Below, piece after piece: positions 1-64,000 of a DNA stretch of 64,000 bases (position 1 is its first letter; the number at the start of each line of letters is the position of its first letter). The translations under genes and the position numbers were made by a program. Where the stretch lies: NCBI RefSeq assembly GCF_900166665.1, contig NZ_LT800494.1, forward strand, positions 2,855,049 through 2,919,048, in the 5' to 3' direction. Under the pieces are notes generated by a model. That model worked only from the letters and a program-made list of their open reading frames with translations. It did not search any database and was not told where the DNA came from. This DNA is from Cytobacillus gottheilii. GTDB taxonomy: Bacteria > Bacillota > Bacilli > Bacillales > Cytobacillaceae.

Positions 1-16
1 TAAATGAGCAGAAGTT

Positions 17-141
17 GATTTCCGCTCCAGGCGCTCGCTTTCCGCGGGTGGGCGCTGAGCCTCCTCGTCACTTACGCTCCTGCGGGGTCTCACCTATCCC
101 ACTTCTCCCGCAGGAGTCTCGCACCTTCTGCTCCAATCAAC
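17..141 (+). repeat. Dispersed intergenic element, family A copy 1
   Basis: One of six related elements of about 125 bp in this window. Each has a left part rich in CGCTTTCCG, a GAGCCTCCTCG block, then an inverted repeat CTCCTGCGGG / CCCGCAGGAG, a GTCTCGCAC block, and an end CAATCAAC. In this copy the right arm matches exactly and the left arm is CTCCTGCGGG. The short open frames crossing it are not credible genes, because the same frames recur only where the element recurs. Function unknown. Confidence 0.8.
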
Positions 142-516
142 GAGTCTTTTATCCAATAGAAAACTTATCCAAAAACAACAAACTTTTAGAAAAGAGCCTT
201 TTTTAACTATATTTTGATTTACATTTATTCAGAAGTCCATGAAATACTCATTATTATTCATCATGTTATTCAGCTTTGTCAAATTTAACCTTAAAACTGA
301 ATAATCATTTCATTGAATATTCACTCTACATTCATCTAATTAAGCATCATATTACAGTCTTTAAGAAAATGAAATCGGTGACAAACATCTGTTGCAAAAT
401 GTATAACAGTTTTTATAGAAATTCAAGCTTTTTACACAAATTCCTTTATTTTTGACTGTAATTATTTATAAAAAGTTCTATTTTAGCTAAAAAAGACTAT
501 TTGCTCTCAAAGATTT
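142..516. other. AT-rich intergenic stretch downstream of dprA
   Basis: No gene, RNA or clear terminator hairpin is seen between the repeat and the dprA stop codon. The stretch is very AT-rich with many short stop-interrupted frames. In B. subtilis topA follows dprA in this direction; it is not present up to the window edge, so it is either further out or elsewhere. Confidence 0.5.
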
Positions 517-1395
517 TCACTTGTAATTAAGCTCTTCCAGAATGTCTTCTGCCTTCATAATTAACTTTGCTCCTTTTTGGATTAGCTCGTTTGTTCCCTC
601 GGATTGCGGATCAGCTACATTACCTGGAATTGCAAACACGTCTCTGCCTTCATTCAGTGCGGTACTGGCTGTAATGAGAGAGCCGCTTCGCTTCTTGGCT
701 TGTACAACGAGTGTGGCTGAAGATATTCCGCTTATAATGCGATTCCTTTGCGGAAACTGCCATTTCTCAGGCTTTGAATCTGGGGCATATTCAGAAAGCA
801 AAAGATGGTTTCTCATCATATAGTGTGCAAGTGCAGTATTTTCTTTTGGATAAATATGTGAAAAACCGCCCGCGATAACTCCAATTGTACGCCCGCCTTC
901 TTTTATAGCCGTTTCATGCGCAATGGTATCAATTCCAGCTGCTAAGCCACTGACAATCACAACTTGATTCATAATTAATTTTGGAAAAAGATTGTGGATC
1001 ACTTTATGACCATAGGAAGTTGCCTGCCTCGAGCCAACCACTGCAAGGCAATGCTTGCTCTTTAACAAAGCTAAATTTCCTTTGGCATACAGAATCCAGG
1101 GAGGCTGAAATGTTTCTTGTAACCTTTGAGGATAGCATTCATCTGCAACTGTGATAATTTTGATGTAATTTTTTTCATAATGCATGATTTTTTTGGGAAT
1201 AGTGTCTGCCTGAAGATCATAATTGGCGCTGTTTAAAAATGCGGGGGATTTAAAAAGAGTAGAGAATTGGTGTAAAAAATTGTGGTCATAAATTTGTGAT
1301 AGAGTGGGATTTAATTTAAGGATATGATAGATGGTCTTCCAGCCGATGCCTCTGCATTGCTGAAGATGAGTTAATCTTCTTGTAAATTCGTCCAT
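517..1395 (-). CDS. dprA: DNA-processing protein DprA (Smf)
   Basis: DprA binds incoming single-stranded DNA during natural transformation and loads RecA onto it. The 292-residue protein has the Rossmann-like core of the family: GSR near residue 121, the GLAAGIDTIAHE block near residue 150, and the RNRIISG block followed by SGSLITA near residues 217-242. The N-terminal part is a short helical region, and there is no long C-terminal winged-helix extension, as in the B. subtilis protein. The start ATG has GGAGG seven bases upstream. It follows sucD on the same strand but is separated from it by a hairpin, so it may be transcribed separately or by read-through. Confidence 0.93.
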   Translation of the reverse strand: MDEFTRRLTHLQQCRGIGWKTIYHILKLNPTLSQIYDHNFLHQFSTLFKSPAFLNSANYDLQADTIPKKIMHYEKNYIKIITVADECYPQRLQETFQPPWILYAKGNLALLKSKHCLAVVGSRQATSYGHKVIHNLFPKLIMNQVVIVSGLAAGIDTIAHETAIKEGGRTIGVIAGGFSHIYPKENTALAHYMMRNHLLLSEYAPDSKPEKWQFPQRNRIISGISSATLVVQAKKRSGSLITASTALNEGRDVFAIPGNVADPQSEGTNELIQKGAKLIMKAEDILEELNYK

Positions 1396-1426
1396 TTTGA
1401 ACCTCCGATTATGTTTTAATCATGCA

Positions 1427-1459
1427 GAAATAGTCCCCCATTATTTGGAGGACTATTTC
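1427..1459 (-). terminator. Hairpin after sucD, probable terminator
   Basis: A stem GAAATAGTCC / GGACTATTTC with an extra C-G extension encloses an AT-rich loop. It lies between the sucD stop and the dprA ribosome binding site. The T tract on the minus-strand side is weak, so it may only attenuate transcription into dprA. Confidence 0.55.
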
Positions 1460-1473
1460 TTATTTACATGTTA

Positions 1474-2376
1474 TTAATGTGTCTTACATTGTTCGTAAAG
1501 ACCTTTTTCTTTTAGTACTTTGATTAAGGTCTCACCCATAACGGAAGGAGTATCCGCTACTTCAATTCCACACTCATTCATAACACGAATCTTCTCATCT
1601 GCTGTTCCTTTTCCGCCAGAAATAATCGCACCAGCATGGCCCATGCGTTTTCCTGGAGGTGCAGTGCGGCCGCCAATAAAGCCGACAACAGGTTTAGTCA
1701 TATTAGCTTTCACCCATTCAGCAGCTTCTTCTTCAGCAGTACCGCCGATTTCACCAATCATAATTACCGCTTTTGTTTCAGGATCTTCATTGAACGCTTC
1801 TAATACGTCAATAAAGTTTGTTCCATTAACAGGGTCTCCGCCGATTCCAACAGCTGTTGATTGGCCAAGACCAGCTTGAGTCAGCTGATGTACCGCTTCA
1901 TATGTTAACGTTCCAGAACGGGAAACAACACCTACATGGCCTTTTGTATGGATATAACCAGGCATGATACCGATTTTACATTCGTCCGGAGTGATAACAC
2001 CTGGGCAGTTTGGTCCAACTAGACGTGTTTTCTTACCTTCCATATAACGTTCAACCTTGACCATATCCAATACAGGAATATGTTCTGTAATACAGATAGC
2101 AAGGTCCAGTTCAGCATCTACCGCTTCTAAAATAGCATCTGCAGCGAAAGGAGCTGGCACATAGATAACAGATGCATTTGCGCCTGTTGCTTTAACTGCT
2201 TCACTAACTGTGTTGAAAACAGGTACACCTTCTACTTCAGTGCCACCTTTACCAGGAGTTACACCGCCGACAATTTTTGTACCATATTCAAGCATTTGTT
2301 TTGTATGGAAAAGGGCTGTTGAGCCTGTGATTCCTTGAACGATTACTTTTGTATCTTTATTGATAAAAACGCTCAC
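1474..2376 (-). CDS. sucD: Succinyl-CoA synthetase alpha subunit
   Basis: The alpha subunit carries the CoA-binding site and the histidine that is phosphorylated during conversion of succinyl-CoA to succinate in the TCA cycle. The 300-residue protein has an N-terminal CoA-binding Rossmann domain ([10 protein letters not shown] near residue 15, GGVTPGKGG near 37) and a ligase domain with the active-site histidine in [10 protein letters not shown] near residue 247. It normally forms a heterodimer or heterotetramer with SucC. The partner gene sucC is upstream on the same strand, but unusually 309 bp away, with a family A repeat in the gap. Start ATG has GGAAGGAG upstream. Confidence 0.97.
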
Positions 2377-2495
2377 GTTAATTCTCCTTCCTGTTTTCCG
2401 GGTTATCTTTTATCACATTTTAATAGTGTATAAGTGTTGTTGGCTAGGCTGTATTCCTAATTCTATTTCATTTAAAATGAAACGAGAAGTAGTTA

Positions 2496-2619
2496 TTTCC
2501 ACTCCAGGGTGCTCGCTTTCCGCGGGTGGAAGTTGTGCCTCCTCGACGCTTACGCGTCTGCGGGGTCTCAACCTTTCCACTTCTCCCGCAGGAGTCTCGC
2601 ACCCTTCCGTTCCAATCAC
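2496..2619 (+). repeat. Dispersed intergenic element, family A copy 2 (inside sucCD)
   Basis: Same architecture as copy 1: CGCTTTCCGCGGG block, GCCTCCTCG, a GCGTCTGCGGGG arm facing CCCGCAGGAGTC, then GTCTCGCACCCTTCCG. It sits between the sucC stop and the sucD start, so its reverse complement would be part of a sucC-sucD transcript. The left arm differs slightly from the consensus, leaving a shorter perfect stem of about nine pairs. Confidence 0.8.
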
Positions 2620-2685
2620 TCAGCATATTTTAACCATAAAAAATAATCATTAAGACAGCATTAAAAGAAAGACAGCCTCAGCAGT

Positions 2686-3846
2686 TTATCCGACTAGGGA
2701 TACGATTTTTTGTGCTCCGTCAGCCATGGAGTCAGCTGCGATAATATCAATATCTGATTCTGCAAGAATTTTCTTGCCAAGTTCTACGTTTGTTCCTTCT
2801 AGACGAACCACTAGAGGTACAGCTAGACCAACTTGTTTTGCAGCTTCCACAACACCTGTTGCGATAATGTCACATTTCATGATTCCGCCGAAAATGTTGA
2901 CAAAGATACCTTTAACATTTTGATCAGAAAGGATGATTTTGAATGCTTCTGTTACTTTTTCTGCTGTAGCGCCGCCCCCAACATCAAGGAAGTTAGCCGG
3001 ATCGCCGCCATAATGTTTAACGATATCCATTGTTGCCATTGCAAGGCCGGCTCCATTAACCATACAGCCAATATTTCCATCTAAAGAGATGTAGCTTAGA
3101 TCGTATTTTGATGCTTCGATTTCTTTCGCATCTTCTTCTTCTAAATCTCTGAAATCCACTACAGCCTTCTGGCGATATAATGCATTTGAATCAAAATTCA
3201 GCTTTGCATCTAGAGCCATAACTTTTCCGTCGCCAGTGACAACAAGCGGGTTGATTTCTGCGATCGAACAATCTTTATCAACATAGGCACTGTATAAGCC
3301 CATCATAAATTTAACAGCCTGGTTAACTAGTTTAGCAGGAATATTAATATTGAATGCAATTCTGCGCGCCTGATAAGCCGTTAACCCTACAACTGGATCA
3401 ATTTCTTCTTTGAAAATTTTCTCAGGAGTTTCTTCTGCTACTTCTTCAATCTCAGTACCGCCTTCTTCTGATGCCATTAATGTTACACGAGAAGTAGCGC
3501 GGTCTAATACAAGACCGATATAATATTCTTTTTGAATATCGCAGCCTTCTTCAATTAGTAAGCGTTTTACTTCTTTCCCCTCAGGACCTGTTTGATGTGT
3601 AACAAGTGTTTTCCCTAAGATCTCGGATGCATATGTACGGACTTCCTCAAGGTTTTTCGCAACCTTAACACCGCCAGCTTTACCCCTTCCGCCAGCATGG
3701 ATTTGTGCTTTTACCACACAAACGTCTGTGCCAAGTTCTTTCGCCGCTTCAACAGCTTCCTCAACTGTAAAAGCAACCTTTCCATTTGGAACTGCTACCC
3801 CGTATTGTCTGAGGACTTCTTTACCTTGATACTCATGTATATTCAT
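2686..3846 (-). CDS. sucC: Succinyl-CoA synthetase beta subunit (ADP-forming)
   Basis: The beta subunit holds the nucleotide-binding ATP-grasp domain and completes the succinate-CoA ligase of the TCA cycle. The protein starts [12 protein letters not shown], the usual first residues of the family, giving 386 residues. An ATP-grasp region covers about residues 5-230 ([12 protein letters not shown] near 53) and a CoA-ligase domain covers the rest, with [10 protein letters not shown] near residue 320. The open frame extends nine codons upstream, but the chosen ATG has AGGAGG at the right distance. A candidate sigma-A promoter lies about 45 bp upstream. Confidence 0.97.
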
Positions 3847-3890
3847 TTCCCATCCTCCTATCAAGCTCTTCAAAATTAGACTGCGCTTTC

Positions 3891-3919
3891 ATTTTATAAA
3901 ATGACACTGGGGTTGTCTA
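3891..3919 (-). promoter_or_regulatory. Candidate sigma-A promoter of sucCD
   Basis: Read on the minus strand, TAGACA and TAAAAT are separated by 17 bases. A second possible -10, TATAAT, lies just upstream with TTGTAA 19 bases before it. Position fits the sucC start; the choice between the two is uncertain. Confidence 0.35.
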
Positions 3920-4080
3920 GCATTATAGATGAAATATTTAAATTCTTTACAATTTTAATGCACAAAAGGGGTTTTCCCTTGAAAAATCATTGTTTATGTC
4001 CTATAAATAATTTCGCAATATTTTAGTAGAATAAGATTATTCTGTCTTTTTTATTTTTGAAAGTGTTCTCACCTCTCAGT

Positions 4081-4128
4081 AAAAAGACCCGAACGTTAAG
4101 TCAGAAATAAATTCGCTTTTTGTTCGGG
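4081..4128 (-). terminator. Terminator after ylqH
   Basis: Minus-strand stem CCCGAAC / GTTCGGG with a loop of about 27 bases, followed by TCTTTTT. It lies just past the ylqH stop and separates the rnhB-ylqG-ylqH group from sucCD. Confidence 0.7.
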
Positions 4129-4143
4129 TTCATTACTAGCAGA

Positions 4144-4434
4144 CTATTGTCTCAGACTCTTTTTTCCAGCTGCCTTGTCGGCACGATAGATAAATGCAAA
4201 CACCTCAGCTACAGCCTGATACAGATCCTCTGGGATATTTTCATTGATATTTAGCTTACCGAGCAATTCTACCAATGAGGCGTCCTCCTGAACGGGAATC
4301 TCATGTTCTCGTGCTTTTTCTAAAATATTCTCGGCAATATAGCCGCTTCCTTTTGCCGTGATCTTTGGCGCACCTTCATTATTTTGGTCATATGACAATG
4401 CAACTGCTGATTTGCGTAGATGTTCATTTTTCAT
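4144..4434 (-). CDS. ylqH: FlhB C-terminal-domain-like protein (YlqH family)
   Basis: A 96-residue protein resembling only the cytoplasmic tail of the flagellar export-gate protein FlhB (EscU/YscU family). Visible family features are AVALSYDQNNEGAPKI near residue 11, GSGYIAENILEKAREH near 30, and a helical end with VAEVFAFIYRAD. In FlhB an NPTH autocleavage motif precedes this segment; here the corresponding place has SYDQN, so self-cleavage is not expected. There is no membrane segment. The gene overlaps ylqG by four bases, so the two are translationally coupled. Function is unknown; an accessory role with the FliK-like neighbour is an inference. Confidence 0.8.
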   Translation of the reverse strand: MKNEHLRKSAVALSYDQNNEGAPKITAKGSGYIAENILEKAREHEIPVQEDASLVELLGKLNINENIPEDLYQAVAEVFAFIYRADKAAGKKSLRQ

Positions 4435-6257
4435 ATTCTTATATCCAATCCGCTGAATTTAGGCTGATTCTGTGATAAAAACGATGTTTGCACAGGCTTC
4501 TGTGTCTTGTCTGCGCTGGTCTTAAATTCCAGAGCGGAAAGCTTATAGTCATGCTCCATTAACCGCTCTTTTAGAATCGGTATAAAAGGCTGAACTACCG
4601 TTTGTAAACCTGGAGTATCATTAATAACAGCCATGTTAATCACTCTTGCCTGCACGCGCAGATCTACAACCGTCTCATGTAATGAATCTAAATTGAGGTA
4701 AAATAAAATGCGGCAATGATCTGGGTCGATTTTCCCTTCTGCCGTTTTGCGGCCGCTCCACTGCATCGTCACGTCATTGACTTTCCCTAAAAAAGAAAAA
4801 GGAATCTGGTATACATATTGTTGAATAGGTCCAATCTCCTGTGAAAGGAGCTGAAAGCCAGTAATTCTATTAACCACCTTATCTGCTGCATCTCTCAGCG
4901 CAGGAGACAGATCGTCATGCAGTTGACTCAGCAGCAGGGATTTAATAGAATCTAAGTTTTTCACACCATCTTCATTAGGCTGCTTTAGAACCTGCATGGC
5001 ATCATGTTCATGTGATAATCCTAAAAGCTTAATTATGCTCTTCATTTGTTCCCTAAAAAGAGCTGATTCTTCTACAGAGAGAGAGGAATCTTGAACATTG
5101 TTCGCTAACAGCGGCAATTCGCCATCAAGCAGCTGCTGACCAATTCGAATGGTGCTATTATTCAGCTGCTGGTTATGAGGTAATAATGCACCAAAATCTT
5201 TAACATCAGCTGCAATCTGCTGTAAAACCGGCTGAATTAGTTTTTGCAATGAGTTTGCAGCTATAGGAAGCTGAATGGCATTGGTTCTCACGCTGTTAAG
5301 CAGGTTTGTAAGCTCCTGCTGAGGTCCATGCTCTGTCATTAAGTCCTGCAGCTTGGTTAAGTTCATTATGAAATTAGGACGTTCTGAAGGCTGATTACTT
5401 CTTAGTACATCACTTAAGGCCGATGCAATCTCGGCTTTACCTGCAGGTAGCTGCTCTGAGATCGTTCGAATGACGCTTGTTAAGGCATTTCCCTCAATGG
5501 TGTCTGCCGGCAGAAATCCCAAGGTCTGAAGCTGTTTATAGGCTGCAGAGGATTTATTAAAATCAGCTGAGGTTAGCCATTGTTTCATCAGCTGAGATAA
5601 CAGCTCCTTCCCCGCTTTTTCCTGAAAGGATTCTGTTAACGTACTTATTGCAGCTGTCAGCTGTGACATTCCCCTTACGGACCCCGTCTGTGATAGCTCT
5701 TTTTGCAAATTTTGAAGCAGTGCTGTTATTGAGTCTTGATCGAAAGCAGCTTGTAATGAGGTAAACACTTGCTTTGTAAATGGCAGTTGCCGAGTAAACA
5801 TTTCTCTTAGTGCTTGGAACCCGTCGGCTTCAGAATGACTGTTTTTCAGCCATTCTGAAGCCTGCTTAAAGGTTTCTGCAGTCAGGGGGAGCTGTTCTTT
5901 CGTAAAAAATTGAAGCAGAGAAAGATGCTCTTTAGAAACAGGCAGCTGAAATTGCTGTAAGAGACTTTCCGGAGTAGCTGTGAGCATTCTCCCATTTGCA
6001 CCTGTACCTTCAAGGACTTTTAAATGAACGGTTCCTTCTCCATTCTGCACTTGAAACCAATAGCGTTCATTGGCTGCAAGCGGTGTTTCCAGCTGGGCGA
6101 TCACTTTTTGGCCGCCGATTTGCACTTCTGCTGTCTGATTTGGATAATGTTTAATGATTTTTCCACTTACAATCTGACCTGGTCTAAATTGCGCTGCTTT
6201 ATTTGTGATCGTTTGATCGTTCTTCATAAAAAGGCCTGCAATCCCCATCTGCCCCAT
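4431..6257 (-). CDS. ylqG: YlqG-like protein with FliK-like C-terminal domain
   Basis: A large cytoplasmic protein of 608 residues, rich in Gln, Leu and Ser, with no signal peptide or membrane segment. An N-terminal beta-rich stretch (residues about 25-85) is followed by a long helical middle. A C-terminal domain near residues 480-590 (LGKVNDVTMQWSGRK, HCRILFYLNLDSLHE) looks like the hook-length control domain of FliK. It is coupled by overlap to ylqH, which resembles the FlhB domain that FliK contacts. The start ATG is preceded by GAGGGTGA; an in-frame GTG three codons upstream lies within that site. The FliK similarity is my reading of the pattern, not a search result. Confidence 0.75.
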   Translation of the reverse strand: MGQMGIAGLFMKNDQTITNKAAQFRPGQIVSGKIIKHYPNQTAEVQIGGQKVIAQLETPLAANERYWFQVQNGEGTVHLKVLEGTGANGRMLTATPESLLQQFQLPVSKEHLSLLQFFTKEQLPLTAETFKQASEWLKNSHSEADGFQALREMFTRQLPFTKQVFTSLQAAFDQDSITALLQNLQKELSQTGSVRGMSQLTAAISTLTESFQEKAGKELLSQLMKQWLTSADFNKSSAAYKQLQTLGFLPADTIEGNALTSVIRTISEQLPAGKAEIASALSDVLRSNQPSERPNFIMNLTKLQDLMTEHGPQQELTNLLNSVRTNAIQLPIAANSLQKLIQPVLQQIAADVKDFGALLPHNQQLNNSTIRIGQQLLDGELPLLANNVQDSSLSVEESALFREQMKSIIKLLGLSHEHDAMQVLKQPNEDGVKNLDSIKSLLLSQLHDDLSPALRDAADKVVNRITGFQLLSQEIGPIQQYVYQIPFSFLGKVNDVTMQWSGRKTAEGKIDPDHCRILFYLNLDSLHETVVDLRVQARVINMAVINDTPGLQTVVQPFIPILKERLMEHDYKLSALEFKTSADKTQKPVQTSFLSQNQPKFSGLDIRI

Positions 6258-6270
6258 TATGTTCACCCTC

Positions 6271-7047
6271 TTATCTGCTTTTTGCTATATATTCCTTTAT
6301 CGGAGCAAAACTTTTCCGATGAATATGTAATACGCCGTGCGTTTCAATTCCTTGTAGATGTTCCTTTGTTCCATATCCCATATTGCTTGCAAATCCGTAG
6401 CCTGGATATTGTTCATCTAAAGCCTGCATCATGTTGTCTCTTGTTACTTTTGCCACAATGGATGCAGCCGCAATCGAGATTGATCTGCCATCACCCTTAA
6501 TTATAGCCTCATAAGGATAAGGAACATCCAATTTTACGGCATCAATCAACAGAAAATCCGGCTGTGTCTTTAAAGTGGCTACAGCGGTTATCATCGCTTT
6601 TTTTGACGCTTCGTATATATTAATCATATCTATTTCTTCTACCTCTATAACGCCAATACTGACTGCTGCAGCTTGTTCCATGATCGTATGAAAGAAGCAC
6701 AATCTTTTTTGCTCATTAAGCTTTTTTGAATCATCGATACCTGGGAGATAGAAATCTGCAGGTAAAATGACAGCTGCAGCTACTACAGGACCAGCTAGAG
6801 GGCCTCTTCCCACCTCATCAACACCAGCGATGAGCTCATAGCCCTGATTATGGTACTTTTCTTCAAAATGGGTCATTTCTTTAAATTTAGATTGCTCTTT
6901 CTTTTCCTGCGCTCTTTTTTTATGCCATGCTGCAAGTAAGGACTGTACCCCTTTGCGCTCATCAGCTGATAACTGCTTTACATATGGGTCGTTCTCATCC
7001 TGAACGGTTATTAATTTATTTTTGATTTCCGCTATACTCTGCTTCAT
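6271..7047 (-). CDS. rnhB: Ribonuclease HII
   Basis: Cleaves the RNA strand of RNA-DNA hybrids and removes single ribonucleotides misincorporated in DNA. The 258-residue protein has an N-terminal extension of about 70 residues followed by the catalytic domain. Catalytic acidic residues are in AGVDEVGRGPLAGP (near residue 74) and LLIDAVKL (near 167), with the conserved ASIVAKVTRD near 195. Length and layout match the Bacillus enzyme. It is followed after 13 bp by ylqG and preceded by rbgA, from which it is separated by a terminator. Confidence 0.96.
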   Translation of the reverse strand: MKQSIAEIKNKLITVQDENDPYVKQLSADERKGVQSLLAAWHKKRAQEKKEQSKFKEMTHFEEKYHNQGYELIAGVDEVGRGPLAGPVVAAAVILPADFYLPGIDDSKKLNEQKRLCFFHTIMEQAAAVSIGVIEVEEIDMINIYEASKKAMITAVATLKTQPDFLLIDAVKLDVPYPYEAIIKGDGRSISIAAASIVAKVTRDNMMQALDEQYPGYGFASNMGYGTKEHLQGIETHGVLHIHRKSFAPIKEYIAKSR

Positions 7048-7094
7048 ATTGCTGCTCCTTTTAAAGCTCTTTCATTTTTTATCGGTTTATACAG

Positions 7095-7126
7095 CAAAAA
7101 ATAAAGGCCTTCTTTGTCAGAAGACC
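7095..7126 (-). terminator. Terminator after rbgA
   Basis: Minus-strand stem GGTCTTCT / AGAAGGCC with a five-base loop followed by TTTATTTTTTG, directly past the rbgA stop codon. Confidence 0.8.
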
Positions 7127-7135
7127 CAATTTGCT

Positions 7136-8002
7136 TTATTCTGATTCTTGATTTAATTCAGATGGCCACTCTAATGAAATCTTACCGAATTTCTCGGAAC
7201 GAAATTCTCGAATGACAAGTTCGGTCACTTTGTCATAGTCAACAGCGCCGCCGCCCATCAGACAGCCTCTGCGCCTTCCAATTTCATCGAAAAGTTCAAC
7301 AATGTCTTCCGGAATCTGTTCAAGGCTAAAACGCTCTTTCAGCTTTGCTGGATATTTTTCAGAAAAGAAGCGCAGTGCATAAACCGTTATATCCTGAAGG
7401 TTTAAAATGGTGTCTTTGATTGCTCCTGTCAGAGCCAGCTTTAAGCCTACATGTTGATCTTCAAATTTTGGCCATAGAATCCCTGGTGTATCGAGCAATT
7501 CCAGCTCTTTTCCTACCTTAATCCATTGCTGTGCCTTTGTGACTCCAGGCATATTCCCTGTCTTTGCAATATTTTTTTTTGCAAGCCGGTTAATGAGCGT
7601 CGATTTTCCGGCGTTTGGAATTCCAACGATCATCGCTCTGATTGCCCTAGGTTTAACCCCTTTTGCTTTTAAACGGTCAAATTTTTCCTGCAGAATTTCT
7701 TGTGCTGCTGCTGTAATATCCTTCATCCCTTGCCCAGCTTGGGAATTGATCGCGATGGCTTTGATGCCTTTCCCTTTAAAATATTCAATCCACTGCTTTG
7801 TTGCATGAGGGTCCGCCATATCCGCTTTGTTTAAGAGAACAAGCCGCGGTTTATGCTGGATAATTTCGTCGATCATCGGATTACGTGATGAATACGGGAT
7901 ACGGGCATCAACAAGTTCAAAAATAATATCCACTAATTTCAGCTTTTCTGTTACTTGTCTGCGCGCTTTTGCCATATGGCCGGGAAACCATTGAATCGTC
8001 AA
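7136..8002 (-). CDS. rbgA: Ribosome biogenesis GTPase RbgA (YlqF)
   Basis: RbgA is a circularly permuted GTPase needed for late assembly of the 50S subunit. The motif order is permuted as expected: NKAD (G4) near residue 58 comes before GIPNAGKST (G1) near 125 and DTPG (G3) near 172. A C-terminal RNA-binding region follows. An in-frame GTG lies three codons upstream but falls inside the sequence AGAGGTGA, which is the ribosome binding site. I therefore place the start at a TTG, giving [10 protein letters not shown], the beginning shared with the B. subtilis protein. Confidence 0.95.
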
Positions 8003-8042
8003 TGTGTTCACCTCTTTCTTATAAGCTACCTTCCTCTAGGTG

Positions 8043-8594
8043 TTAATTCACTAAACGTACATCTTCAATCGGCCAATAAATGACACTTGCTTTTCCAAGT
8101 ACTTCTTCCATTGGCACTGCACCAATATGTCTGCTGTCTTTGCTGAATCTGCGGTTATCACCCATAACAAATAAATGCCCTTCCGGTACGGTGGTCTCAC
8201 CGATTTTATCTTCAAGGGTAAACGGCTCTGTTAAAGGACCATCGATAACCTGTGACTTGAATTCGTCCAAATACGGCTCCTCATAGGCTTTGCCGTTCAC
8301 ATATAGGATATCATCCCTATACTCTACCGTGTCGCCTGGCAGACCAATCACGCGTTTAATATAGTCTTTATTTTCCGGTGCATGAAAAACAATAATATCA
8401 AAGCGATCAGGTTCACCAACTGTATAGCTGAGTTTATTGACGATCATCCGATCCTGATCCTGCAAAGTCGGCCTCATAGATAAACCATCCACTACGATGG
8501 GGGCAAATAAAAAATAGCGGATTACCGCCGCTAAAACAACCGCAATTAATAAAGCCTTCGTCCATTCCCATAATTCATTTTTCTTTTTCGCCAT
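8043..8594 (-). CDS. lepB: Type I signal peptidase
   Basis: Membrane-bound serine protease that removes signal peptides from exported proteins. The 183-residue protein has one N-terminal membrane segment (about residues 13-32). The catalytic serine is in SMRPTL and the catalytic lysine in YIKRVIGLPGD, followed by the family box VMGDNR near residue 147. The open frame extends 30 codons upstream, but MAKKKNELWEW is the plausible start, with GGTGGGAG just before it. It lies between rbgA and rplS, a place where several Bacillaceae carry a signal peptidase gene; B. subtilis does not. Confidence 0.93.
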   Translation of the reverse strand: MAKKKNELWEWTKALLIAVVLAAVIRYFLFAPIVVDGLSMRPTLQDQDRMIVNKLSYTVGEPDRFDIIVFHAPENKDYIKRVIGLPGDTVEYRDDILYVNGKAYEEPYLDEFKSQVIDGPLTEPFTLEDKIGETTVPEGHLFVMGDNRRFSKDSRHIGAVPMEEVLGKASVIYWPIEDVRLVN

Positions 8595-8733
8595 ACTCCC
8601 ACCAGCTTTCAAAAAAATTCTGCTAAAAATAAGTTCAACAAACTTCCTCAAACTTATTGTACAACTGTTTCTCCACATACACACGATGGGAAGCTCTATT
8701 TTTTATTATTTAACATTTATGTAATAATATCAA

Positions 8734-9132
8734 GAAAAGCGGAAGTGGCTTGCTCAGCCCCGACAAGCTTAAGACGAGCTGGCTGAGAGGTTGTTCTTTA
8801 ACCTCTTAGACAGATTGACTTAAGACCTCGAGGGGCTAGCCACTGCAGCTGGATCAAAGAAAAGCGGAGGGCGTTTGCTCAGGGACGACAAGCTTAAGGC
8901 AAGATGGCGTAAAGGTTGTTCTTTAACCTTTAGGACAGATTGACTTAAGACCTCGAGTCCCTAACGCCTGCAGCTGGATCATAGAAAAGCGGAAGTGGCT
9001 TGCCCAGCCCCGACAAGCTTAAGACGAGCCTGCTGAGAGGTTGTTCTTTAACCTCTTAGACGGATTGGCTTAAGACCTCGAGGGGCTAGCCACTGCAGCT
9101 GGATCATAGAAAAGCGGAAGGCGTTTGCTCAG
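8734..9132. repeat. Tandem array of a 125-bp structured repeat (three full units and one partial)
   Basis: Units begin at 8734, 8859, 8984 and 9109, an exact 125-bp period (122-bp unit plus a three-base spacer AAA or ATA). Each unit starts GAAAAGCGG and ends GCAGCTGGATC. Inside are three nested inverted repeats: outer AGTGGCT/AGCCACT, next AGCCCC/GGGGCT, and inner AGAGGTT/AACCTCT around the loop GTTCTTT, with CTTAAG on both sides between them. In unit 2 the arms change together to GGGCGTT/AACGCCT, AGGGAC/GTCCCT and AAAGGTT/AACCTTT. The fourth unit stops after about 24 bp. No open frame is credible. Strand and function are unknown. Confidence 0.95.
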
Positions 9133-9154
9133 TCAAACGATTAAGTTTTTCTAT

Positions 9155-9186
9155 TGAAAAAGGAGCTTGATGAACAAGCTCCTTTA
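9155..9186 (-). terminator. Terminator after rplS
   Basis: Minus-strand stem AAAGGAGCTTG / CAAGCTCCTTT with a five-base loop and a T run, immediately past the rplS stop. It closes the transcript before the repeat array. Confidence 0.9.
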
Positions 9187-9197
9187 GCGTTTTAACA

Positions 9198-9542
9198 TTA
9201 TCGAATTTCTTTAATACGAGCTTTTTTACCGCGAAGGTTACGCAAGTAGTAAAGCTTAGCACGGCGAACTTTACCGCGACGGATCACTTCAAGCTTCGCG
9301 ATCTTTGGTGTATGAACAGGGAATGTACGCTCAACGCCTACACCATAAGAGATCTTACGAACTGTGAAAGTTTCACTGATTCCGCCACCACGACGCTTAA
9401 TCACAACACCTTCGTATACCTGAACACGCTCACGAGTACCCTCAACAATACTTACGTGTACACGTACAGTATCACCAGGACGGAACGCAGGAAGGTCAGA
9501 ACGAAGTTGTTCTTTTGTGATTTCTTCGATTAATTTTTGCAT
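9198..9542 (-). CDS. rplS: 50S ribosomal protein L19
   Basis: Ribosomal protein at the interface of the 30S and 50S subunits. The 114-residue sequence contains the family blocks [11 protein letters not shown] near residue 22, [19 protein letters not shown] near 45 and RAKLYYLR near 96. The frame could begin three codons earlier at a TTG, but the ATG of [12 protein letters not shown] is the normal start and has GAGGAG nine bases upstream. It has its own promoter and a structured leader, and ends in a strong terminator, so it can be expressed apart from trmD. Confidence 0.98.
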
Positions 9543-9645
9543 CGTTTTCAACTCCTCTCGAACAGACGCTCATGCACAACATTTCTATTTGCAGCGGAAC
9601 ATCGTTATAAGACCTCTGCTGAAACTTGTTCAGCCTAAGTCACAA
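9543..9645 (-). promoter_or_regulatory. Structured 5' leader of rplS (possible L19 leader)
   Basis: The roughly 100-base untranslated leader between the promoter and rplS can fold near its 5' end: GCTGAA / TTCAGC with a five-base loop, enclosed by GACTT / AGGTC (9611-9641). Ribosomal-protein leaders upstream of L19 genes are known in low-GC Gram-positives, and this has the right position. I did not compare it with the published model, so the assignment is tentative. Confidence 0.45.
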
Positions 9646-9650
9646 AAAAT

Positions 9651-9679
9651 ATCATAGCATATTTACAACGTAACTTCAA
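9651..9679 (-). promoter_or_regulatory. Sigma-A promoter of rplS
   Basis: Minus-strand TTGAAG, 17 bases, TATGAT. It lies directly after the trmD stop codon and would start transcription of the rplS leader. Confidence 0.65.
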
Positions 9680-9681
9680 TG

Positions 9682-10419
9682 CTATTTATCCTCTTTTTTT
9701 ATTTCATTCAGCCATTTTTTATGTGTATCTGATAATTCAAGGTCTTCAAGCAAATCAGGTCTTCTTGTATATGTTCTTTTCAGAGACTGCTTTACTCTCC
9801 ATTCCTCGATATGAGCGTGATTGCCTGATACTAAAACGTCTGGTACTTTCAAGCCTCTAAAATCTGCCGGTCTTGTATAGTGTGGATGCTCAAGCATCCC
9901 TGTGCTGAAGGAATCCTTCTGGTGAGACTCTTCATTGCCTAATACGCCTGGAAGAAGCCGGACAACACTATCGATGATCACCATCGCACCAAGCTCGCCG
10001 CCTGTTAAAACAAAATCACCGATTGAAATTTCGTCTGTTACAATATGCTCACGGATCCGCTCATCATAGCCCTCATAATGACCACAGATAAAAATCAAAT
10101 GCTCTTCAGCCGCCAATTCTTCCGCTTTCTTTTGATTGTAGCGTTCACCCTGCGGACATAAAAGGACCACTCTAGGCTTGGCTTCACTGGAAGATTTCAC
10201 ATCCTCCACCGCGTCAAAAATCGGCTGCGGCTTTAAAACCATGCCCGCTCCCCCGCCGTACGGATAATCGTCCACTGTTTTATGTTTATTATCAGCATAT
10301 TCTCTAAAGTTGACTACGTTGTATTGTGCAGCTTTCTGTTCCGCTGCTTTTTTTAAAATCGAATGGCCAAAAACACCTTCAAACATTTCTGGGAAAAGCG
10401 TTAAAACATCAATCTTCAT
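9682..10419 (-). CDS. trmD: tRNA (guanine-N1)-methyltransferase
   Basis: Methylates G37 next to the anticodon to prevent frameshifting, using S-adenosylmethionine bound in a trefoil knot. The 245-residue protein starts [13 protein letters not shown], with [10 protein letters not shown] near residue 52 and the knot segment [12 protein letters not shown] near 133, and YTRP near 181. Its ATG overlaps the rimM stop codon by one base (TAATG), indicating coupled translation in the ylqD-rimM-trmD group. Confidence 0.97.
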
Positions 10420-10937
10420 TATGAAAGCAGCCCTTCCATCGGCTCTATAACGATCTGCTTCGTTTTTACATCTACACTTTTCACAACATCCTCGATATAA
10501 GGGATTAAAAGTTCTTTACCGCCTTTTCCTTTAATGACCCACACATCATTTGCACCGGGAGAAAGGATCTCTTTAATTTTGCCAATCTCTTCACCGCTTG
10601 TTGTTGTCACTTCACAGCCAATAATTTCATGGTAATAGAATTCGTTATCCTCTAAGGCACCAAGCTGATCTTCAGAAACCTTCAGAATGCCGCCTTTCAT
10701 TTTTTCTATCTCATTAATATTTTCATACCCGTCAAATGTTAAAAGGTCAAAATTTTTGTGTTTTCGATGTGATTTTATAGTAAGCTCAATCGGTTCCTTG
10801 GCTTCAGGCATAAATAGGGTAAGATTATTGCCTGGCTTGTAGCGTTCATCTGCAAAGTCCGTTTTCGATATTACCCTTACTTCCCCTTTAATTCCATGAG
10901 TATTAACAATTTTTCCGACATTATAATATTTTTGCAT
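10419..10937 (-). CDS. rimM: 16S rRNA processing protein RimM
   Basis: Assembly factor for the head of the 30S subunit that binds ribosomal protein S19. The 172-residue protein begins with [19 protein letters not shown], the typical RimM N-terminal barrel, and has a PRC-barrel-like C-terminal half with [10 protein letters not shown] near residue 99 and [11 protein letters not shown] near 147. An in-frame GTG three codons upstream overlaps the ribosome binding site AGAGGTGATC, so the ATG is preferred. Confidence 0.96.
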
Positions 10938-10948
10938 CTTGATCACCT

Positions 10949-11335
10949 CTAGCGAATTTCATCTACAATTCCGTCCTTAATGATAATGGATTTCCTTTCC
11001 TGGAACTTATCCCAGGAATCTCCTTCTTTTATCTCCAAGAGTGCTTGTACTTCATCTGATTTTATTTCACTGCCTAAAGGTAGCATATGTAATTGCTGTA
11101 TTTGAAAATCAAGCAGTTTTTCCTTTTCAGCCCGTTTCTGAATTTCTTTCTCAAACTGATTGCGCAAACTGCTGACTTGATATTTTTTTGTTTTTTCAAG
11201 CTTTTTCAACTCGAAATGCAGCTGATCGATTTCTTTTAACAGCTGCTGCCGTTCTGTCTCATATTCTGTTTCCAGCTGATTTTTTGTCGTCTCCGTCAGG
11301 ACTTGTTTTATGGTCACCGTCTGTATAAGCTTCAA
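10949..11335 (-). CDS. ylqD: YlqD family protein
   Basis: A 128-residue protein of unknown function, found between khpA and rimM as in B. subtilis. Residues about 18-85 are a long charged helix rich in Lys, Glu and Gln, predicted here as coiled coil. A small C-terminal part has KEGDSWDKF and ends in DGIVDEIR. No catalytic motif or membrane segment is visible. The start codon is TTG with GGAGG ten bases upstream. It is the first gene of the rimM-trmD unit. Confidence 0.88.
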
Positions 11336-11370
11336 TGTGATATCGCCTCCTATTCAAACTAGCTATTCAT

Positions 11371-11399
11371 ATTATAACTGAATTTAAAGAGAACTTGTC
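11371..11399 (-). promoter_or_regulatory. Candidate promoter of ylqD-rimM-trmD
   Basis: Minus-strand -10 TATAAT with GACAAG 17 bases upstream, or TCGACA at 19. Located about 35 bp before the ylqD start and downstream of the khpA terminator. Confidence 0.4.
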
Positions 11400-11524
11400 G
11401 ATTGGATAGGCCAAGACAGTGACCTGGCTGCACAAATACATACGTCATAAATAACACTGCACCTGAATATTCTTAACCGCTATTTTTTTGAAAACAGAGC
11501 TGAAAATTTTATTGTTTCTATAAG

Positions 11525-11551
11525 AAAAAGGAGGGTTTCCCCTCCTTTTTT
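11525..11551. terminator. Symmetrical terminator after khpA
   Basis: Perfect stem AAAGGAGGG / CCCTCCTTT with a short loop and A and T runs on both sides, so it could act in either direction. It closes the rpsP-khpA transcript. Confidence 0.85.
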
Positions 11552-11554
11552 CAT

Positions 11555-11587
11555 CTAGCTGCAGTGGCGAGCCACTTCAGCTTTTCT
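11555..11587 (-). repeat. Collapsed remnant of the 125-bp structured repeat
   Basis: On the minus strand this reads GAAAAGCTGAAGTGGCT joined by one base to GCCACTGCAGCT. These are the outer left and right arms of the units at 8.7-9.1 kb with the whole interior missing. The result is a small perfect hairpin AGTGGC / GCCACT between the khpA stop and its terminator. Confidence 0.75.
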
Positions 11588-11591
11588 ATTA

Positions 11592-11825
11592 TTATTCTCT
11601 TATTTCTAAGTAGATTTTCTTTTGTTGTGATGAGCCTGCTGCGTATACAACAGTTCGGATTGCTTTTGCAACCCGCCCTTGCTTTCCGATGACTTTGCCC
11701 ATGTCATTTTTATTGACAGAAAGCTGGTAGGTTATTCTGTTGTCTTCTTCAAGAACATCTACTTGAACTTCATCCGGAAAATCAACAAGGGGCTTAACAA
11801 TTGTTTCGATCAGCTCTTTCATCAT
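11592..11825 (-). CDS. khpA: KH-domain RNA-binding protein KhpA (YlqC)
   Basis: Small single-KH-domain RNA-binding protein, known in Gram-positives to pair with KhpB and affect cell elongation and RNA turnover. The 77-residue protein consists almost entirely of one type II KH fold with the signature DMGKVIGKQGRVAKAIR near residue 41. It begins nine bases after the rpsP stop with two possible adjacent ATG codons; the ribosome binding site is weak, so translation may be coupled to rpsP. Confidence 0.93.
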   Translation of the reverse strand: MMKELIETIVKPLVDFPDEVQVDVLEEDNRITYQLSVNKNDMGKVIGKQGRVAKAIRTVVYAAGSSQQKKIYLEIRE

Positions 11826-11833
11826 TCAAGAAA

Positions 11834-12130
<297 letters not shown>

Positions 12131-12144
12131 TCACACAAGATAGT

Positions 12145-12173
12145 ATATTATCAAGTTCTAATTGGTTTGTAAA
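12145..12173 (-). promoter_or_regulatory. Sigma-A promoter of rpsP-khpA
   Basis: Minus-strand TTTACA, 17 bases, TAATAT, about 35 bp upstream of the rpsP start. Confidence 0.55.
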
Positions 12174-12215
12174 GTGTTTTTTCTTTACATAGCTTAAAAA
12201 GCTGTTTTTTTTACA

Positions 12216-13568
12216 TTAAAAAGGCTTAAATGGAAGCTTGAAGCCGCCTTTTTTCTTGCCTTTTTGCTGCATTCCTGTCATCTGTTTCATCATTTTTTTC
12301 ATTTCATCAAACTGTTTCAATAAACGATTCACTTCTGGTACAGTTCTGCCGCTTCCCTTCGCAATCCGCTTGCGTCTGCTCGCGTTGATTGTTTCAGGGT
12401 GTTCTTTCTCCGCTTTTGTCATCGATTGAATGATCGCCTCAACATGCGTGATTTGCTTCTCATCGATTTTCATTTTGTCTAATCCCTTGATTTTGCCGGC
12501 ACCAGGCATCATTTTCAGAAGATCATCGAGCGGTCCCATATTGCGGACCTGTCCAAGCTGTTCAAGAAAATCATCGAGTGTAAATGATGCACTGCGCATT
12601 TTCTTTTCAAGCTCTTTTGCTTTTTCTTCATCCACATTGGCCTGCGCCTTTTCAATCAAAGTAAGTACATCGCCCATGCCTAAAATACGGGACGCCATAC
12701 GTTCAGGATGGAAAGCCTCCAAAGCATCCAGCTTTTCACCTAAACCAACAAACTTAATCGGTGTATTGGTTACAGATCGAATGGAAAGCGCTGCGCCGCC
12801 TCGTGTGTCTCCATCCAGCTTTGTTAACACGACACCTGTTAAGCCAAGCAGATCATTAAAGCTTGATGCAACATTTACCGCATCCTGCCCTGTCATTGCG
12901 TCAACGACAAGGAAAATTTCATCCGGTTTGGTCAGCTCTTTGATTTGGGTAAGCTCATCCATTAATGCTTCATCGACATGCAGACGGCCTGCTGTATCAA
13001 TGAGTACATAGTCGTTATGGTCTTCCTTCGCCTTAGCAATAGCCTGTTTAGCAATTTCAACAGGGCTCACTTGATCTCCCAATGAGAAAACAGGCATGCT
13101 CAACTGTTTGCCTAGCGTTTCAAGCTGCTTGATCGCTGCTGGACGGTAAATATCTGCCGCAACAAGCATTGGATTTCTGTTATACTTTTTGCGCAACAGG
13201 TTGGCCAATTTTCCGGTAGTGGTTGTTTTACCAGCACCCTGCAGACCTACCATCATAATGACGGTTGGCGGCCGGTTGGCAACAGCAATTTTGCTTTGCT
13301 CACCGCCCATTAGCTCTGTCAGTTCCTCTTTAACCACTTTAATGACCTGCTGTCCCGGTGTTAAACTTTTCATTACCTCTTGCCCTACAGCACGTTCGCT
13401 AACCTTTTTAACAAATTCCTTTACTACTTTAAAGTTAACGTCGGCTTCAAGCAGCGCAAGCCGTACATCACGCATCATTTCTTTGACGTCAGCTTCCCCA
13501 ATTTTCCCTTTGCCGCGGATTTTCTGAATCGTATTCTGCAGTCGGTCGGCTAAACCTTCAAATGCCAT
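12216..13568 (-). CDS. ffh: Signal recognition particle protein Ffh (SRP54)
   Basis: GTPase subunit of the signal recognition particle, which delivers nascent membrane proteins to FtsY at the translocon. The 450-residue protein has the N domain (residues 1-90), the G domain with GLQGAGKTTT near 107, DTAGR near 190 and TKLDGD near 248, and the methionine-rich M domain from about 295 (GPLDDLLKMMPG, then SRRKRIAKGSG). The C-terminal tail is rich in Met, Lys and Gly. YlxM is encoded 12 bp upstream, as is usual. Confidence 0.98.
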   Translation of the reverse strand: MAFEGLADRLQNTIQKIRGKGKIGEADVKEMMRDVRLALLEADVNFKVVKEFVKKVSERAVGQEVMKSLTPGQQVIKVVKEELTELMGGEQSKIAVANRPPTVIMMVGLQGAGKTTTTGKLANLLRKKYNRNPMLVAADIYRPAAIKQLETLGKQLSMPVFSLGDQVSPVEIAKQAIAKAKEDHNDYVLIDTAGRLHVDEALMDELTQIKELTKPDEIFLVVDAMTGQDAVNVASSFNDLLGLTGVVLTKLDGDTRGGAALSIRSVTNTPIKFVGLGEKLDALEAFHPERMASRILGMGDVLTLIEKAQANVDEEKAKELEKKMRSASFTLDDFLEQLGQVRNMGPLDDLLKMMPGAGKIKGLDKMKIDEKQITHVEAIIQSMTKAEKEHPETINASRRKRIAKGSGRTVPEVNRLLKQFDEMKKMMKQMTGMQQKGKKKGGFKLPFKPF

Positions 13569-13580
13569 ATATGCCGCCTC

Positions 13581-13913
13581 CTAATCTAATTTCTCAAGCT
13601 CTGCAATCGCTTCACCGATTGCTTGCTTTGAAGGATGATCTTCAGCTAAAAGTTCCTTGATTTGTGCAATCAGTTTATTGCGCTCTTGAAATTTTTGCAG
13701 CAATAGCAGCTTTTCTTCATATTCTTCAAGCATTGCTTCTGTACGCTTAATGTTATCATAAACCGCCTGGCGGCTAACCTCGTACTCTTCAGCAATTTCA
13801 CCGAGAGAATAATCATCCAAATAATACAAGGACATGTAGCTTCTTTGCTTTGGAGTTAGCAGCGACTGATAAAAATCATATAAATAATTCATTCTCGTCG
13901 TCTTTTCTAACAT
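13581..13913 (-). CDS. ylxM: SRP-associated HTH protein YlxM
   Basis: A 110-residue protein that resembles a sigma-factor region 4 helix-turn-helix ([22 protein letters not shown] near residue 37). In Gram-positives it associates with the SRP RNA-protein complex. A second half is a charged coiled coil. Two in-frame ATG codons are close together; the one giving [11 protein letters not shown] matches the B. subtilis start and has GGGGG seven bases before it. It leads the ylxM-ffh operon behind a strong promoter. Confidence 0.93.
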
Positions 13914-13953
13914 AAGCATACCCCCTTGTTAAGTGAAAAGCCTTTACATGTTC

Positions 13954-13982
13954 AGTTTACATAGTTGGAGTAAGTGTGTCAA
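13954..13982 (-). promoter_or_regulatory. Strong sigma-A promoter of ylxM-ffh
   Basis: Minus-strand TTGACA, 17 bases, TAAACT. A consensus -35 with optimal spacing. It makes ylxM-ffh independent of the operon that separates them from ftsY. Confidence 0.8.
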
Positions 13983-14079
13983 GAAAAAGCCAAGGAACTG
14001 CAGGTTAGATAAGTAAAACGAAAATTCATTTGAAAACAAGAATAATTAACATGTTGTTTAAGCTTCTAAACCAAGCTTT

Positions 14080-14193
14080 TCACCCTTGCTTGGAATTCAG
14101 TTTTTGCAAGGCGATGATAAGCTCGAACTCCTCTTCGCTGCGGATCCTTCCGGTATCATCCTTTCCGCAGAAACACGAAGTTCTCCGCCTCAC
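14080..14193 (-). other. Possible 37-codon reading frame or gene remnant
   Basis: From a GTG the minus strand encodes a polar 37-residue peptide with CFCGKDDTG and then IRSEEEFELIIALQKL, ending at TGA. The composition looks protein-like: a Cys-X-Cys-Gly turn followed by an amphipathic helix. However there is no Shine-Dalgarno site, and a stop codon lies just upstream in frame. It could be the tail of a decayed gene. It lies between the terminator of the accessory operon and the ylxM promoter. I do not recognise a family. Confidence 0.25.
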
Positions 14194-14230
14194 ATCAATC
14201 TTGGTTCATCATTTAATTGGAAAGCTGCAA

Positions 14231-14277
14231 TAAAAAACCCAAATGATTATAAATGACTTTCCATAATCATTCGGGCT
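14231..14277 (-). terminator. Terminator of the MoxR/VWA operon
   Basis: Minus-strand stem CCGAATGATTAT / ATAATCATTTGG with a 12-base loop followed by GGGTTTTTTATTG. It closes the eight-gene operon about 40 bp past its last stop codon. Confidence 0.85.
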
Positions 14278-14317
14278 TGCTGATAGGTTAGAAGCTATGT
14301 CCCAGGCTCCAGGGTAT

Positions 14318-17089
14318 CTATTTATTCTTCCTATTTTTCGCATCCAGCAGGCGGTTCATTTTTTCCGCACGTTCTTCGGGTGTCAGCGGCTTTGACTTCG
14401 GCTTCTTTGTTTTACTCGTTTTCGCTGATTGAGGCTGTGCGTTCACCTCTGCTTTTGCAGATTTTTCTTCTTTCTTATTCTCTGCCTTTTTAGGTGGTAC
14501 ACCTCTTGGCGGAAGTGAAGCCGTTTGTACATGGTCTCTCTTCTTGGCTCTATTGGCCCATTTTTTCAAAAGAAGAGAATGCCATCCAAACCTCCTGATC
14601 GCAATTTCGCAAAAGAAGAGCAGGAAGGCAGCAAGAATAAGCATTTTGCTGAAAGGCTGTATATCATATGAGGTTTCTGCGAGCGGTCGAAAGGCTTCCT
14701 CTGGCTGTTCCAGCTTCCTGCCGCCCGTTCCTTCAGCTAGCTTTTCTAACGTCTCTTCATTTGTTCCTTGAATTAAGTATTCATCAGAGTAAGGTATCGT
14801 AAAGCCTGTTTGGTACGCATGCAGCTGTCCATTTTCATCTGTTTGTGCAATTGATAAAAAGTACATGCCTGAAGATTCAGGAACAATGATTTCATACTCT
14901 CCTGGTGCAACAATATTTGTACTGGCATCAACTTCTTCTCCGTCTTCTGAGATAATCGCCGCTTCAATAGGCAGTGTTTGGCTGGAGTGGGATTCAACTG
15001 TTAATACGGTATTTTCAGCTGTTTTATCAACTCTGATACTAAAAGGTTCAGAATCGAATTGAGGCAGCGTTTTTGTCACCATTTCATTTAAAAACTGTGG
15101 CCATTTTTCCCATCTCGCCCAATCGCCAGACCACTTGCCGCTAAGATCAGAGGTAAATGCGATCGACTGGCCCATGCCATATCTCCACTGAGCCAAAACA
15201 GGATCCTCTTTTTCACTTAAGAGCGGAACCTGCGCCCGGTCTTTAGGTGTTGTAGCAATGTAAGCATTCATTTGCGGCACACCATCAGCCAGCAGTCCCT
15301 GCCACTCAGGATAAGGCTGCAGCAGTGGATAAAACGGCTGATCTTCAATATAAGTTCTTGTTGCCATTACCGTCTCACGGGACAAAATACTTGGAATAAC
15401 AGACGAATCTGTAACATCGTAAAACCGTCCGCTTCCTGATGAAGCCAATTCCTCCAGCAGTGCTCTGTCCGCATCTCCTCCAAGAGCAACAGTAGAAAGA
15501 GTAATGTTGCCTTCTTTTCCTTCTTCTATTAAGCTATCATAATCATTGTTTGTCGCAGATTGGCCATCTGTCAGCAGAATAATATGTTTGCGCTGCAGCT
15601 TTAAGTCTTCGAGTTCTTCATAGGCCATTTCTAATGAACTATAAATTTCTGTACCGCCTCCAGGTGTGACAGAGCGAATCTTCTCAACTGCTTCTTCTTT
15701 ATCTTTTAACGGAGCCGTTTCAACAATTTCCCATGGTCTGTCATCAAAGGCAATAAAACCAAGTGTATCTTCCTCACGAAGAAGCTCAACCGATCTTGCT
15801 GCCGCTTCCTTGGCAAGTTCGAGTTTATTGCCGCTCATGCTGCCGGAGCGGTCGAGCACGATGATTAAACCAAGCGAAGGCATTTCTTTTTTCCCTTTAA
15901 TATCCATATCAACAGGCAGCAGCTTTTCAATCGGTGTTTTAAAATAGCCGCCAAGCCCAAAGCTTTCATCTCCGCCAGCCATAACAAATCCGACACCAAA
16001 TTCTCTGACTGCCTGCTCGATTAGCGTCATTTGCTGCTCGGTAATCGACGTAGCTGCCACATTATTGAACAGGATCGATTGATAAGATAAGTATCCCGAT
16101 AACGTCGTAGGAAGCTTTTCAGGTGTCAATACATCCGTTTCAAGACCAGAATCTTCAAACACAGACGGCAGCTGTGAGGATTCTTCATTTTGGACAATCA
16201 GCAGCTTAGGAGCAGATTGAACCGTTGAGATGGCATGCATGACATTATTTTCAGTAAAGGTATCTCCGGCTGCTGATACTTCCGCCTTAAACACATTCAT
16301 TCCGCCTTCAGCGGCTTGATATCGAAAGCTATACATATTTGTGCCTTCTTTGACATCCACAGTCTCTTGAATGACTTCCTGATTATTGACAGAAAGACGA
16401 ATATCCGCTTGTTTTTCTGAATTGCTGTCAATGGTTACCGTAATCGGAACCTCTTCACCTAAATAAATGGACGGTGACAGACTTACATCCGATAAGGCAA
16501 GGTCTTCTCCCGTCACACTTGGCAAAGGCATGTAATCAATTTCGATGCCGCGATTGTTCAATAATCGGATCACATCGTTACTCTGACCAATCGTTTCATT
16601 TCCATCCGAAAAAACAACGATCCGCCCGCCTGACTTATTCGGAATCATGGAAGAAGCAAACGTAAGTGCGCCTTCCAGATTCGTTTCTGCCATATTAAGC
16701 TTTCCATTATATTGCGATATACTGGATGAATCAGCACTGCGATTTTGTTCCAGGGCGATATCTCCGCCAAATGCAGCAATGGCATGGGTATCCTCCGCCC
16801 CTTTCTTTGTGACGGCCTCTTCAATCCAGCCTAAAGATACGGAGTCGGCATCCTTTACACTGGCAGAACGATCTGTCACAAATACAACATTTTCCCCTTT
16901 TAAAGGAAGCAGCAGCTGAGGGGTGGCTAAGGCGCTAATCAGCAGCACAAACACCAAAGTTCTGATCATGGCAATTACATATGCACCTTGCCTATTGGTT
17001 TTCGCCGTTTGTCTTACATATAAATAGATGAAAAGTGCTGCAGGAATCAGTAATACTAAGAGATATGGATACTTAAACTCGATGCCCAC
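14318..17089 (-). CDS. Membrane protein with two VWA domains and an amidotransferase-like domain
   Basis: A 923-residue protein with two N-terminal membrane segments (about residues 7-25 and 38-60). A first von Willebrand A domain has DRSAS near residue 73. A beta-rich adhesin-like stretch follows, then a class I glutamine-amidotransferase-like fold near 300-395 (GGDESFGLGGY). A second VWA domain has the metal-site motif DRSGSMSG near 412 and LLTDGQSA near 508. A third membrane segment lies near 815-835, followed by a Lys-rich cytoplasmic tail. Most of the middle should be outside the cell. It overlaps the preceding VWA gene by 17 bp and ends the operon. The substrate is unknown; by family the VWA domains bind divalent metal and protein partners. 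Confidence 0.88.
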   Translation of the reverse strand: MGIEFKYPYLLVLLIPAALFIYLYVRQTAKTNRQGAYVIAMIRTLVFVLLISALATPQLLLPLKGENVVFVTDRSASVKDADSVSLGWIEEAVTKKGAEDTHAIAAFGGDIALEQNRSADSSSISQYNGKLNMAETNLEGALTFASSMIPNKSGGRIVVFSDGNETIGQSNDVIRLLNNRGIEIDYMPLPSVTGEDLALSDVSLSPSIYLGEEVPITVTIDSNSEKQADIRLSVNNQEVIQETVDVKEGTNMYSFRYQAAEGGMNVFKAEVSAAGDTFTENNVMHAISTVQSAPKLLIVQNEESSQLPSVFEDSGLETDVLTPEKLPTTLSGYLSYQSILFNNVAATSITEQQMTLIEQAVREFGVGFVMAGGDESFGLGGYFKTPIEKLLPVDMDIKGKKEMPSLGLIIVLDRSGSMSGNKLELAKEAAARSVELLREEDTLGFIAFDDRPWEIVETAPLKDKEEAVEKIRSVTPGGGTEIYSSLEMAYEELEDLKLQRKHIILLTDGQSATNNDYDSLIEEGKEGNITLSTVALGGDADRALLEELASSGSGRFYDVTDSSVIPSILSRETVMATRTYIEDQPFYPLLQPYPEWQGLLADGVPQMNAYIATTPKDRAQVPLLSEKEDPVLAQWRYGMGQSIAFTSDLSGKWSGDWARWEKWPQFLNEMVTKTLPQFDSEPFSIRVDKTAENTVLTVESHSSQTLPIEAAIISEDGEEVDASTNIVAPGEYEIIVPESSGMYFLSIAQTDENGQLHAYQTGFTIPYSDEYLIQGTNEETLEKLAEGTGGRKLEQPEEAFRPLAETSYDIQPFSKMLILAAFLLFFCEIAIRRFGWHSLLLKKWANRAKKRDHVQTASLPPRGVPPKKAENKKEEKSAKAEVNAQPQSAKTSKTKKPKSKPLTPEERAEKMNRLLDAKNRKNK

Positions 17090-18848
17090 GCCTGTACACC
17101 TCCCACTCGGCTGCTATGAAGACAAGGGCAATCAGCGTTAGCCAGAACCATAAGGACTCGTTCACATTGGATGCTTCCTTTGCCTCAAGGTTCTTTTCGT
17201 TTAACGTAAATGATTGAGCAGCTGAAATTTGTTTTTCTCTTTCATCAAGTGCAACCGCAAAATGATAAATTTGATCTTGAGATACTGCCTGATAGGAACC
17301 AGGCTGAACTGGAGCTCGAAAGCTCTCATTTTCTAAATCTAAACTATACAAGTTTTCATCTTCCTGATTAAAAATATCAACAGTTTGCATAACATCGCTG
17401 ACATTAAGCCATTTTTCTTCACCAGGCTGATAATAGCCAAGAAAATTGGTTTCCTGTGAAAGCATTTCGTATGCATTATATAAAAAGATTGGAAAACCTG
17501 GATGCAGCGGCCAATCCGAATCTGCTAAAGAAAAGTTGACTATGATTATAGGCTGTCCATTATGACTTCCTTTTTGGATCAGCGGAATGGTTCCGCTTTG
17601 CATAATACTCTCCCAATTTCCTTCAATCGCTTCTGAAGCCTGCATAATATACAGAGAATCATGATCAACATATTGAAGCAACTGATCCTCTTGTACAGTA
17701 ATCCCTTCGCTCAGCTCTTGTTTATTAGAAGAAGAATGAAAAAAGATCGCTGGCATATTTGGCAGTTCATCTAATGAATCACCTTCTGCGACAATAATTC
17801 CCTGCCTATTTCCAGGCTGCCATTCACCATCTGCTGTTTGAATCACCTCGGCTCCAATGGTTTCAAACCCTCGTACAGCAAAAGAATTGATATCTCCCAA
17901 ACTATAAACCTGTGGCGTTTGATTCGATAAGACAGCTGACAGCTGGTTATCTGCACTGTAAACATCTTCAGTTGAAATGAGTCCTTCATAAAGCGGCAGC
18001 TCTTTCAATTCACCAATTTGGATGATTTCTCGTTCACCAGCTTCAATGTCTACCGTCTGTTCAAACAATTGCTGCCCTTCTCCTAAAACAGTGAATCCCG
18101 CCTTTTGTTTTTCATCACTTTGATTTTCAATCACAGCGACACCGTTAATGCTGCCGTCCGTTTGGGTTACACCAAATGAAATCAGCGACAGATTCACAGC
18201 AGATTCTCCTATATTATGAACCTGTACATAGCGGTCAGAAAGCTCATCGGCGGTCATTTCTTCTTCAACAGTGTCCGAAAAAACATGAATGGCCGATCCC
18301 TCTCCTGCCAATGAATTTGCTAAGCGCAAGGCCTCATCCATTGATTCATGGTCATAGGTTAATTCCAGAGAACTTATGACCTCGTTTGCCTTATCTTTAT
18401 TGCCTTCTTTATTTAACAGGATTTCAGGCTGCTGACCTGCCTGAATAATCGTAACATCCTGCCCCTTCAGCATATCGGTCATTTCAAGCATTTCATTTTT
18501 CGCTGCTGAAAAGCGATCGCTCTCCTGAAAATCTGCTGACATTGACGCAGATGAGTCAACGACAAAGATCAGCTCTTCTCCAACAATCATATTCTGCTTA
18601 AAAATCGGTCCTGTTAAAGCAAGCATCAGCAAGAAGAGAGCTAGAATCTGCAGCCAAAACAATAGATTATGCTGCATTTTTTTCAGAAATGGCGAAGCCT
18701 GCCATTCATTCAGCGTCTGCTGCCAGAGCATATTTGATGAAACCGATTTTTCGGTATATTGCTTGCGGAAAAAATAAAATAAAATGACGGCACCTAAAAA
18801 CAATGTGAATGAAAAATAAAGCGGACTTATAAACTGCATATCTGACAC
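17073..18848 (-). CDS. BatA-like membrane protein with VWA domain
   Basis: A 591-residue protein with two N-terminal membrane segments (about residues 8-25 and 58-80), a VWA domain starting FVVDSSASMSADF near residue 95 with the DxSxS metal site, a long extracytoplasmic beta-rich region, and a C-terminal membrane segment near 568-583. Architecture matches BatA/aerotolerance-type proteins that are encoded with MoxR ATPases and DUF58 proteins. It follows the DUF58 gene after one base and overlaps the next VWA gene, so the three are co-translated. Function in Bacillaceae is not established. Confidence 0.88.
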   Translation of the reverse strand: MSDMQFISPLYFSFTLFLGAVILFYFFRKQYTEKSVSSNMLWQQTLNEWQASPFLKKMQHNLLFWLQILALFLLMLALTGPIFKQNMIVGEELIFVVDSSASMSADFQESDRFSAAKNEMLEMTDMLKGQDVTIIQAGQQPEILLNKEGNKDKANEVISSLELTYDHESMDEALRLANSLAGEGSAIHVFSDTVEEEMTADELSDRYVQVHNIGESAVNLSLISFGVTQTDGSINGVAVIENQSDEKQKAGFTVLGEGQQLFEQTVDIEAGEREIIQIGELKELPLYEGLISTEDVYSADNQLSAVLSNQTPQVYSLGDINSFAVRGFETIGAEVIQTADGEWQPGNRQGIIVAEGDSLDELPNMPAIFFHSSSNKQELSEGITVQEDQLLQYVDHDSLYIMQASEAIEGNWESIMQSGTIPLIQKGSHNGQPIIIVNFSLADSDWPLHPGFPIFLYNAYEMLSQETNFLGYYQPGEEKWLNVSDVMQTVDIFNQEDENLYSLDLENESFRAPVQPGSYQAVSQDQIYHFAVALDEREKQISAAQSFTLNEKNLEAKEASNVNESLWFWLTLIALVFIAAEWEVYRRGHRV

Positions 18849-18849
18849 C

Positions 18850-19716
18850 TCATCTCATAAGCCCTTTTGCCGGGAGATCTGTAAACAGCACTGACTGCAA
18901 ATCCCGGTCGTCTGCTGCCAATATGTAATGACCTCCGTACTTTCTGCATAATAGCTCCAACTCTGTATTATGAGCGCGAACTCTATTCTTGTATTCTGTT
19001 AAAATGGCAGAATTCATACTCACATTGACAGCAGAATCATTTTCAGCATCCAAAAGCTTTAAGTCCCCGGCATAATCAGGGACCAATTCTTCGATGCTCA
19101 AAACCTGCAGCAGCCAGAATTCTTGCTTTAGGGCAGCTAACTTTTGAAAAACCTCCTCCATAACATGAAGAGGTTCAAGCCCATCTGAGATCAGTATGGA
19201 AAGCTGCTCCTTCCGGCTGATCACTTGAGGCAATGCTGACCAAAATCCTCCGGCAATTTCGGCTGCCTGCACATGTAATATATCTAAAAACACTTTTCTG
19301 CTGTATATCGCTCCTCTTTTTTTCACAGGATGAATATAATCGCCAGATATTACAGCAAAATGCAGCCGGTCATCACTTGAGAGAACGGTGTATGATAGGG
19401 CGGCAGCTAATTCACGCGCCATATCCCACTTCTTTACGATCTGCTGCATGGAGGCTGTTCCGTCTAAATAGATGCTGATTGACAATTCCTGTTCATCCAG
19501 AAACCGTTTAATATAATGCTTCTGTGTTCTTCCATACACATTCCAATCAATTTGCCTGACATCATCACCAAGCTGATAGGCTCTAAAATCTGAAAACTCG
19601 AGGGAAGAGCCAAAACGTGCTGACTGCCTGGTGCCTGCATGCAATCCCCTTTTCTTCGTTTTGACAAGCAGCTTCTTTTTCTGAAGCTTTCCAAGATAGC
19701 TGTATGATCTGCTCAT
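18850..19716 (-). CDS. DUF58 domain protein
   Basis: A 288-residue cytoplasmic protein with the DUF58 signature: FSDFRAYQLGDDVRQIDWNV near residue 41, followed by a VWA-like fold (IYLDGTASM near 84). In many bacteria this family is encoded next to MoxR ATPases and VWA membrane proteins, and is thought to be part of the same complex. The start ATG touches the moxR stop. No membrane segment is seen. Its role is inferred only from neighbours. Confidence 0.9.
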   Translation of the reverse strand: MSRSYSYLGKLQKKKLLVKTKKRGLHAGTRQSARFGSSLEFSDFRAYQLGDDVRQIDWNVYGRTQKHYIKRFLDEQELSISIYLDGTASMQQIVKKWDMARELAAALSYTVLSSDDRLHFAVISGDYIHPVKKRGAIYSRKVFLDILHVQAAEIAGGFWSALPQVISRKEQLSILISDGLEPLHVMEEVFQKLAALKQEFWLLQVLSIEELVPDYAGDLKLLDAENDSAVNVSMNSAILTEYKNRVRAHNTELELLCRKYGGHYILAADDRDLQSVLFTDLPAKGLMR

Positions 19717-20714
19717 TACTGAATCTCTCCAGCTGCCGCCAGAATTTCTTCAATAATTTGATCAGGTGCCACCCCATTTGCTTCTCCTTCAAAATTAAGA
19801 ATCAGACGATGGCGCAGAACTGGAAATGCAGCTTGTTTCAAATCCCCAATGGATATATGGTAGCGTCCAAGACACAACGCGCGTGCTTTTGCCATTGAAA
19901 TTAAACTTTGGATACCACGCGGACCACTTCCATACTGCACATATTTCTTAACGCTTTCACTGGCATCCTCTTCATGCGGATGTGTTGCTGAAATGATTCT
20001 AACAGCGTATTCAATCATCTCATCCGATACGAGGATTTCTTTCGCTAGCTGCTGAAGCTTGATCACTTCTTCTTTTGCGGCAACGACTTGAAGCTTTTTC
20101 GTTTCGGCGCCAGTTGTTCTTTTCACAATTTCCAGCAATTCCTGCTTAGTTGGGTAAGAAACATTTACCTTACACATAAAGCGGTCAGTTTGTGCCTCTG
20201 GGAGCGGATACGTTCCTTCCATATCAATTGGGTTTTGTGTGGCTAAAACAAAGAATGGTTTTTCCATTCGTTTTGTTTCCCCCATAATCGTTACAGTTTT
20301 TTCCCCCATTGCTTCTAAAAGAGCACTTTGGGTCTTTGGTGTCGCCCGGTTAATTTCATCTGCTAACACGATATTGGCAAAAAGGGGTCCTTTATGAAAT
20401 GAAAACTGCTGCTTTCCTTCCGCATCTGGCTGAAGCAGCATCGTACCTGTAATATCAGACGGCATAATGTCCGGTGTAAATTGGATACGGGAGAAAGACA
20501 GGTCCAAGCATTCTGATATTGTTTTGATCAGCATCGTCTTTCCTAAACCAGGCAAACCCTCTAACAGCACATGCCCGCCTGCAAAAATGCTCCATATGAC
20601 ATGATCAATGACTTCATCCTGTCCAACGATAAAAGATTGAATCTCTTCTTTCACTTTAATATACATTTCACTTGCTTCTGCAAAGCTCTGTGCTTTTTCT
20701 TCAATTGCTGACAT
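19716..20714 (-). CDS. MoxR-family AAA+ ATPase
   Basis: A 332-residue AAA+ ATPase, a family of chaperone-like ATPases that act on VWA-domain partners. Visible motifs are Walker A GLPGLGKT near residue 55, Walker B LADEINRA near 115, sensor 1 ATQN near 158, and the C-terminal lid with GSGPRGIQSL near 260. The frame extends nine codons further up, but the chosen ATG (MSAIEEKAQ) has AGGAG upstream. The gene lies between the coiled-coil membrane protein and the DUF58 gene and is the likely motor of the operon's complex. Confidence 0.93.
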   Translation of the reverse strand: MSAIEEKAQSFAEASEMYIKVKEEIQSFIVGQDEVIDHVIWSIFAGGHVLLEGLPGLGKTMLIKTISECLDLSFSRIQFTPDIMPSDITGTMLLQPDAEGKQQFSFHKGPLFANIVLADEINRATPKTQSALLEAMGEKTVTIMGETKRMEKPFFVLATQNPIDMEGTYPLPEAQTDRFMCKVNVSYPTKQELLEIVKRTTGAETKKLQVVAAKEEVIKLQQLAKEILVSDEMIEYAVRIISATHPHEEDASESVKKYVQYGSGPRGIQSLISMAKARALCLGRYHISIGDLKQAAFPVLRHRLILNFEGEANGVAPDQIIEEILAAAGEIQ

Positions 20715-20727
20715 GTCGTTTCCACTC

Positions 20728-22293
<1,566 letters not shown>

Positions 22294-22322
22294 AGCAATC
22301 ATTCCTTTTCATTTCTTTTCCA

Positions 22323-23171
22323 TTAGCCTTTTTTCATATTTGGACGAAGGTTCTTAATACTAAGGAAAATCGCTCCTGCTGTTATGACTGTGTAGGAAAT
22401 AAGATAGGCTGCCCATAATGGAAACTCAATGCCCGTCACACTTGTAATTTCTTCAACGATTTCCGGTTCAAAGGTGCCAAAAAGGGCAATAGCCGGATTA
22501 AGCATCGCTGTAAAATAAGCAAAAGGCACATGCTGTACGTTAGAAGGATTTCCAGTGTAATTGTAGCCAAGCTGCATCAGCAGCAAAGTCAAAAACGCAG
22601 TTCCCCCAGCCAAAAACATCGTTAAACCATAAGCCGTTACCATTGACACAATCGTTTTGCGGATAAGCGTCGAAAATAACACGCCAAGACTGCCAAAAGC
22701 CATAATCGTAAACATATAAAAAGCGATTGTCATCAGCATCTGTCCTGGAGAAATTCCTCCGTATAAAAAGACAAAGCTATATAATGGCAAGCTTGCCACA
22801 ATCAGCAGCAGTAAATACGAAATAGCAGAAACAAGCTTGCTTAAAATGATGCTAGTTGAGCTTTGAGTCGTGGTCAGCATCATATTTAAGGTTTGTCTTT
22901 CACGTTCACTGCTGATCACTCCTGCTGTCAAACCAGGTGTAATAAATAAGATCAAAGCAAGCTGCAGCATGCTTAAAAGCATGAACATCATTTTGCTTTC
23001 TTCCGGTTTAAATAAGCCAAAGCTATTTGACAGCGATTGAATAAAAACAAAGCCAATAATGATGATTCCTAGTGCCAACAAGTAAAACAATACTCCTAAA
23101 TAGCTTTTGAATGAGCGGAAGCGCAGCTTGAATTCTTTATTCAAGACTGGATTTATGACGAAGTTTTTCAA
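22323..23171 (-). CDS. ABC-2 type transporter permease
   Basis: A 282-residue integral membrane protein with six predicted membrane segments (for example near residues 23-45, 62-82, 108-130, 140-165, 175-198 and 250-270). The block SSERERQTLNMMLTT near residue 86 is typical of ABC-2/GldF-like permeases. It overlaps the ATPase gene upstream by four bases. Together they form an exporter-type ABC system whose substrate cannot be told from sequence. Confidence 0.9.
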   Translation of the reverse strand: MKNFVINPVLNKEFKLRFRSFKSYLGVLFYLLALGIIIIGFVFIQSLSNSFGLFKPEESKMMFMLLSMLQLALILFITPGLTAGVISSERERQTLNMMLTTTQSSTSIILSKLVSAISYLLLLIVASLPLYSFVFLYGGISPGQMLMTIAFYMFTIMAFGSLGVLFSTLIRKTIVSMVTAYGLTMFLAGGTAFLTLLLMQLGYNYTGNPSNVQHVPFAYFTAMLNPAIALFGTFEPEIVEEITSVTGIEFPLWAAYLISYTVITAGAIFLSIKNLRPNMKKG

Positions 23172-24103
23172 GACAGCTCAACCCCCTTTGTAATTTCCAT
23201 AAAGATATCCTCCAGATCAGCCTCTTCTTCTGCAAAGCTAGTAATCGGCAAATCTTTTAGCATTGCGTTCTTCAGCAGATTCGTCTGTTCCTCTGCACTC
23301 CCCTTGTAAATAAAGCGGATCGTGTGGTCATCATCCATTAATTGGACATTAGAGATAAACGGATCATCTTCAAAATAGGACATCGTTTCACGCCTGCTGG
23401 ATTGCACTTTAACAAAAATAATTTTTTCTCCTCTTAATTTATCTTGAATATCAGCGACCGATCCTTCTGCTACTAGCTTCCCTTGATCGATCACACCGAT
23501 TTGATCACACATTTCAGCAAGCTCAGGCAAAATATGTGAAGATATTAGAATGGTTTTGCCCATCGTCTTTAATTCTTTTAAAATCTCCCTCATTTCGATG
23601 CGGGCACGAGGGTCTAAACCTGATGCTGGTTCGTCTAAAATTAGCACTTCAGGATCATGAATGAGACAGCGTGCCAGGCATAGTCGCTGCTTCATCCCCC
23701 GTGATAGCAAGTCAACATATGAATCTCTTTTATGCGATAAATTAACAAGCTCAAGCAGCTGCGGAATCAGCTTTTCTCTTTCCTGATAAGGAATTCCATA
23801 GCTCGCTCCGTAAAAATGCAAATATTCATCTGCTTTTAATTGGTCATAGACACCAAAGAAGTCAGGCATATACCCAATTTGCTTTCTCACCTCACGAGGC
23901 TCTTTCTGCACATTATAGCCGTTCACATATGCTGTCCCAGAGGAAGGAGCTAAGAGTGTCGCCAGAATGGAAAAGGTTGTGGACTTCCCTGCGCCATTTT
24001 GGCCGACAAACCCAAAAACCGTCCCCTTTTCGATCTTTAAATTTAAAGAATCAAGTGCTGTAAACTTTCCATATTCCTTTGTCAAATTCATAATTTCGAT
24101 CAT
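23168..24103 (-). CDS. ABC transporter ATP-binding protein
   Basis: A 311-residue ATPase with Walker A GQNGAGKST near residue 34, an ABC signature LLSRGMKQRLCLARC near 133 (SRGMKQR), Walker B VLILDEPASGLDP near 153 and the H-loop ISSHILPE near 188. The C-terminal 80 residues are the extra domain common in GldA/CcmA-like and drug-export ATPases. It overlaps both neighbours by four bases, so all three proteins are likely made in proportion. Confidence 0.94.
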   Translation of the reverse strand: MIEIMNLTKEYGKFTALDSLNLKIEKGTVFGFVGQNGAGKSTTFSILATLLAPSSGTAYVNGYNVQKEPREVRKQIGYMPDFFGVYDQLKADEYLHFYGASYGIPYQEREKLIPQLLELVNLSHKRDSYVDLLSRGMKQRLCLARCLIHDPEVLILDEPASGLDPRARIEMREILKELKTMGKTILISSHILPELAEMCDQIGVIDQGKLVAEGSVADIQDKLRGEKIIFVKVQSSRRETMSYFEDDPFISNVQLMDDDHTIRFIYKGSAEEQTNLLKNAMLKDLPITSFAEEEADLEDIFMEITKGVELS

Positions 24104-26481
24104 GGGGCAACTTCTCCTTTGATACTGATATTCGGCATTTGCACATATGGATCTCCGCCAGTGTTTTTCACTAATTTCAGTACAAAAGCGCCTTCTGCAG
24201 ATATATAGTCATTCACACTTTCACTTTCCTTTAATGTCGCTGTCTTGTCTGATTCAAGCGTCAGCCATTCACCTGTTTTGGCATTTAAGAGTGAATAGTC
24301 GATCGTTGGATTTCGAAACGCGAGCTTTAGCTCAGTGAGTGTAATTTCTTTACCTTTCAGCTGCTCTGGCAATTCGAATGTATATTCATACTCGCCATTA
24401 TCAAGATTCACTTCGTAATTTGATCCGTGTATCATTTCTTCATAAATTTGTCCTGATATTACTTCAAGATCTGTTGTTAAGGCATCCTGCTTTAAGGTAA
24501 AGCTGCCGGTAATATTTTGCTGTACATCTGCTGAAGACAGAATCAAATTCATATTATTTTGCTTTTCATTTTTATCGGCTACTGTTATATCGATGACAGG
24601 CTGTGTGGTCAGACCTGCAATAACCGGCTTGGCCGTTTTCATATGTTCATTTAGCACATACGTAACAGCAGAATACTCAAGCTGTTCACACTTCACCATG
24701 TTGATATCTGTCTGGCCATAATTGATTCCGCCGTATCCATTAGAAGTAGGCTTCATTAGAATGGATTGTTTTAACTGCTTGTTAACCTCCAAGGTCTCTC
24801 CGCTTTTTAATGCGCCAAGTTTGACCTTCTGAGAACCAGACCAAATAAAGACCTCTGAAAAGTCATAGTCATAATGATTGGTAATGGTTCCTGTTAGTAT
24901 TTTGTCTGAAAGTGTTAAATCTGAAGTAAATCCGCCTTCAGTAGGCTGATTCGCTTTTCCATATATCGTTTTGGTGGACCAATAATCTACCTTTGGAAAA
25001 ATAACCGAATCGGTTTTCACCTGATCAGCGAATATTGCTCCCCTCATCGGATCATAGGTGGAATTGCCTCCGCCTCCGCTTACAGGACGGAATGTTCCGC
25101 TAGGATATTCTATGCTATATTCACCGCCTGTATTTGAGAGCAGGGTTGCCGCCTGCAAACCAGCTAATTGATTGTTCTCCTCATAAAACACACCCATTTG
25201 ATTTAATTGTGCCTGCGAAATCCGATCTTTAGCACCTATTGTAAAAATAATAGCCGCCATTACAATTGAAAGTGCAGGAATTACCCACCAGGAATGCTCC
25301 CGTTTATCTATTTTCCTTAAGATGAAATACAGTACAGGAACGACAATCACAATATAAATCGCCAATAGCGTAATAAGCTGTTCAATCGAAACATTTGATG
25401 CCGGGAAAAATTCATTCGCTTCCGCAAACTCCCAATATAGCGAATCATAAAAGCCTCCATGCATATTCGCATTTGAGCTTTGACCAGCATCAGTAAACTT
25501 TAATAGGTTGACAAACCATGCATCATAGTCCGTCCAGGATGATAAAGGCTCATCCCCAAGCGAAAAGCTGCTTTGCAGTATCATTCCGCTTCCGTAAAGG
25601 GAACGTACAACAGCAGGCAGCTCGCCATTTTGAACTAATACCTCTGCCTCTTCAGCCACCTCACCTGTAAAAAATGGCAGCTCATTAAAAGGCAGTTCTT
25701 CAATTGATGATCCAAGTTTTAAGAATTGTGAGGAAGCACCTGCTTCTGTATCAGGTTTCATTGGCAGTAAATCATATAATTGGCCATATGTTGCTTGTGC
25801 ATCTGGTGCCGCCCCGGCAATGAGCGTGCCGCCGACTTTGATCCATTCTTTTAATGCGGTTTGCTGAGCATCCGTAAGCTGTGCTAAAGAAAATTCGTCA
25901 ACGATTATTGCATCTAACGTTTCAAGCCCCATCGCCTGTACTGGAATTTGTTCTGGCTGTAATTCAGCCATTGTTGCAGATGCTGTCGTTCGCAGCTCCT
26001 TAAGACGATCGTAATTTTCACTTAACACACCAATAAATGAGGTGGCATCATCAATAAATTTTGGCTTTACAGCCTTATCCCCTTTATATGTAAGCTGTTT
26101 TCCATCCTTCCAATCTCCTTTAAATAAATGAATGGAAGGTTCATTTTGATAATAGGATTGATGATCCTCTGTCATTGCAGGCAGTGACAGCTGAAAGGAT
26201 CTTGTTTCTCCCGCCGGCACTTCAATTTTCACTGGAATAGAGCCTCCAGAGTTGTAGGAGGGATAAAAGCTGACTAATAGGCTTCCGCTAAAATCCTCTC
26301 CTGCATTTTCGATATTTAGTTCAACCGGGAAACCTTCTCCCCTTTTAACTTTTCCATCAAAACCTTCGTCAACCGTAATGGTTAAGCCGGATTCTTCTGC
26401 TGCAGTGACTTGCTGCGGAAATAGAAAAGGAAAAAGAAATAACGTACATAATAGCAAAATCAAAATTTTTGTTTTTTTCAT
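24100..26481 (-). CDS. Exported membrane protein with amidotransferase-like domain (GldG-like position)
   Basis: A 793-residue protein with a cleavable-looking signal peptide (MKKTKILILLLCTLFLFPF then QQVTAAEE). A beta-rich extracytoplasmic part follows, then an amidotransferase-like fold near residues 145-240 (LKEWIKVGGTLIAGAAPD). Two membrane segments lie near 373-392 and 405-423, followed by a second extracytoplasmic region to the C terminus. It is the first gene of the operon and precedes an ABC ATPase and permease, reminiscent of gliding-type GldG/GldF/GldA sets, but with no evidence of motility function. The start ATG has GGAGGGG seven bases upstream; the frame extends seven codons further. 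Confidence 0.82.
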   Translation of the reverse strand: MKKTKILILLLCTLFLFPFLFPQQVTAAEESGLTITVDEGFDGKVKRGEGFPVELNIENAGEDFSGSLLVSFYPSYNSGGSIPVKIEVPAGETRSFQLSLPAMTEDHQSYYQNEPSIHLFKGDWKDGKQLTYKGDKAVKPKFIDDATSFIGVLSENYDRLKELRTTASATMAELQPEQIPVQAMGLETLDAIIVDEFSLAQLTDAQQTALKEWIKVGGTLIAGAAPDAQATYGQLYDLLPMKPDTEAGASSQFLKLGSSIEELPFNELPFFTGEVAEEAEVLVQNGELPAVVRSLYGSGMILQSSFSLGDEPLSSWTDYDAWFVNLLKFTDAGQSSNANMHGGFYDSLYWEFAEANEFFPASNVSIEQLITLLAIYIVIVVPVLYFILRKIDKREHSWWVIPALSIVMAAIIFTIGAKDRISQAQLNQMGVFYEENNQLAGLQAATLLSNTGGEYSIEYPSGTFRPVSGGGGNSTYDPMRGAIFADQVKTDSVIFPKVDYWSTKTIYGKANQPTEGGFTSDLTLSDKILTGTITNHYDYDFSEVFIWSGSQKVKLGALKSGETLEVNKQLKQSILMKPTSNGYGGINYGQTDINMVKCEQLEYSAVTYVLNEHMKTAKPVIAGLTTQPVIDITVADKNEKQNNMNLILSSADVQQNITGSFTLKQDALTTDLEVISGQIYEEMIHGSNYEVNLDNGEYEYTFELPEQLKGKEITLTELKLAFRNPTIDYSLLNAKTGEWLTLESDKTATLKESESVNDYISAEGAFVLKLVKNTGGDPYVQMPNISIKGEVAP

Positions 26482-26665
26482 CTGCGTACCCCTCCATAGC
26501 AATCTTCAATTATATAGACGTATGAAATTGCAATTTGTGTTCAAATTTTTACAATTTTTTCATCTACTTAATAGACGAAAGGGAAGGGATAAACCCCTTC
26601 ACTTGCTGGGATGTTTTTTTATTAAGCTGTAATGGTATACTTTGTTGCTTGTATAGTGGCATTAA

Positions 26666-26792
26666 GATTTCCACTCCATCGTACTCGCTTTCCGGCGGGG
26701 CGGGTGCTGAGCCTCCTCGTCGCCTTCGCTCCTGTGGGGTCTCAGCTCCCCACTCGTCCCGCAGGAGTCTCGCACGATTCCGTTCCAATCAA
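26666..26792 (+). repeat. Dispersed intergenic element, family A copy 3
   Basis: Copy with the full architecture, including CGGCGGGGCGGGTGCTGAG. The left stem arm is CTCCTGTGGG and the right arm CCCGCAGGAG, so one C-G pair becomes a G-U or T-G pair. It lies between the ftsY terminator and the start of the MoxR/VWA operon. Confidence 0.85.
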
Positions 26793-26892
26793 AGACAGAT
26801 TGCGAAAATACCCTTTTAAAAACAAAAGCTTTTAAGAGGAATGTCCCCCCATTCACATCTTAAAGGTTTTATAATTTACATCCCATAACAAC

Positions 26893-26950
26893 AAAAAGAC
26901 CCGAACCATTTTACAGATCATTGAAAAAACCTGCGAATAGTTCGGGTATT
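26893..26950 (-). terminator. Terminator after ftsY
   Basis: Minus-strand stem CCCGAACTATT / AATGGTTCGGG (with one wobble) followed by TCTTTTTG. It uses the same CCCGAAC core as the terminator after ylqH. Confidence 0.8.
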
Positions 26951-26993
26951 TATTGGCTGAATAAAATGCACAGCTATTAATATTGAAGTATGT

Positions 26994-27983
26994 TTATTCT
27001 TCTTCTTTTTCAACTATGTCTGCGAATAGTCCATAGACGTATTGTTCGGCGTTGAATTCCTGGAGGTCGTCCATTTTTTCGCCTAGGCCGACGAATTTGA
27101 CGGGAATGTCCAGTTCGTTGCGGATGGCAAGGACGATTCCGCCTTTTGCAGTGCCATCTAGCTTTGTTAGCACAATACCTGTTACATTTGTTGCTTCTTT
27201 AAAGGTTTTTGCCTGAAGCATCGCATTTTGGCCTGTCGTGGCATCAAGGGCAAGCAATACTTCATGCGGAGCACCAGGAATTTCACGTTCGATGACTCGT
27301 TTAACCTTTTCCAGCTCTTTCATTAAATTGACTTTGTTTTGCAGGCGGCCTGCTGTATCGCAAATAAGGATATCTGCCTGGCGTGATTTAGCTGCCTGCA
27401 CAGCATCATACATAACCGCAGCTGGGTCAGAACCAGCTCCCTGCTTAATGACTTCAACTCCGACACGCTCTCCCCAGACTTCGAGCTGTTCAATAGCACC
27501 TGCACGGAAGGTATCTCCGGCTGCCAGCACTACTTTTTTGCCTTCGTTTTTAAATTTATGTGCTAATTTTCCAATGGTTGTTGTTTTCCCAACCCCGTTA
27601 ACACCAACAAATAGGATGACCGTTAAATCGCCTTCTTGAATATTTAAAGCAGACGATGAGTTGCCGCCTTGCTCATAGATCTCAACCAGCTTTTCAGAGA
27701 TAACATCTTGTACTTCTGCAGGGTCTTGGATGTTTTTCCGCTTTACTTCTTGCTTCAGTTCATCCACTAGCTTCATAACGGTATCAAAGCCTACATCTGC
27801 CTGAATTAAGATTTCTTCAAGCTCTTCAAAAAAATCTTCATCTACTTTCCGGTAACGAGCCACAAGATCATTTACCTTGCCGGAAAAATTATCACGCGTT
27901 TTCGTTAAGCCTTCTTTAAATTTTTCGGTTACACTATCTGTTTGCTTCGTAATCTTTTCTTTTAACTTTTTGAAAAAGCTCAT
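26994..27983 (-). CDS. ftsY: Signal recognition particle receptor FtsY
   Basis: Membrane-associated GTPase that receives the Ffh-ribosome complex. The 329-residue protein lacks the long acidic N-terminal domain of E. coli FtsY, as usual in Bacillus. It has the N domain (residues 20-110), Walker A GVNGVGKTT near 128, the DTAGR motif near 210 and TKLDGTAKGG near 273. The C-terminal FGLGEKMDDL-type element is seen as VGLGEKMDDLQEF. It is 63 bp downstream of smc on the same strand. Confidence 0.98.
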   Translation of the reverse strand: MSFFKKLKEKITKQTDSVTEKFKEGLTKTRDNFSGKVNDLVARYRKVDEDFFEELEEILIQADVGFDTVMKLVDELKQEVKRKNIQDPAEVQDVISEKLVEIYEQGGNSSSALNIQEGDLTVILFVGVNGVGKTTTIGKLAHKFKNEGKKVVLAAGDTFRAGAIEQLEVWGERVGVEVIKQGAGSDPAAVMYDAVQAAKSRQADILICDTAGRLQNKVNLMKELEKVKRVIEREIPGAPHEVLLALDATTGQNAMLQAKTFKEATNVTGIVLTKLDGTAKGGIVLAIRNELDIPVKFVGLGEKMDDLQEFNAEQYVYGLFADIVEKEEE

Positions 27984-28046
27984 ATGGTCACATCCTTTAT
28001 GATTGGTTTTGTATATGTATGCCAGGGGATATCCCCCGGCTGATTC

Positions 28047-31000
28047 TTATAGCGGAACCATTTCCCGTGATTCATCAAGTCTTACTGAAACAAGCTTAGA
28101 AACACCAGATTCCTGCATCGTAATGCCATATAGAACGTCCGCAAGCTCCATAGTCCCTTTACGGTGGGTGATGACAATAAATTGTGTTTCACCGCTATAT
28201 CGTTTTAAATATTGTGCATACCGGTGGACATTCGCTTCATCAAGGGCAGCTTCTACTTCATCCAGAATACAAAACGGCACAGGTCTGACTTTTAAAATGG
28301 AAAATAATAATCCAATCGCTGTCAAAGCTCGTTCACCGCCTGATAGCAGGCCGAGGTTTTGCAGCTTCTTCCCTGGCGGCTGAGCCACAATTTCAACACC
28401 TGTATTCAGAAGGTCGTCTGGATCGGTTAAGCGCAAATCAGCACGTCCCCCGCCAAACAGAGACTGAAACACAGATTCAAAGTGGAAACGGATGCCGTTA
28501 AAGGTTTGCTCAAACCGTCTTTTCATTTCAATGTCCATTTCATCGATAACCTGGTATAACGTATCTTTTGCTTCCTGCAAATCGTTCTTTTGCTCAAGAA
28601 GGAACTCATAGCGCTCAGAAACACGCTCATATTCCTCGATCGCACCAAGGTTGACGGTGCCCAGTTCTTCGATGGACATTTTAATGAGCCGGACCTTTTT
28701 TCGTGCTTCTTCAGCATCAATCGTCAGCGGGTAATCTTCTTTCGCAGCATCAAAGGATAATAAATACTCCTCGCGCAGATGAGCAAGGCGTGTTTCAAGC
28801 TCCACATCAATTCGATTGAGTTTTACCTCATCATCTTTAAGCGCAATACTTAATCCTTTATGCGTACGTTTTAATTCTTTCGCTTCAAGCTCTTGGTCCT
28901 CCAGCTCTGTCTGCAGCTTTAATCTTTCTGCTCTTCTGCCTGCAATCATGCTGACCGTTTCATTTTTATCCTGCAGCTTTCGGGTAGCCGCTTCTTCAAG
29001 CTGCATTTCCCCTGAAGAACTGCTGGTCATTTCGGAAGATAAAAGCTTAAGATCATCCTGGATGAGCGCTAGCTTTTCTGAAGACGAAGACAACTCGTTT
29101 GTTGTGTGACTTAATCTTTCTGCCAGACTATTCAGCTGTTCACTTTTTGCAGCCGTGCTGATCTTTAAATCACTTATTTGAGCAAGCAGCGCTTCTTTTG
29201 TAGTTTGATCTGTATATTTTCTTTCTGTTAAAAGACGAATCTGCTCATCAAGCTGTGCTGTCTGTGAATCATATTGCTGAAGCTCTTGTTCAAGCACCTT
29301 TTGCCTGGAAACGAGTTTGTCTTTATCTTCACTATATTGTGCCTTATCCATATCATAGATAGACAAGCGTTCATTGATCCTTTTTTCCTCGTATTCCACC
29401 TCACGAAGATCTTCTTTCCATTTCTGCTCCTGGGAACGCAACTGCTCCCCTTTTTCTTTTAAGATCTCCAATTGATCGGCCTGCTTCTGCAGATCATTCT
29501 TCAGCTTTTTCACTGTGGTTTCAAGCGTGGCCGTTTTTTCTTCCATGTCAGTGATTCTTGCTTTAAGCTCTTCTAATTCACTTTTTCTGCTTAAAATGGA
29601 AGAGTTTTTTTGCTTAATCGCTCCTCCGGTCATAGAGCCGCCCGGATTTACAACATCTCCATCAAGTGTGACGATTCGGACCCGGTAGGATAGAAGCTTT
29701 GCCAAATCATTGGCACCCTTTAGATCTTTGGCTATAACAACATTGCCAAGCAAACTTTCAATGGCTTCAGCATATTTGCTGTTATACTCAATTAAGCTTG
29801 ATGCCTGTCCAACATAAGCATCATGTTGGGATAGAGCCTGCTGCTGATGTGCCTGCAAAAACTTTGCCTTCATAACATTCAAAGGCAGAAAAGTAGCGCG
29901 TCCAAATCCATTTCCTTTTAAGTATTGAATGGCACTGCGGCCATCTTGTTCAGTTTGAACAATAACATGCTGCATCGCTCCACCCAAGGCTATTTCAATC
30001 GCTGTTTCATATTGCTTTGGAACAGTGATGAGCTCCGCAACAGCACCTTCAATCCCGTGTAGCTTGTTTCCTCTTGCCTTTAGAACTTCTTTGACACCTT
30101 GAAAGAATCCAGAATAATCATCTTCAAGCTCTTCTAGCATTTCCTGTCTTGATTTGCCCTGCTGTAAATATTGATACGCCTGGTAAAGGGTTTTCTCTTG
30201 CTTTTCGTAATTGTTTTTTACTGTTTCAAGCTTTTTCTGCCCTTCACGGAACAAATGAATTTGTTCTTCTAATGCCGTGTGGATTTCATTTAGTCCGCTT
30301 TCCGCCTTCTGCTTGCGCACAGCAATTAACGAGCGTTCTTCGATGAATTTCTCATTATCATGTTCGAGCTTTTCATTTCTCGCATCCTGCTGGCTTAATT
30401 GACGGGATGTCATTTGCATTTCATTTTTGGAAGCAGCTTGTTTATTGAGAATCTCAATATACTCACTTTTTAATGATTCGATCGCTTGTTCGTTATCTTC
30501 TGCAAAAAGCTTTAGCTGCTCTTGTTTTTCTGCCAATTCCTTCTTAAGAAGATTTGCTTCTGTTTGCAATTGATCCTTGGATTCCTGCAGTTCATCTTTT
30601 TGAACCTGCAGCTGAGTGATCTTTTCTGTTAGTTCTTCAATGGATTTTGCCAGCTGTTCTTTATTTTGCGAGGCATTTTTTTTCCGTTCTTTTAATACTT
30701 CTTTTCTTCCTTCAAGCTTCTCGAGCTCCTCACTTGCATGAAGAAGTATATTCTGCAGATCGTTGACAGACTCATCTAAGGCACTCGCATGATCACGCAT
30801 CTGTTCAATTTTGGCTTCTTTTGCCTGAATGGCGCTTGTCAGCTGCAATTCATCCTGCTGCTGTTTTTCAAGCTGAACAGAGAGCCTCTGCCATTTTTCA
30901 TGTAAATCTTCTATTTCATACACAGTCAGTGCCACTTCGATCTGCTCAAGCTCTTCCTTTTGCTGCAAGTAATCTTTCGCAATAGATGCTTGAATTTTCA

Positions 31001-31613
31001 GCGGTTCAACCTGTCCTTCGAGCTCGTGTAATATATCATTAACCCTGTTTAAATTTTCCTGAGATTCAAAGAGCTTGCCTTCTGCTTTTTTCTTTCTTGT
31101 TTTATACTTCAAAACACCGGCAGCTTCTTCAAAAATGGTTCTCCGCTCTTCAGGTTTGCTGTTTAAAATTTCTTCCACGCGCCCCTGGCTGATAATGGAG
31201 AATGCTTCTTTTCCTAATCCGGAATCCATAAACAGATCAACGATATCTTTTAAACGGCATGGCTGTTTATTAATTAGAAATTCACTGTCTCCAGAACGGT
31301 ATACCCGCCGTGTAACAGTGACTTCATTGTATTCAATTGGCAGAAAATGATCTTCATTTTCTAATGTTAAGCTAACCTCTGCGAAATTGAGCGGTCTTCT
31401 GGAGTCGCTGCCCGAAAAGATGATATCCTCCATTTTTGCTCCGCGCAGAGACTTGGCCGACTGTTCCCCTAAAACCCAGCGGATCGCATCGGTCACATTG
31501 CTTTTTCCGCTGCCGTTTGGACCGACGACTGCTGTTACTCCAGGGACAAAATCAATCGCAATTCGCTCGGCGAATGATTTAAATCCCACTATATCAAGCC
31601 GTTTTAATAACAA
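28047..31613 (-). CDS. smc: Chromosome segregation ATPase Smc
   Basis: Structural maintenance of chromosomes protein that, with ScpA and ScpB, organises the nucleoid. The 1188-residue protein has Walker A GPNGSGKS near residue 32, two long coiled coils (about 170-500 and 680-1000), a hinge near 510-650, the signature LLSGGERALTA near 1090 and Walker B FCILDEVEAALD near 1117. An ATG exists nine codons upstream, but AGGGGGAG precedes a TTG that gives LLKRLDIVGFKSF, the known family beginning. I take the TTG as the start. Confidence 0.97.
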   Translation of the reverse strand: MLLKRLDIVGFKSFAERIAIDFVPGVTAVVGPNGSGKSNVTDAIRWVLGEQSAKSLRGAKMEDIIFSGSDSRRPLNFAEVSLTLENEDHFLPIEYNEVTVTRRVYRSGDSEFLINKQPCRLKDIVDLFMDSGLGKEAFSIISQGRVEEILNSKPEERRTIFEEAAGVLKYKTRKKKAEGKLFESQENLNRVNDILHELEGQVEPLKIQASIAKDYLQQKEELEQIEVALTVYEIEDLHEKWQRLSVQLEKQQQDELQLTSAIQAKEAKIEQMRDHASALDESVNDLQNILLHASEELEKLEGRKEVLKERKKNASQNKEQLAKSIEELTEKITQLQVQKDELQESKDQLQTEANLLKKELAEKQEQLKLFAEDNEQAIESLKSEYIEILNKQAASKNEMQMTSRQLSQQDARNEKLEHDNEKFIEERSLIAVRKQKAESGLNEIHTALEEQIHLFREGQKKLETVKNNYEKQEKTLYQAYQYLQQGKSRQEMLEELEDDYSGFFQGVKEVLKARGNKLHGIEGAVAELITVPKQYETAIEIALGGAMQHVIVQTEQDGRSAIQYLKGNGFGRATFLPLNVMKAKFLQAHQQQALSQHDAYVGQASSLIEYNSKYAEAIESLLGNVVIAKDLKGANDLAKLLSYRVRIVTLDGDVVNPGGSMTGGAIKQKNSSILSRKSELEELKARITDMEEKTATLETTVKKLKNDLQKQADQLEILKEKGEQLRSQEQKWKEDLREVEYEEKRINERLSIYDMDKAQYSEDKDKLVSRQKVLEQELQQYDSQTAQLDEQIRLLTERKYTDQTTKEALLAQISDLKISTAAKSEQLNSLAERLSHTTNELSSSSEKLALIQDDLKLLSSEMTSSSSGEMQLEEAATRKLQDKNETVSMIAGRRAERLKLQTELEDQELEAKELKRTHKGLSIALKDDEVKLNRIDVELETRLAHLREEYLLSFDAAKEDYPLTIDAEEARKKVRLIKMSIEELGTVNLGAIEEYERVSERYEFLLEQKNDLQEAKDTLYQVIDEMDIEMKRRFEQTFNGIRFHFESVFQSLFGGGRADLRLTDPDDLLNTGVEIVAQPPGKKLQNLGLLSGGERALTAIGLLFSILKVRPVPFCILDEVEAALDEANVHRYAQYLKRYSGETQFIVITHRKGTMELADVLYGITMQESGVSKLVSVRLDESREMVPL

Positions 31614-31658
31614 GTTTGCTCCCCCTAGCCTCTCCATCATTCATGCTGAAAAAGTCTG

Positions 31659-32405
31659 TTAGTTGATATGGTTCTTTAGGACCTGCAAAGCCATTTGGGC
31701 AGCATGCTGTTCTGCTTCTTTTTTTGATCGGCCTGTGCCTGTGCCAAGCTCTGCACCGTTTAAAGAAACGGTTGAAACAAATTCCCGGTTATGGGCAGGA
31801 CCTTTTTCCATTAAAATTTTATATTCGATCGCTCCTGCGCCGTCACGCTGAATCAGCTCCTGAAGCTGACTCTTGAAATCCATCACATGTGAAAAAGCGC
31901 CAGCATCTATTTTAGGAAAGACAACTTTTTCAAGAAAGTCTACTACAGTATCAATTCCCTGATCTAAATATAAAGCACCGATAAACGCTTCAAAAACATC
32001 CGCCAAAAGGGCTGGTCTGGATCTTCCTCCAGTCATTTCCTCGCCTTTTCCCAACAGGATCAGTTCTCCAAAGGAAAGTTCATTTGCAAATGCAACAAGG
32101 GAAGGTTCACATACGACAGCAGCTCTCAGCTTTGTCAGCTCTCCTTCGCTCATCATCGGGTATTTTATATAAAGGAATTTAGAAACAGTCAGTTCCAAAA
32201 CAGCATCTCCTAAAAATTCCAGCCGTTCATTATCTTCATAAGGCTTTCTGCGATGCTCATTCACATACGACGAATGTGTAAATGCTTGTTTTAACAGTTT
32301 TTCATTGCGAAAAATAATCCCTTTTTTTTCTTGAAACTCTTTAAACCTTTTATCATGTGCGCGGGATGATGATTTTTTATCTTTCTCTTTATTGTAATAG
32401 CGCAT
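31659..32405 (-). CDS. rnc: Ribonuclease III
   Basis: Double-strand-specific endoribonuclease for rRNA processing and mRNA turnover. The 248-residue protein carries the catalytic signature [14 protein letters not shown] near residue 60, the second acidic site [13 protein letters not shown] near 127 and a C-terminal double-stranded RNA-binding domain (about 175-245, with [16 protein letters not shown]). An upstream GTG in frame lies within AAGGTGG, so the ATG of MRYYNKEK is chosen. It precedes smc by 45 bp, as in B. subtilis. Confidence 0.97.
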
Positions 32406-32468
32406 GTCTGCATCCACCTTGTTCCATAATTTATATTTTCCAGGAAACAGCCTGTCAGTGATAGTTTG

Positions 32469-32497
32469 ATTTTAAGCGAAAATGAATAAAAACACAA
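32469..32497 (-). promoter_or_regulatory. Candidate promoter of rnc-smc-ftsY
   Basis: Minus-strand TTGTGT, 17 bases, TAAAAT, about 60 bp before the rnc start and after the acpP terminator. Confidence 0.4.
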
Positions 32498-32678
32498 AGA
32501 AACTTGGAAAGCTTATCAGCTCCCAAGTTATGGTAATATCACTGCAGAAACGTATTTACTGTCCGATATTACCTGTTAGCCGCTATAGCCCTAATCAGAT
32601 GTAGCATCATATTATAAGTTCTCATATGACGCTTCCTTTTCTGAAAAGTAGAAGTAATAGCGGACAATAAACACGATT

Positions 32679-32709
32679 TAAAAGGAAGAGGGAGTTAATC
32701 TCCCTCTTG
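32679..32709 (-). terminator. Terminator after acpP
   Basis: Minus-strand perfect stem AAGAGGGAG / CTCCCTCTT with a five-base loop and a following CCTTTT. Confidence 0.8.
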
Positions 32710-32726
32710 CCATTTTAGAAAGACGA

Positions 32727-32960
32727 TTACTGCTGTGCTTGTATGTAGTTAACAGCGTCACCCACTGTAGCAATCTTTTCAGCGTCGTCATCAGAGATCT
32801 CCATATCGAACTCATCTTCTAATTCCATTACTAGTTCAACTACGTCAAGGGAATCAGCGCCAAGATCATCCTTGAAAGAAGCTTCCAATTTCACTTCGGA
32901 TTCCTCTACACCAAGACGGTCAACGATAATCTTTGTTACACGTTCTAATACTTCTGCCAT
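32727..32960 (-). CDS. acpP: Acyl carrier protein
   Basis: Carries the growing acyl chain in fatty acid synthesis on a phosphopantetheine arm. The 77-residue acidic protein has the attachment serine in [18 protein letters not shown] (serine near residue 37). It follows the fabG gene but is separated by about 430 bp and has its own promoter and terminator, allowing higher expression than the fap operon. A strong GGGGAGGTG precedes the ATG. Confidence 0.98.
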
Positions 32961-32983
32961 GCTTGTTCACCTCCCCTCAAGAC

Positions 32984-33012
32984 ATTATAGAGTATTTTAA
33001 TCAATTAATAAA
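32984..33012 (-). promoter_or_regulatory. Candidate promoter of acpP
   Basis: Minus-strand -10 TATAAT with a weak -35 TTTATT at 17 bases. It sits 24 bp before the start codon, giving a very short leader. Confidence 0.4.
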
Positions 33013-33094
33013 CGTCTATCTTCATTTTTTCAAAGCTGTTATTGCAATCTTTGTGGTCATTACTTTAATATACAAAGATTTCTGCTTCAGAGTA

Positions 33095-33264
33095 CTCGTT
33101 TTCCTGCTGGCAGGTGCAGATCAGGAAACGAGCACTTTTCGGTACATTCAACAGTTTTGCCTTATACTCCTGTATTACAAATCTCTAATTAGGCGGAAGA
33201 ATTCCGCTTAATTCGTAAAATCACTTAATTCTAGAAATAAGGGAAGTATCTCCGCTTATTCTAG
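33095..33264. repeat. Cluster of short palindromes between fabG and acpP
   Basis: Three inverted repeats occur in 170 bp: CTCGTTTTCCTG / CAGGAAACGAG (33095-33132), GCGGAA / TTCCGC with a three-base loop (33193-33207), and CTAGAAATAAG / CTTATTCTAG (33231-33264). None has a convincing T tract. The rest of the 430-bp gap (32961-33393) is AT-rich with no gene. Confidence 0.55.
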
Positions 33265-33393
33265 TTCCTTCATACGAAGATTGAGAGATTCAATGATTCC
33301 TTAATATGAAGACCATGAAGAACAAGGCAAAATAAGTACACATCTTTTCTCTTTTAAATGATTATCTAAGAACAACCATCGCCGGAAGACAAA

Positions 33394-34137
33394 TTACATC
33401 ACCATACCGCCGTCAATATGAAGGGTTTGTCCTGTCATATAGCGGCTGTCTTCTGATGCTAAGAAAGTAACGACATTTGCAATATCTGATGGCTCCCCAA
33501 AGCGGGCAAGCGGGATTTGCTTCAGCATCATCTCTTTCACATCTTCAGCAAGCTGATCGGTCATATCTGTTGTAATAAATCCAGGTGCAACCGCGTTTAC
33601 AGTAATTCCTCTAGTCGCAAGCTCTTTAGCAGTTGTTTTCGTTAATCCAATCACACCTGATTTCGCAGCAACGTAGTTCGCTTGGCCTGGATTCCCGCTT
33701 ACTCCTACAATTGAAGAAATATTAATAATTCTGCCGCTGCGCTGCTTCATCATTTGTCTTGTCACAGCTTTTGTGCATAGGAAAACACCCTTTAAATTCG
33801 TATTGATGACATCATCCCATTCATCTTCTTTCATGCGCATCAATAGATTGTCTCTTGTGATTCCGGCATTATTAACTAAAATGTCAACCGTGCCAAATTT
33901 CTCAATTGCGGCTTTGACCATATCTGTTACTGATTCACTGCTTGCTACATCACATTGAATAGCAAAGGCGTCAGTGCCCAATGCTTTAATTTCATCAACT
34001 ACTTCATTAGCGCGCTGTTCACTTCCAGCATAGTTAACGACGACATTGGCACCCTGGCGTGCTAGCTCCAAAGCAATCTCTTTCCCAATTCCGCGAGATG
34101 CCCCTGTTACGATTGCCGCTTTTCCCTGCAGTTTCAT
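33394..34137 (-). CDS. fabG: 3-oxoacyl-[acyl-carrier-protein] reductase
   Basis: NADPH-dependent reduction of 3-ketoacyl-ACP in fatty acid elongation. The 247-residue short-chain dehydrogenase has TGASRGIG near residue 12, NNAG near 87, and the catalytic Ser-Tyr-Lys (ISSIVG near 138, YVAAKSG near 152). The ATG overlaps the fabD stop codon by four bases and has AAAGGAGG upstream; a longer frame is not needed. Part of the FapR-controlled fapR-plsX-fabD-fabG operon. Confidence 0.97.
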
Positions 34138-35081
34138 CGTGTTTCCTCCTTTAATGCTTCCAATGCTGCTAAACATGATGCTTCATCGGACACAGCATAC
34201 GTTTTGATTGATCGATCGATTTTCTTCACTAGACCGGAAAGAACTTTTCCAGGACCCATTTCAATAAATGTATCCACACCTAATGCAATCATCTCCCGAA
34301 CTGAATCTTCCCAAAGAACAGGTGAATACAGCTGCTCCACTAGATTGGTTTTAATATCTTCGGGTGAAGTCATTGTTTTTGCATTCACATTTGCCACTAC
34401 AGGAATGGTTGCTTCTTTTACATCCATCCCCTCAACAACCGATTGAAACTTCTCTGCGGCCGGTTTCATTAATGATGAATGAAACGGTCCACTCACTTCA
34501 AGCGGCAGCACACGCTTTGCTCCAGCTTCTTTTGCTTGAGCAGACGCCAGTTCGATGCCTTTTTTTGAGCCTGAAATGACAATTTGGCCAGGACAATTTA
34601 AGTTCGCGAGCTGGACAGCATTGCCTTCTGCTGTTATTTTCGCTGTTACCTCTGCAAGCTTATCACGATCAAGTCCTAAAACAGCTGCCATGGCACCTTC
34701 ACCATTTGGAACTGCTTCTTCCATTAGTTCACCGCGTTTTCGAACCGCGATCACTGCATCTTCAAATGATATTGCTCCAGCTGCGACTAAGGCAGAATAT
34801 TCTCCTAAGCTATGGCCAGCAACATAATCTGCTGTGATGCCCTTATTTTGAAAGAAGCTTAGAATTGCCATGCTTGTTGTTAATAAGGCAGGCTGTGTAT
34901 TTGCTGTTAATGTCAGTTCAGCTTGCGGCCCTTCAAAAATAATGGATGAAAGCGAAAATTGTAATGCTTTATCCGCTGCATCAAAGAAAGCTTTTGCCCC
35001 TTCGTTTGTTTGCGCTAATTCATGCCCCATTCCGACTGTCTGAGATCCTTGTCCAGGAAATACAAAGGCGATTTTCCCCAT
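34134..35081 (-). CDS. fabD: Malonyl-CoA-ACP transacylase
   Basis: Transfers malonyl groups from CoA to ACP. The 315-residue protein begins [14 protein letters not shown] and carries the active-site serine in [14 protein letters not shown] near residue 90, with the catalytic histidine in GPFHSSLM near 200. The ATG has AGGAGG nine bases upstream; the seven extra upstream codons in the frame are unlikely to be used. It is translationally coupled to fabG. Confidence 0.97.
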
Positions 35082-35113
35082 AGTAATCCTCCTATAATCC
35101 AACTATATGTATA

Positions 35114-36103
35114 TCAATTGTTCTGTTCTAATACTTCTTTAATGGTTGCCGCCACATTGTTTTGCACCATGTCTCTTGTCTGTCTGACTGCACTGAATAA
35201 GGCATCTGCATTTGATGAGCCATGCGCCTTAATGACAGGAGCCTTCAGCCCAAACAGCGCTGCACCGCCATATTCGGCATAATCCATCTTTGATTTAAGT
35301 TCACGCAAATCAGGCATAATTAGTGCGGCAGCCATTTTACTTTTGAAGCTGCTCGACAAAGTCGTTTTTAACATTTTAAAGACCGAGAGAGCAGTGCCTT
35401 CAATGGTTTTTAACACCATATTGCCTGTAAATCCGTCTGTGACAACTACATCTGCTGCACCATCAAGCAAGTCACGCGCTTCAACATTTCCGATAAAATG
35501 AAGATCACTTTGGTTTTGTAATAGGTCGTATGTAGCTTTCGCCAGTTCATTGCCCTTTTTTTCTTCTGTGCCAATATTTAAAAGTCCTACCCGAGGTTTC
35601 TGAACACCTCTGACTTTTTCTGCGTAAACTGAACCCATCACCGCATATTGAACCAAATGCTCTGCTTTAGCATCAACATTTGCCCCGACATCCAGCAATA
35701 CAAAGCCTTCTCCGCCGATGGTCGGCAATGTTGGAGAAAGAGCTGGCCGCTCAATGCCTTCAATTCTTCCGACAATAAACAATCCTGCTGCCATTAAAGC
35801 ACCAGTGTTTCCGGCTGAAATACACGCATCTGCTTCTCCATCTGCTACCTGCTGTGCTGCCATGACCATTGAAGCGGTCTTTTTCCGTCTCACTGCCCGA
35901 ACAGGCTCGTCTGTAGCTAAAATAACATCATCAGTATGTATAATGGATATTCTCTCATTCGTTGTTAATAACGGTTTGATCTGCTTTTCATCCCCAACAA
36001 GATTAATCTGCAAATCAGAGTATGTTTCAATGGCTTTTAATGCACCCAGGACGATTTCCTTTGGCGCATGATCGCCCCCCATTGCATCAATGGCTATTTT
36101 CAT
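35114..36103 (-). CDS. plsX: Phosphate acyltransferase PlsX
   Basis: Makes acyl-phosphate from acyl-ACP, the first step of phospholipid synthesis in Gram-positives. The 329-residue protein begins [15 protein letters not shown], with [12 protein letters not shown] near residue 98 and [11 protein letters not shown] near 231. Another ATG lies two codons upstream, but the ribosome binding site AAAGGA fits the second better. The gene follows the fapR stop directly. Confidence 0.96.
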
Positions 36104-36109
36104 GTTCAT

Positions 36110-36685
36110 TCATCCTTTAGCATTATTTTTTGATCTGAACATATCAAACTCACCTTTAAATACATGTTCAGTGTTCACATAACAGTTCACTTCTACTGCT
36201 GTACGCCCTGTATCATGATCAATGTGAACAACTTTTGCTTTCGCAACCACCCGTTCGCCTTCTTTCACAGCTCTGGTAAATTGAATATTTGCTTTGGCTG
36301 TTAATGCAAGTTCATCATCAATAACGGCAACAGCAAGCGAGTTGGCTTGAGCAAAAAGATGGTGGCCCCGCGCTATGTTATTTCTTTGAAAAACATGTTC
36401 CCGTTTTACATCAAATAACGAAATAGCTGTTTTATCCAGCTCAATATCAATAATCTCACCAATGACTTCCTCAATCGGCAAGGACCGTACTTCATCATCG
36501 AAGCGATTTTCAGCCACATGTTTAATTCGTTCCCTTAATTCAGGAATCGATAGTTCCAGCCTGTCCAATCGGATGGTCTGTACACTCACTGTAAACTTCT
36601 CTGCCAGCTCCTCATCCGTTATAAAAGGATTTTCTTTTATAGTCTCAGCTAATAGAAGCTGTCTTTCTTTTTTATTTCTCCTCAT
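36110..36685 (-). CDS. fapR: Fatty acid biosynthesis repressor FapR
   Basis: Transcription repressor that senses malonyl-CoA. The 191-residue protein has an N-terminal DeoR-like helix-turn-helix ([21 protein letters not shown] near residue 19) and a hot-dog-fold effector domain with [16 protein letters not shown] near 102. It is the first gene of the plsX-fabD-fabG operon and has a FapR operator between its promoter and its start codon, so it represses itself. Confidence 0.97.
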
Positions 36686-36703
36686 ATCATCACACCGTTC
36701 GAG

Positions 36704-36725
36704 ATATTAAGACTAGGTACTAATA
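36704..36725 (-). promoter_or_regulatory. FapR operator
   Basis: On the minus strand TATTAGTACCTAGTCTTAAT, a near-perfect match to the FapR recognition sequence known from B. subtilis (TTAGTACC followed by an inverted half). It lies just downstream of the -10 element, where bound FapR would block the polymerase. Confidence 0.88.
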
Positions 36726-36727
36726 GT

Positions 36728-36756
36728 AGTATATAATTGATCATTCCTTTTTGCAA
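36728..36756 (-). promoter_or_regulatory. Sigma-A promoter of fapR-plsX-fabD-fabG
   Basis: Minus-strand TTGCAA, 17 bases, TATACT, directly followed by the FapR operator. Confidence 0.75.
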
Positions 36757-36795
36757 GGAAAAATAAGCACTTCCGCCCTATTTCCCTTGCCGTGG

Positions 36796-38850
36796 TTAGT
36801 CTAATTTTTCTCCTTCCAGCACACCGCTATTCTTCAAATATTGTCTAAGCTCTGCAAATTCTTCATCATGCCAAAACGTGTCTGACTGGATTAAATGCGT
36901 GGCATCATTTCTGGCAGTTTCTAACGCACGATAATCGTGAACCATATCGGCAACCTTGAATTCCGGCAAACCGCTTTGTTTTCTGCCAAAGAAATCACCA
37001 GGTCCGCGCAGCTCCAAATCCTTTTCACTTAAAACAAAACCATCATTTGTCTCAGTCATTATTTTCATCCGTTCCTTGCCAACCTCTGATTTAGGATCGG
37101 CCAGCAAAATACAATAAGATTGCTGGTCTCCCCTTCCCACTCGTCCGCGCAGCTGGTGGAGCTGAGAAAGACCGAATCTTTCCGCATCATAAATGACCAT
37201 CATGGTTGCATTCGGAACATTAACCCCTACCTCTACAACCGTTGTCGAGACAAGGATCTGCACTTCATTTCGGCTAAACGCCTGCATAATCGCATCTTTT
37301 TCATCAGGATGCAGTCTTCCATGCATTAACCCTGCGTGATAGCGGCTGTGAAAGTATTGCATCATCGTCGCATGCACATCAATTGCATTTTGGACATCCA
37401 GTTTATCAGATTCTTCAATGAGCGGACAAATAACGTATACCTGTCTATTCTTATCTAGTTCCTTTTCCATAAACCGCAGAACACGGTCAAGCATGTCAGG
37501 TTTGGCCCAATAGGTCTCAATGGCCTTACGTCCTGCTGGCATTTCATCAATAATCGAGACATCCATCTCGCCAAAAGCCGTAATAGCTAATGTGCGGGGA
37601 ATGGGTGTAGCTGTCATAAATAATACATCAGGACTTTCCCCTTTTTCCCGTAAAATCCGGCGCTGGTTGACACCAAAACGATGCTGTTCATCTGTAATAA
37701 CAACCCCAAGCCTCTTAAACACCACTTCTTCCTGAATAAGTGCATGAGTGCCAATTAAAATATCAATTTCGCCCTCTTTTAACTTCTCCAGTATTTCTCT
37801 GCGTTTTTTTCCTTTTACAGAGCTTGTGAGCAATTCGCATGTCACGCCTAATGGAGAGAGCATTTCTGTTAAGGATGTGGCATGCTGATCAGCCAGAATT
37901 TCTGTTGGAACCATGAGTGCCCCTTGAAAACCAGCAGTTTTACTTGCGTATAATGCAATTGAAGCCACAGCCGTTTTCCCGGAACCTACGTCTCCCTGCA
38001 GCAGACGATTCATCCGGAATGGCGATTTCATGTCTGTTAAAATTTCATTTACAACCCTCTTCTGTGCATTTGTCAGTGAAAAAGGCATCGAATCGATATA
38101 GAGATTAAGCTCTTGTAAATTATATTGTTGAGAAACACCATTTGAATGCTCTCTCTCTATTTTCCTTAGTGCCTGCATTTTCAGCTGAAAATAAAAGAAC
38201 TCCTCATAAACAAAACGCCTGCGTGCCTGTTTTAAGTCATTGCCTCCTGAGGGAAAATGCATGATCTGCAAGGCTGTTTTACGGTCCAGAAGCTTATAAG
38301 AGGATAGAAAGCGCTCTGGCAGCATCTCTGATATATACTCCCCGAATTGAGAGAATGCAAGGTTAATAAATCTTCGCAATCCTTTTACGGTGACCTTTCC
38401 TTTCACTGCATACACCGGTTCAAAGTCCTTGTCACTCGAGTACGGACCAGCGTGAAGTTCATTAACTGTGATCATTTGACGATGCTGATCCCATTTTCCA
38501 GTTAATGTGACGCTGCTGTTTAAGGCAATTTTATTTTTTAAATAAGGCTGATTAAAGACGACAGCTTGAACAAGCACTCTGCCAACAAGTACTCTCAGCG
38601 TCAATCTCGAACGTTTTCTGCCATAGTACATCAAGCTCGGTTCACTATGAACGATTCCTTCAACCGTAATGCGCTCTTCATGTTTAATATTTTCTAAATC
38701 CTTTAAACGATAGTCTTCATATCTAAATGGAAAATACTCCAGTAAATCAGATACCGTATGAATATTCATATCGGCAAGTGCTTCAGCCGTTTCACCGCCA
38801 ATTCCTTTAACGACTGTCACTGGCTGTTTCAATATTTCATCATTTACCAT
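36796..38850 (-). CDS. recG: ATP-dependent DNA helicase RecG
   Basis: Branch-migrating helicase for stalled replication forks and recombination intermediates. The protein of about 684 residues has an N-terminal wedge domain with an OB fold (residues 55-170), the helicase motifs GDVGSGKT near 286, DEQHRFG near 386 and MTATPIPRT near 414, and a C-terminal RecA-like domain with QLRGRVGRG near 588. The start is uncertain: the ATG used here gives MVNDEILKQ; a GTG five codons upstream is also possible, and neither has a strong ribosome binding site. Confidence 0.95.
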   Translation of the reverse strand: MVNDEILKQPVTVVKGIGGETAEALADMNIHTVSDLLEYFPFRYEDYRLKDLENIKHEERITVEGIVHSEPSLMYYGRKRSRLTLRVLVGRVLVQAVVFNQPYLKNKIALNSSVTLTGKWDQHRQMITVNELHAGPYSSDKDFEPVYAVKGKVTVKGLRRFINLAFSQFGEYISEMLPERFLSSYKLLDRKTALQIMHFPSGGNDLKQARRRFVYEEFFYFQLKMQALRKIEREHSNGVSQQYNLQELNLYIDSMPFSLTNAQKRVVNEILTDMKSPFRMNRLLQGDVGSGKTAVASIALYASKTAGFQGALMVPTEILADQHATSLTEMLSPLGVTCELLTSSVKGKKRREILEKLKEGEIDILIGTHALIQEEVVFKRLGVVITDEQHRFGVNQRRILREKGESPDVLFMTATPIPRTLAITAFGEMDVSIIDEMPAGRKAIETYWAKPDMLDRVLRFMEKELDKNRQVYVICPLIEESDKLDVQNAIDVHATMMQYFHSRYHAGLMHGRLHPDEKDAIMQAFSRNEVQILVSTTVVEVGVNVPNATMMVIYDAERFGLSQLHQLRGRVGRGDQQSYCILLADPKSEVGKERMKIMTETNDGFVLSEKDLELRGPGDFFGRKQSGLPEFKVADMVHDYRALETARNDATHLIQSDTFWHDEEFAELRQYLKNSGVLEGEKLD

Positions 38851-39115
38851 GTCACGTGCGGTCACTTTTGTGCAGATAGGATCCTGCCGTGCAGCCGCTG
38901 AACCTCCCCAACCTTAATGTAATCTATTATTTTCTTTCTTTCCTGTAGCATACCATAAACACAAACAGCCGTTCCATTTCTAAAAGGTTCATTACTGAAC
39001 ACTTTCCGAATTTTCATGATGAAGGGATATTCTTTTTGAAGAGTGACAAAAACACGGCTGAAACGAAACTAAAATACTATTTATCAAACACGAATATTCA
39101 ATGACATCGTTTGGC

Positions 39116-39266
39116 TATTTAACCAAGTCCGTTCCATTTCGCTGCGGCCCCTGTTTTTTCGTGGGATCACAAGCTGAGCCTCCTCGAAGCAAAGCTTCTG
39201 CGGGGTCTCACCCTTTCCTCTATTGCCCGCAGGAGTCGAGGGGCCTCCGCTCCATTTCACTCATGT
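39116..39266 (+). repeat. Dispersed intergenic element, family B copy 1
   Basis: A 151-bp relative of family A. It shares TGAGCCTCCTCG and TGCGGGGTCTCA and the CCCGCAGGAG arm, but has its own ends (AAGTCCGTTCCA on one side, CTCCATTTCACTCATGT on the other) and a small GAAGC / GCTTC hairpin. It matches the copy at 63051-63201, which is in the opposite orientation and has the same length. It occupies the place between fakA and recG; the rest of the 38866-39282 gap shows no gene. Confidence 0.85.
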
Positions 39267-39282
39267 TGAATGATTAGAAACT

Positions 39283-39314
39283 CAAAAAAACGGCAGCCTA
39301 GTCAGCTGCCGTTT
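39283..39314 (-). terminator. Terminator after fakA
   Basis: Minus-strand stem AAACGGCAGC / GCTGCCGTTT with a short loop, followed by a seven-base T run. Confidence 0.9.
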
Positions 39315-39322
39315 GAATTCAC

Positions 39323-40999
39323 TTATTCAATTGCAAAGATAAAAGCGTATAATGGCTGTTTGCCATCATGAACTTCAATTTCGACATCGCCGTATTGTTC
39401 TTCTACAAAGCTTACAAGACGGTCAACATCTTCCTGTGAAGCGTCTTCCCCTTTAAGGATCGTAAGGATCTCAGCATCTTCGTCAATCATTTTAGCAAGA
39501 AGGTCGGACGCAGCCTGAACTTTGTCTTTGTTTTTGACAACAATTTTTCCTTCTTCAATGCCCATGAAGTCGTCTTTTTCAATTTCAAGACCGTCAATAC
39601 TTGTATCACGGACAGCAAATGTGATTTGGCCAGTCTTTACATGCTGTAATGCACTTTTCATTCCTTGATCGTTTTCTGAGAGCTCTGCACTCGGATTAAA
39701 AGCAAGTAATGCAGACATCCCCTGCGGCACTGTTTTTGACGGAACAACAAGTGCTTCCACTTCCGAAACCTCTGCTGCCTGTTCAGCGGCCATCACAATG
39801 TTTTTATTGTTCGGCAGGATGATGACTTTTTTTGCATTTACATCTTTGATCGCCTTAACGATATCTTCCGTGCTCGGATTCATCGTCTGACCGCCTTCAA
39901 TAACAGCGTGAGCGCCAAGACTTCTGAATAGGTCAGCAATTCCGCTGCCCATTGAAACTGTCACAATTCCGTATTCTTTTTGTTCTTCCGGTTTTTTTGC
40001 TTCAGGAGCAGATGCCGGCTCATCGAACAAAAGATTTGAATGCTGCTGGCGCATATTTTCAATTTTCATGTTGATTAAGCTTCCATAGCGCTGGCCATAA
40101 GAAAGACAGTCGCCTGGCTGTTCAGAGTGAATATGGACCTTAACAAGCTCATCATCTGCAATGACCAGCAGGGAATCGCCATATTTACTTAAATCCTGGC
40201 GGAACTTTTCTTCTTTAAATGGTTGTTTAGAAAGCTTTTCATCCTCAAACTTCACCATAAACTCAGTGCAATATCCATACACAATATCTTCTGTGTTCAT
40301 ATGGCTTTGTACACTTTTATGATGCTCAGCGCTAACAAGCTCATCCATTTTCGGCAGATTTTGCGGGGCTTCAGGCAGTTCTTCTCCCTTTAGCTCAGCT
40401 AAAAAGCCTTCGTATACGAAAACAAGCCCTTGACCGCCGCTGTCGACAACGCCAACCTCTTTCAGCACTGGAAGCAAGTCAGGAGTGCGATTTAAGGAAG
40501 CCTTCGCTTCTTTTACAATCGCTTCCATAATAAGAATGAGATCATCCTCTGTTTCAGCAGCTGCAACCGCTTTTTTTCCAGCATCCTTTGCGACTGTTAG
40601 AATGGTTCCTTCTACCGGCTTCATAACTGCTTTATATGCAGTAGCCACACCAATATCAAATGCTGCGGCAAACTCTTTTCCGTTAATTGTTTCTTTATGT
40701 TCAATCGCTTTTGAAAAACCACGGAATAATTGAGATAGAATAACACCTGAATTACCACGGGCACCCATTAATAGGCCTTTTGATAGCGCAGCGCCTACCT
40801 TGCCAATGTGGGAATTCACATTATTTTTAACTTCCTTTGCACCGGAAGTCATCGACAAATTCATATTTGTTCCAGTATCTCCATCCGGAACAGGGAAAAC
40901 ATTTAATGCATCCACCAATTTAGCATTTGCTGACAGGTGGTTAGCACCTTGCAAAATCATTCGCGCAAATTGTTTTCCATCTAAAACTTTAGTTGACAC
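39323..40999 (-). CDS. fakA: Fatty acid kinase catalytic subunit FakA (YloV, DAK1/DegV-associated)
   Basis: ATP-binding subunit that phosphorylates fatty acids bound to FakB (DegV-family) partners, feeding the PlsX/PlsY pathway. The 558-residue protein has an N-terminal DhaL-type kinase domain with the metal-binding FPVPDGDTGTNM near residue 31 and GARGNSGVILSQ near 80. A central domain follows, then a C-terminal DegV-like region (GIVTVSMGSGIADLF near 344). It follows yloU after 16 bp, the usual pair. Confidence 0.93.
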   Translation of the reverse strand: MSTKVLDGKQFARMILQGANHLSANAKLVDALNVFPVPDGDTGTNMNLSMTSGAKEVKNNVNSHIGKVGAALSKGLLMGARGNSGVILSQLFRGFSKAIEHKETINGKEFAAAFDIGVATAYKAVMKPVEGTILTVAKDAGKKAVAAAETEDDLILIMEAIVKEAKASLNRTPDLLPVLKEVGVVDSGGQGLVFVYEGFLAELKGEELPEAPQNLPKMDELVSAEHHKSVQSHMNTEDIVYGYCTEFMVKFEDEKLSKQPFKEEKFRQDLSKYGDSLLVIADDELVKVHIHSEQPGDCLSYGQRYGSLINMKIENMRQQHSNLLFDEPASAPEAKKPEEQKEYGIVTVSMGSGIADLFRSLGAHAVIEGGQTMNPSTEDIVKAIKDVNAKKVIILPNNKNIVMAAEQAAEVSEVEALVVPSKTVPQGMSALLAFNPSAELSENDQGMKSALQHVKTGQITFAVRDTSIDGLEIEKDDFMGIEEGKIVVKNKDKVQAASDLLAKMIDEDAEILTILKGEDASQEDVDRLVSFVEEQYGDVEIEVHDGKQPLYAFIFAIE

Positions 41000-41015
41000 A
41001 AATCTTTCCTCCTCA

Positions 41016-41378
41016 CTACGGGTTAGTTACACGAACTCCCTGAACGAAAATATTTACAGAGTCTGTACTAAGGCCGACCGTTTTGTCCAATGTATATTTT
41101 ACTTTTGATTGAACATTGTGAGCAACCTCGGAAATTTTCGTTCCATAACTTACAATAATATACATATCAATATGTACTTCATCATTTTCCTGGCGAACGA
41201 CGACTCCGCGTGTAAAATTTTCTTTGCGCAAAATATCGGTTAAACCATCTTTTATTTGATTTTTGGATGCCATCCCTACGATTCCATAACAATCCACAGC
41301 AGCTCCTCCTGCGATTGTAGCGATTACATCATTTGAGATATCAATTTGCCCAAAATTCGTTTTTAATTCGATGGACAT
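41016..41378 (-). CDS. yloU: Asp23/Gls24 family envelope-stress protein YloU
   Basis: A 120-residue protein of the Asp23 (DUF322) family. It begins MSIELKTNFGQIDISNDVIATIAGGAA and contains the conserved VDCYGIVGMASK near residue 28 and YIIVSYGTKI near 73. Family members associate with the membrane through partners and respond to envelope or alkaline stress; the precise role of YloU is not known. A good AAGGGGGAACG precedes the ATG. It is transcribed divergently from rpmB. Confidence 0.93.
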   Translation of the reverse strand: MSIELKTNFGQIDISNDVIATIAGGAAVDCYGIVGMASKNQIKDGLTDILRKENFTRGVVVRQENDEVHIDMYIIVSYGTKISEVAHNVQSKVKYTLDKTVGLSTDSVNIFVQGVRVTNP

Positions 41379-41586
41379 AATTCGTTCCCCCTTTTTGAAA
41401 TACCTTTTCGAAAAGTGAAAGTTACAAGAGACAGATTTTCCGCTTTTAAGCTCTTCACACTATTCATACAGAACATTGTACTATATGAGCACCATTATTA
41501 AAAGTTATACTTTCTACTTCTTAGTATAGCTTGTCCGAATTCATTGTATGTCAAGGAAATTTTCTTGAAAGCAACGAGTTCAGCTA
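41379..41586. other. Part of the divergent yloU / rpmB intergenic region
   Basis: About 360 bp separate the two start codons. On the minus strand a TACAAT (near 41474-41479) could serve as a -10 for yloU, but no good -35 accompanies it. No operator or RNA element is recognised. Confidence 0.3.
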
Positions 41587-41615
41587 TTGCAAGGATTGTA
41601 AATGTATGATAAATT
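41587..41615 (+). promoter_or_regulatory. Candidate promoter of rpmB
   Basis: TTGCAA, 17 bases, TAAATT, giving a leader of about 120 bases before rpmB. Confidence 0.4.
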
Positions 41616-41739
41616 ATTAAAGTATCTTTTAATGGCCGGAAACAGTTTACTGTTTTCTCATTAATACAGATGGATCTAACAAATTGCAAATAAAAGCATG
41701 AAGGATCTTTCAGCTTTGGTTAGTAAGGAGGGAAATTAC

Positions 41740-41928
41740 ATGCCACGCAAATGTGTTGTAACTGGTAAAAAAACAACTTCAGGCAATGCTCGCTCACATG
41801 CTATGAACGCTAACAAGCGTACTTGGGGCGCAAACCTTCAAAAGGTTCGCATTCTTGTAGACGGTAAGCCTAAACGTGTTTGGGTTTCTGCAAGAGCACT
41901 TAAATCAGGTAAAGTAGAACGCGTATAA
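41740..41928 (+). CDS. rpmB: 50S ribosomal protein L28
   Basis: Small ribosomal protein of 62 residues beginning [20 protein letters not shown], with [16 protein letters not shown] following, both typical of L28. The zinc-binding cysteines of some paralogs are absent apart from one Cys. AAGGAGGG precedes the chosen ATG; the 14 upstream codons in the frame are leader. It is the only plus-strand gene in the central part of the window. Confidence 0.98.
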
Positions 41929-41984
41929 TAGTAAAGCCATTCATGATCGCTTCACAGCTGATCATCAGGCTTAATTAATATGCG

Positions 41985-42013
41985 AAAGGACATCTTCATG
42001 GATGTCCTTTTTT
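41985..42013 (+). terminator. Terminator after rpmB
   Basis: Stem AAAGGACATC / GATGTCCTTT with a six-base loop followed by a T run. Confidence 0.9.
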
Positions 42014-42080
42014 CATTTTTATAGGAACATATTTACGAAAAAACAGCTTCGCTTTATATCTCTGCACATTTTTCTTGATA

Positions 42081-42109
42081 AAAAATAACAGCACCTTGCA
42101 AAGGTGCTA
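42081..42109 (-). terminator. Terminator after spoVM
   Basis: Minus-strand stem AGCACCTT / AAGGTGCT with a three-base loop, followed by GTTATTTTTT. Confidence 0.85.
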
Positions 42110-42134
42110 TTAGAGTGGGAGTCTTCTGCCTTAT

Positions 42135-42215
42135 TTATCCTTTTTTAAATGTCCCCAGCATGGCGCGGACAATCCCGCCCAAAAATTTTGGCAGTTTAAT
42201 TGTATAAAATCTCAT
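42135..42215 (-). CDS. spoVM: Stage V sporulation protein M (26-residue amphipathic peptide)
   Basis: SpoVM marks the convex forespore membrane and anchors SpoIVA, the base of the spore coat. The minus strand encodes a 26-residue peptide that starts MRFYTIKLPKFLGG and continues IVRAMLGTFKKG, almost identical in layout to the B. subtilis peptide, including the N-terminal KLP kink and the amphipathic helix. AGGAGGGA lies eleven bases upstream of the ATG. Position between rpmB and thiN is the expected one. The frame is too short for ordinary gene finding. Confidence 0.95.
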   Translation of the reverse strand: MRFYTIKLPKFLGGIVRAMLGTFKKG

Positions 42216-42312
42216 TCTTTATGTCCCTCCTCACAAGTCATGCCTTGCCCATAGTTGCCAACTTTCTGCTATTGCCGCTTGCTGCCTCACTTTAAAACAC
42301 AGATCATGATAA

Positions 42313-42963
42313 TTATAAATCATTGCTCCTTATCACCATTAATATGCCTTGTTTATAAGAAAAAGTACCAGAATCATTAACAAGTTCATTACTAATACAT
42401 AGTGTCGAGCTCATAGGAATATGACAGTCGGTTAACGGATATTTAAATCCTTTAAGCGTTAGCCCGCTAACATCACCAGAGATTGGAATAAAAGAAATGT
42501 ATTTATATTCGCTATCTCTATGAATGACATGGGTATCAGGTTTAGTCATATAGATTTTATTTTGAACATCAATAATCTCTACTGATAGAGCTGCATGTTT
42601 ATTTAACGGCTTTAATAGCAATTGTACATTAGCGAAGAAATGATCCATTCTTCCACCTGTTGCCCCAAATAATCGGATTCTCTTTGGATTCTCGGAAAGA
42701 GCCCAGTTCAGCGCATGCTCCATATCTGTTTCATCTTTTTCTGGTCGAAAACGGTGAATGCTTTTTACATTTTTCTCTATGACTGCCCATTCCTCGTCCG
42801 AAACTGAGTCAAAATCGCCAAAAGCGCGAAAAGGCCGTATGTTCTGTGAGAGCAGTGTAAAAACGCCTTTATCCACACCAATCCAAACATCTTCTTCTAA
42901 ATGGTATTTTTCAAATGATGGCAGCGTATCAAGCGGTCCCCCTGCAAGAATATTAATATTCAT
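42313..42963 (-). CDS. thiN: Thiamine pyrophosphokinase
   Basis: Converts thiamine to thiamine pyrophosphate with ATP. The 216-residue protein starts MNINILAGGPLDTLP and has GVDKGVFTLL near residue 29, the acidic FGDFDSVSDEEW near 48, EKDETDMEHALNWA near 75 and the GATGGRMDHFFANVQLL block near 101. AGGAGGG precedes the ATG. It is separated from rpe by a terminator and a gap of about 240 bp. Confidence 0.95.
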   Translation of the reverse strand: MNINILAGGPLDTLPSFEKYHLEEDVWIGVDKGVFTLLSQNIRPFRAFGDFDSVSDEEWAVIEKNVKSIHRFRPEKDETDMEHALNWALSENPKRIRLFGATGGRMDHFFANVQLLLKPLNKHAALSVEIIDVQNKIYMTKPDTHVIHRDSEYKYISFIPISGDVSGLTLKGFKYPLTDCHIPMSSTLCISNELVNDSGTFSYKQGILMVIRSNDL

Positions 42964-43152
42964 TTTGCCCTCCTAAGTGACTTATTTTTGAAGTTATATT
43001 TTTCTTTTAGATCTGTATTCCCTTTTCAGCATAGAATTCAACTTGTTTTTTTGTTGAGAAAATTTGTATTTGCAAGCCCTGTAAGGCATACGACTAAGCT
43101 GTGCTGCACGTATACTTTGATTAGCAGGTTCTTACACTTTTCATTTATGTAT

Positions 43153-43182
43153 TAAAAAAGCCAGCCTGGCTGCGGCTGACTT
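43153..43182 (-). terminator. Terminator after rpe
   Basis: Minus-strand stem AGTCAGCC / GGCTGGCT (one wobble) with a seven-base loop and a T run. It closes the long def-to-rpe operon. Confidence 0.85.
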
Positions 43183-43200
43183 CAGAGATGCTGGAAAACC

Positions 43201-43845
43201 TTATACACGCAAGGCTGCAATAGCTTTTGCACGATCTTTTTCATTGAAAACGGCTGATCCAGCAACAAGTACATTGGCACCTGCTTCAACACAAAGCTTA
43301 GCTGTCTCTGCATTGACACCGCCATCAACTTCAATTTCAATATCAAGATTTAATTCATCAGCCCATTGTCTGATTGCCGCTATTTTCGGCAGGACAGAAG
43401 AAATGAACTTTTGGCCGCCGAAGCCCGGGTTCACGGTCATTAGAAGGACCATATCCACATCTTCAAGGATTGGTTTAATCATTTCTGCCGGTGTTGCCGG
43501 ATTTAAGACCACGCCTGCTTTTACTCCATATGATTTTATAAGCTGGATGGTCCGGTGTAAATGGATACATGCTTCTACATGGACGGTAATGTAGTTTGCC
43601 CCAGCGGCAGCAAATGCTTCAATGTATTGATCAGGCTGTTCAATCATCAGATGAACATCCAGGGGAAGCTCGGTGATCGGACGTATTGCTTCCACTACAA
43701 GCGGTCCGATTGTGATATTCGGAACATAGTGTCCGTCCATTACATCGACATGAATATAATCCGCTCCTCCTGCTTCAACGTCCTTAATCTCCTCACCTAA
43801 TCGCGCAAAATCCGCAGATAAAATGGATGGCGCTATTTTCACCAT
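43201..43845 (-). CDS. rpe: Ribulose-phosphate 3-epimerase
   Basis: Pentose phosphate pathway enzyme interconverting ribulose- and xylulose-5-phosphate. The 214-residue TIM barrel begins [16 protein letters not shown], with metal-binding [12 protein letters not shown] near residue 33, [11 protein letters not shown] near 65, [12 protein letters not shown] near 136 and the acid/base EVDGGV near 172. It follows rsgA after two bases, an arrangement shared with B. subtilis. Confidence 0.97.
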
Positions 43846-43847
43846 AA

Positions 43848-44729
43848 TTAATACCTCGGCTTTCTGTCCTTTATTTCTTCTAAAAAGCTTGTATAATGCT
43901 CATATCTGTATTGAGGCAGGCTTCCCGTTTCAACCGCTTCCTTAACAGCACACTTTGGCTCTTTCATATGAAGACAGCCGCGAAATTTACATTGCTCACT
44001 GAGCACTTCAATATCGGGGAAACAATAGTTTAGATCTTCTGCTTCAATTTCCATAAATTCTAAAGAGCTAAAACCCGGCGTATCTGCCACATGCCCATCA
44101 CCAACAGGAATCAGCTCAACATGTCTGGTTGTATGCTTTCCCCTGCCGAGATGAGTTGAAATATCATCCGTTTTTAGCTCAAGATCTGGTCTTAATGTAT
44201 TGAGCAATGAAGATTTTCCTACACCTGATTGTCCTGCAAATACGGAGATTTCCCCCTCTAATAAAGGGAGAAGCTCCATGATGCCTTCTTCCGTTTCAGA
44301 AGACGTCAGCAGCACCTCGTAGCCTGCCTTACGATAATCTTCTGCATAGGAATAGATCTTTTCTTTTTGCTCACCTGTTGTTAAATCCATCTTTGTAATG
44401 CAAATTATCGGTCTAATATGATTGAATTCAACCAGAACGAGAAAACGATCCAGCAGAGCCGTGCTAAAATCAGGCTCAACTGCAGAAAACACGAGAATAG
44501 CTTGGTCCACATTGGCAATTGGAGGTCTCACTAATTCATTTTTCCGCTCTTTCACTTCTAAAATATATCCCTCTTGATCGTTTTCAGCCTGATAGACAAC
44601 CTCATCACCAACAAGGGGTGTTATTTTATTTTTCCGGAACACACCTCTGCCTCTGCATTGAATGATGTCTCCGTCGTCCAGTACATAATAAAATCCGCTC
44701 AGCGCCTTAATAATTTTTCCTTCAGGCAT
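43848..44729 (-). CDS. rsgA: Ribosome small subunit-dependent GTPase A (RsgA, CpgA)
   Basis: Circularly permuted GTPase that tests maturation of the 30S subunit. The 293-residue protein has an N-terminal OB fold (residues 1-65), permuted G motifs (TKMD near 117, then [12 protein letters not shown] near 167, DTPG near 219), and a C-terminal zinc site made of Cys and His ([17 protein letters not shown] near 252). It follows prkC; in B. subtilis the protein is a PrkC substrate, which fits the gene order. Confidence 0.97.
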
Positions 44730-44750
44730 AGCAGCACTCCTTACTTCTCA

Positions 44751-46724
44751 TTATTCAGGATATGGCACTGTTTTTTCCACCAGCACAGTATTATCTCGGA
44801 TGATTTTGTATCCTGCATTTGTTCCATGAGCAATATTAAGCTGTATACTGATTCTTTTATTCTCCGTAATAGTAAATACATCCGCTACTTCTGTCATATT
44901 CCGGTCCGCATCTTCAATGTATAACGTAATTTCCTGCTCAGCACCCTCCTCTAAAGGCTCATATGGAATATCCACTTCCTCAATTACTTCTTTAAGCGGA
45001 AGTTCTTCTACACCTTTAGAAAGGACAACATTTACAGTACTTCCCTTTGCCAAATCGGTACCGGCAGCTGGATCCTGTGAAATGACAAGTCCTGCAGGGA
45101 CACTATCATGATACTCTTCTCTCGCGATGTTCACCTTTAAGCCGGTAGAGCCTGCATACTCTTCAAGTCCTTTGTTATTATAACCACTCAAATCTTTTAA
45201 TGTCACAGGTTTAGGACCAATACTTACGGTAAACTCCAGCTCTGTCTCCCCTGGTACAACCAAGTCGCCTTCTGAGAAATTCTGTTCAATAATAATGCCA
45301 GCTTCTTCATCACTATTGATTTCATTTTTTACAATGTCTTGGAATTCTTCATTCTGAAGCTTTCGTTCAACTTCCGAAAATGATTGTCCTACATAATCTT
45401 GCAGTTCAAATTGTTCTTTTCCAATGCTTTCATAAATATCAATTTCTTTACCTTCTTTAGCCATACTCCCTGCTTTTGGTTCCGTTTTAATGACAAATCC
45501 TGCTTCAATTTCTTCATCATTAACCGTAATCGTTTCTCCAATGGTAAAACCAGCAGCGATTAGCTGATCGAGGGCATCATCAATATTTTCCTCCGTAACA
45601 TCCGGCACTTCAATATCTTTGGGAGAAAGCAGATCCGGCAACACAAAAACAGCTAAAAGACCAAGAATGATTAAACCGAAGAACACTGATATTAAAATGA
45701 CTGGCCATTTGCTTTTCTTTTTCTTCTTTTCTTTCTTGGATAGACCGTCCGCTGAAGCAGGCTGAGCTTGCTTCACAGCAGCATCCTTTCCGTGTATAAG
45801 CGTTTCTTCTGACGGAGGATACATCTTATCAGATGAAATCACAGGGATCGCTTTTGTAGCATCGTCATCCTGTGCAATATGAAATTTGGGTTCGTTTGCA
45901 CGTTCTGGATTCAGTGCCGTTGCGAGATTCTCTTCCATTTCCTCAACAGAATGATAACGCTGGAAAGGATCTTTCGCAGTAGATTTCAATACAATGTTTT
46001 CCACGCTCTGCGGAATATCCGGGTTCCATCTGCGCAATGAAGGCGTTTCTGATTGCAGATGCTTTAAAGCAATCGAAACGGCAGATTCACCAGAAAACGG
46101 CAGCCTGCCCGTAAGCAATTCAAACATAACAATTCCTAGCGAATAGATATCTGACTTATGATTCGCCATCCCGCCGCGTGCTTGCTCGGGAGATAAATAA
46201 TGAACAGAGCCCAAAACGGAATTGGTTTGGGTAATGCTTGTGGCACTTAAAGCCATCGCAATGCCGAAATCCGTAATCTTAATATTTCCGCTATTGTCAA
46301 TTAGGATATTGTGGGGCTTTATATCCCGATGGATAATATGGTTTTGATGAGCATGTGAAATAGCACTTGTCAGCTGCTTCATGATCTCTAATGCATCATC
46401 AATGCGAACAGGGCTTGCTGTTTGTATGTATTGCTTCAAAGTTTGTCCTTTAACATATTCCATGACAATATAATAAATATTATCTTCTTCTCCAACATCA
46501 TAAATGCTTACAATATTAGGATGTGCGAGACTTGTAGCAGACTGTGCCTCCCGGTGAAAACGGCGAATAAACTCTTCGTCATCAACAAAATCAAGACGAA
46601 GCATTTTCACGGCAACATCACGGTCCAGGATCATATCATGAGCAAGATAGACATTTGCCATGCCACCTCCGCCAATCATATCCAAGACTTTATAGCGGCC
46701 GCTGATTCTTTTTCCAATCATCAC
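44751..46724 (-). CDS. prkC: Ser/Thr protein kinase PrkC with PASTA domains
   Basis: Membrane kinase that binds peptidoglycan fragments and triggers spore germination and growth control. The 657-residue protein has a kinase domain (residues 10-270) with IGGGGMANVYLA, the catalytic HRDIKPHN near 133 and DFG near 153. A basic juxtamembrane stretch and a single membrane segment near 340-362 follow, then three PASTA repeats (about 368-575) and an Ig-like C-terminal domain. The start GTG is preceded by GAGGGTGAT; an ATG is the next codon. Its phosphatase gene stp is immediately upstream. Confidence 0.96.
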   Translation of the reverse strand: MMIGKRISGRYKVLDMIGGGGMANVYLAHDMILDRDVAVKMLRLDFVDDEEFIRRFHREAQSATSLAHPNIVSIYDVGEEDNIYYIVMEYVKGQTLKQYIQTASPVRIDDALEIMKQLTSAISHAHQNHIIHRDIKPHNILIDNSGNIKITDFGIAMALSATSITQTNSVLGSVHYLSPEQARGGMANHKSDIYSLGIVMFELLTGRLPFSGESAVSIALKHLQSETPSLRRWNPDIPQSVENIVLKSTAKDPFQRYHSVEEMEENLATALNPERANEPKFHIAQDDDATKAIPVISSDKMYPPSEETLIHGKDAAVKQAQPASADGLSKKEKKKKKSKWPVILISVFFGLIILGLLAVFVLPDLLSPKDIEVPDVTEENIDDALDQLIAAGFTIGETITVNDEEIEAGFVIKTEPKAGSMAKEGKEIDIYESIGKEQFELQDYVGQSFSEVERKLQNEEFQDIVKNEINSDEEAGIIIEQNFSEGDLVVPGETELEFTVSIGPKPVTLKDLSGYNNKGLEEYAGSTGLKVNIAREEYHDSVPAGLVISQDPAAGTDLAKGSTVNVVLSKGVEELPLKEVIEEVDIPYEPLEEGAEQEITLYIEDADRNMTEVADVFTITENKRISIQLNIAHGTNAGYKIIRDNTVLVEKTVPYPE

Positions 46725-46730
46725 AACCTA

Positions 46731-47480
46731 TCACCCTCTTCCAGGTACATCATCAAATTCAATGATGACTAGAGTGATATTATCTTCGCCGCCATATTGA
46801 TTAGCTAGATCAATAAGCTGTGCTGCCTGTTCCTCAAATGAGACATCCTGCACTAAAATTTCTTTCATTTCGTTTTCAGAGACTTTATTTGAGAGTCCAT
46901 CTGAACAAAGAAAGAGCTTATCTCCCTCTTCAAACATAATTGTCATGATATCCATTTTAATGCTCGGTTCTGTCCCAAGGGCTCTGAGTACCACGTTTTT
47001 CATTGGATGATGCTCAGCATCTTCCTTTGATATTTCCCCTTGGCGCACTAATTCATTAACCAGTGAATGGTCATCTGTCAGCTGCTGAAAGCCGGTTTCA
47101 TTTAGAATATATCCCCGGCTATCACCTACATTTAAAATCGTCGCAAAACGATTTGTACAAATGGCAGCAACAACTGTCGTACCCATTCCTTCACATTCAG
47201 ACTCAGCGCTGGCATGCTCAAATAGGATTGTATTAACATCCTCAATGGTTGCTTTCAGCCACTGTTCAGCCTGTTCAGCCGTTTGAATAGAAGAAGACTC
47301 TTTAAAACGTTCACCAATATTCTCAATGGCCATAAGGCTTGCGACATCGCCGGCGCGGTGACCGCCCATGCCATCTGCTACGATGGCAAGGCGCTGTCCG
47401 CTGGCATTCTCAAAAATTCCGCCATTATCTTCGTTATGCTGCCTTACTTTACCTCGATCTGTCTTAAAAACAGCCTTCAT
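46731..47480 (-). CDS. prpC: PP2C-type Ser/Thr phosphatase (PrpC/Stp)
   Basis: Dephosphorylates the targets of PrkC. The 249-residue protein has the PP2C metal sites: RQHNEDN near residue 11, ADGMGGH near 35, GDSRGY near 117, DGLSN near 192 and the final GGEDNITLV near 229. The frame extends 27 codons further up into rlmN, but GAGGTGATG is placed correctly for the chosen ATG (MKAVFKTDRGKV), so the genes do not overlap. Confidence 0.96.
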   Translation of the reverse strand: MKAVFKTDRGKVRQHNEDNGGIFENASGQRLAIVADGMGGHRAGDVASLMAIENIGERFKESSSIQTAEQAEQWLKATIEDVNTILFEHASAESECEGMGTTVVAAICTNRFATILNVGDSRGYILNETGFQQLTDDHSLVNELVRQGEISKEDAEHHPMKNVVLRALGTEPSIKMDIMTIMFEEGDKLFLCSDGLSNKVSENEMKEILVQDVSFEEQAAQLIDLANQYGGEDNITLVIIEFDDVPGRG

Positions 47481-47487
47481 ACGATCA

Positions 47488-48570
47488 TCACCTCGTCTCT
47501 TCAGTTCTCTCCTTCGCACGAAGTTGTCCACATGCTGCGTCAATATCATGACCTTGCTCACGGCGAATCGTTACATTTACTCCATGTTTCTTCAATGTTT
47601 TTTCAAATTCGAAGATCTTTTCTCTTGGCGTTCTCACATAATCTCTTTCAGGCACATAGTTAACCGGAATTAAATTGACATGGCACTTTACGTCTTTAAT
47701 TAGCTGAGCTAGCTCTTCAGCATGCTCCACTCCATCGTTTACACCGCCAAATAATCCATATTCAAAGCTGACACGGCGGCCTGTTTTTTGAATATAGTAG
47801 CGAATTGCTTCCATCAGATCCGGAAGCTTGTATGCTCTATTTATTGGCATCAAACGGCTTCTAATTTCTGTATTTGGAGCATGCAGTGAAATGGCAAAAT
47901 TGATTTGCATATTTTCATCAGCAAATTTATAGATTTTTGGAATGATTCCGCTCGTTGAAACCGTAATATGACGAGCACCAATATTTAAGCCCTGATCATG
48001 ATTGATAATTTTTAGGAATGACATCATGGAATCATAATTGTCAAACGGTTCACCGATACCCATGATCACAACTGAGCTCACTCTTTCATCCGTCTCATCT
48101 AATGCCTGTTGTACTTTTACGACCTGAGCAACGATTTCTCCTGCTTCTAAATTACGTTTTAACCCTCCAAGTGTGGAAGCGCAAAACGTACAGCCGATTC
48201 TGCAGCCAACTTGAGTGGTCACACAGATTGAGTTACCGTACTCATGTCTCATCAAAACGGTCTCAATTGAATAGCCATCGTGAAGTTCAAATAAGAACTT
48301 GATCGTTCCGTCAGATGATTGCTGCTGAATTAGCGTATTTAATGTAGTAATTGTAAACTGTTCCGTCAAATTTTCGCGTAGTGACTTGGATAAATTCGTC
48401 ATATCCTCGAACGCTGTTACTCTTTTTGTATAAAGCCAATCAAAGATTTGTTCAGCTCTGAAAGCTTTTTCGTTGTGATCCTTTAACCAATCTTTCAGCT
48501 CGTGCAGCTGCAAAGAATAAATGGAAGGCTTCTGTTCTGTTGCTGTTTTGTCTTTTGTTGCTTGTACCAT
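47488..48570 (-). CDS. rlmN: Dual-specificity RNA methyltransferase RlmN
   Basis: Radical SAM enzyme that methylates A2503 of 23S rRNA and A37 of some tRNAs. The 360-residue protein has the radical SAM cysteines in CRIGCTFC near residue 119, GIGEPFDN near 171, and the methyl-carrying Cys region near the C terminus (ACGQLRAK). It continues from rsmB with no gap. A polar N-terminal extension of about 15 residues is not unusual. Confidence 0.97.
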
Positions 48571-49926
48571 TTATTGCACCTTCTTTCTTAGACAGGCTAT
48601 ATAAAAGCCGTCTGATCCTATATCTTGCGGAAGTATTTGCAGTTCAAAATCTGTTACTAAAGGCTTGATTGCCTCTGGCATTCTGGATTTTAACGCTGCA
48701 TCCGCTTCAAAGTCTTGATGTTTTTGTAAAAATGCTTCTAACGTTTTCTCGTTTTCTTCCTTGTCAATTGTACAAGTACTATAAACTAGGATACCACCTT
48801 TTTTTAATAGTGGGGCAGCAGCGGTTAATAAATTCAGTTGGATGTTATGAAGATTTGTTAGATCTTCTTCTTTTTTTGTGTATTTCATATCAGGCTTTCT
48901 TCTCATGACACCTAGCCCTGAGCAAGGAGCATCGAGCAGAATCCGATCAAAGCTTTCTGCTTCAAAATGGTCCTGGACTGTTCTGCTATCCAATGCTTTC
49001 GGCCTAATATTCGCAAGTCCTAATCTGCTTGCATTATCACTGATAAGTTTCACTTTATGCTCATGAAGGTCAAGCGAAACGAGGGTGCCGCTATTTTCCA
49101 TCCGTTCAGCAATATGAGTTGATTTTCCACCAGGAGCGGCACATGCATCAAGAATGGTTTCATTCTGGCTGGCGCCAAGAGCGTAAGCTGCAAGCATCGA
49201 GCTCTCATCCTGTATGGTTAGATAACCTTCTTTAAATGCATTGGAGCGGGCTAAATTTCCGCGTTTACACTTAATGGCCACAGGAAGAACCGGACTTTCT
49301 TCGACTTCAAACCCTTCATCAAGGAGCATCTTGAGCACTTCTTCTCTTGTTGCCTTTACTGTATTGACTCTGGCTGTTTGCAATGGCGCGGTAAGATTCA
49401 GTAAACACATTTCTCTAGTTTTTTCTAAGCCGAGTTGTTCAGCCCAGCGTTTCACCAGCCAGATTGGATGGCTTGTTTCAATTGAGATTCGTTCAATCGG
49501 ATCTTTTATAGCATCCAATGAAGGAACACCACTGCGCTGAAAATTCCGCAAAACGCCATTAACAAGGCCCGCAATGCCTTTATGCCCTCGCTTTTTTGCC
49601 AATTCAACCGCTTCATTTAAGGCAGCATGATCAGGAATTTTGTCTAAATAGACAAGCTGATAAACTGTCAAACGAAGAAGCTGGATCACCCAGCCTTCCA
49701 GCTTTTTGCTGTTCTTAATAAAAGGGTGCAGGAAGTAGTCTAGTGTCATCTGGCGCTGCAGTGTTCCATATGTGATTTCTGTTAGGAGTGCAGCATCCTT
49801 TGCATTTAATTCGTTTTTGTTAATCGCATTATTGAGAAGAAGATTGCTGTATGATTGATTTTTTTCAATAGCAGTTAAGAGCTCAAGTGCTGTTTCCCGC
49901 ACATTTTTCTTTGCTGTCTTTTTCAT
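48571..49926 (-). CDS. rsmB: 16S rRNA (cytosine-967-C5)-methyltransferase RsmB
   Basis: The 451-residue protein has a NusB-like N-terminal RNA-binding domain (residues 8-135) and a SAM methyltransferase domain with [15 protein letters not shown] near 260, [15 protein letters not shown] near 325 and the catalytic YSTCTID near 381. The start overlaps the fmt stop codon by four bases. It belongs to the def-fmt-rsmB-rlmN translation cluster. Confidence 0.97.
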
Positions 49927-50873
49927 GAATGATCCCCTAGGACAAAGCCTTTTGCAAGCTTAGAGCCAGCACCTCTTAAATATTGTCCAGCATCCATCTT
50001 TTTCTTCCCTGAGGGCTGCAGTTCAACAATTTTAATGGCGGTTTGATTCCCGGCAGCTACCGTCAGTCCTTCGTCGTCCGCTGCTAAAATCGTTCCTGGT
50101 TCTAAAGCTTGATCTACTGCTGTTTTTTCTGCTTTCCATACTTTTAATACCGTTCCCTCTACTGTCGTATAAGCAACGGGCCATGGATTTAAACCGCGAA
50201 TATGATTGTAGATGTCTTCACCATTTTTCGTCCAATCAATTTTTTCCTGCTCACGCTTAATATTGGAAGCAAAAGTCGCTTGGTTATCGTCTTGAACGAT
50301 TGGTTCCAATTCACCGTTTATGAGCTTTGGCAGTGTTTCGGAAAGAAGCTTGCAGCCCGTCTCACTTAATTTATCGTGAAGTGTTCCAACATTATCGTCT
50401 TCTGTAATGGTTACTTCCGCTTGTGTTAATATATCGCCTGCATCTAATTTTTCAGCCATATACATAATGGTAATGCCTGTTTTTTCTTTCCCCTGCATGA
50501 TTGCATAATGAATCGGCGCTCCGCCGCGCAGTTCCGGCAGAAGTGATGCATGAACATTAATACAGCCAAACTTAGGCGCATCCAGCAGTGCCTTAGGTAA
50601 AATTTGACCAAATGCAGCCGTAACGACCAAATCAGGCTGTAAATCTAAAATAGGCTGCAGTTCTTCTGGATTGCGGATTTTTTCAGGCTGATAAACCGGA
50701 ATGCCTCTTTTTACAGCTTCAGCTTTCACCGGTGGTGGCGTCAACACTTTTTTCCTGCCAACAGGACGGTCTGGCTGAGTCACCACAGCAATTACATCAT
50801 AACCATCATTTATAAGCTGCTGCAGAATAGGGACTGAAAAGTCTGGCGTTCCCATGAAAATAATTTTTGTCAT
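49923..50873 (-). CDS. fmt: Methionyl-tRNA formyltransferase
   Basis: Formylates initiator Met-tRNA. The 316-residue protein begins [17 protein letters not shown] and has the folate-binding and catalytic block [18 protein letters not shown] near residue 106 (Asn and His), with a C-terminal OB-like tRNA-binding domain with NPWPVAYT near 229. It overlaps def and rsmB by four bases each. Confidence 0.97.
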
Positions 50874-51355
50874 TCCTCTTCCATCCCTTCAAGTTCGTGT
50901 TCTTCTATATATCTTGAAACCTTGGATGTAAACAGAATGCCATTCAAATGATCAATTTCATGCAGGATCGCTCTTGCTAAAAATCCTTCTGCTTCAAGCT
51001 TATAGAATTTCCCAGTCCGGTCCTGCGCTTTAATCTTAACTACTTCTGGTCTTGACACTTCTCCATATAGTCCTGGGAAACTTAAACAGCCTTCCACATC
51101 GGTATCTTCGCCTGCTGTTTCAACGATAACAGGATTGATCATTTCAATGGTACCTGTTTCATCATCTATGTCAACAATGGCCACTTGAATATTCAGTCCA
51201 ATTTGCGGGGCAGCGAGTCCTACTCCATCAAATTCAATCATTGTATCATACATATCGTTTAGAAGTTTTGTTAATTTTTTATCAAATACTTTAACAGGTT
51301 CGCACTGTTCCTCTAAAATAGGATCAGGGTGCATAACGATTTTTCTAATTGCCAA
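50870..51355 (-). CDS. def: Peptide deformylase
   Basis: Removes the N-formyl group from new proteins. The 161-residue metalloenzyme has the three family motifs: [10 protein letters not shown] near residue 45, EGCLSFPG near 88 and HEIDHLNG near 130 (HExxH metal site). The gene leads the def-to-rpe operon; its promoter is not clear in the upstream sequence. Confidence 0.97.
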
Positions 51356-51507
51356 AATGTATTTCCTCCAACTCTATCGTAACGCGTGTTTCACAGCGCT
51401 TTGTTCAGTTAATGTGCATTACATACTGTTTTTCTGTAGTTTTCACAAATTTCTATAAGTTCATAAGTGTTTCTTTGAAATTAGATTAAACACTATGAAA
51501 TAGCAGG

Positions 51508-51634
51508 GATTTCCACTTCATGGTACTCGCTTTCCGGCGGGGCGGGTGCTGAGCCTCCTCGTCGCTTGCGCTCCTGCGGGGTCTCAGCTCCCCACTCGTC
51601 CCGCTGGAGTCTCGCACCATTCCGTTTCAATCAA
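51508..51634 (+). repeat. Dispersed intergenic element, family A copy 4
   Basis: First of three family A copies between def and priA. Stem arms CTCCTGCGGG and CCCGCTGGAG, so one pair of the perfect stem is broken. Starts 205 bp before the next copy. The 51356-52101 gap contains no gene; its 51356-51507 part is AT-rich. Confidence 0.88.
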
Positions 51635-51712
51635 CATGTAGTCTGCTAATTGACTCGATTTTAATAAAACAGTCATCCTTTTTATAAACTGTTTTTAACT
51701 TAAATGTTCATA

Positions 51713-51839
51713 GATTTCCACTTCAGCGCACTCGCTTTCCGGCGGGGCGGGTGCTGAGCCTCCTCGTCGCTTGCGCTCCTGCGGGGTCTCAGCTCCCCAC
51801 TCGTCCCGCAGGAGTCTCGCACCATTCCGTTTCAATCAA
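51713..51839 (+). repeat. Dispersed intergenic element, family A copy 5
   Basis: Second copy in the def-priA gap, with perfect arms CTCCTGCGGG / CCCGCAGGAG. It is followed by a roughly 76-bp spacer that closely repeats the spacer after copy 4, including TCATCCTTTTTATAAACTG. Confidence 0.88.
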
Positions 51840-51915
51840 CATTTAATCTGCTGATCGACTCGATTCAATTAACAGTCATCCTTTTTATAAACTGTTTTTA
51901 ACTTAAATGTTCATA

Positions 51916-52041
51916 GATTTCCACTTCAGCGCACTCGTTTTCCGGCGGGGCGGGTGCTGAGTCTCCTCGTCGCAATGCTCCTGCGGGGTCTCAGCTCCCC
52001 ACTCGTCCCGCAGGAGTCTCGTACCCTTCCGTTTCAATCAA
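51916..52041 (+). repeat. Dispersed intergenic element, family A copy 6
   Basis: Third copy in the def-priA gap, 203 bp after copy 5, with perfect arms and small differences in the left part (CACTCGTTTTCCGG, GTCGCAATGCTCC). Confidence 0.88.
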
Positions 52042-52101
52042 CATTTAATCTGCTAAATATACTTTTAAAAATGTAAAACCACCGTTATTTATAAATGGCT
52101 T

Positions 52102-54507
52102 CTACATTAAGATAAACGGGTTTACGTCTATGGATATTTGCAGGCCGCCGGTGGCTATTTCTTGCTGGTATTGGTCGAGTACCGTTTTTAGAGCGCCATT
52201 TAGCTGTGGTTCCCGTTTGTATTTTACCAGACATTGATATCGATATCTATTGTTGATGCGGGGAATTGGCGATGCAACTGGCCCAAGGACAACTGCTTCG
52301 TCTGATAGTTTTGTTCGTACCCATCCTGTTATTTTTTCTGTTACTGCCACAGCTTTCATCAGCTGTTCATGGCTGACTGTAATTAAGGATATATAATAGA
52401 AGGGCGGATATTTATGAATTTTGCGGATCATCATTTCCTTATCATAAAAACGGTCATAATCCTGCGTACCAGCCAATTCTACACTATAATGCTCAGGTGT
52501 GTACGTTTGAATGATCACTTCGCCCTCAAGTTCATGCCTGCCCGCTCGTCCGCTCACTTGCGTTAAGAGCTGAAAGGTTTTTTCGGAAGACCGAAAATCA
52601 GGCAAATGCAGCATTGTATCTGCTGAAAGAACGCCTACAAGCGTGATGTTCGGAAAATCAAGTCCCTTGGCAATCATTTGTGTGCCAAGCAAAATATCTG
52701 CATGTCCCTGCTGGAATTGGTCCAGCAGCTTTTCATGTGCGCCTTTTCTGCTTGTCGTATCCACATCCATCCGGATAACTTTTGCCTCTGGCAGCACCTT
52801 CACTAGCTCTTCTTCGACCTTTTGTGTACCCGTGCCAAAATAACGGATATGCTCACTCCCGCATTCTGGGCAAGAGGAAGGAACATGGTCCTCATGTCCG
52901 CAATAATGGCATTTCATTTGCCTGCTGTATTGATGATACGTTAATGAGATATCACAATTTGGGCAATTGATGACATAACCGCAGTCTCTGCACATAACAA
53001 AGGATGAATGACCCCGTTTGTTTAAAAATAAGACAGTCTGTTCTTTTTTCTCAATTCGCTCTCTTAATTTTTCAAGCAGCACTCTGGAAAACATGGAACG
53101 GTTCCCTTCGCGCAGCTCCTCTCTCATATCAATAATATTAACACCTGGAAGCGCTTGGTTGTTCATCCTCTTTGGCAGCTTGAGCAGCTTGTACACACCT
53201 TTTTGGGCTCGTGCAAATGTTTCAAGAGCAGGAGTTGCACTGCCAAGCACAACTGGACAGCGATACGTTTTCGCCCTTTCAATCGCCACATCTCTGGCAT
53301 GGTACCGGGGGTTTTCCTCCTGCTTATAGCTTGTTTCATGTTCTTCATCAATAATAATAATGCCAAGGTTCTCAAAAGGAGCAAAAATGGCAGAACGTGC
53401 TCCTACCGCAACACTGACTTCCTTGCGCTGAATCTTCCGCCATTCATCATATTTTTCTCCAGCAGAAAGTCCGCTGTGCAAAACAGCCACTTTGTCGCCG
53501 AATCTGCCTTTAAATCTAGTAACCATTTGCGGAGTTAAAGAAATTTCAGGAACGAGCACAATCGCTTCTCTGCCTTGTTCGAGCACACGCTGAATGGATT
53601 GCAAATATACTTCCGTCTTTCCGCTTCCTGTCACACCATATAGAAGAAACACATCATGCTCATGCTGCTCAACAGAATGCCAGATTGGAATAATCGCTTT
53701 ATGCTGCTCCTCTGTTAAGGAAAGCGGGACCGTACTAGAAAACTGGCGCTCCGCAAAAGGATCTCTATACACCTCTAAATAGGTTTCAGACAGCATTCCT
53801 TTTTTTACAAGTCCTTTGATGACTGCTGAAGACACTTCTAATACGTCTTCGATTTCTTTTTGAAATACAGGTCCTTCCTGTTCGAGAAAATAGGATAATA
53901 CTTCTTTTTGTTTTGCTGCATTTGCTGGCAGCGAATCGATCCAATCTTGGAGCAGAGCACGCTCTGAACAATAGATGGCCTTTAATTTCTTCTTTTTCAC
54001 GCGTTCTTTTACTTCATATATTAGTTCAATGCTTCCGTCTGCTACCGCTTTTTGCAGCGTGCGCAATGATGCATGGCTTGTTGCTTCATCCCAACTGATC
54101 GTCTCATGATGTGAGAAAAGCATTTTTATAGAAGGATCTAAATGATCTGTTAGATCAATTCGTTTCAGCTTTTTTTCATATTTCGCTTTTAACGCGGCCG
54201 GAAGCATTGCTTGATAAGCAGAAATCTTATAGCTGAGGGTGTGATCCGAAAGCCAATCTCCAAGGGAAAGCAATTCCTTATTTAAAATTGGATTTAGATC
54301 CATTGGCTCGATCAGTTCCTTTAAGGAGTTGAATGCTGACTCTGCCTTAATATCAACAACAAAGCCTTGAATTTTTCTTGGACCAAAAGGAACGATTACC
54401 CGCATTCCAGGTTTAATGAGATCAATAAGGTGATCTGGGATCAGATAATCAAAGGGCTTGTCCGTTTGTTTAGCTGGAACATCTACAATGACACGTGCAA
54501 CATTCAT
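52102..54507 (-). CDS. priA: Primosomal protein PriA (replication restart helicase)
   Basis: Reloads the replication machinery at stalled forks. The 801-residue protein has an N-terminal DNA-binding domain (residues 1-110), helicase motifs VTGSGKTEVY near 294 and IIDEEHE near 386, a zinc-binding insertion with eight cysteines near 510-550 (CRDC, CPNC, CHYC, CPEC), and a C-terminal domain. The start ATG overlaps the coaBC stop by one base. Confidence 0.97.
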   Translation of the reverse strand: MNVARVIVDVPAKQTDKPFDYLIPDHLIDLIKPGMRVIVPFGPRKIQGFVVDIKAESAFNSLKELIEPMDLNPILNKELLSLGDWLSDHTLSYKISAYQAMLPAALKAKYEKKLKRIDLTDHLDPSIKMLFSHHETISWDEATSHASLRTLQKAVADGSIELIYEVKERVKKKKLKAIYCSERALLQDWIDSLPANAAKQKEVLSYFLEQEGPVFQKEIEDVLEVSSAVIKGLVKKGMLSETYLEVYRDPFAERQFSSTVPLSLTEEQHKAIIPIWHSVEQHEHDVFLLYGVTGSGKTEVYLQSIQRVLEQGREAIVLVPEISLTPQMVTRFKGRFGDKVAVLHSGLSAGEKYDEWRKIQRKEVSVAVGARSAIFAPFENLGIIIIDEEHETSYKQEENPRYHARDVAIERAKTYRCPVVLGSATPALETFARAQKGVYKLLKLPKRMNNQALPGVNIIDMREELREGNRSMFSRVLLEKLRERIEKKEQTVLFLNKRGHSSFVMCRDCGYVINCPNCDISLTYHQYSRQMKCHYCGHEDHVPSSCPECGSEHIRYFGTGTQKVEEELVKVLPEAKVIRMDVDTTSRKGAHEKLLDQFQQGHADILLGTQMIAKGLDFPNITLVGVLSADTMLHLPDFRSSEKTFQLLTQVSGRAGRHELEGEVIIQTYTPEHYSVELAGTQDYDRFYDKEMMIRKIHKYPPFYYISLITVSHEQLMKAVAVTEKITGWVRTKLSDEAVVLGPVASPIPRINNRYRYQCLVKYKREPQLNGALKTVLDQYQQEIATGGLQISIDVNPFILM

Positions 54508-55712
54508 TACTCATGTTCTCCCAATAGCTGGATAGCTTCTTCTAGTATCTTCATCGCTACTGTTTTTTTATCTAGGAGCGGCAGTTCAATTACACTTCCG
54601 TCCTTTTTATAGAGAGTGACAATGTTTGTATCTGTTCCAAATCCTGCACCTTCTGTTTTCACGTTATTCGCAACGATCATATCAGCATTCTTCTTTTTCA
54701 GCTTTTTGGAGGCGTATTCCTCAAGATGATCCGTTTCAGCAGCAAATCCAATTAAGAGCTGATTCTTCTTCTTTTGCCCCAATTCAAATAAAATATCTTT
54801 TGTTCGCTCAAGCTGGAGTACTTCTTCGCCAGGCTGTTTTTTCATTTTATGATCAGATGCGTTTTTGGGTCTGTAATCGGCCACTGCTGCGGTTTTGACT
54901 ACAATGTGCGCATCATCATATTCCTGCAATACCGCTTGGTACATTTCTTCCGCACTTTCTACGCTCACAACTCTAACACCAGCTGGAGGCTGAATGGAAA
55001 CTGGGCCTGAAATAAGGGTCACATTCCCGCCAAGCTGTTTAGCAGCTTCTGCAATAGCGTAGCCCATTTTTCCTGACGAATGATTGGTCAGATAGCGGAC
55101 GGGATCAATTTTCTCCCGGGTTGGTCCGGCAGTAACCACAATTTTTTTACCTGAAAGAGGTTTATTGGAATTAGAAAAATATGATTTCATATGTTCAACA
55201 ATTTTCTCCGGCTCTTCTAGTCTGCCTTTCCCAATATAACCGCAAGCAAGATAGCCTTCACTAGGTTCTATATAGGAATAGCCAAAGTCAGCTAATGTTT
55301 GAATATTTTTTTGAACTGCTGGATGAGCGTACATATGAACATTCATGGCAGGTGCTATCCAGATCGGCGCTGTTGCCGCCAGCAATGTAGTCGAAATCAT
55401 ATCATCAGCAATGCCGTTTGCCAGTTTTCCAATCATGTTTGCTGTTGCAGGGGCGATTAAAATAAGGTCAGCCCAATCCGCAAGATCGATATGTGCAATC
55501 ACTTTTGAATCTTTTTCATCAAATGTATCGTAATAGACATCATTTCGCGACAATGCTTGGAACGTGAGAGGTGCAACAAAGTTTTGGGCTGAATCGCTTA
55601 TGATCACTTTAACGTCTGCACCCGCCTGTGTAAGCTTGCTAGTGAGCGCCGCTGCTTTGTATACGGCAATCCCGCCAGTTACACACAGCAGAATCTTTTT
55701 TCCATTAAGCAT
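54507..55712 (-). CDS. coaBC: Bifunctional phosphopantothenoylcysteine decarboxylase/synthetase
   Basis: Two consecutive steps of coenzyme A synthesis. The 401-residue protein has a flavin-binding decarboxylase half (MLNGKKILLCVTGGIA, APATANMIGKLANGIADD near residue 84, ACGYIGKGRL near 155) and a synthetase half from about 190 (VTAGPTREKIDPVRY, NHSSGKMG). The chosen ATG has GGGGGGA upstream; five codons in front are within that region. Coupled to priA. Confidence 0.96.
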   Translation of the reverse strand: MLNGKKILLCVTGGIAVYKAAALTSKLTQAGADVKVIISDSAQNFVAPLTFQALSRNDVYYDTFDEKDSKVIAHIDLADWADLILIAPATANMIGKLANGIADDMISTTLLAATAPIWIAPAMNVHMYAHPAVQKNIQTLADFGYSYIEPSEGYLACGYIGKGRLEEPEKIVEHMKSYFSNSNKPLSGKKIVVTAGPTREKIDPVRYLTNHSSGKMGYAIAEAAKQLGGNVTLISGPVSIQPPAGVRVVSVESAEEMYQAVLQEYDDAHIVVKTAAVADYRPKNASDHKMKKQPGEEVLQLERTKDILFELGQKKKNQLLIGFAAETDHLEEYASKKLKKKNADMIVANNVKTEGAGFGTDTNIVTLYKKDGSVIELPLLDKKTVAMKILEEAIQLLGEHE

Positions 55713-55892
55713 GTTCGTTCCCCCCATTTAAACAGATCAACATTCTTTTCTCTATTATCCTCGAACCATGGATTTATTTCATCTATTTCATTTTATGCTG
55801 CTGTGAAAATTCGACAGTCTTTACATTCCTTCATATCAAGTTATAAAGGGCAGTAACGCCTTTTATATTCTCTGTTTTCAAAAACAGGCAAT

Positions 55893-55926
55893 AAAAATAA
55901 CAACCTTGATGAGAGGTTGTTATTTC
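55893..55926 (-). terminator. Terminator after rpoZ
   Basis: Minus-strand perfect stem AAATAACAACCT / AGGTTGTTATTT with a seven-base loop. The rest of the 55713-56016 gap holds no gene; no clear promoter for coaBC was found. Confidence 0.9.
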
Positions 55927-56016
55927 GAGGTTTTTCCTTTGCTGTATGTGTAGGCTGAATCGTATTTAAGTCTACAGCATCAACAGTATCTTATAACAGC
56001 AGGACAGGTATTACAA

Positions 56017-56226
56017 TCAATCTGTAACGTCTTCTTTAAGGCGGTAAAGCAATTCGTCTGCATTAATTTCTTCCAGAGCTTTTCCTACGTTTTTATGAGA
56101 AACATAGTTGCTGAGCTGGTACTCTGGATTCACTTGAAGCTGGCGAGCGCGTTTCGCTGCTACAGATACTAAGGAATATTTAGAATCAATTTTTGTCATT
56201 AAGGAATCAATAGATGGATCAAGCAT
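56017..56226 (-). CDS. rpoZ: RNA polymerase omega subunit
   Basis: Small subunit that helps assemble the beta-prime subunit. The 69-residue protein begins [20 protein letters not shown] and has AAKRARQLQ near residue 23 and VGKALEEI near 47, typical of the family. It follows gmk after two bases. Confidence 0.96.
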
Positions 56227-56228
56227 GT

Positions 56229-56852
<624 letters not shown>

Positions 56853-57116
56853 CTATCCTTCCTCTACAATTTCATCGCGATCATATAATCTAGCCGCAAC
56901 CGTTTCTGGCTGTACAGCCGATAGAATCACATGGTCACTGTCCATCACAATGACAGCTCTTGTTCTTCTCCCATATGTCGCATCGATTAAAGATCCCCGA
57001 TCACGAGCATCTTGAATGATTCTTTTAATAGGTGCAGACTCAGGGCTGACGATGGATATAATTCTATTGGCAGAAACAATGTTTCCAAAGCCAATATTAA
57101 TTAATTTGATTGACAT
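56853..57116 (-). CDS. remA: Extracellular matrix regulator RemA
   Basis: DNA-binding regulator that activates biofilm matrix and osmoprotection genes in B. subtilis. The 87-residue protein begins [19 protein letters not shown] and has [18 protein letters not shown] near residue 26 and the [13 protein letters not shown] segment. The chosen ATG has GGAGG five bases upstream; the four codons before it overlap that site. Placed between yloC and gmk as in B. subtilis. Confidence 0.95.
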
Positions 57117-57175
57117 AGCTTCCTCCAATCATCAGTTATTTATTTTTGCCGTTAAAGGCCGTTCATAAACAACTT

Positions 57176-58045
57176 CTATTCAATATTTTGCACTTGTTCC
57201 TTCATTTTTTCCAGCAGGCTCTTCATTTCTACCACTTCAGAGGCAATATGCGCATCATTTGCTTTTGCCCCGATGGTATTGGCTTCCCGATTCATTTCCT
57301 GCAGGAGAAAATCGAGTTTTCTGCCTATAGAGCCTTCTGTATCCAAGGTCTGGCTGAATTGCTGAATATGGCTTTGCAATCTGGTTAGCTCCTCATTAAT
57401 ATCGGATTTATCCGCAAATATAGCGGCTTCAGCTGCGATTCGTGATTCATCCAATTCTCCTGCCAGATACTCTTGCATTTTCTTTTTTAAGCGTTCCTCG
57501 TACTTTTGTACGACAGAAGGTGCATACTCATTTAATTGAGAAACACAATTTTTCAGAAGTGAAAGCAGGTTAAGGAAATCCTTTTTCAATTCTTCTCCTT
57601 CTGCCATTCGCATAGCAACAAGCTGTTCGCACGCTTCCTCAACGGCCTCTATAAACAGAGGTTCGAATTCAGCGCTTGAAACCTCGCTTTCTTCTATGTA
57701 CAAAAACTCTTCCCGCATTAAATCTTGTACGGTAAGTCCAGAAAGATCGTATTTTTCACTGATTTTCTTCATGTTTTCATAGTACTGATGCAGCAGCGGC
57801 CAATCAATCACCATTTCCTTAGCGGATGCGCCTTCTTTTGTCACTGCTGAAAATATTTCTATTCTACCACGTTTAATGGATTTTGAAAGCCGTTTTTTAA
57901 CTTTTTCCTCAAAGTGTACATACTGCTTTGGCAAACGCATCATATATTCTGCGAATCGATGATTAACCGTTTTGATTTCGATGGTGATGGTAAAAAGGTC
58001 ATGTTCCTTTTTACTGCGGCCGAAACCAGTCATACTTCTGACCAT
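57176..58045 (-). CDS. yloC: YicC/YloC family endoribonuclease
   Basis: Conserved protein related to E. coli YicC; the family is reported to act as an endoribonuclease. The 289-residue protein begins MVRSMTGFGR and has EIKTVNHRF near residue 27, a helical middle, and the C-terminal DFLLQEMNREANTIGAKAND block near 246, all family hallmarks. It heads the operon with remA, gmk and rpoZ. Confidence 0.94.
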   Translation of the reverse strand: MVRSMTGFGRSKKEHDLFTITIEIKTVNHRFAEYMMRLPKQYVHFEEKVKKRLSKSIKRGRIEIFSAVTKEGASAKEMVIDWPLLHQYYENMKKISEKYDLSGLTVQDLMREEFLYIEESEVSSAEFEPLFIEAVEEACEQLVAMRMAEGEELKKDFLNLLSLLKNCVSQLNEYAPSVVQKYEERLKKKMQEYLAGELDESRIAAEAAIFADKSDINEELTRLQSHIQQFSQTLDTEGSIGRKLDFLLQEMNREANTIGAKANDAHIASEVVEMKSLLEKMKEQVQNIE

Positions 58046-58128
58046 TTATATACACTTCCTTTGTAAAACAACATTCTTTGTTCATATGTATGTTATTTGC
58101 CAATGTGCTGGCGGAAATCTTGTTTAAA

Positions 58129-58166
58129 TAAAAAAGAAGGTAATAGAGCGCATCTCTACTACCTTA
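58129..58166 (-). terminator. Terminator after the calcium ATPase gene
   Basis: Minus-strand 12-base stem AAGGTAGTAGAG / CTCTATTACCTT with a wobble, a short loop, then CTTTTTTATTT. Confidence 0.9.
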
Positions 58167-58182
58167 AGGATTATATCATACT

Positions 58183-60861
58183 TTATTTCTTTTTACTTAG
58201 CAAAAATGAAAAGGCAAGTAAAAATGTTGGAACTGCTGATAATCCTAGGATCATTAACCAATCCTTCGCTTCAATTGACACCGTATGGAAAATTGGCTGC
58301 AGCGGCGGATAATAGATAACAGCAAGCATAAGCAGAACAGAAGAAATGACGGCCCATACTAAATATTTATTGCCAAACGGATTACGCGACAGCACGGATT
58401 TTTCACTGCGGCAATCAAACACATGAATAAGCTGTGCCATTACCAATGTTGCAAATGCAACGGTTTGTGCATAAGCAAGATGATCAGGATGTGCTTCATA
58501 TGCAAACATAAAGGCAAGCAGCGTAACAATCCCAATGAGGAAACCTCTTGAAACAACCTTCCATCCAAGTCCTCTTGAAAAGACGCCTTCTTTTGGATCA
58601 CGCGGTTTCCGCTTCATCACATCGTCCTCAGGCTTATCCAGTCCAAGCGCCATTGCTGGCAATCCGTCTGTTACAAGATTGACCCATAGAATTTGAATAG
58701 GTACAAGCGGCAGCGGCAGCGCAAGCAGCATCGCAAAAAGCATAACGAGGATCTCCCCTACATTCGATGCCAGCAAATAGCGAATAAATTTACGGATGTT
58801 TTCGTAAATATTTCGTCCTTCTTTGATTGCTGACTTGATTGTTGCAAAGTTATCATCAAGCAGCACAAGTGAGGATGCTTCTTTTGCTACATCTGTACCT
58901 GTAATTCCCATTGCAATGCCAATATCTGCAGCCTTAATCGCTGGTGCATCATTGATGCCATCCCCTGTCATCGCAACAATATGACCGCGGTTTTGGAGCG
59001 CTTTAACAATCTTCAATTTATGTTCTGGAGAAACACGTGCAAACACAGTCACATCTTCAACCACATCTTCAAGCTCTTCTACTGACATATCTGCAAGTGA
59101 TTTTCCTTCCATCACCTTTGAAGATCCTGTTAAAATACCAAGCTGCTTCGCAATCGCAGTAGCCGTAATCACATGATCTCCAGTGATCATGACGGTTTTA
59201 ATGCCTGCTTCCTTACATTCCTTAACAGCTTGCTTCACCTCAGGACGCGGCGGATCAATCATTCCCTGCAAACCGATAAAAGTTAAGTTCTTCTCTGCTT
59301 CACTTTCTTCTAAAATAACTGTGTTAGCAGGTATTTCTTTAAACGCAATTGCAATTGTTCTAAGTGCATTAGAAGCTAGCTCTTCAATAGCATTTTGAAT
59401 GTTTCCTGCCATATCCTTAGACAGCAGCTGACGTCTGCCATTCCATAGGATTGAATCGCTGACGCCCGCTAACACATCCGGCGCCCCTTTTGTTACGATG
59501 AATTGGCGGCCATTTTGATCTTTCACAACAATACTCATCATCTTTCTTGTTGAATCGAACGGAAATTCGTTAATGATACTGTATTGGTTTAAAAGACTGC
59601 CGCGGCTATAGCCCGCTTTCATAGCAGCCACTAATAACGCGCCTTCAGTCGGATCACCGTCAACAATATATTCTTTTTCTTTCTGTTTTACTTCAGCGTG
59701 ATTACACAGCATGCCAAACATCAGCATTTGCTGCAGGGTTTTATCATCTTTTGGATCGATCCTTGATTCATTTCGGTAAAACTGCCCTTGAGGCTCATAG
59801 CCGACTCCATCTACCTTCCACTGTTTACCGCCAGACCAAATATCTGTCACCGTCATTTTGTTCTGCGTCATCGTTCCTGTTTTATCAGAACAAATAACAG
59901 ATGCACAGCCAAGCGTCTCGACCGCAGGAAGCTTACGCACAATCGCCTTTTTCTTAATCATCCGCTGTACACCTAAGGACAGTGCGACTGTAACAATAGC
60001 TGGCAGCCCTTCAGGAATAGCTGCTACCGCCAAGCTGACTCCTGCTAAGAACATCGTATATAATTCCTGACCTTGAAGCACACCTACTGCCACCACTAAA
60101 ACGGTTAAAAGCAGGGCTGCCACAATCAGAATTTTTCCAAGCTGCTCAAGCTTTCTCTGCAATGGGGTAATCATCGTTTCAGCACTTTGCAGCAGATCTG
60201 CAATTTGCCCCATGGCTGTTTTCATTCCTGTCCCGACAACTAGTCCTAATCCGCTGCCGCGTGTGATCATCGTTCCCATGAACGCCATATTTTCCATATC
60301 ACCAATGCCAATGTTGGCTGCTTTTATGCTGCCGACAGATTTAGAAACAGGAAGAGATTCACCCGTTAATGCTGATTCTTCAATTTCTAAACTGTTTGAC
60401 TCGATAATTCTTACATCAGCACCCACTCGGTCTCCTGAAGTAAATTTCATTATGTCACCTGGCACCACTTCTTTTGAAGGAATTTTCACCCATTCCCCAT
60501 CCCTTAAGGCCATAACCTGTGGTGCTGATAACTCTTTCAGAGCATCCAGCGACTTTTCTGCTCTGCGCTCCTGGTAAAAGCCTAAAAATCCATTCACGAT
60601 GACAATGGCAATAATAGCGATTGCATCAATATATTCACCTAGCAATCCAGAAATAAGGGTTGCTGCCAGCAGGACAATAACCATAAAATCTTTGAATTGA
60701 CTAAAAAATAAGAGCAAAGCGGATTGCTTTTCTCCTTCTTCTAATTCATTATATCCGTATTGTTTGAGTCGTTTCCTTGCATCATCTTCAGTTAAGCCTT
60801 CTTTCATACTGCTGCTTAGAGCCTGCTCAACCTCGCGCTCATTCATTTCATGGAACTTCAT
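58183..60861 (-). CDS. yloB: Calcium-transporting P-type ATPase (YloB)
   Basis: SERCA-like type IIA P-type ATPase; in B. subtilis YloB moves calcium and is expressed in sporulation. The 892-residue protein begins MKFHEMNEREVEQAL. It has ten predicted membrane segments, the actuator loop TGESLPV near residue 172, the phosphorylation site CSDKTGTMTQ near 327, MTGDGINDAP near 626 and calcium-site residues in VAAIPEGLPA. The start is chosen by likeness to YloB; the AAGGGGG site lies 15 bases away, which is long. Confidence 0.94.
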   Translation of the reverse strand: MKFHEMNEREVEQALSSSMKEGLTEDDARKRLKQYGYNELEEGEKQSALLLFFSQFKDFMVIVLLAATLISGLLGEYIDAIAIIAIVIVNGFLGFYQERRAEKSLDALKELSAPQVMALRDGEWVKIPSKEVVPGDIMKFTSGDRVGADVRIIESNSLEIEESALTGESLPVSKSVGSIKAANIGIGDMENMAFMGTMITRGSGLGLVVGTGMKTAMGQIADLLQSAETMITPLQRKLEQLGKILIVAALLLTVLVVAVGVLQGQELYTMFLAGVSLAVAAIPEGLPAIVTVALSLGVQRMIKKKAIVRKLPAVETLGCASVICSDKTGTMTQNKMTVTDIWSGGKQWKVDGVGYEPQGQFYRNESRIDPKDDKTLQQMLMFGMLCNHAEVKQKEKEYIVDGDPTEGALLVAAMKAGYSRGSLLNQYSIINEFPFDSTRKMMSIVVKDQNGRQFIVTKGAPDVLAGVSDSILWNGRRQLLSKDMAGNIQNAIEELASNALRTIAIAFKEIPANTVILEESEAEKNLTFIGLQGMIDPPRPEVKQAVKECKEAGIKTVMITGDHVITATAIAKQLGILTGSSKVMEGKSLADMSVEELEDVVEDVTVFARVSPEHKLKIVKALQNRGHIVAMTGDGINDAPAIKAADIGIAMGITGTDVAKEASSLVLLDDNFATIKSAIKEGRNIYENIRKFIRYLLASNVGEILVMLFAMLLALPLPLVPIQILWVNLVTDGLPAMALGLDKPEDDVMKRKPRDPKEGVFSRGLGWKVVSRGFLIGIVTLLAFMFAYEAHPDHLAYAQTVAFATLVMAQLIHVFDCRSEKSVLSRNPFGNKYLVWAVISSVLLMLAVIYYPPLQPIFHTVSIEAKDWLMILGLSAVPTFLLAFSFLLSKKK

Positions 60862-61005
60862 CCGGACATCACACTTCCCCCTTATCATACTCACATGCGA
60901 TAAATTGTTAAAACTCTGCCTCTCAACAAAGCTTATTCATACTCGTCCAAAAAAATGATATGATTCATACATATTGATTGAAATTTAAAGTAGAGGATGT
61001 TTTAC

Positions 61006-62715
61006 ATGTCTTTTGACGGACTATTTACGAGGGCGATGACAAAGGAATTGTCAGAGTCATTAACAGGCGGAAGAATCAACAAGGTTCATCAGCCATATAA
61101 AAATGAAATTATTTTGATGATCAGAGCGGGCGGGAAAAATCATAAACTGCTGCTGTCAGCACACCCAAGCTATTCACGTGTTCAGCTAACAAATGAAGCA
61201 TATGATAACCCAGCCACTCCCCCAATGTTTTGCATGCTGCTTCGCAAGCATTTGGAAGGATATATTTTAGAAAATGTTCATCAAGTTGAACTGGACCGGA
61301 TTATTATATTTGAGGTTAAAGGAAGAAACGAAATCGGCGATGTCTCAAGCAAACAGCTGATTGTAGAAATTATGGGTCGCCACAGCAATATTACGCTTGT
61401 TGATAAGGAACGAAACATGATCTTAGACAGCATTAAGCATGTATCCTTTGCCATCAATAGTCACCGTGCCCTTTTGCCTGGACAGGAATACAAACTTCCG
61501 CCTGCACAGCATAAAGCAAATCCCTTTGCTGCAGATGAAGATGATATTTTAAGAAAAATTGATTTTAACAGCGGAAAAATCGATAAACAGCTTGTTTCAG
61601 CCTTCAGCGGCCTGTCGCCTTTGCTTGCTAAAGAAGCATTGTTTCATGCAGGACTTGCAAACCGGACGACCATACCAAAAGCTTTCATGACACTTATGAA
61701 AAAGGTGGAAGAACACGCCTATACCCCTTCCATTACAGTGAACGAAAATAAAGAAAGCTTCTATTTATTTCCGCTCGAGCATGCCAATGGGCAATCCTAT
61801 TCATACCCATCATTAAGCGCGATGCTTGACCGTTTTTATTTTGGCAAAGCAGAGCGCGACCGGGTAAAGCAGCAATCAAGCGATCTGGAACGTTTTATGC
61901 AGACGGAAAAAGAGAAAAACGAGAAGAAAATCAAGAAGTTAGAGCGTACATTAACAGAAGCTGCAAACGCAGATCAGCATCAGCTTTTTGGAGAGCTTAT
62001 TACAGCAAACATGTACAGCATCGAAAAAGGCATGAAAAGCACTGAAGTAATCAATTATTATGACGAAAACGGCGCAACCGCTGAGATTCCGCTTGATCCT
62101 AAAAAAACGCCTTCTGAAAATGCGCAAAGCTATTTTAAGAGGTACACGAAAGCGAAAAACTCCATTGCTATCGTGCATGAGCAAATTGATAAAGCAAAGG
62201 AAGAAGCCGCATATTTTGATAGCCTGCTGCAGCAAATCCAAACAGCCTCCCCAAGGGATATCGAAGAAATACGGGAAGAGCTGATGGAAGAAGGCTATAT
62301 CAAGCAAAAGCAAAAACGAAACGGCAAGAAACAGCAAAATGTCAAACCAACCCTTGATACATACACAGCTGGGGATGGAACAGAAATTCTGGTTGGCAAA
62401 AACAACAAACAAAACGACTACTTAACGAACAAACTTGCTGGCCGCGATGAAATCTGGCTTCATACAAAGGATATTCCTGGTTCACACGTCGTCATTCGCA
62501 CCAAAGAGCCTAGTGACGAAACAATCCTTGAAGCGGCTGTCCTTGCTGCATACTTCAGCAAAGCCCGCAGCTCCAGCTCTGTTCCAGTTGATTACACACG
62601 TGTTCGCCATGTAAAAAAACCAAATGGAGCTAAACCAGGTTACGTGATCTATGAACAGCAGCAGACTGTGTATGTGACACCTAGCGAGGATGAGGTTTTG
62701 CGGTTGAAAAAGTGA
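61006..62715 (+). CDS. rqcH: Ribosome quality control protein RqcH (YloA, NFACT family)
   Basis: Binds obstructed 50S-peptidyl-tRNA and directs C-terminal alanine tailing for degradation. The 569-residue protein has an NFACT-N domain ([29 protein letters not shown]), a helix-hairpin region ([11 protein letters not shown] near residue 205), coiled coils (about 280-330 and 385-430) and a C-terminal NFACT-R domain with [17 protein letters not shown] near 481. AGAGGATG precedes the ATG. It is divergent from yloB. Older annotation calls it a fibronectin-binding protein. Confidence 0.96.
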
Positions 62716-62986
62716 TTAGAGATGTTGTGTGAAATAGAGTTTGGGTAGGCAATTCTTGTGAATAAATTAAAATTGAGGGTGAGTAATTCCTGAAAAGGCT
62801 AAACCATGCTGAGTTCAGGAATCAGAAGTGATTTGTGAATTCCGAACTCCACCATCATGAATCAGGCATTAGAATAAAAGACTATTCCCGAAACCCTACC
62901 TTTTGTGTTTCATTTAAGCAGATTTATAAAAGTTTATGAGACGATAAACAAGAGGATGTGACATAAGTATTTAACACACCCATAGA
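62716..62986. other. Spacer between rqcH and its terminator
   Basis: No gene is visible. A short inverted repeat ATTCCTGAA / TTCAGGAAT (near 62788-62823) is present with an 18-base loop and no T tract. Confidence 0.4.
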
Positions 62987-63027
62987 ACCGAATGGTTAGT
63001 CATCTTTCTAGCCATTCGGTCTTTTTA
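62987..63027 (+). terminator. Terminator downstream of rqcH
   Basis: Stem ACCGAATGGTTAG / CTAGCCATTCGGT (one wobble) with a short loop followed by CTTTTT. It is about 270 bp from the rqcH stop. Confidence 0.85.
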
Positions 63028-63050
63028 TGATTAAAAAATATATTTTATTA

Positions 63051-63201
63051 ACATGAGTGAAATGGAGCGGAGGACCCTCGACTCCTGTGGGCAATAGAGG
63101 AAAAGTTGAGACCCCGCAGAAGCTTTGCTTCGAGGAGGCTCAACTTCCTCCCCACGGAAAGCGAGGGAACGCAGCGCAGGTGGAACGGACTTGTTTAAAT
63201 A
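63051..63201 (-). repeat. Dispersed intergenic element, family B copy 2
   Basis: Reverse-complement counterpart of the element at 39116-39266, with the same 151-bp length and matching ends (ACATGAGTGAAATGGAG and TTGTTTAAATA). The stem arms here are CTCCTGTGGG and CCCGCAGAAG. The short plus-strand frame across it is a shadow of the repeat. Confidence 0.85.
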
Positions 63202-63378
63202 CCTTAACTAAGATATTGAATAATCGTGTTTTAGAATATTAATTTTGTTTTGTCCCAACCACTTTTTACGAGTTGTGTTTGCCCATTTATTTTACCTCCC
63301 CCTTCCCTTTTAAAGGAAAATGATAAATCGCCAAGAAAATATATATAAATCATTCACTATAAGCTTAGTAAAAATTCT

Positions 63379-63405
63379 TGTAACTTTTCGATAGGCTCAA
63401 ACGAG
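63379..63405 (+). promoter_or_regulatory. Candidate ECF-sigma (autoregulatory) promoter
   Basis: TGTAAC, 17 bases, CGAG. The TGTAAC -35 with a CG-starting -10 at this spacing is the pattern of ECF sigma factors such as SigX in Bacillus. It lies about 40 bp before the sigma-factor gene, so self-activation is likely. Confidence 0.55.
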
Positions 63406-63442
63406 TTATTAGTGTAAAGAAAAAAAGAAAGGGGGAAATCAT

Positions 63443-63985
63443 TTGCATGATCAGGAAAATTTAGAAAAAATGATTCATCAGCTTTATAATCGTCATTATT
63501 TGGAAGTATATCGATTCCTAATCTGTTTTTCTGGCAATCAAAATGATGCAGAGGACTTAACTCAAGAAGTATTTATGCGTGTCTTAAACAATTCTTCTAC
63601 TATACCAAGCTTAATTAACGTGAAAACATGGATCTTCTCAATTGCCAAACATGTCGCTGTTGACCACTATCGAAAAAAAAGATTTTCATCCCTTTTCACT
63701 GATGGGTTTTTCAAACAATTTAGATCTCTTGAAAAAGAACCAAATGAAATAGTTGAACAAAACGAATTAAAAGAACTGGTACACACTGCCATTTCAAGAT
63801 TAAAACCCCATTATAGAGCGGTCGTCATTTTAAGAGGAATCAATGAATTTTCAATTAAGGAAACCTCTTTCATCCTTCAATGCAGTGAGTCAAAGGTGAA
63901 GGTAGACTATCATAGAGCCATAAAAGAACTAAGAAAAAAGTTAGACATGAAATCTGTGGAGGTGATCGAAAATGCAAAGGGATAA
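63443..63985 (+). CDS. ECF-type RNA polymerase sigma factor
   Basis: A 180-residue sigma-70 family protein with region 2 (YNRHYLEVYRFLICFSGN, then DAEDLTQEVFMRVL near residue 36 and VKTWIFSIAKHVAVDHYRKK near 60) and region 4 (SRLKPHYRAVVILRGINEFS near 118, QCSESKVKVDYHRAIKELRK near 144). There is no region 1 or 3, so it is of the ECF class and resembles SigX in pattern, though not in gene position. The start is a TTG with AAGGGGGAAATCAT upstream. It overlaps the next gene, the usual arrangement for an anti-sigma partner. Confidence 0.92.
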   Translation: MHDQENLEKMIHQLYNRHYLEVYRFLICFSGNQNDAEDLTQEVFMRVLNNSSTIPSLINVKTWIFSIAKHVAVDHYRKKRFSSLFTDGFFKQFRSLEKEPNEIVEQNELKELVHTAISRLKPHYRAVVILRGINEFSIKETSFILQCSESKVKVDYHRAIKELRKKLDMKSVEVIENAKG

Positions 63986-64000
63986 GGACATTTTTAAACT
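63972..64000 (+). CDS. Partial gene after the sigma factor (probable anti-sigma factor)
   Basis: Only the first nine codons (MQRDKDIFK) are in the window. An excellent GGAGGTGATC lies upstream within the end of the sigma gene, and the start overlaps it by 14 bp, indicating coupled translation. By position it is probably the cognate anti-sigma factor, but nothing in the visible residues proves this. Confidence 0.55.

Follow-up and report, generated by a model that had tools for sequence, protein, structure and literature searches.

The window, a 64,000-nt stretch of the Cytobacillus gottheilii genome, carries a tandem array at positions 8734-9132 between two genes on the minus strand. The array contains three 123-nt units at exact 125-bp steps, bearing out the 125-bp tandem repeat proposed by an earlier sequence-only reading, followed by a 24-nt 5' piece. 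The features of the locus are listed here, with helices P1 and P2 and covariance model R1 as described in the next section.

8043-8594, minus strand: lepB-like signal peptidase gene (open reading frame [ORF]; start chosen at MAKKKNELW)
8705-8733, minus strand: promoter-like site TTGATA, 17-nt spacer, AATAAT; presumed lepB promoter (consensus scan only)
8734-8856, plus strand: unit 1, type A; P1 AGTGGCT/AGCCACT, P2 AGCCCC/GGGGCT; model R1 score, 142 bits
8859-8981, plus strand: unit 2, type B; P1 GGGCGTT/AACGCCT, P2 AGGGAC/GTCCCT; model R1 score, 129.7 bits
8984-9106, plus strand: unit 3, type A; model R1 score, 136.2 bits
9109-9132, plus strand: B-type 5' piece of a further unit (read from sequence)
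9160-9184, no strand assigned: hairpin between the array and rplS, with a T run after it on the minus strand; presumed rplS terminator (read from sequence)
9198-9551, minus strand: rplS, ribosomal protein L19 (ORF; L19 leader upstream)

We take the L19 gene to be rplS from its protein sequence, supported by a match to the L19 leader RNA (RF00556) at 9563-9605 on the minus strand upstream of it; the lepB name and start are likewise presumed. No gene-like ORF covers the array, in agreement with the earlier view that it encodes no protein, and a 52-amino-acid ORF at 9104-9262 on the minus strand touches only its last bases. The promoter-like site abuts the 5' end of unit 1. At its other end the array faces the hairpin at 9160-9184, which recurs after rplS in congeners and was not reported by the terminator scan of the window; the scan gave a terminator-like match to a small hairpin at 9122-9139, formed by the last bases of the 24-nt piece and the following flank. 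A consensus scan found no plus-strand promoter-like site in the window, and the genes on both sides run opposite to the array; both points count against the mobile-like reading set out below.

In 150-nt frames, copies 2 and 3 are 81% and 95% identical to copy 1, and the minimum free energies of the 125-nt units 1, 2, and 3 are -55.4, -47.4, and -54.8 kcal/mol. The paired stem changes reported between units 1 and 3 and unit 2 are all present, the first pair of the outer stem of unit 2 being a G-T wobble. The two unit types do alternate, as A-B-A plus a B-type piece, but alternation alone does not demonstrate selection for unlike neighbors. Such selection finds no support as the cause of the A/B pattern in the C. 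gottheilii genome, where the stem-sequence difference between neighbors, 0.41, compares with 0.378 (standard deviation [SD], 0.043) after shuffling and is reached by 1142 of 5000 shuffles.

None of 4227 Rfam 15 families matches the array at the gathering threshold, and the only match in the window is the L19 leader. A permissive search of 8600-9250 gave four weak matches, all below their gathering scores, and at element positions of the other loci scanned Rfam 15 yields nothing besides Bacillaceae-1 modules. The sequence-only reading had left room for an already described RNA family; no Rfam family matches the unit itself.

Fold and folded strand

Covariance model R1, built from 40 diverse units, describes helices P0 (5-7/115-117), P1 (11-17/105-111), P2 (23-28/99-104), P3 (35-40/86-91), and P4, and then an apical P5 around the loop GTTCTTT. 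The nested helices seen at first are real, but their number was put too low at three. The element ends are GAAAAGCG and AGCTRGACA, closed by the short P0. P1 and P2 vary in sequence and keep their pairing, P3-P5 make up an exchangeable outer arm, and the internal loop GACAAG/ACCTCGA is highly conserved, with tandem G.A pairs.

Among the 40 units, 94.2% of cells pair and 27 of the 38 pairs have changed on both sides; the covariation score is 0.442 compared to 0.170 (SD, 0.009) for shuffles and at most 0.130 for slid structures. The significance check suggested with the original observation was run with a simulated phylogenetic null, in which a tree was fitted to 125 units no more than 88% identical and 60 alignments were simulated. 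The ten best column pairs of these 125 units, out of all pairs at least 4 apart, are model pairs. Five model pairs lie above every simulated value, and nine of 38 exceed the 95% family-wise level, all of them in P1, P2, and P4. The element shows covariation beyond phylogeny, as structured RNAs do.

A larger set of 346 distinct units was obtained from 478 profile hits by dropping 66 with more than 12 gaps and 66 duplicates. P1, P2, and P3 are Watson-Crick paired in 95 to 97% of cells, P4 in 80%, and P5 in 78%, with many G-U pairs in addition in both P4 and P5; conservation of P3 and part of the loop is inflated, because some loci were found by a pattern fixing those parts. These copies keep their base pairing, the point on which the earlier reading was to be checked, and the claim that paired substitutions maintain the folded form now extends to many copies and to other families. 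Of the mismatched positions, 45.81, 49.77, and 41.85 have high covariation ranks as well, and at 41.85 A.G (174 of 346) and G.A (77 of 346) exchange. Position 29.98 is G.A in 343 of 346 units and 30.97 is A.G in 337 of 346, counts inflated because the pattern that found some of the loci contains this loop.

The folded form had been proposed to be either RNA or a DNA cruciform. On the plus strand, the 346 units have 760 G-U and 116 A-C combinations, and 380 and 108 without the two most wobble-rich pairs. C-to-T and G-to-A changes should fall equally on both arms, so this imbalance indicates selection on one folded strand. The folded strand thus stands, and the cruciform is disfavored, since G-T on one of its strands is A-C on the other. 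One strand folds, as RNA or as single-stranded DNA, two forms that the ratio does not separate. In a dispersed repeat, then, the G-U/A-C ratio can distinguish a folded strand from a cruciform.

Copy number and turnover

The C. gottheilii genome contains 131 R1 model matches, compared to 66 found by blastn. The 129 matches on contig C4 form 52 clusters; two matches on contig C3 were left out, as they repeat C4:27887-28135. Repeated stretches in this genome (G000:C3:34031-34279 and C4:27887-28135; L017/L018; L012/L225) are probably assembly redundancy, one with an N at its break, which fits a contamination of 5.36%.

R1 matches occur in 57 of 60 relatives (58 of 61 genomes with C. gottheilii) in a search that scored at most 58 candidates per genome under strict filters; blastn alone finds 48 of 61. 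Fuller scoring gave 9 to 114 matches in each of ten chosen genomes of other families, and 60 genomes sampled from elsewhere in the phylum had no match. A pattern scan of named genomes found at least 117 stretches, 100 of which, among those listed, were taken into the R1 model search. Genera among the matches listed include Rossellomorea, Cytobacillus, Metabacillus, Siminovitchia, Neobacillus, Peribacillus, Gottfriedia, Jeotgalibacillus, Halobacillus, and others. Among Bacillus-like bacteria, the repeat family is very common. Two copies (L170 and L189) lie in records titled Pseudomonas sp. ISL-84, a title that may be wrong or a sample that may be mixed; the other names among the matches listed are Bacillus-like only. 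Blastn detected no phage or plasmid carriage, with no match of the array among 72,556 plasmid records, and the sole exact-pattern match among contigs listed as viral is L292 (IMGVR_UViG_3300017655_000192).

The gap after rplS was compared in 30 of 36 genomes of the genus, C. gottheilii included. Nine genomes have a sense unit between rplS and its terminator, two of these with a Bacillaceae-1 module, and nine others have a plain empty site; antisense copies or remnants lie beyond the rplS terminator in several genomes, the window among them. A single unit separates L235 from L237, whose flanks are 97.8% identical, and where the window has three units the nearest relative (G033) has a 28-nt piece only. 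One locus holds 6, 2, 1, and 1 units in four genomes, L179 and L118 hold 2 and 3, and L141 and L192, with flanks 99.7% identical, hold 4 and 6 units that are ordered differently. Occupied and empty sites thus exist in close relatives, as in mobile elements, and may reflect gain or loss. Of the nine occupied rplS loci, eight have essentially the same interior (L253 has another), so that presence and absence there could stem from one old insertion followed by several precise losses, a point against the mobile-like reading. A GAAAAG-like sequence, a candidate target-site duplication, flanks the rplS-site unit on both sides, although it also belongs to the element itself and to the A-rich tract of the terminator.

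Array statistics were computed on 226 distinct arrays, de-duplicated only when identical. At 22 end positions, neighboring units differ by 3.8% in C. gottheilii and 4.2% in other genomes, compared to 14.7% and 15.9% between arrays, and interiors differ by 18.5% and 20.3% between neighbors and by 22.6% and 33.7% between arrays. Stems are identical in 31% (C. gottheilii) and 33% (others) of neighbors, rising to 73% and 56% for units two steps apart. The ends thus belong to the locus, interiors are swapped, and copying of A-B dimers is frequent. In 112 of 211 readable arrays, the last unit is followed by a GAAAAG-like 5' piece.

Siting and candidate explanations

With about even confidence, we read the array as one local grouping of an element of ~123 nt that is high-copy, non-autonomous, and mobile-like and whose folded strand is presumably recognized by a protein. 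The plus strand forms one long interrupted hairpin; the folded strand, most likely RNA and otherwise single-stranded DNA, would be the recognized form; a protein would bind it at the loop and the ends and mobilize or process the element; and array size would then change by recombination between shared ends. The fold and the turnover are demonstrated; transcription, the protein partner, and the mechanism of mobility are what we infer here. The reading draws on the covariation, the G-U excess, the 131 matches in 52 clusters, the presence and absence of units, the ends shared within arrays, the terminators at 3' ends, and the sense copies at rRNA operons. Both early suggestions, a structured RNA and a non-autonomous mobile element, find support and may describe a single entity, and the sequence probably represents a mobile or processed RNA element instead of filler with no meaning.

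Known partner proteins give no support to this reading. Y1_Tnp (PF01797) has no match in 11 genomes of the genus with at least 54 scored R1 matches, which does not fit a REP/RAYT system, and RVT_1 (PF00078) has none in C. gottheilii or in 8 other genomes of the genus in which at least 53 R1 matches were scored, which does not fit a retroelement. Six of these genomes have neither domain. A Y1 transposase and a reverse transcriptase were thus rejected as universally required partners, and the missing matches count against the mobile-like reading. The nearest relative has 29 RVT_1 matches, at 28 or more loci, mostly identical group-II-intron-like ORFs; C. gottheilii has 0.

Siting was examined through the nearest predicted ORF on each side for the 51 C. 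gottheilii clusters with one in reach. The nearest upstream ORF runs toward the element in 18 and away from it in 33 of 51, an antisense excess that also counts against the mobile-like reading; 10 of the 18 same-sense upstream ORFs stop 1 to 5 nt before the element (predicted stops). In other genomes, with rplS loci left out, a simple finder puts a terminator no more than 150 nt from the 3' end in 58 of 167 arrays and at such a distance from the 5' end in 8 of 168. The corresponding counts in C. gottheilii are 10 and 3 of 47, and random windows contain a terminator in 72 of 1492 cases in sense and 49 of 1492 in antisense. The Fisher test gives P = 8.5e-13 for the other genomes, a value too optimistic with related loci among the 167, and P = 0.07 for C. 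gottheilii, a weak bias that by itself we count against the mobile-like reading. Overall, the 3' end tends to face terminators. Sense copies are found at rRNA operons in two distant genomes (5 of 18 loci scanned), just upstream of 16S (L300, L310, and L320) or 4 nt past 23S and before 5S (L311 and L321). Of the 52 C. gottheilii clusters, 36 are oriented against replication (P = 0.008), assuming an origin at the contig start.

Two candidate end features were rejected. By eye, some single copies share a conserved 3' tail following GGACA, but a permissive motif for it occurs in 53 of 226 cases compared to 45 in 5' flanks, and 86 non-redundant 3' tails show no clear conservation past the first two bases. 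DnaA boxes at the ends were too few, with 3 perfect boxes in ~45 kb of flanks compared to 20 in 917 kb; these three lie in the 3' flanks of L115 and L129 and near L119.

A possible, though less probable, explanation is an RNA module useful to its host in cis, acting in 3'-end protection, processing, or control of transcript ends, and spread by helping the host. It would account for the 3' ends that face terminators, the copies that start 1 to 5 nt past the predicted stop of a same-sense gene, and the sense copies around 16S and 23S, but it sits poorly with the mixed orientation to neighboring genes and with sites that differ between close species. We think it unlikely that the element is a folded single-stranded DNA recombination site. 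Integron attC sites act as a folded single strand with free but paired stems, and the present unit may work like them by analogy, with P1 and P2 free yet paired, conserved unpaired bases including the loop, ends tied to the locus, interiors exchanged, and arrays shuffled at 99.7% flank identity; however, no gene cassettes were seen with the element, and sense copies at rRNA operons fit an RNA at least as well. Mutational bookkeeping, in which template switching at palindromes keeps the arms complementary with no selection for the fold, could produce the blockwise changes of both P1/P2 arms between types A and B, but it is very improbable, as it leaves unexplained the strand bias of the wobbles, the A.G/G.A exchange at 41.85, and the loop common to other families. 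For the mobile-like reading as for its alternatives, close relatives offer presence/absence, copy-number, and stem-swap variants, so that the role of the fold in movement, processing, or transcript ends is directly testable.

Modularity and known repeats

By kind, the element is a high-copy structured intergenic repeat, with unusual modularity; its nearest candidates were compared by description. The bcr1-bcr18 repeats of the Bacillus cereus group are mobile-like, interspersed intergenic repeats of 100 to 400 bp, some with more than 100 copies, some with conserved structure and about half in transcripts; they are described as confined to the B. cereus group and linked to a TTTAT motif (PMC6542083, PMC3446304). 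Unlike them as described, the element has ends GAAAAG...GGACAA, no conserved tail, and, by base composition, no TTTAT motif in the 209 5' flanks or the 86 3' tails examined. Bhal-1 of B. halodurans (74 bp, 36 copies), from a 2008 set of stem-loop families that are repeated, intergenic, and predicted to share a structure, is close in size to the short copies described below (PMC2267715). STAXI also consists of structured units in tandem, considered to be either RNA or folded single-stranded DNA, but its units are pseudoknots near genes of DNA-handling proteins (PMC2864571), in contrast to the nested hairpins dispersed over the genome here. Literature searches found no description of the element; most subscription journals fall outside their scope, so its unpublished status is unproven. 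Papers containing one element sequence word look unrelated by their titles and abstract beginnings. A structured repeat with tens to more than 100 matches in many Bacillaceae-like genomes is missing from Rfam 15.

In other families, the ends, P1, and P2 are recognizable, as is the internal loop in most of these families, while the P3-P5 arm differs and stays paired. Among 45 distinct units in a model-fitted alignment, 91.9% of cells are paired and covariation is 0.824 compared to 0.200 for shuffles; two of five measures are not clearly apart from shuffles (both-side changes, 26/500; further pair types, 217/500). The C. gottheilii genome also has eight short copies of 63 to 69 nt, and in seven of the eight, as displayed, the outer part is kept and the P3-P5 arm is mostly or fully missing. 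At one locus of another genome (G056), a second unit type with a different internal loop is interspersed among the canonical type.

Bacillaceae-1 (RF01690) resembles the element in being structured, high-copy, and found in Bacillaceae, and differs as a 67-nt two-hairpin module; the window array does not match it, and its matches are modules in or beside other copies. By coordinates, all 24 Bacillaceae-1 matches in C. gottheilii are inside or directly beside elements, so that in this genome a curated family is found only in or next to the element. In 24 other genomes, taken at one locus each (one misplaced by a contig end), an element 5' end lies within 70 nt upstream in 16, a 3' end within 130 nt downstream in 9, and both in 8. 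Bacillaceae-1 also occurs apart from the element. What sets L240 apart from L239 at the rplS locus is a Bacillaceae-1 module behind the 5' arm of P1.

These observations allow a broader reading, which we advance as speculative and consider rather doubtful as a whole: a modular mobile RNA system of Bacillales with a fixed core (ends, P1/P2, and the tandem-GA loop) and pluggable arms or modules, including Bacillaceae-1, that would grow in a CRISPR-like manner and insert upstream of terminators through a protein reading the folded strand. If growth were CRISPR-like, a locus would keep its own end sequence and added units would bring different folded interiors.

Eight Bacillaceae-1-bearing loci (L348, L349, L352, L358, L359, L362, L364, and L368) seem to be nested composites, in which a second unit start seems to lie inside or behind the arm. 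A 4.6-kb array with a 312-bp period (L232:3319-7934; C4:356318-360933) has Bacillaceae-1, with 14 matches, alternating with units.
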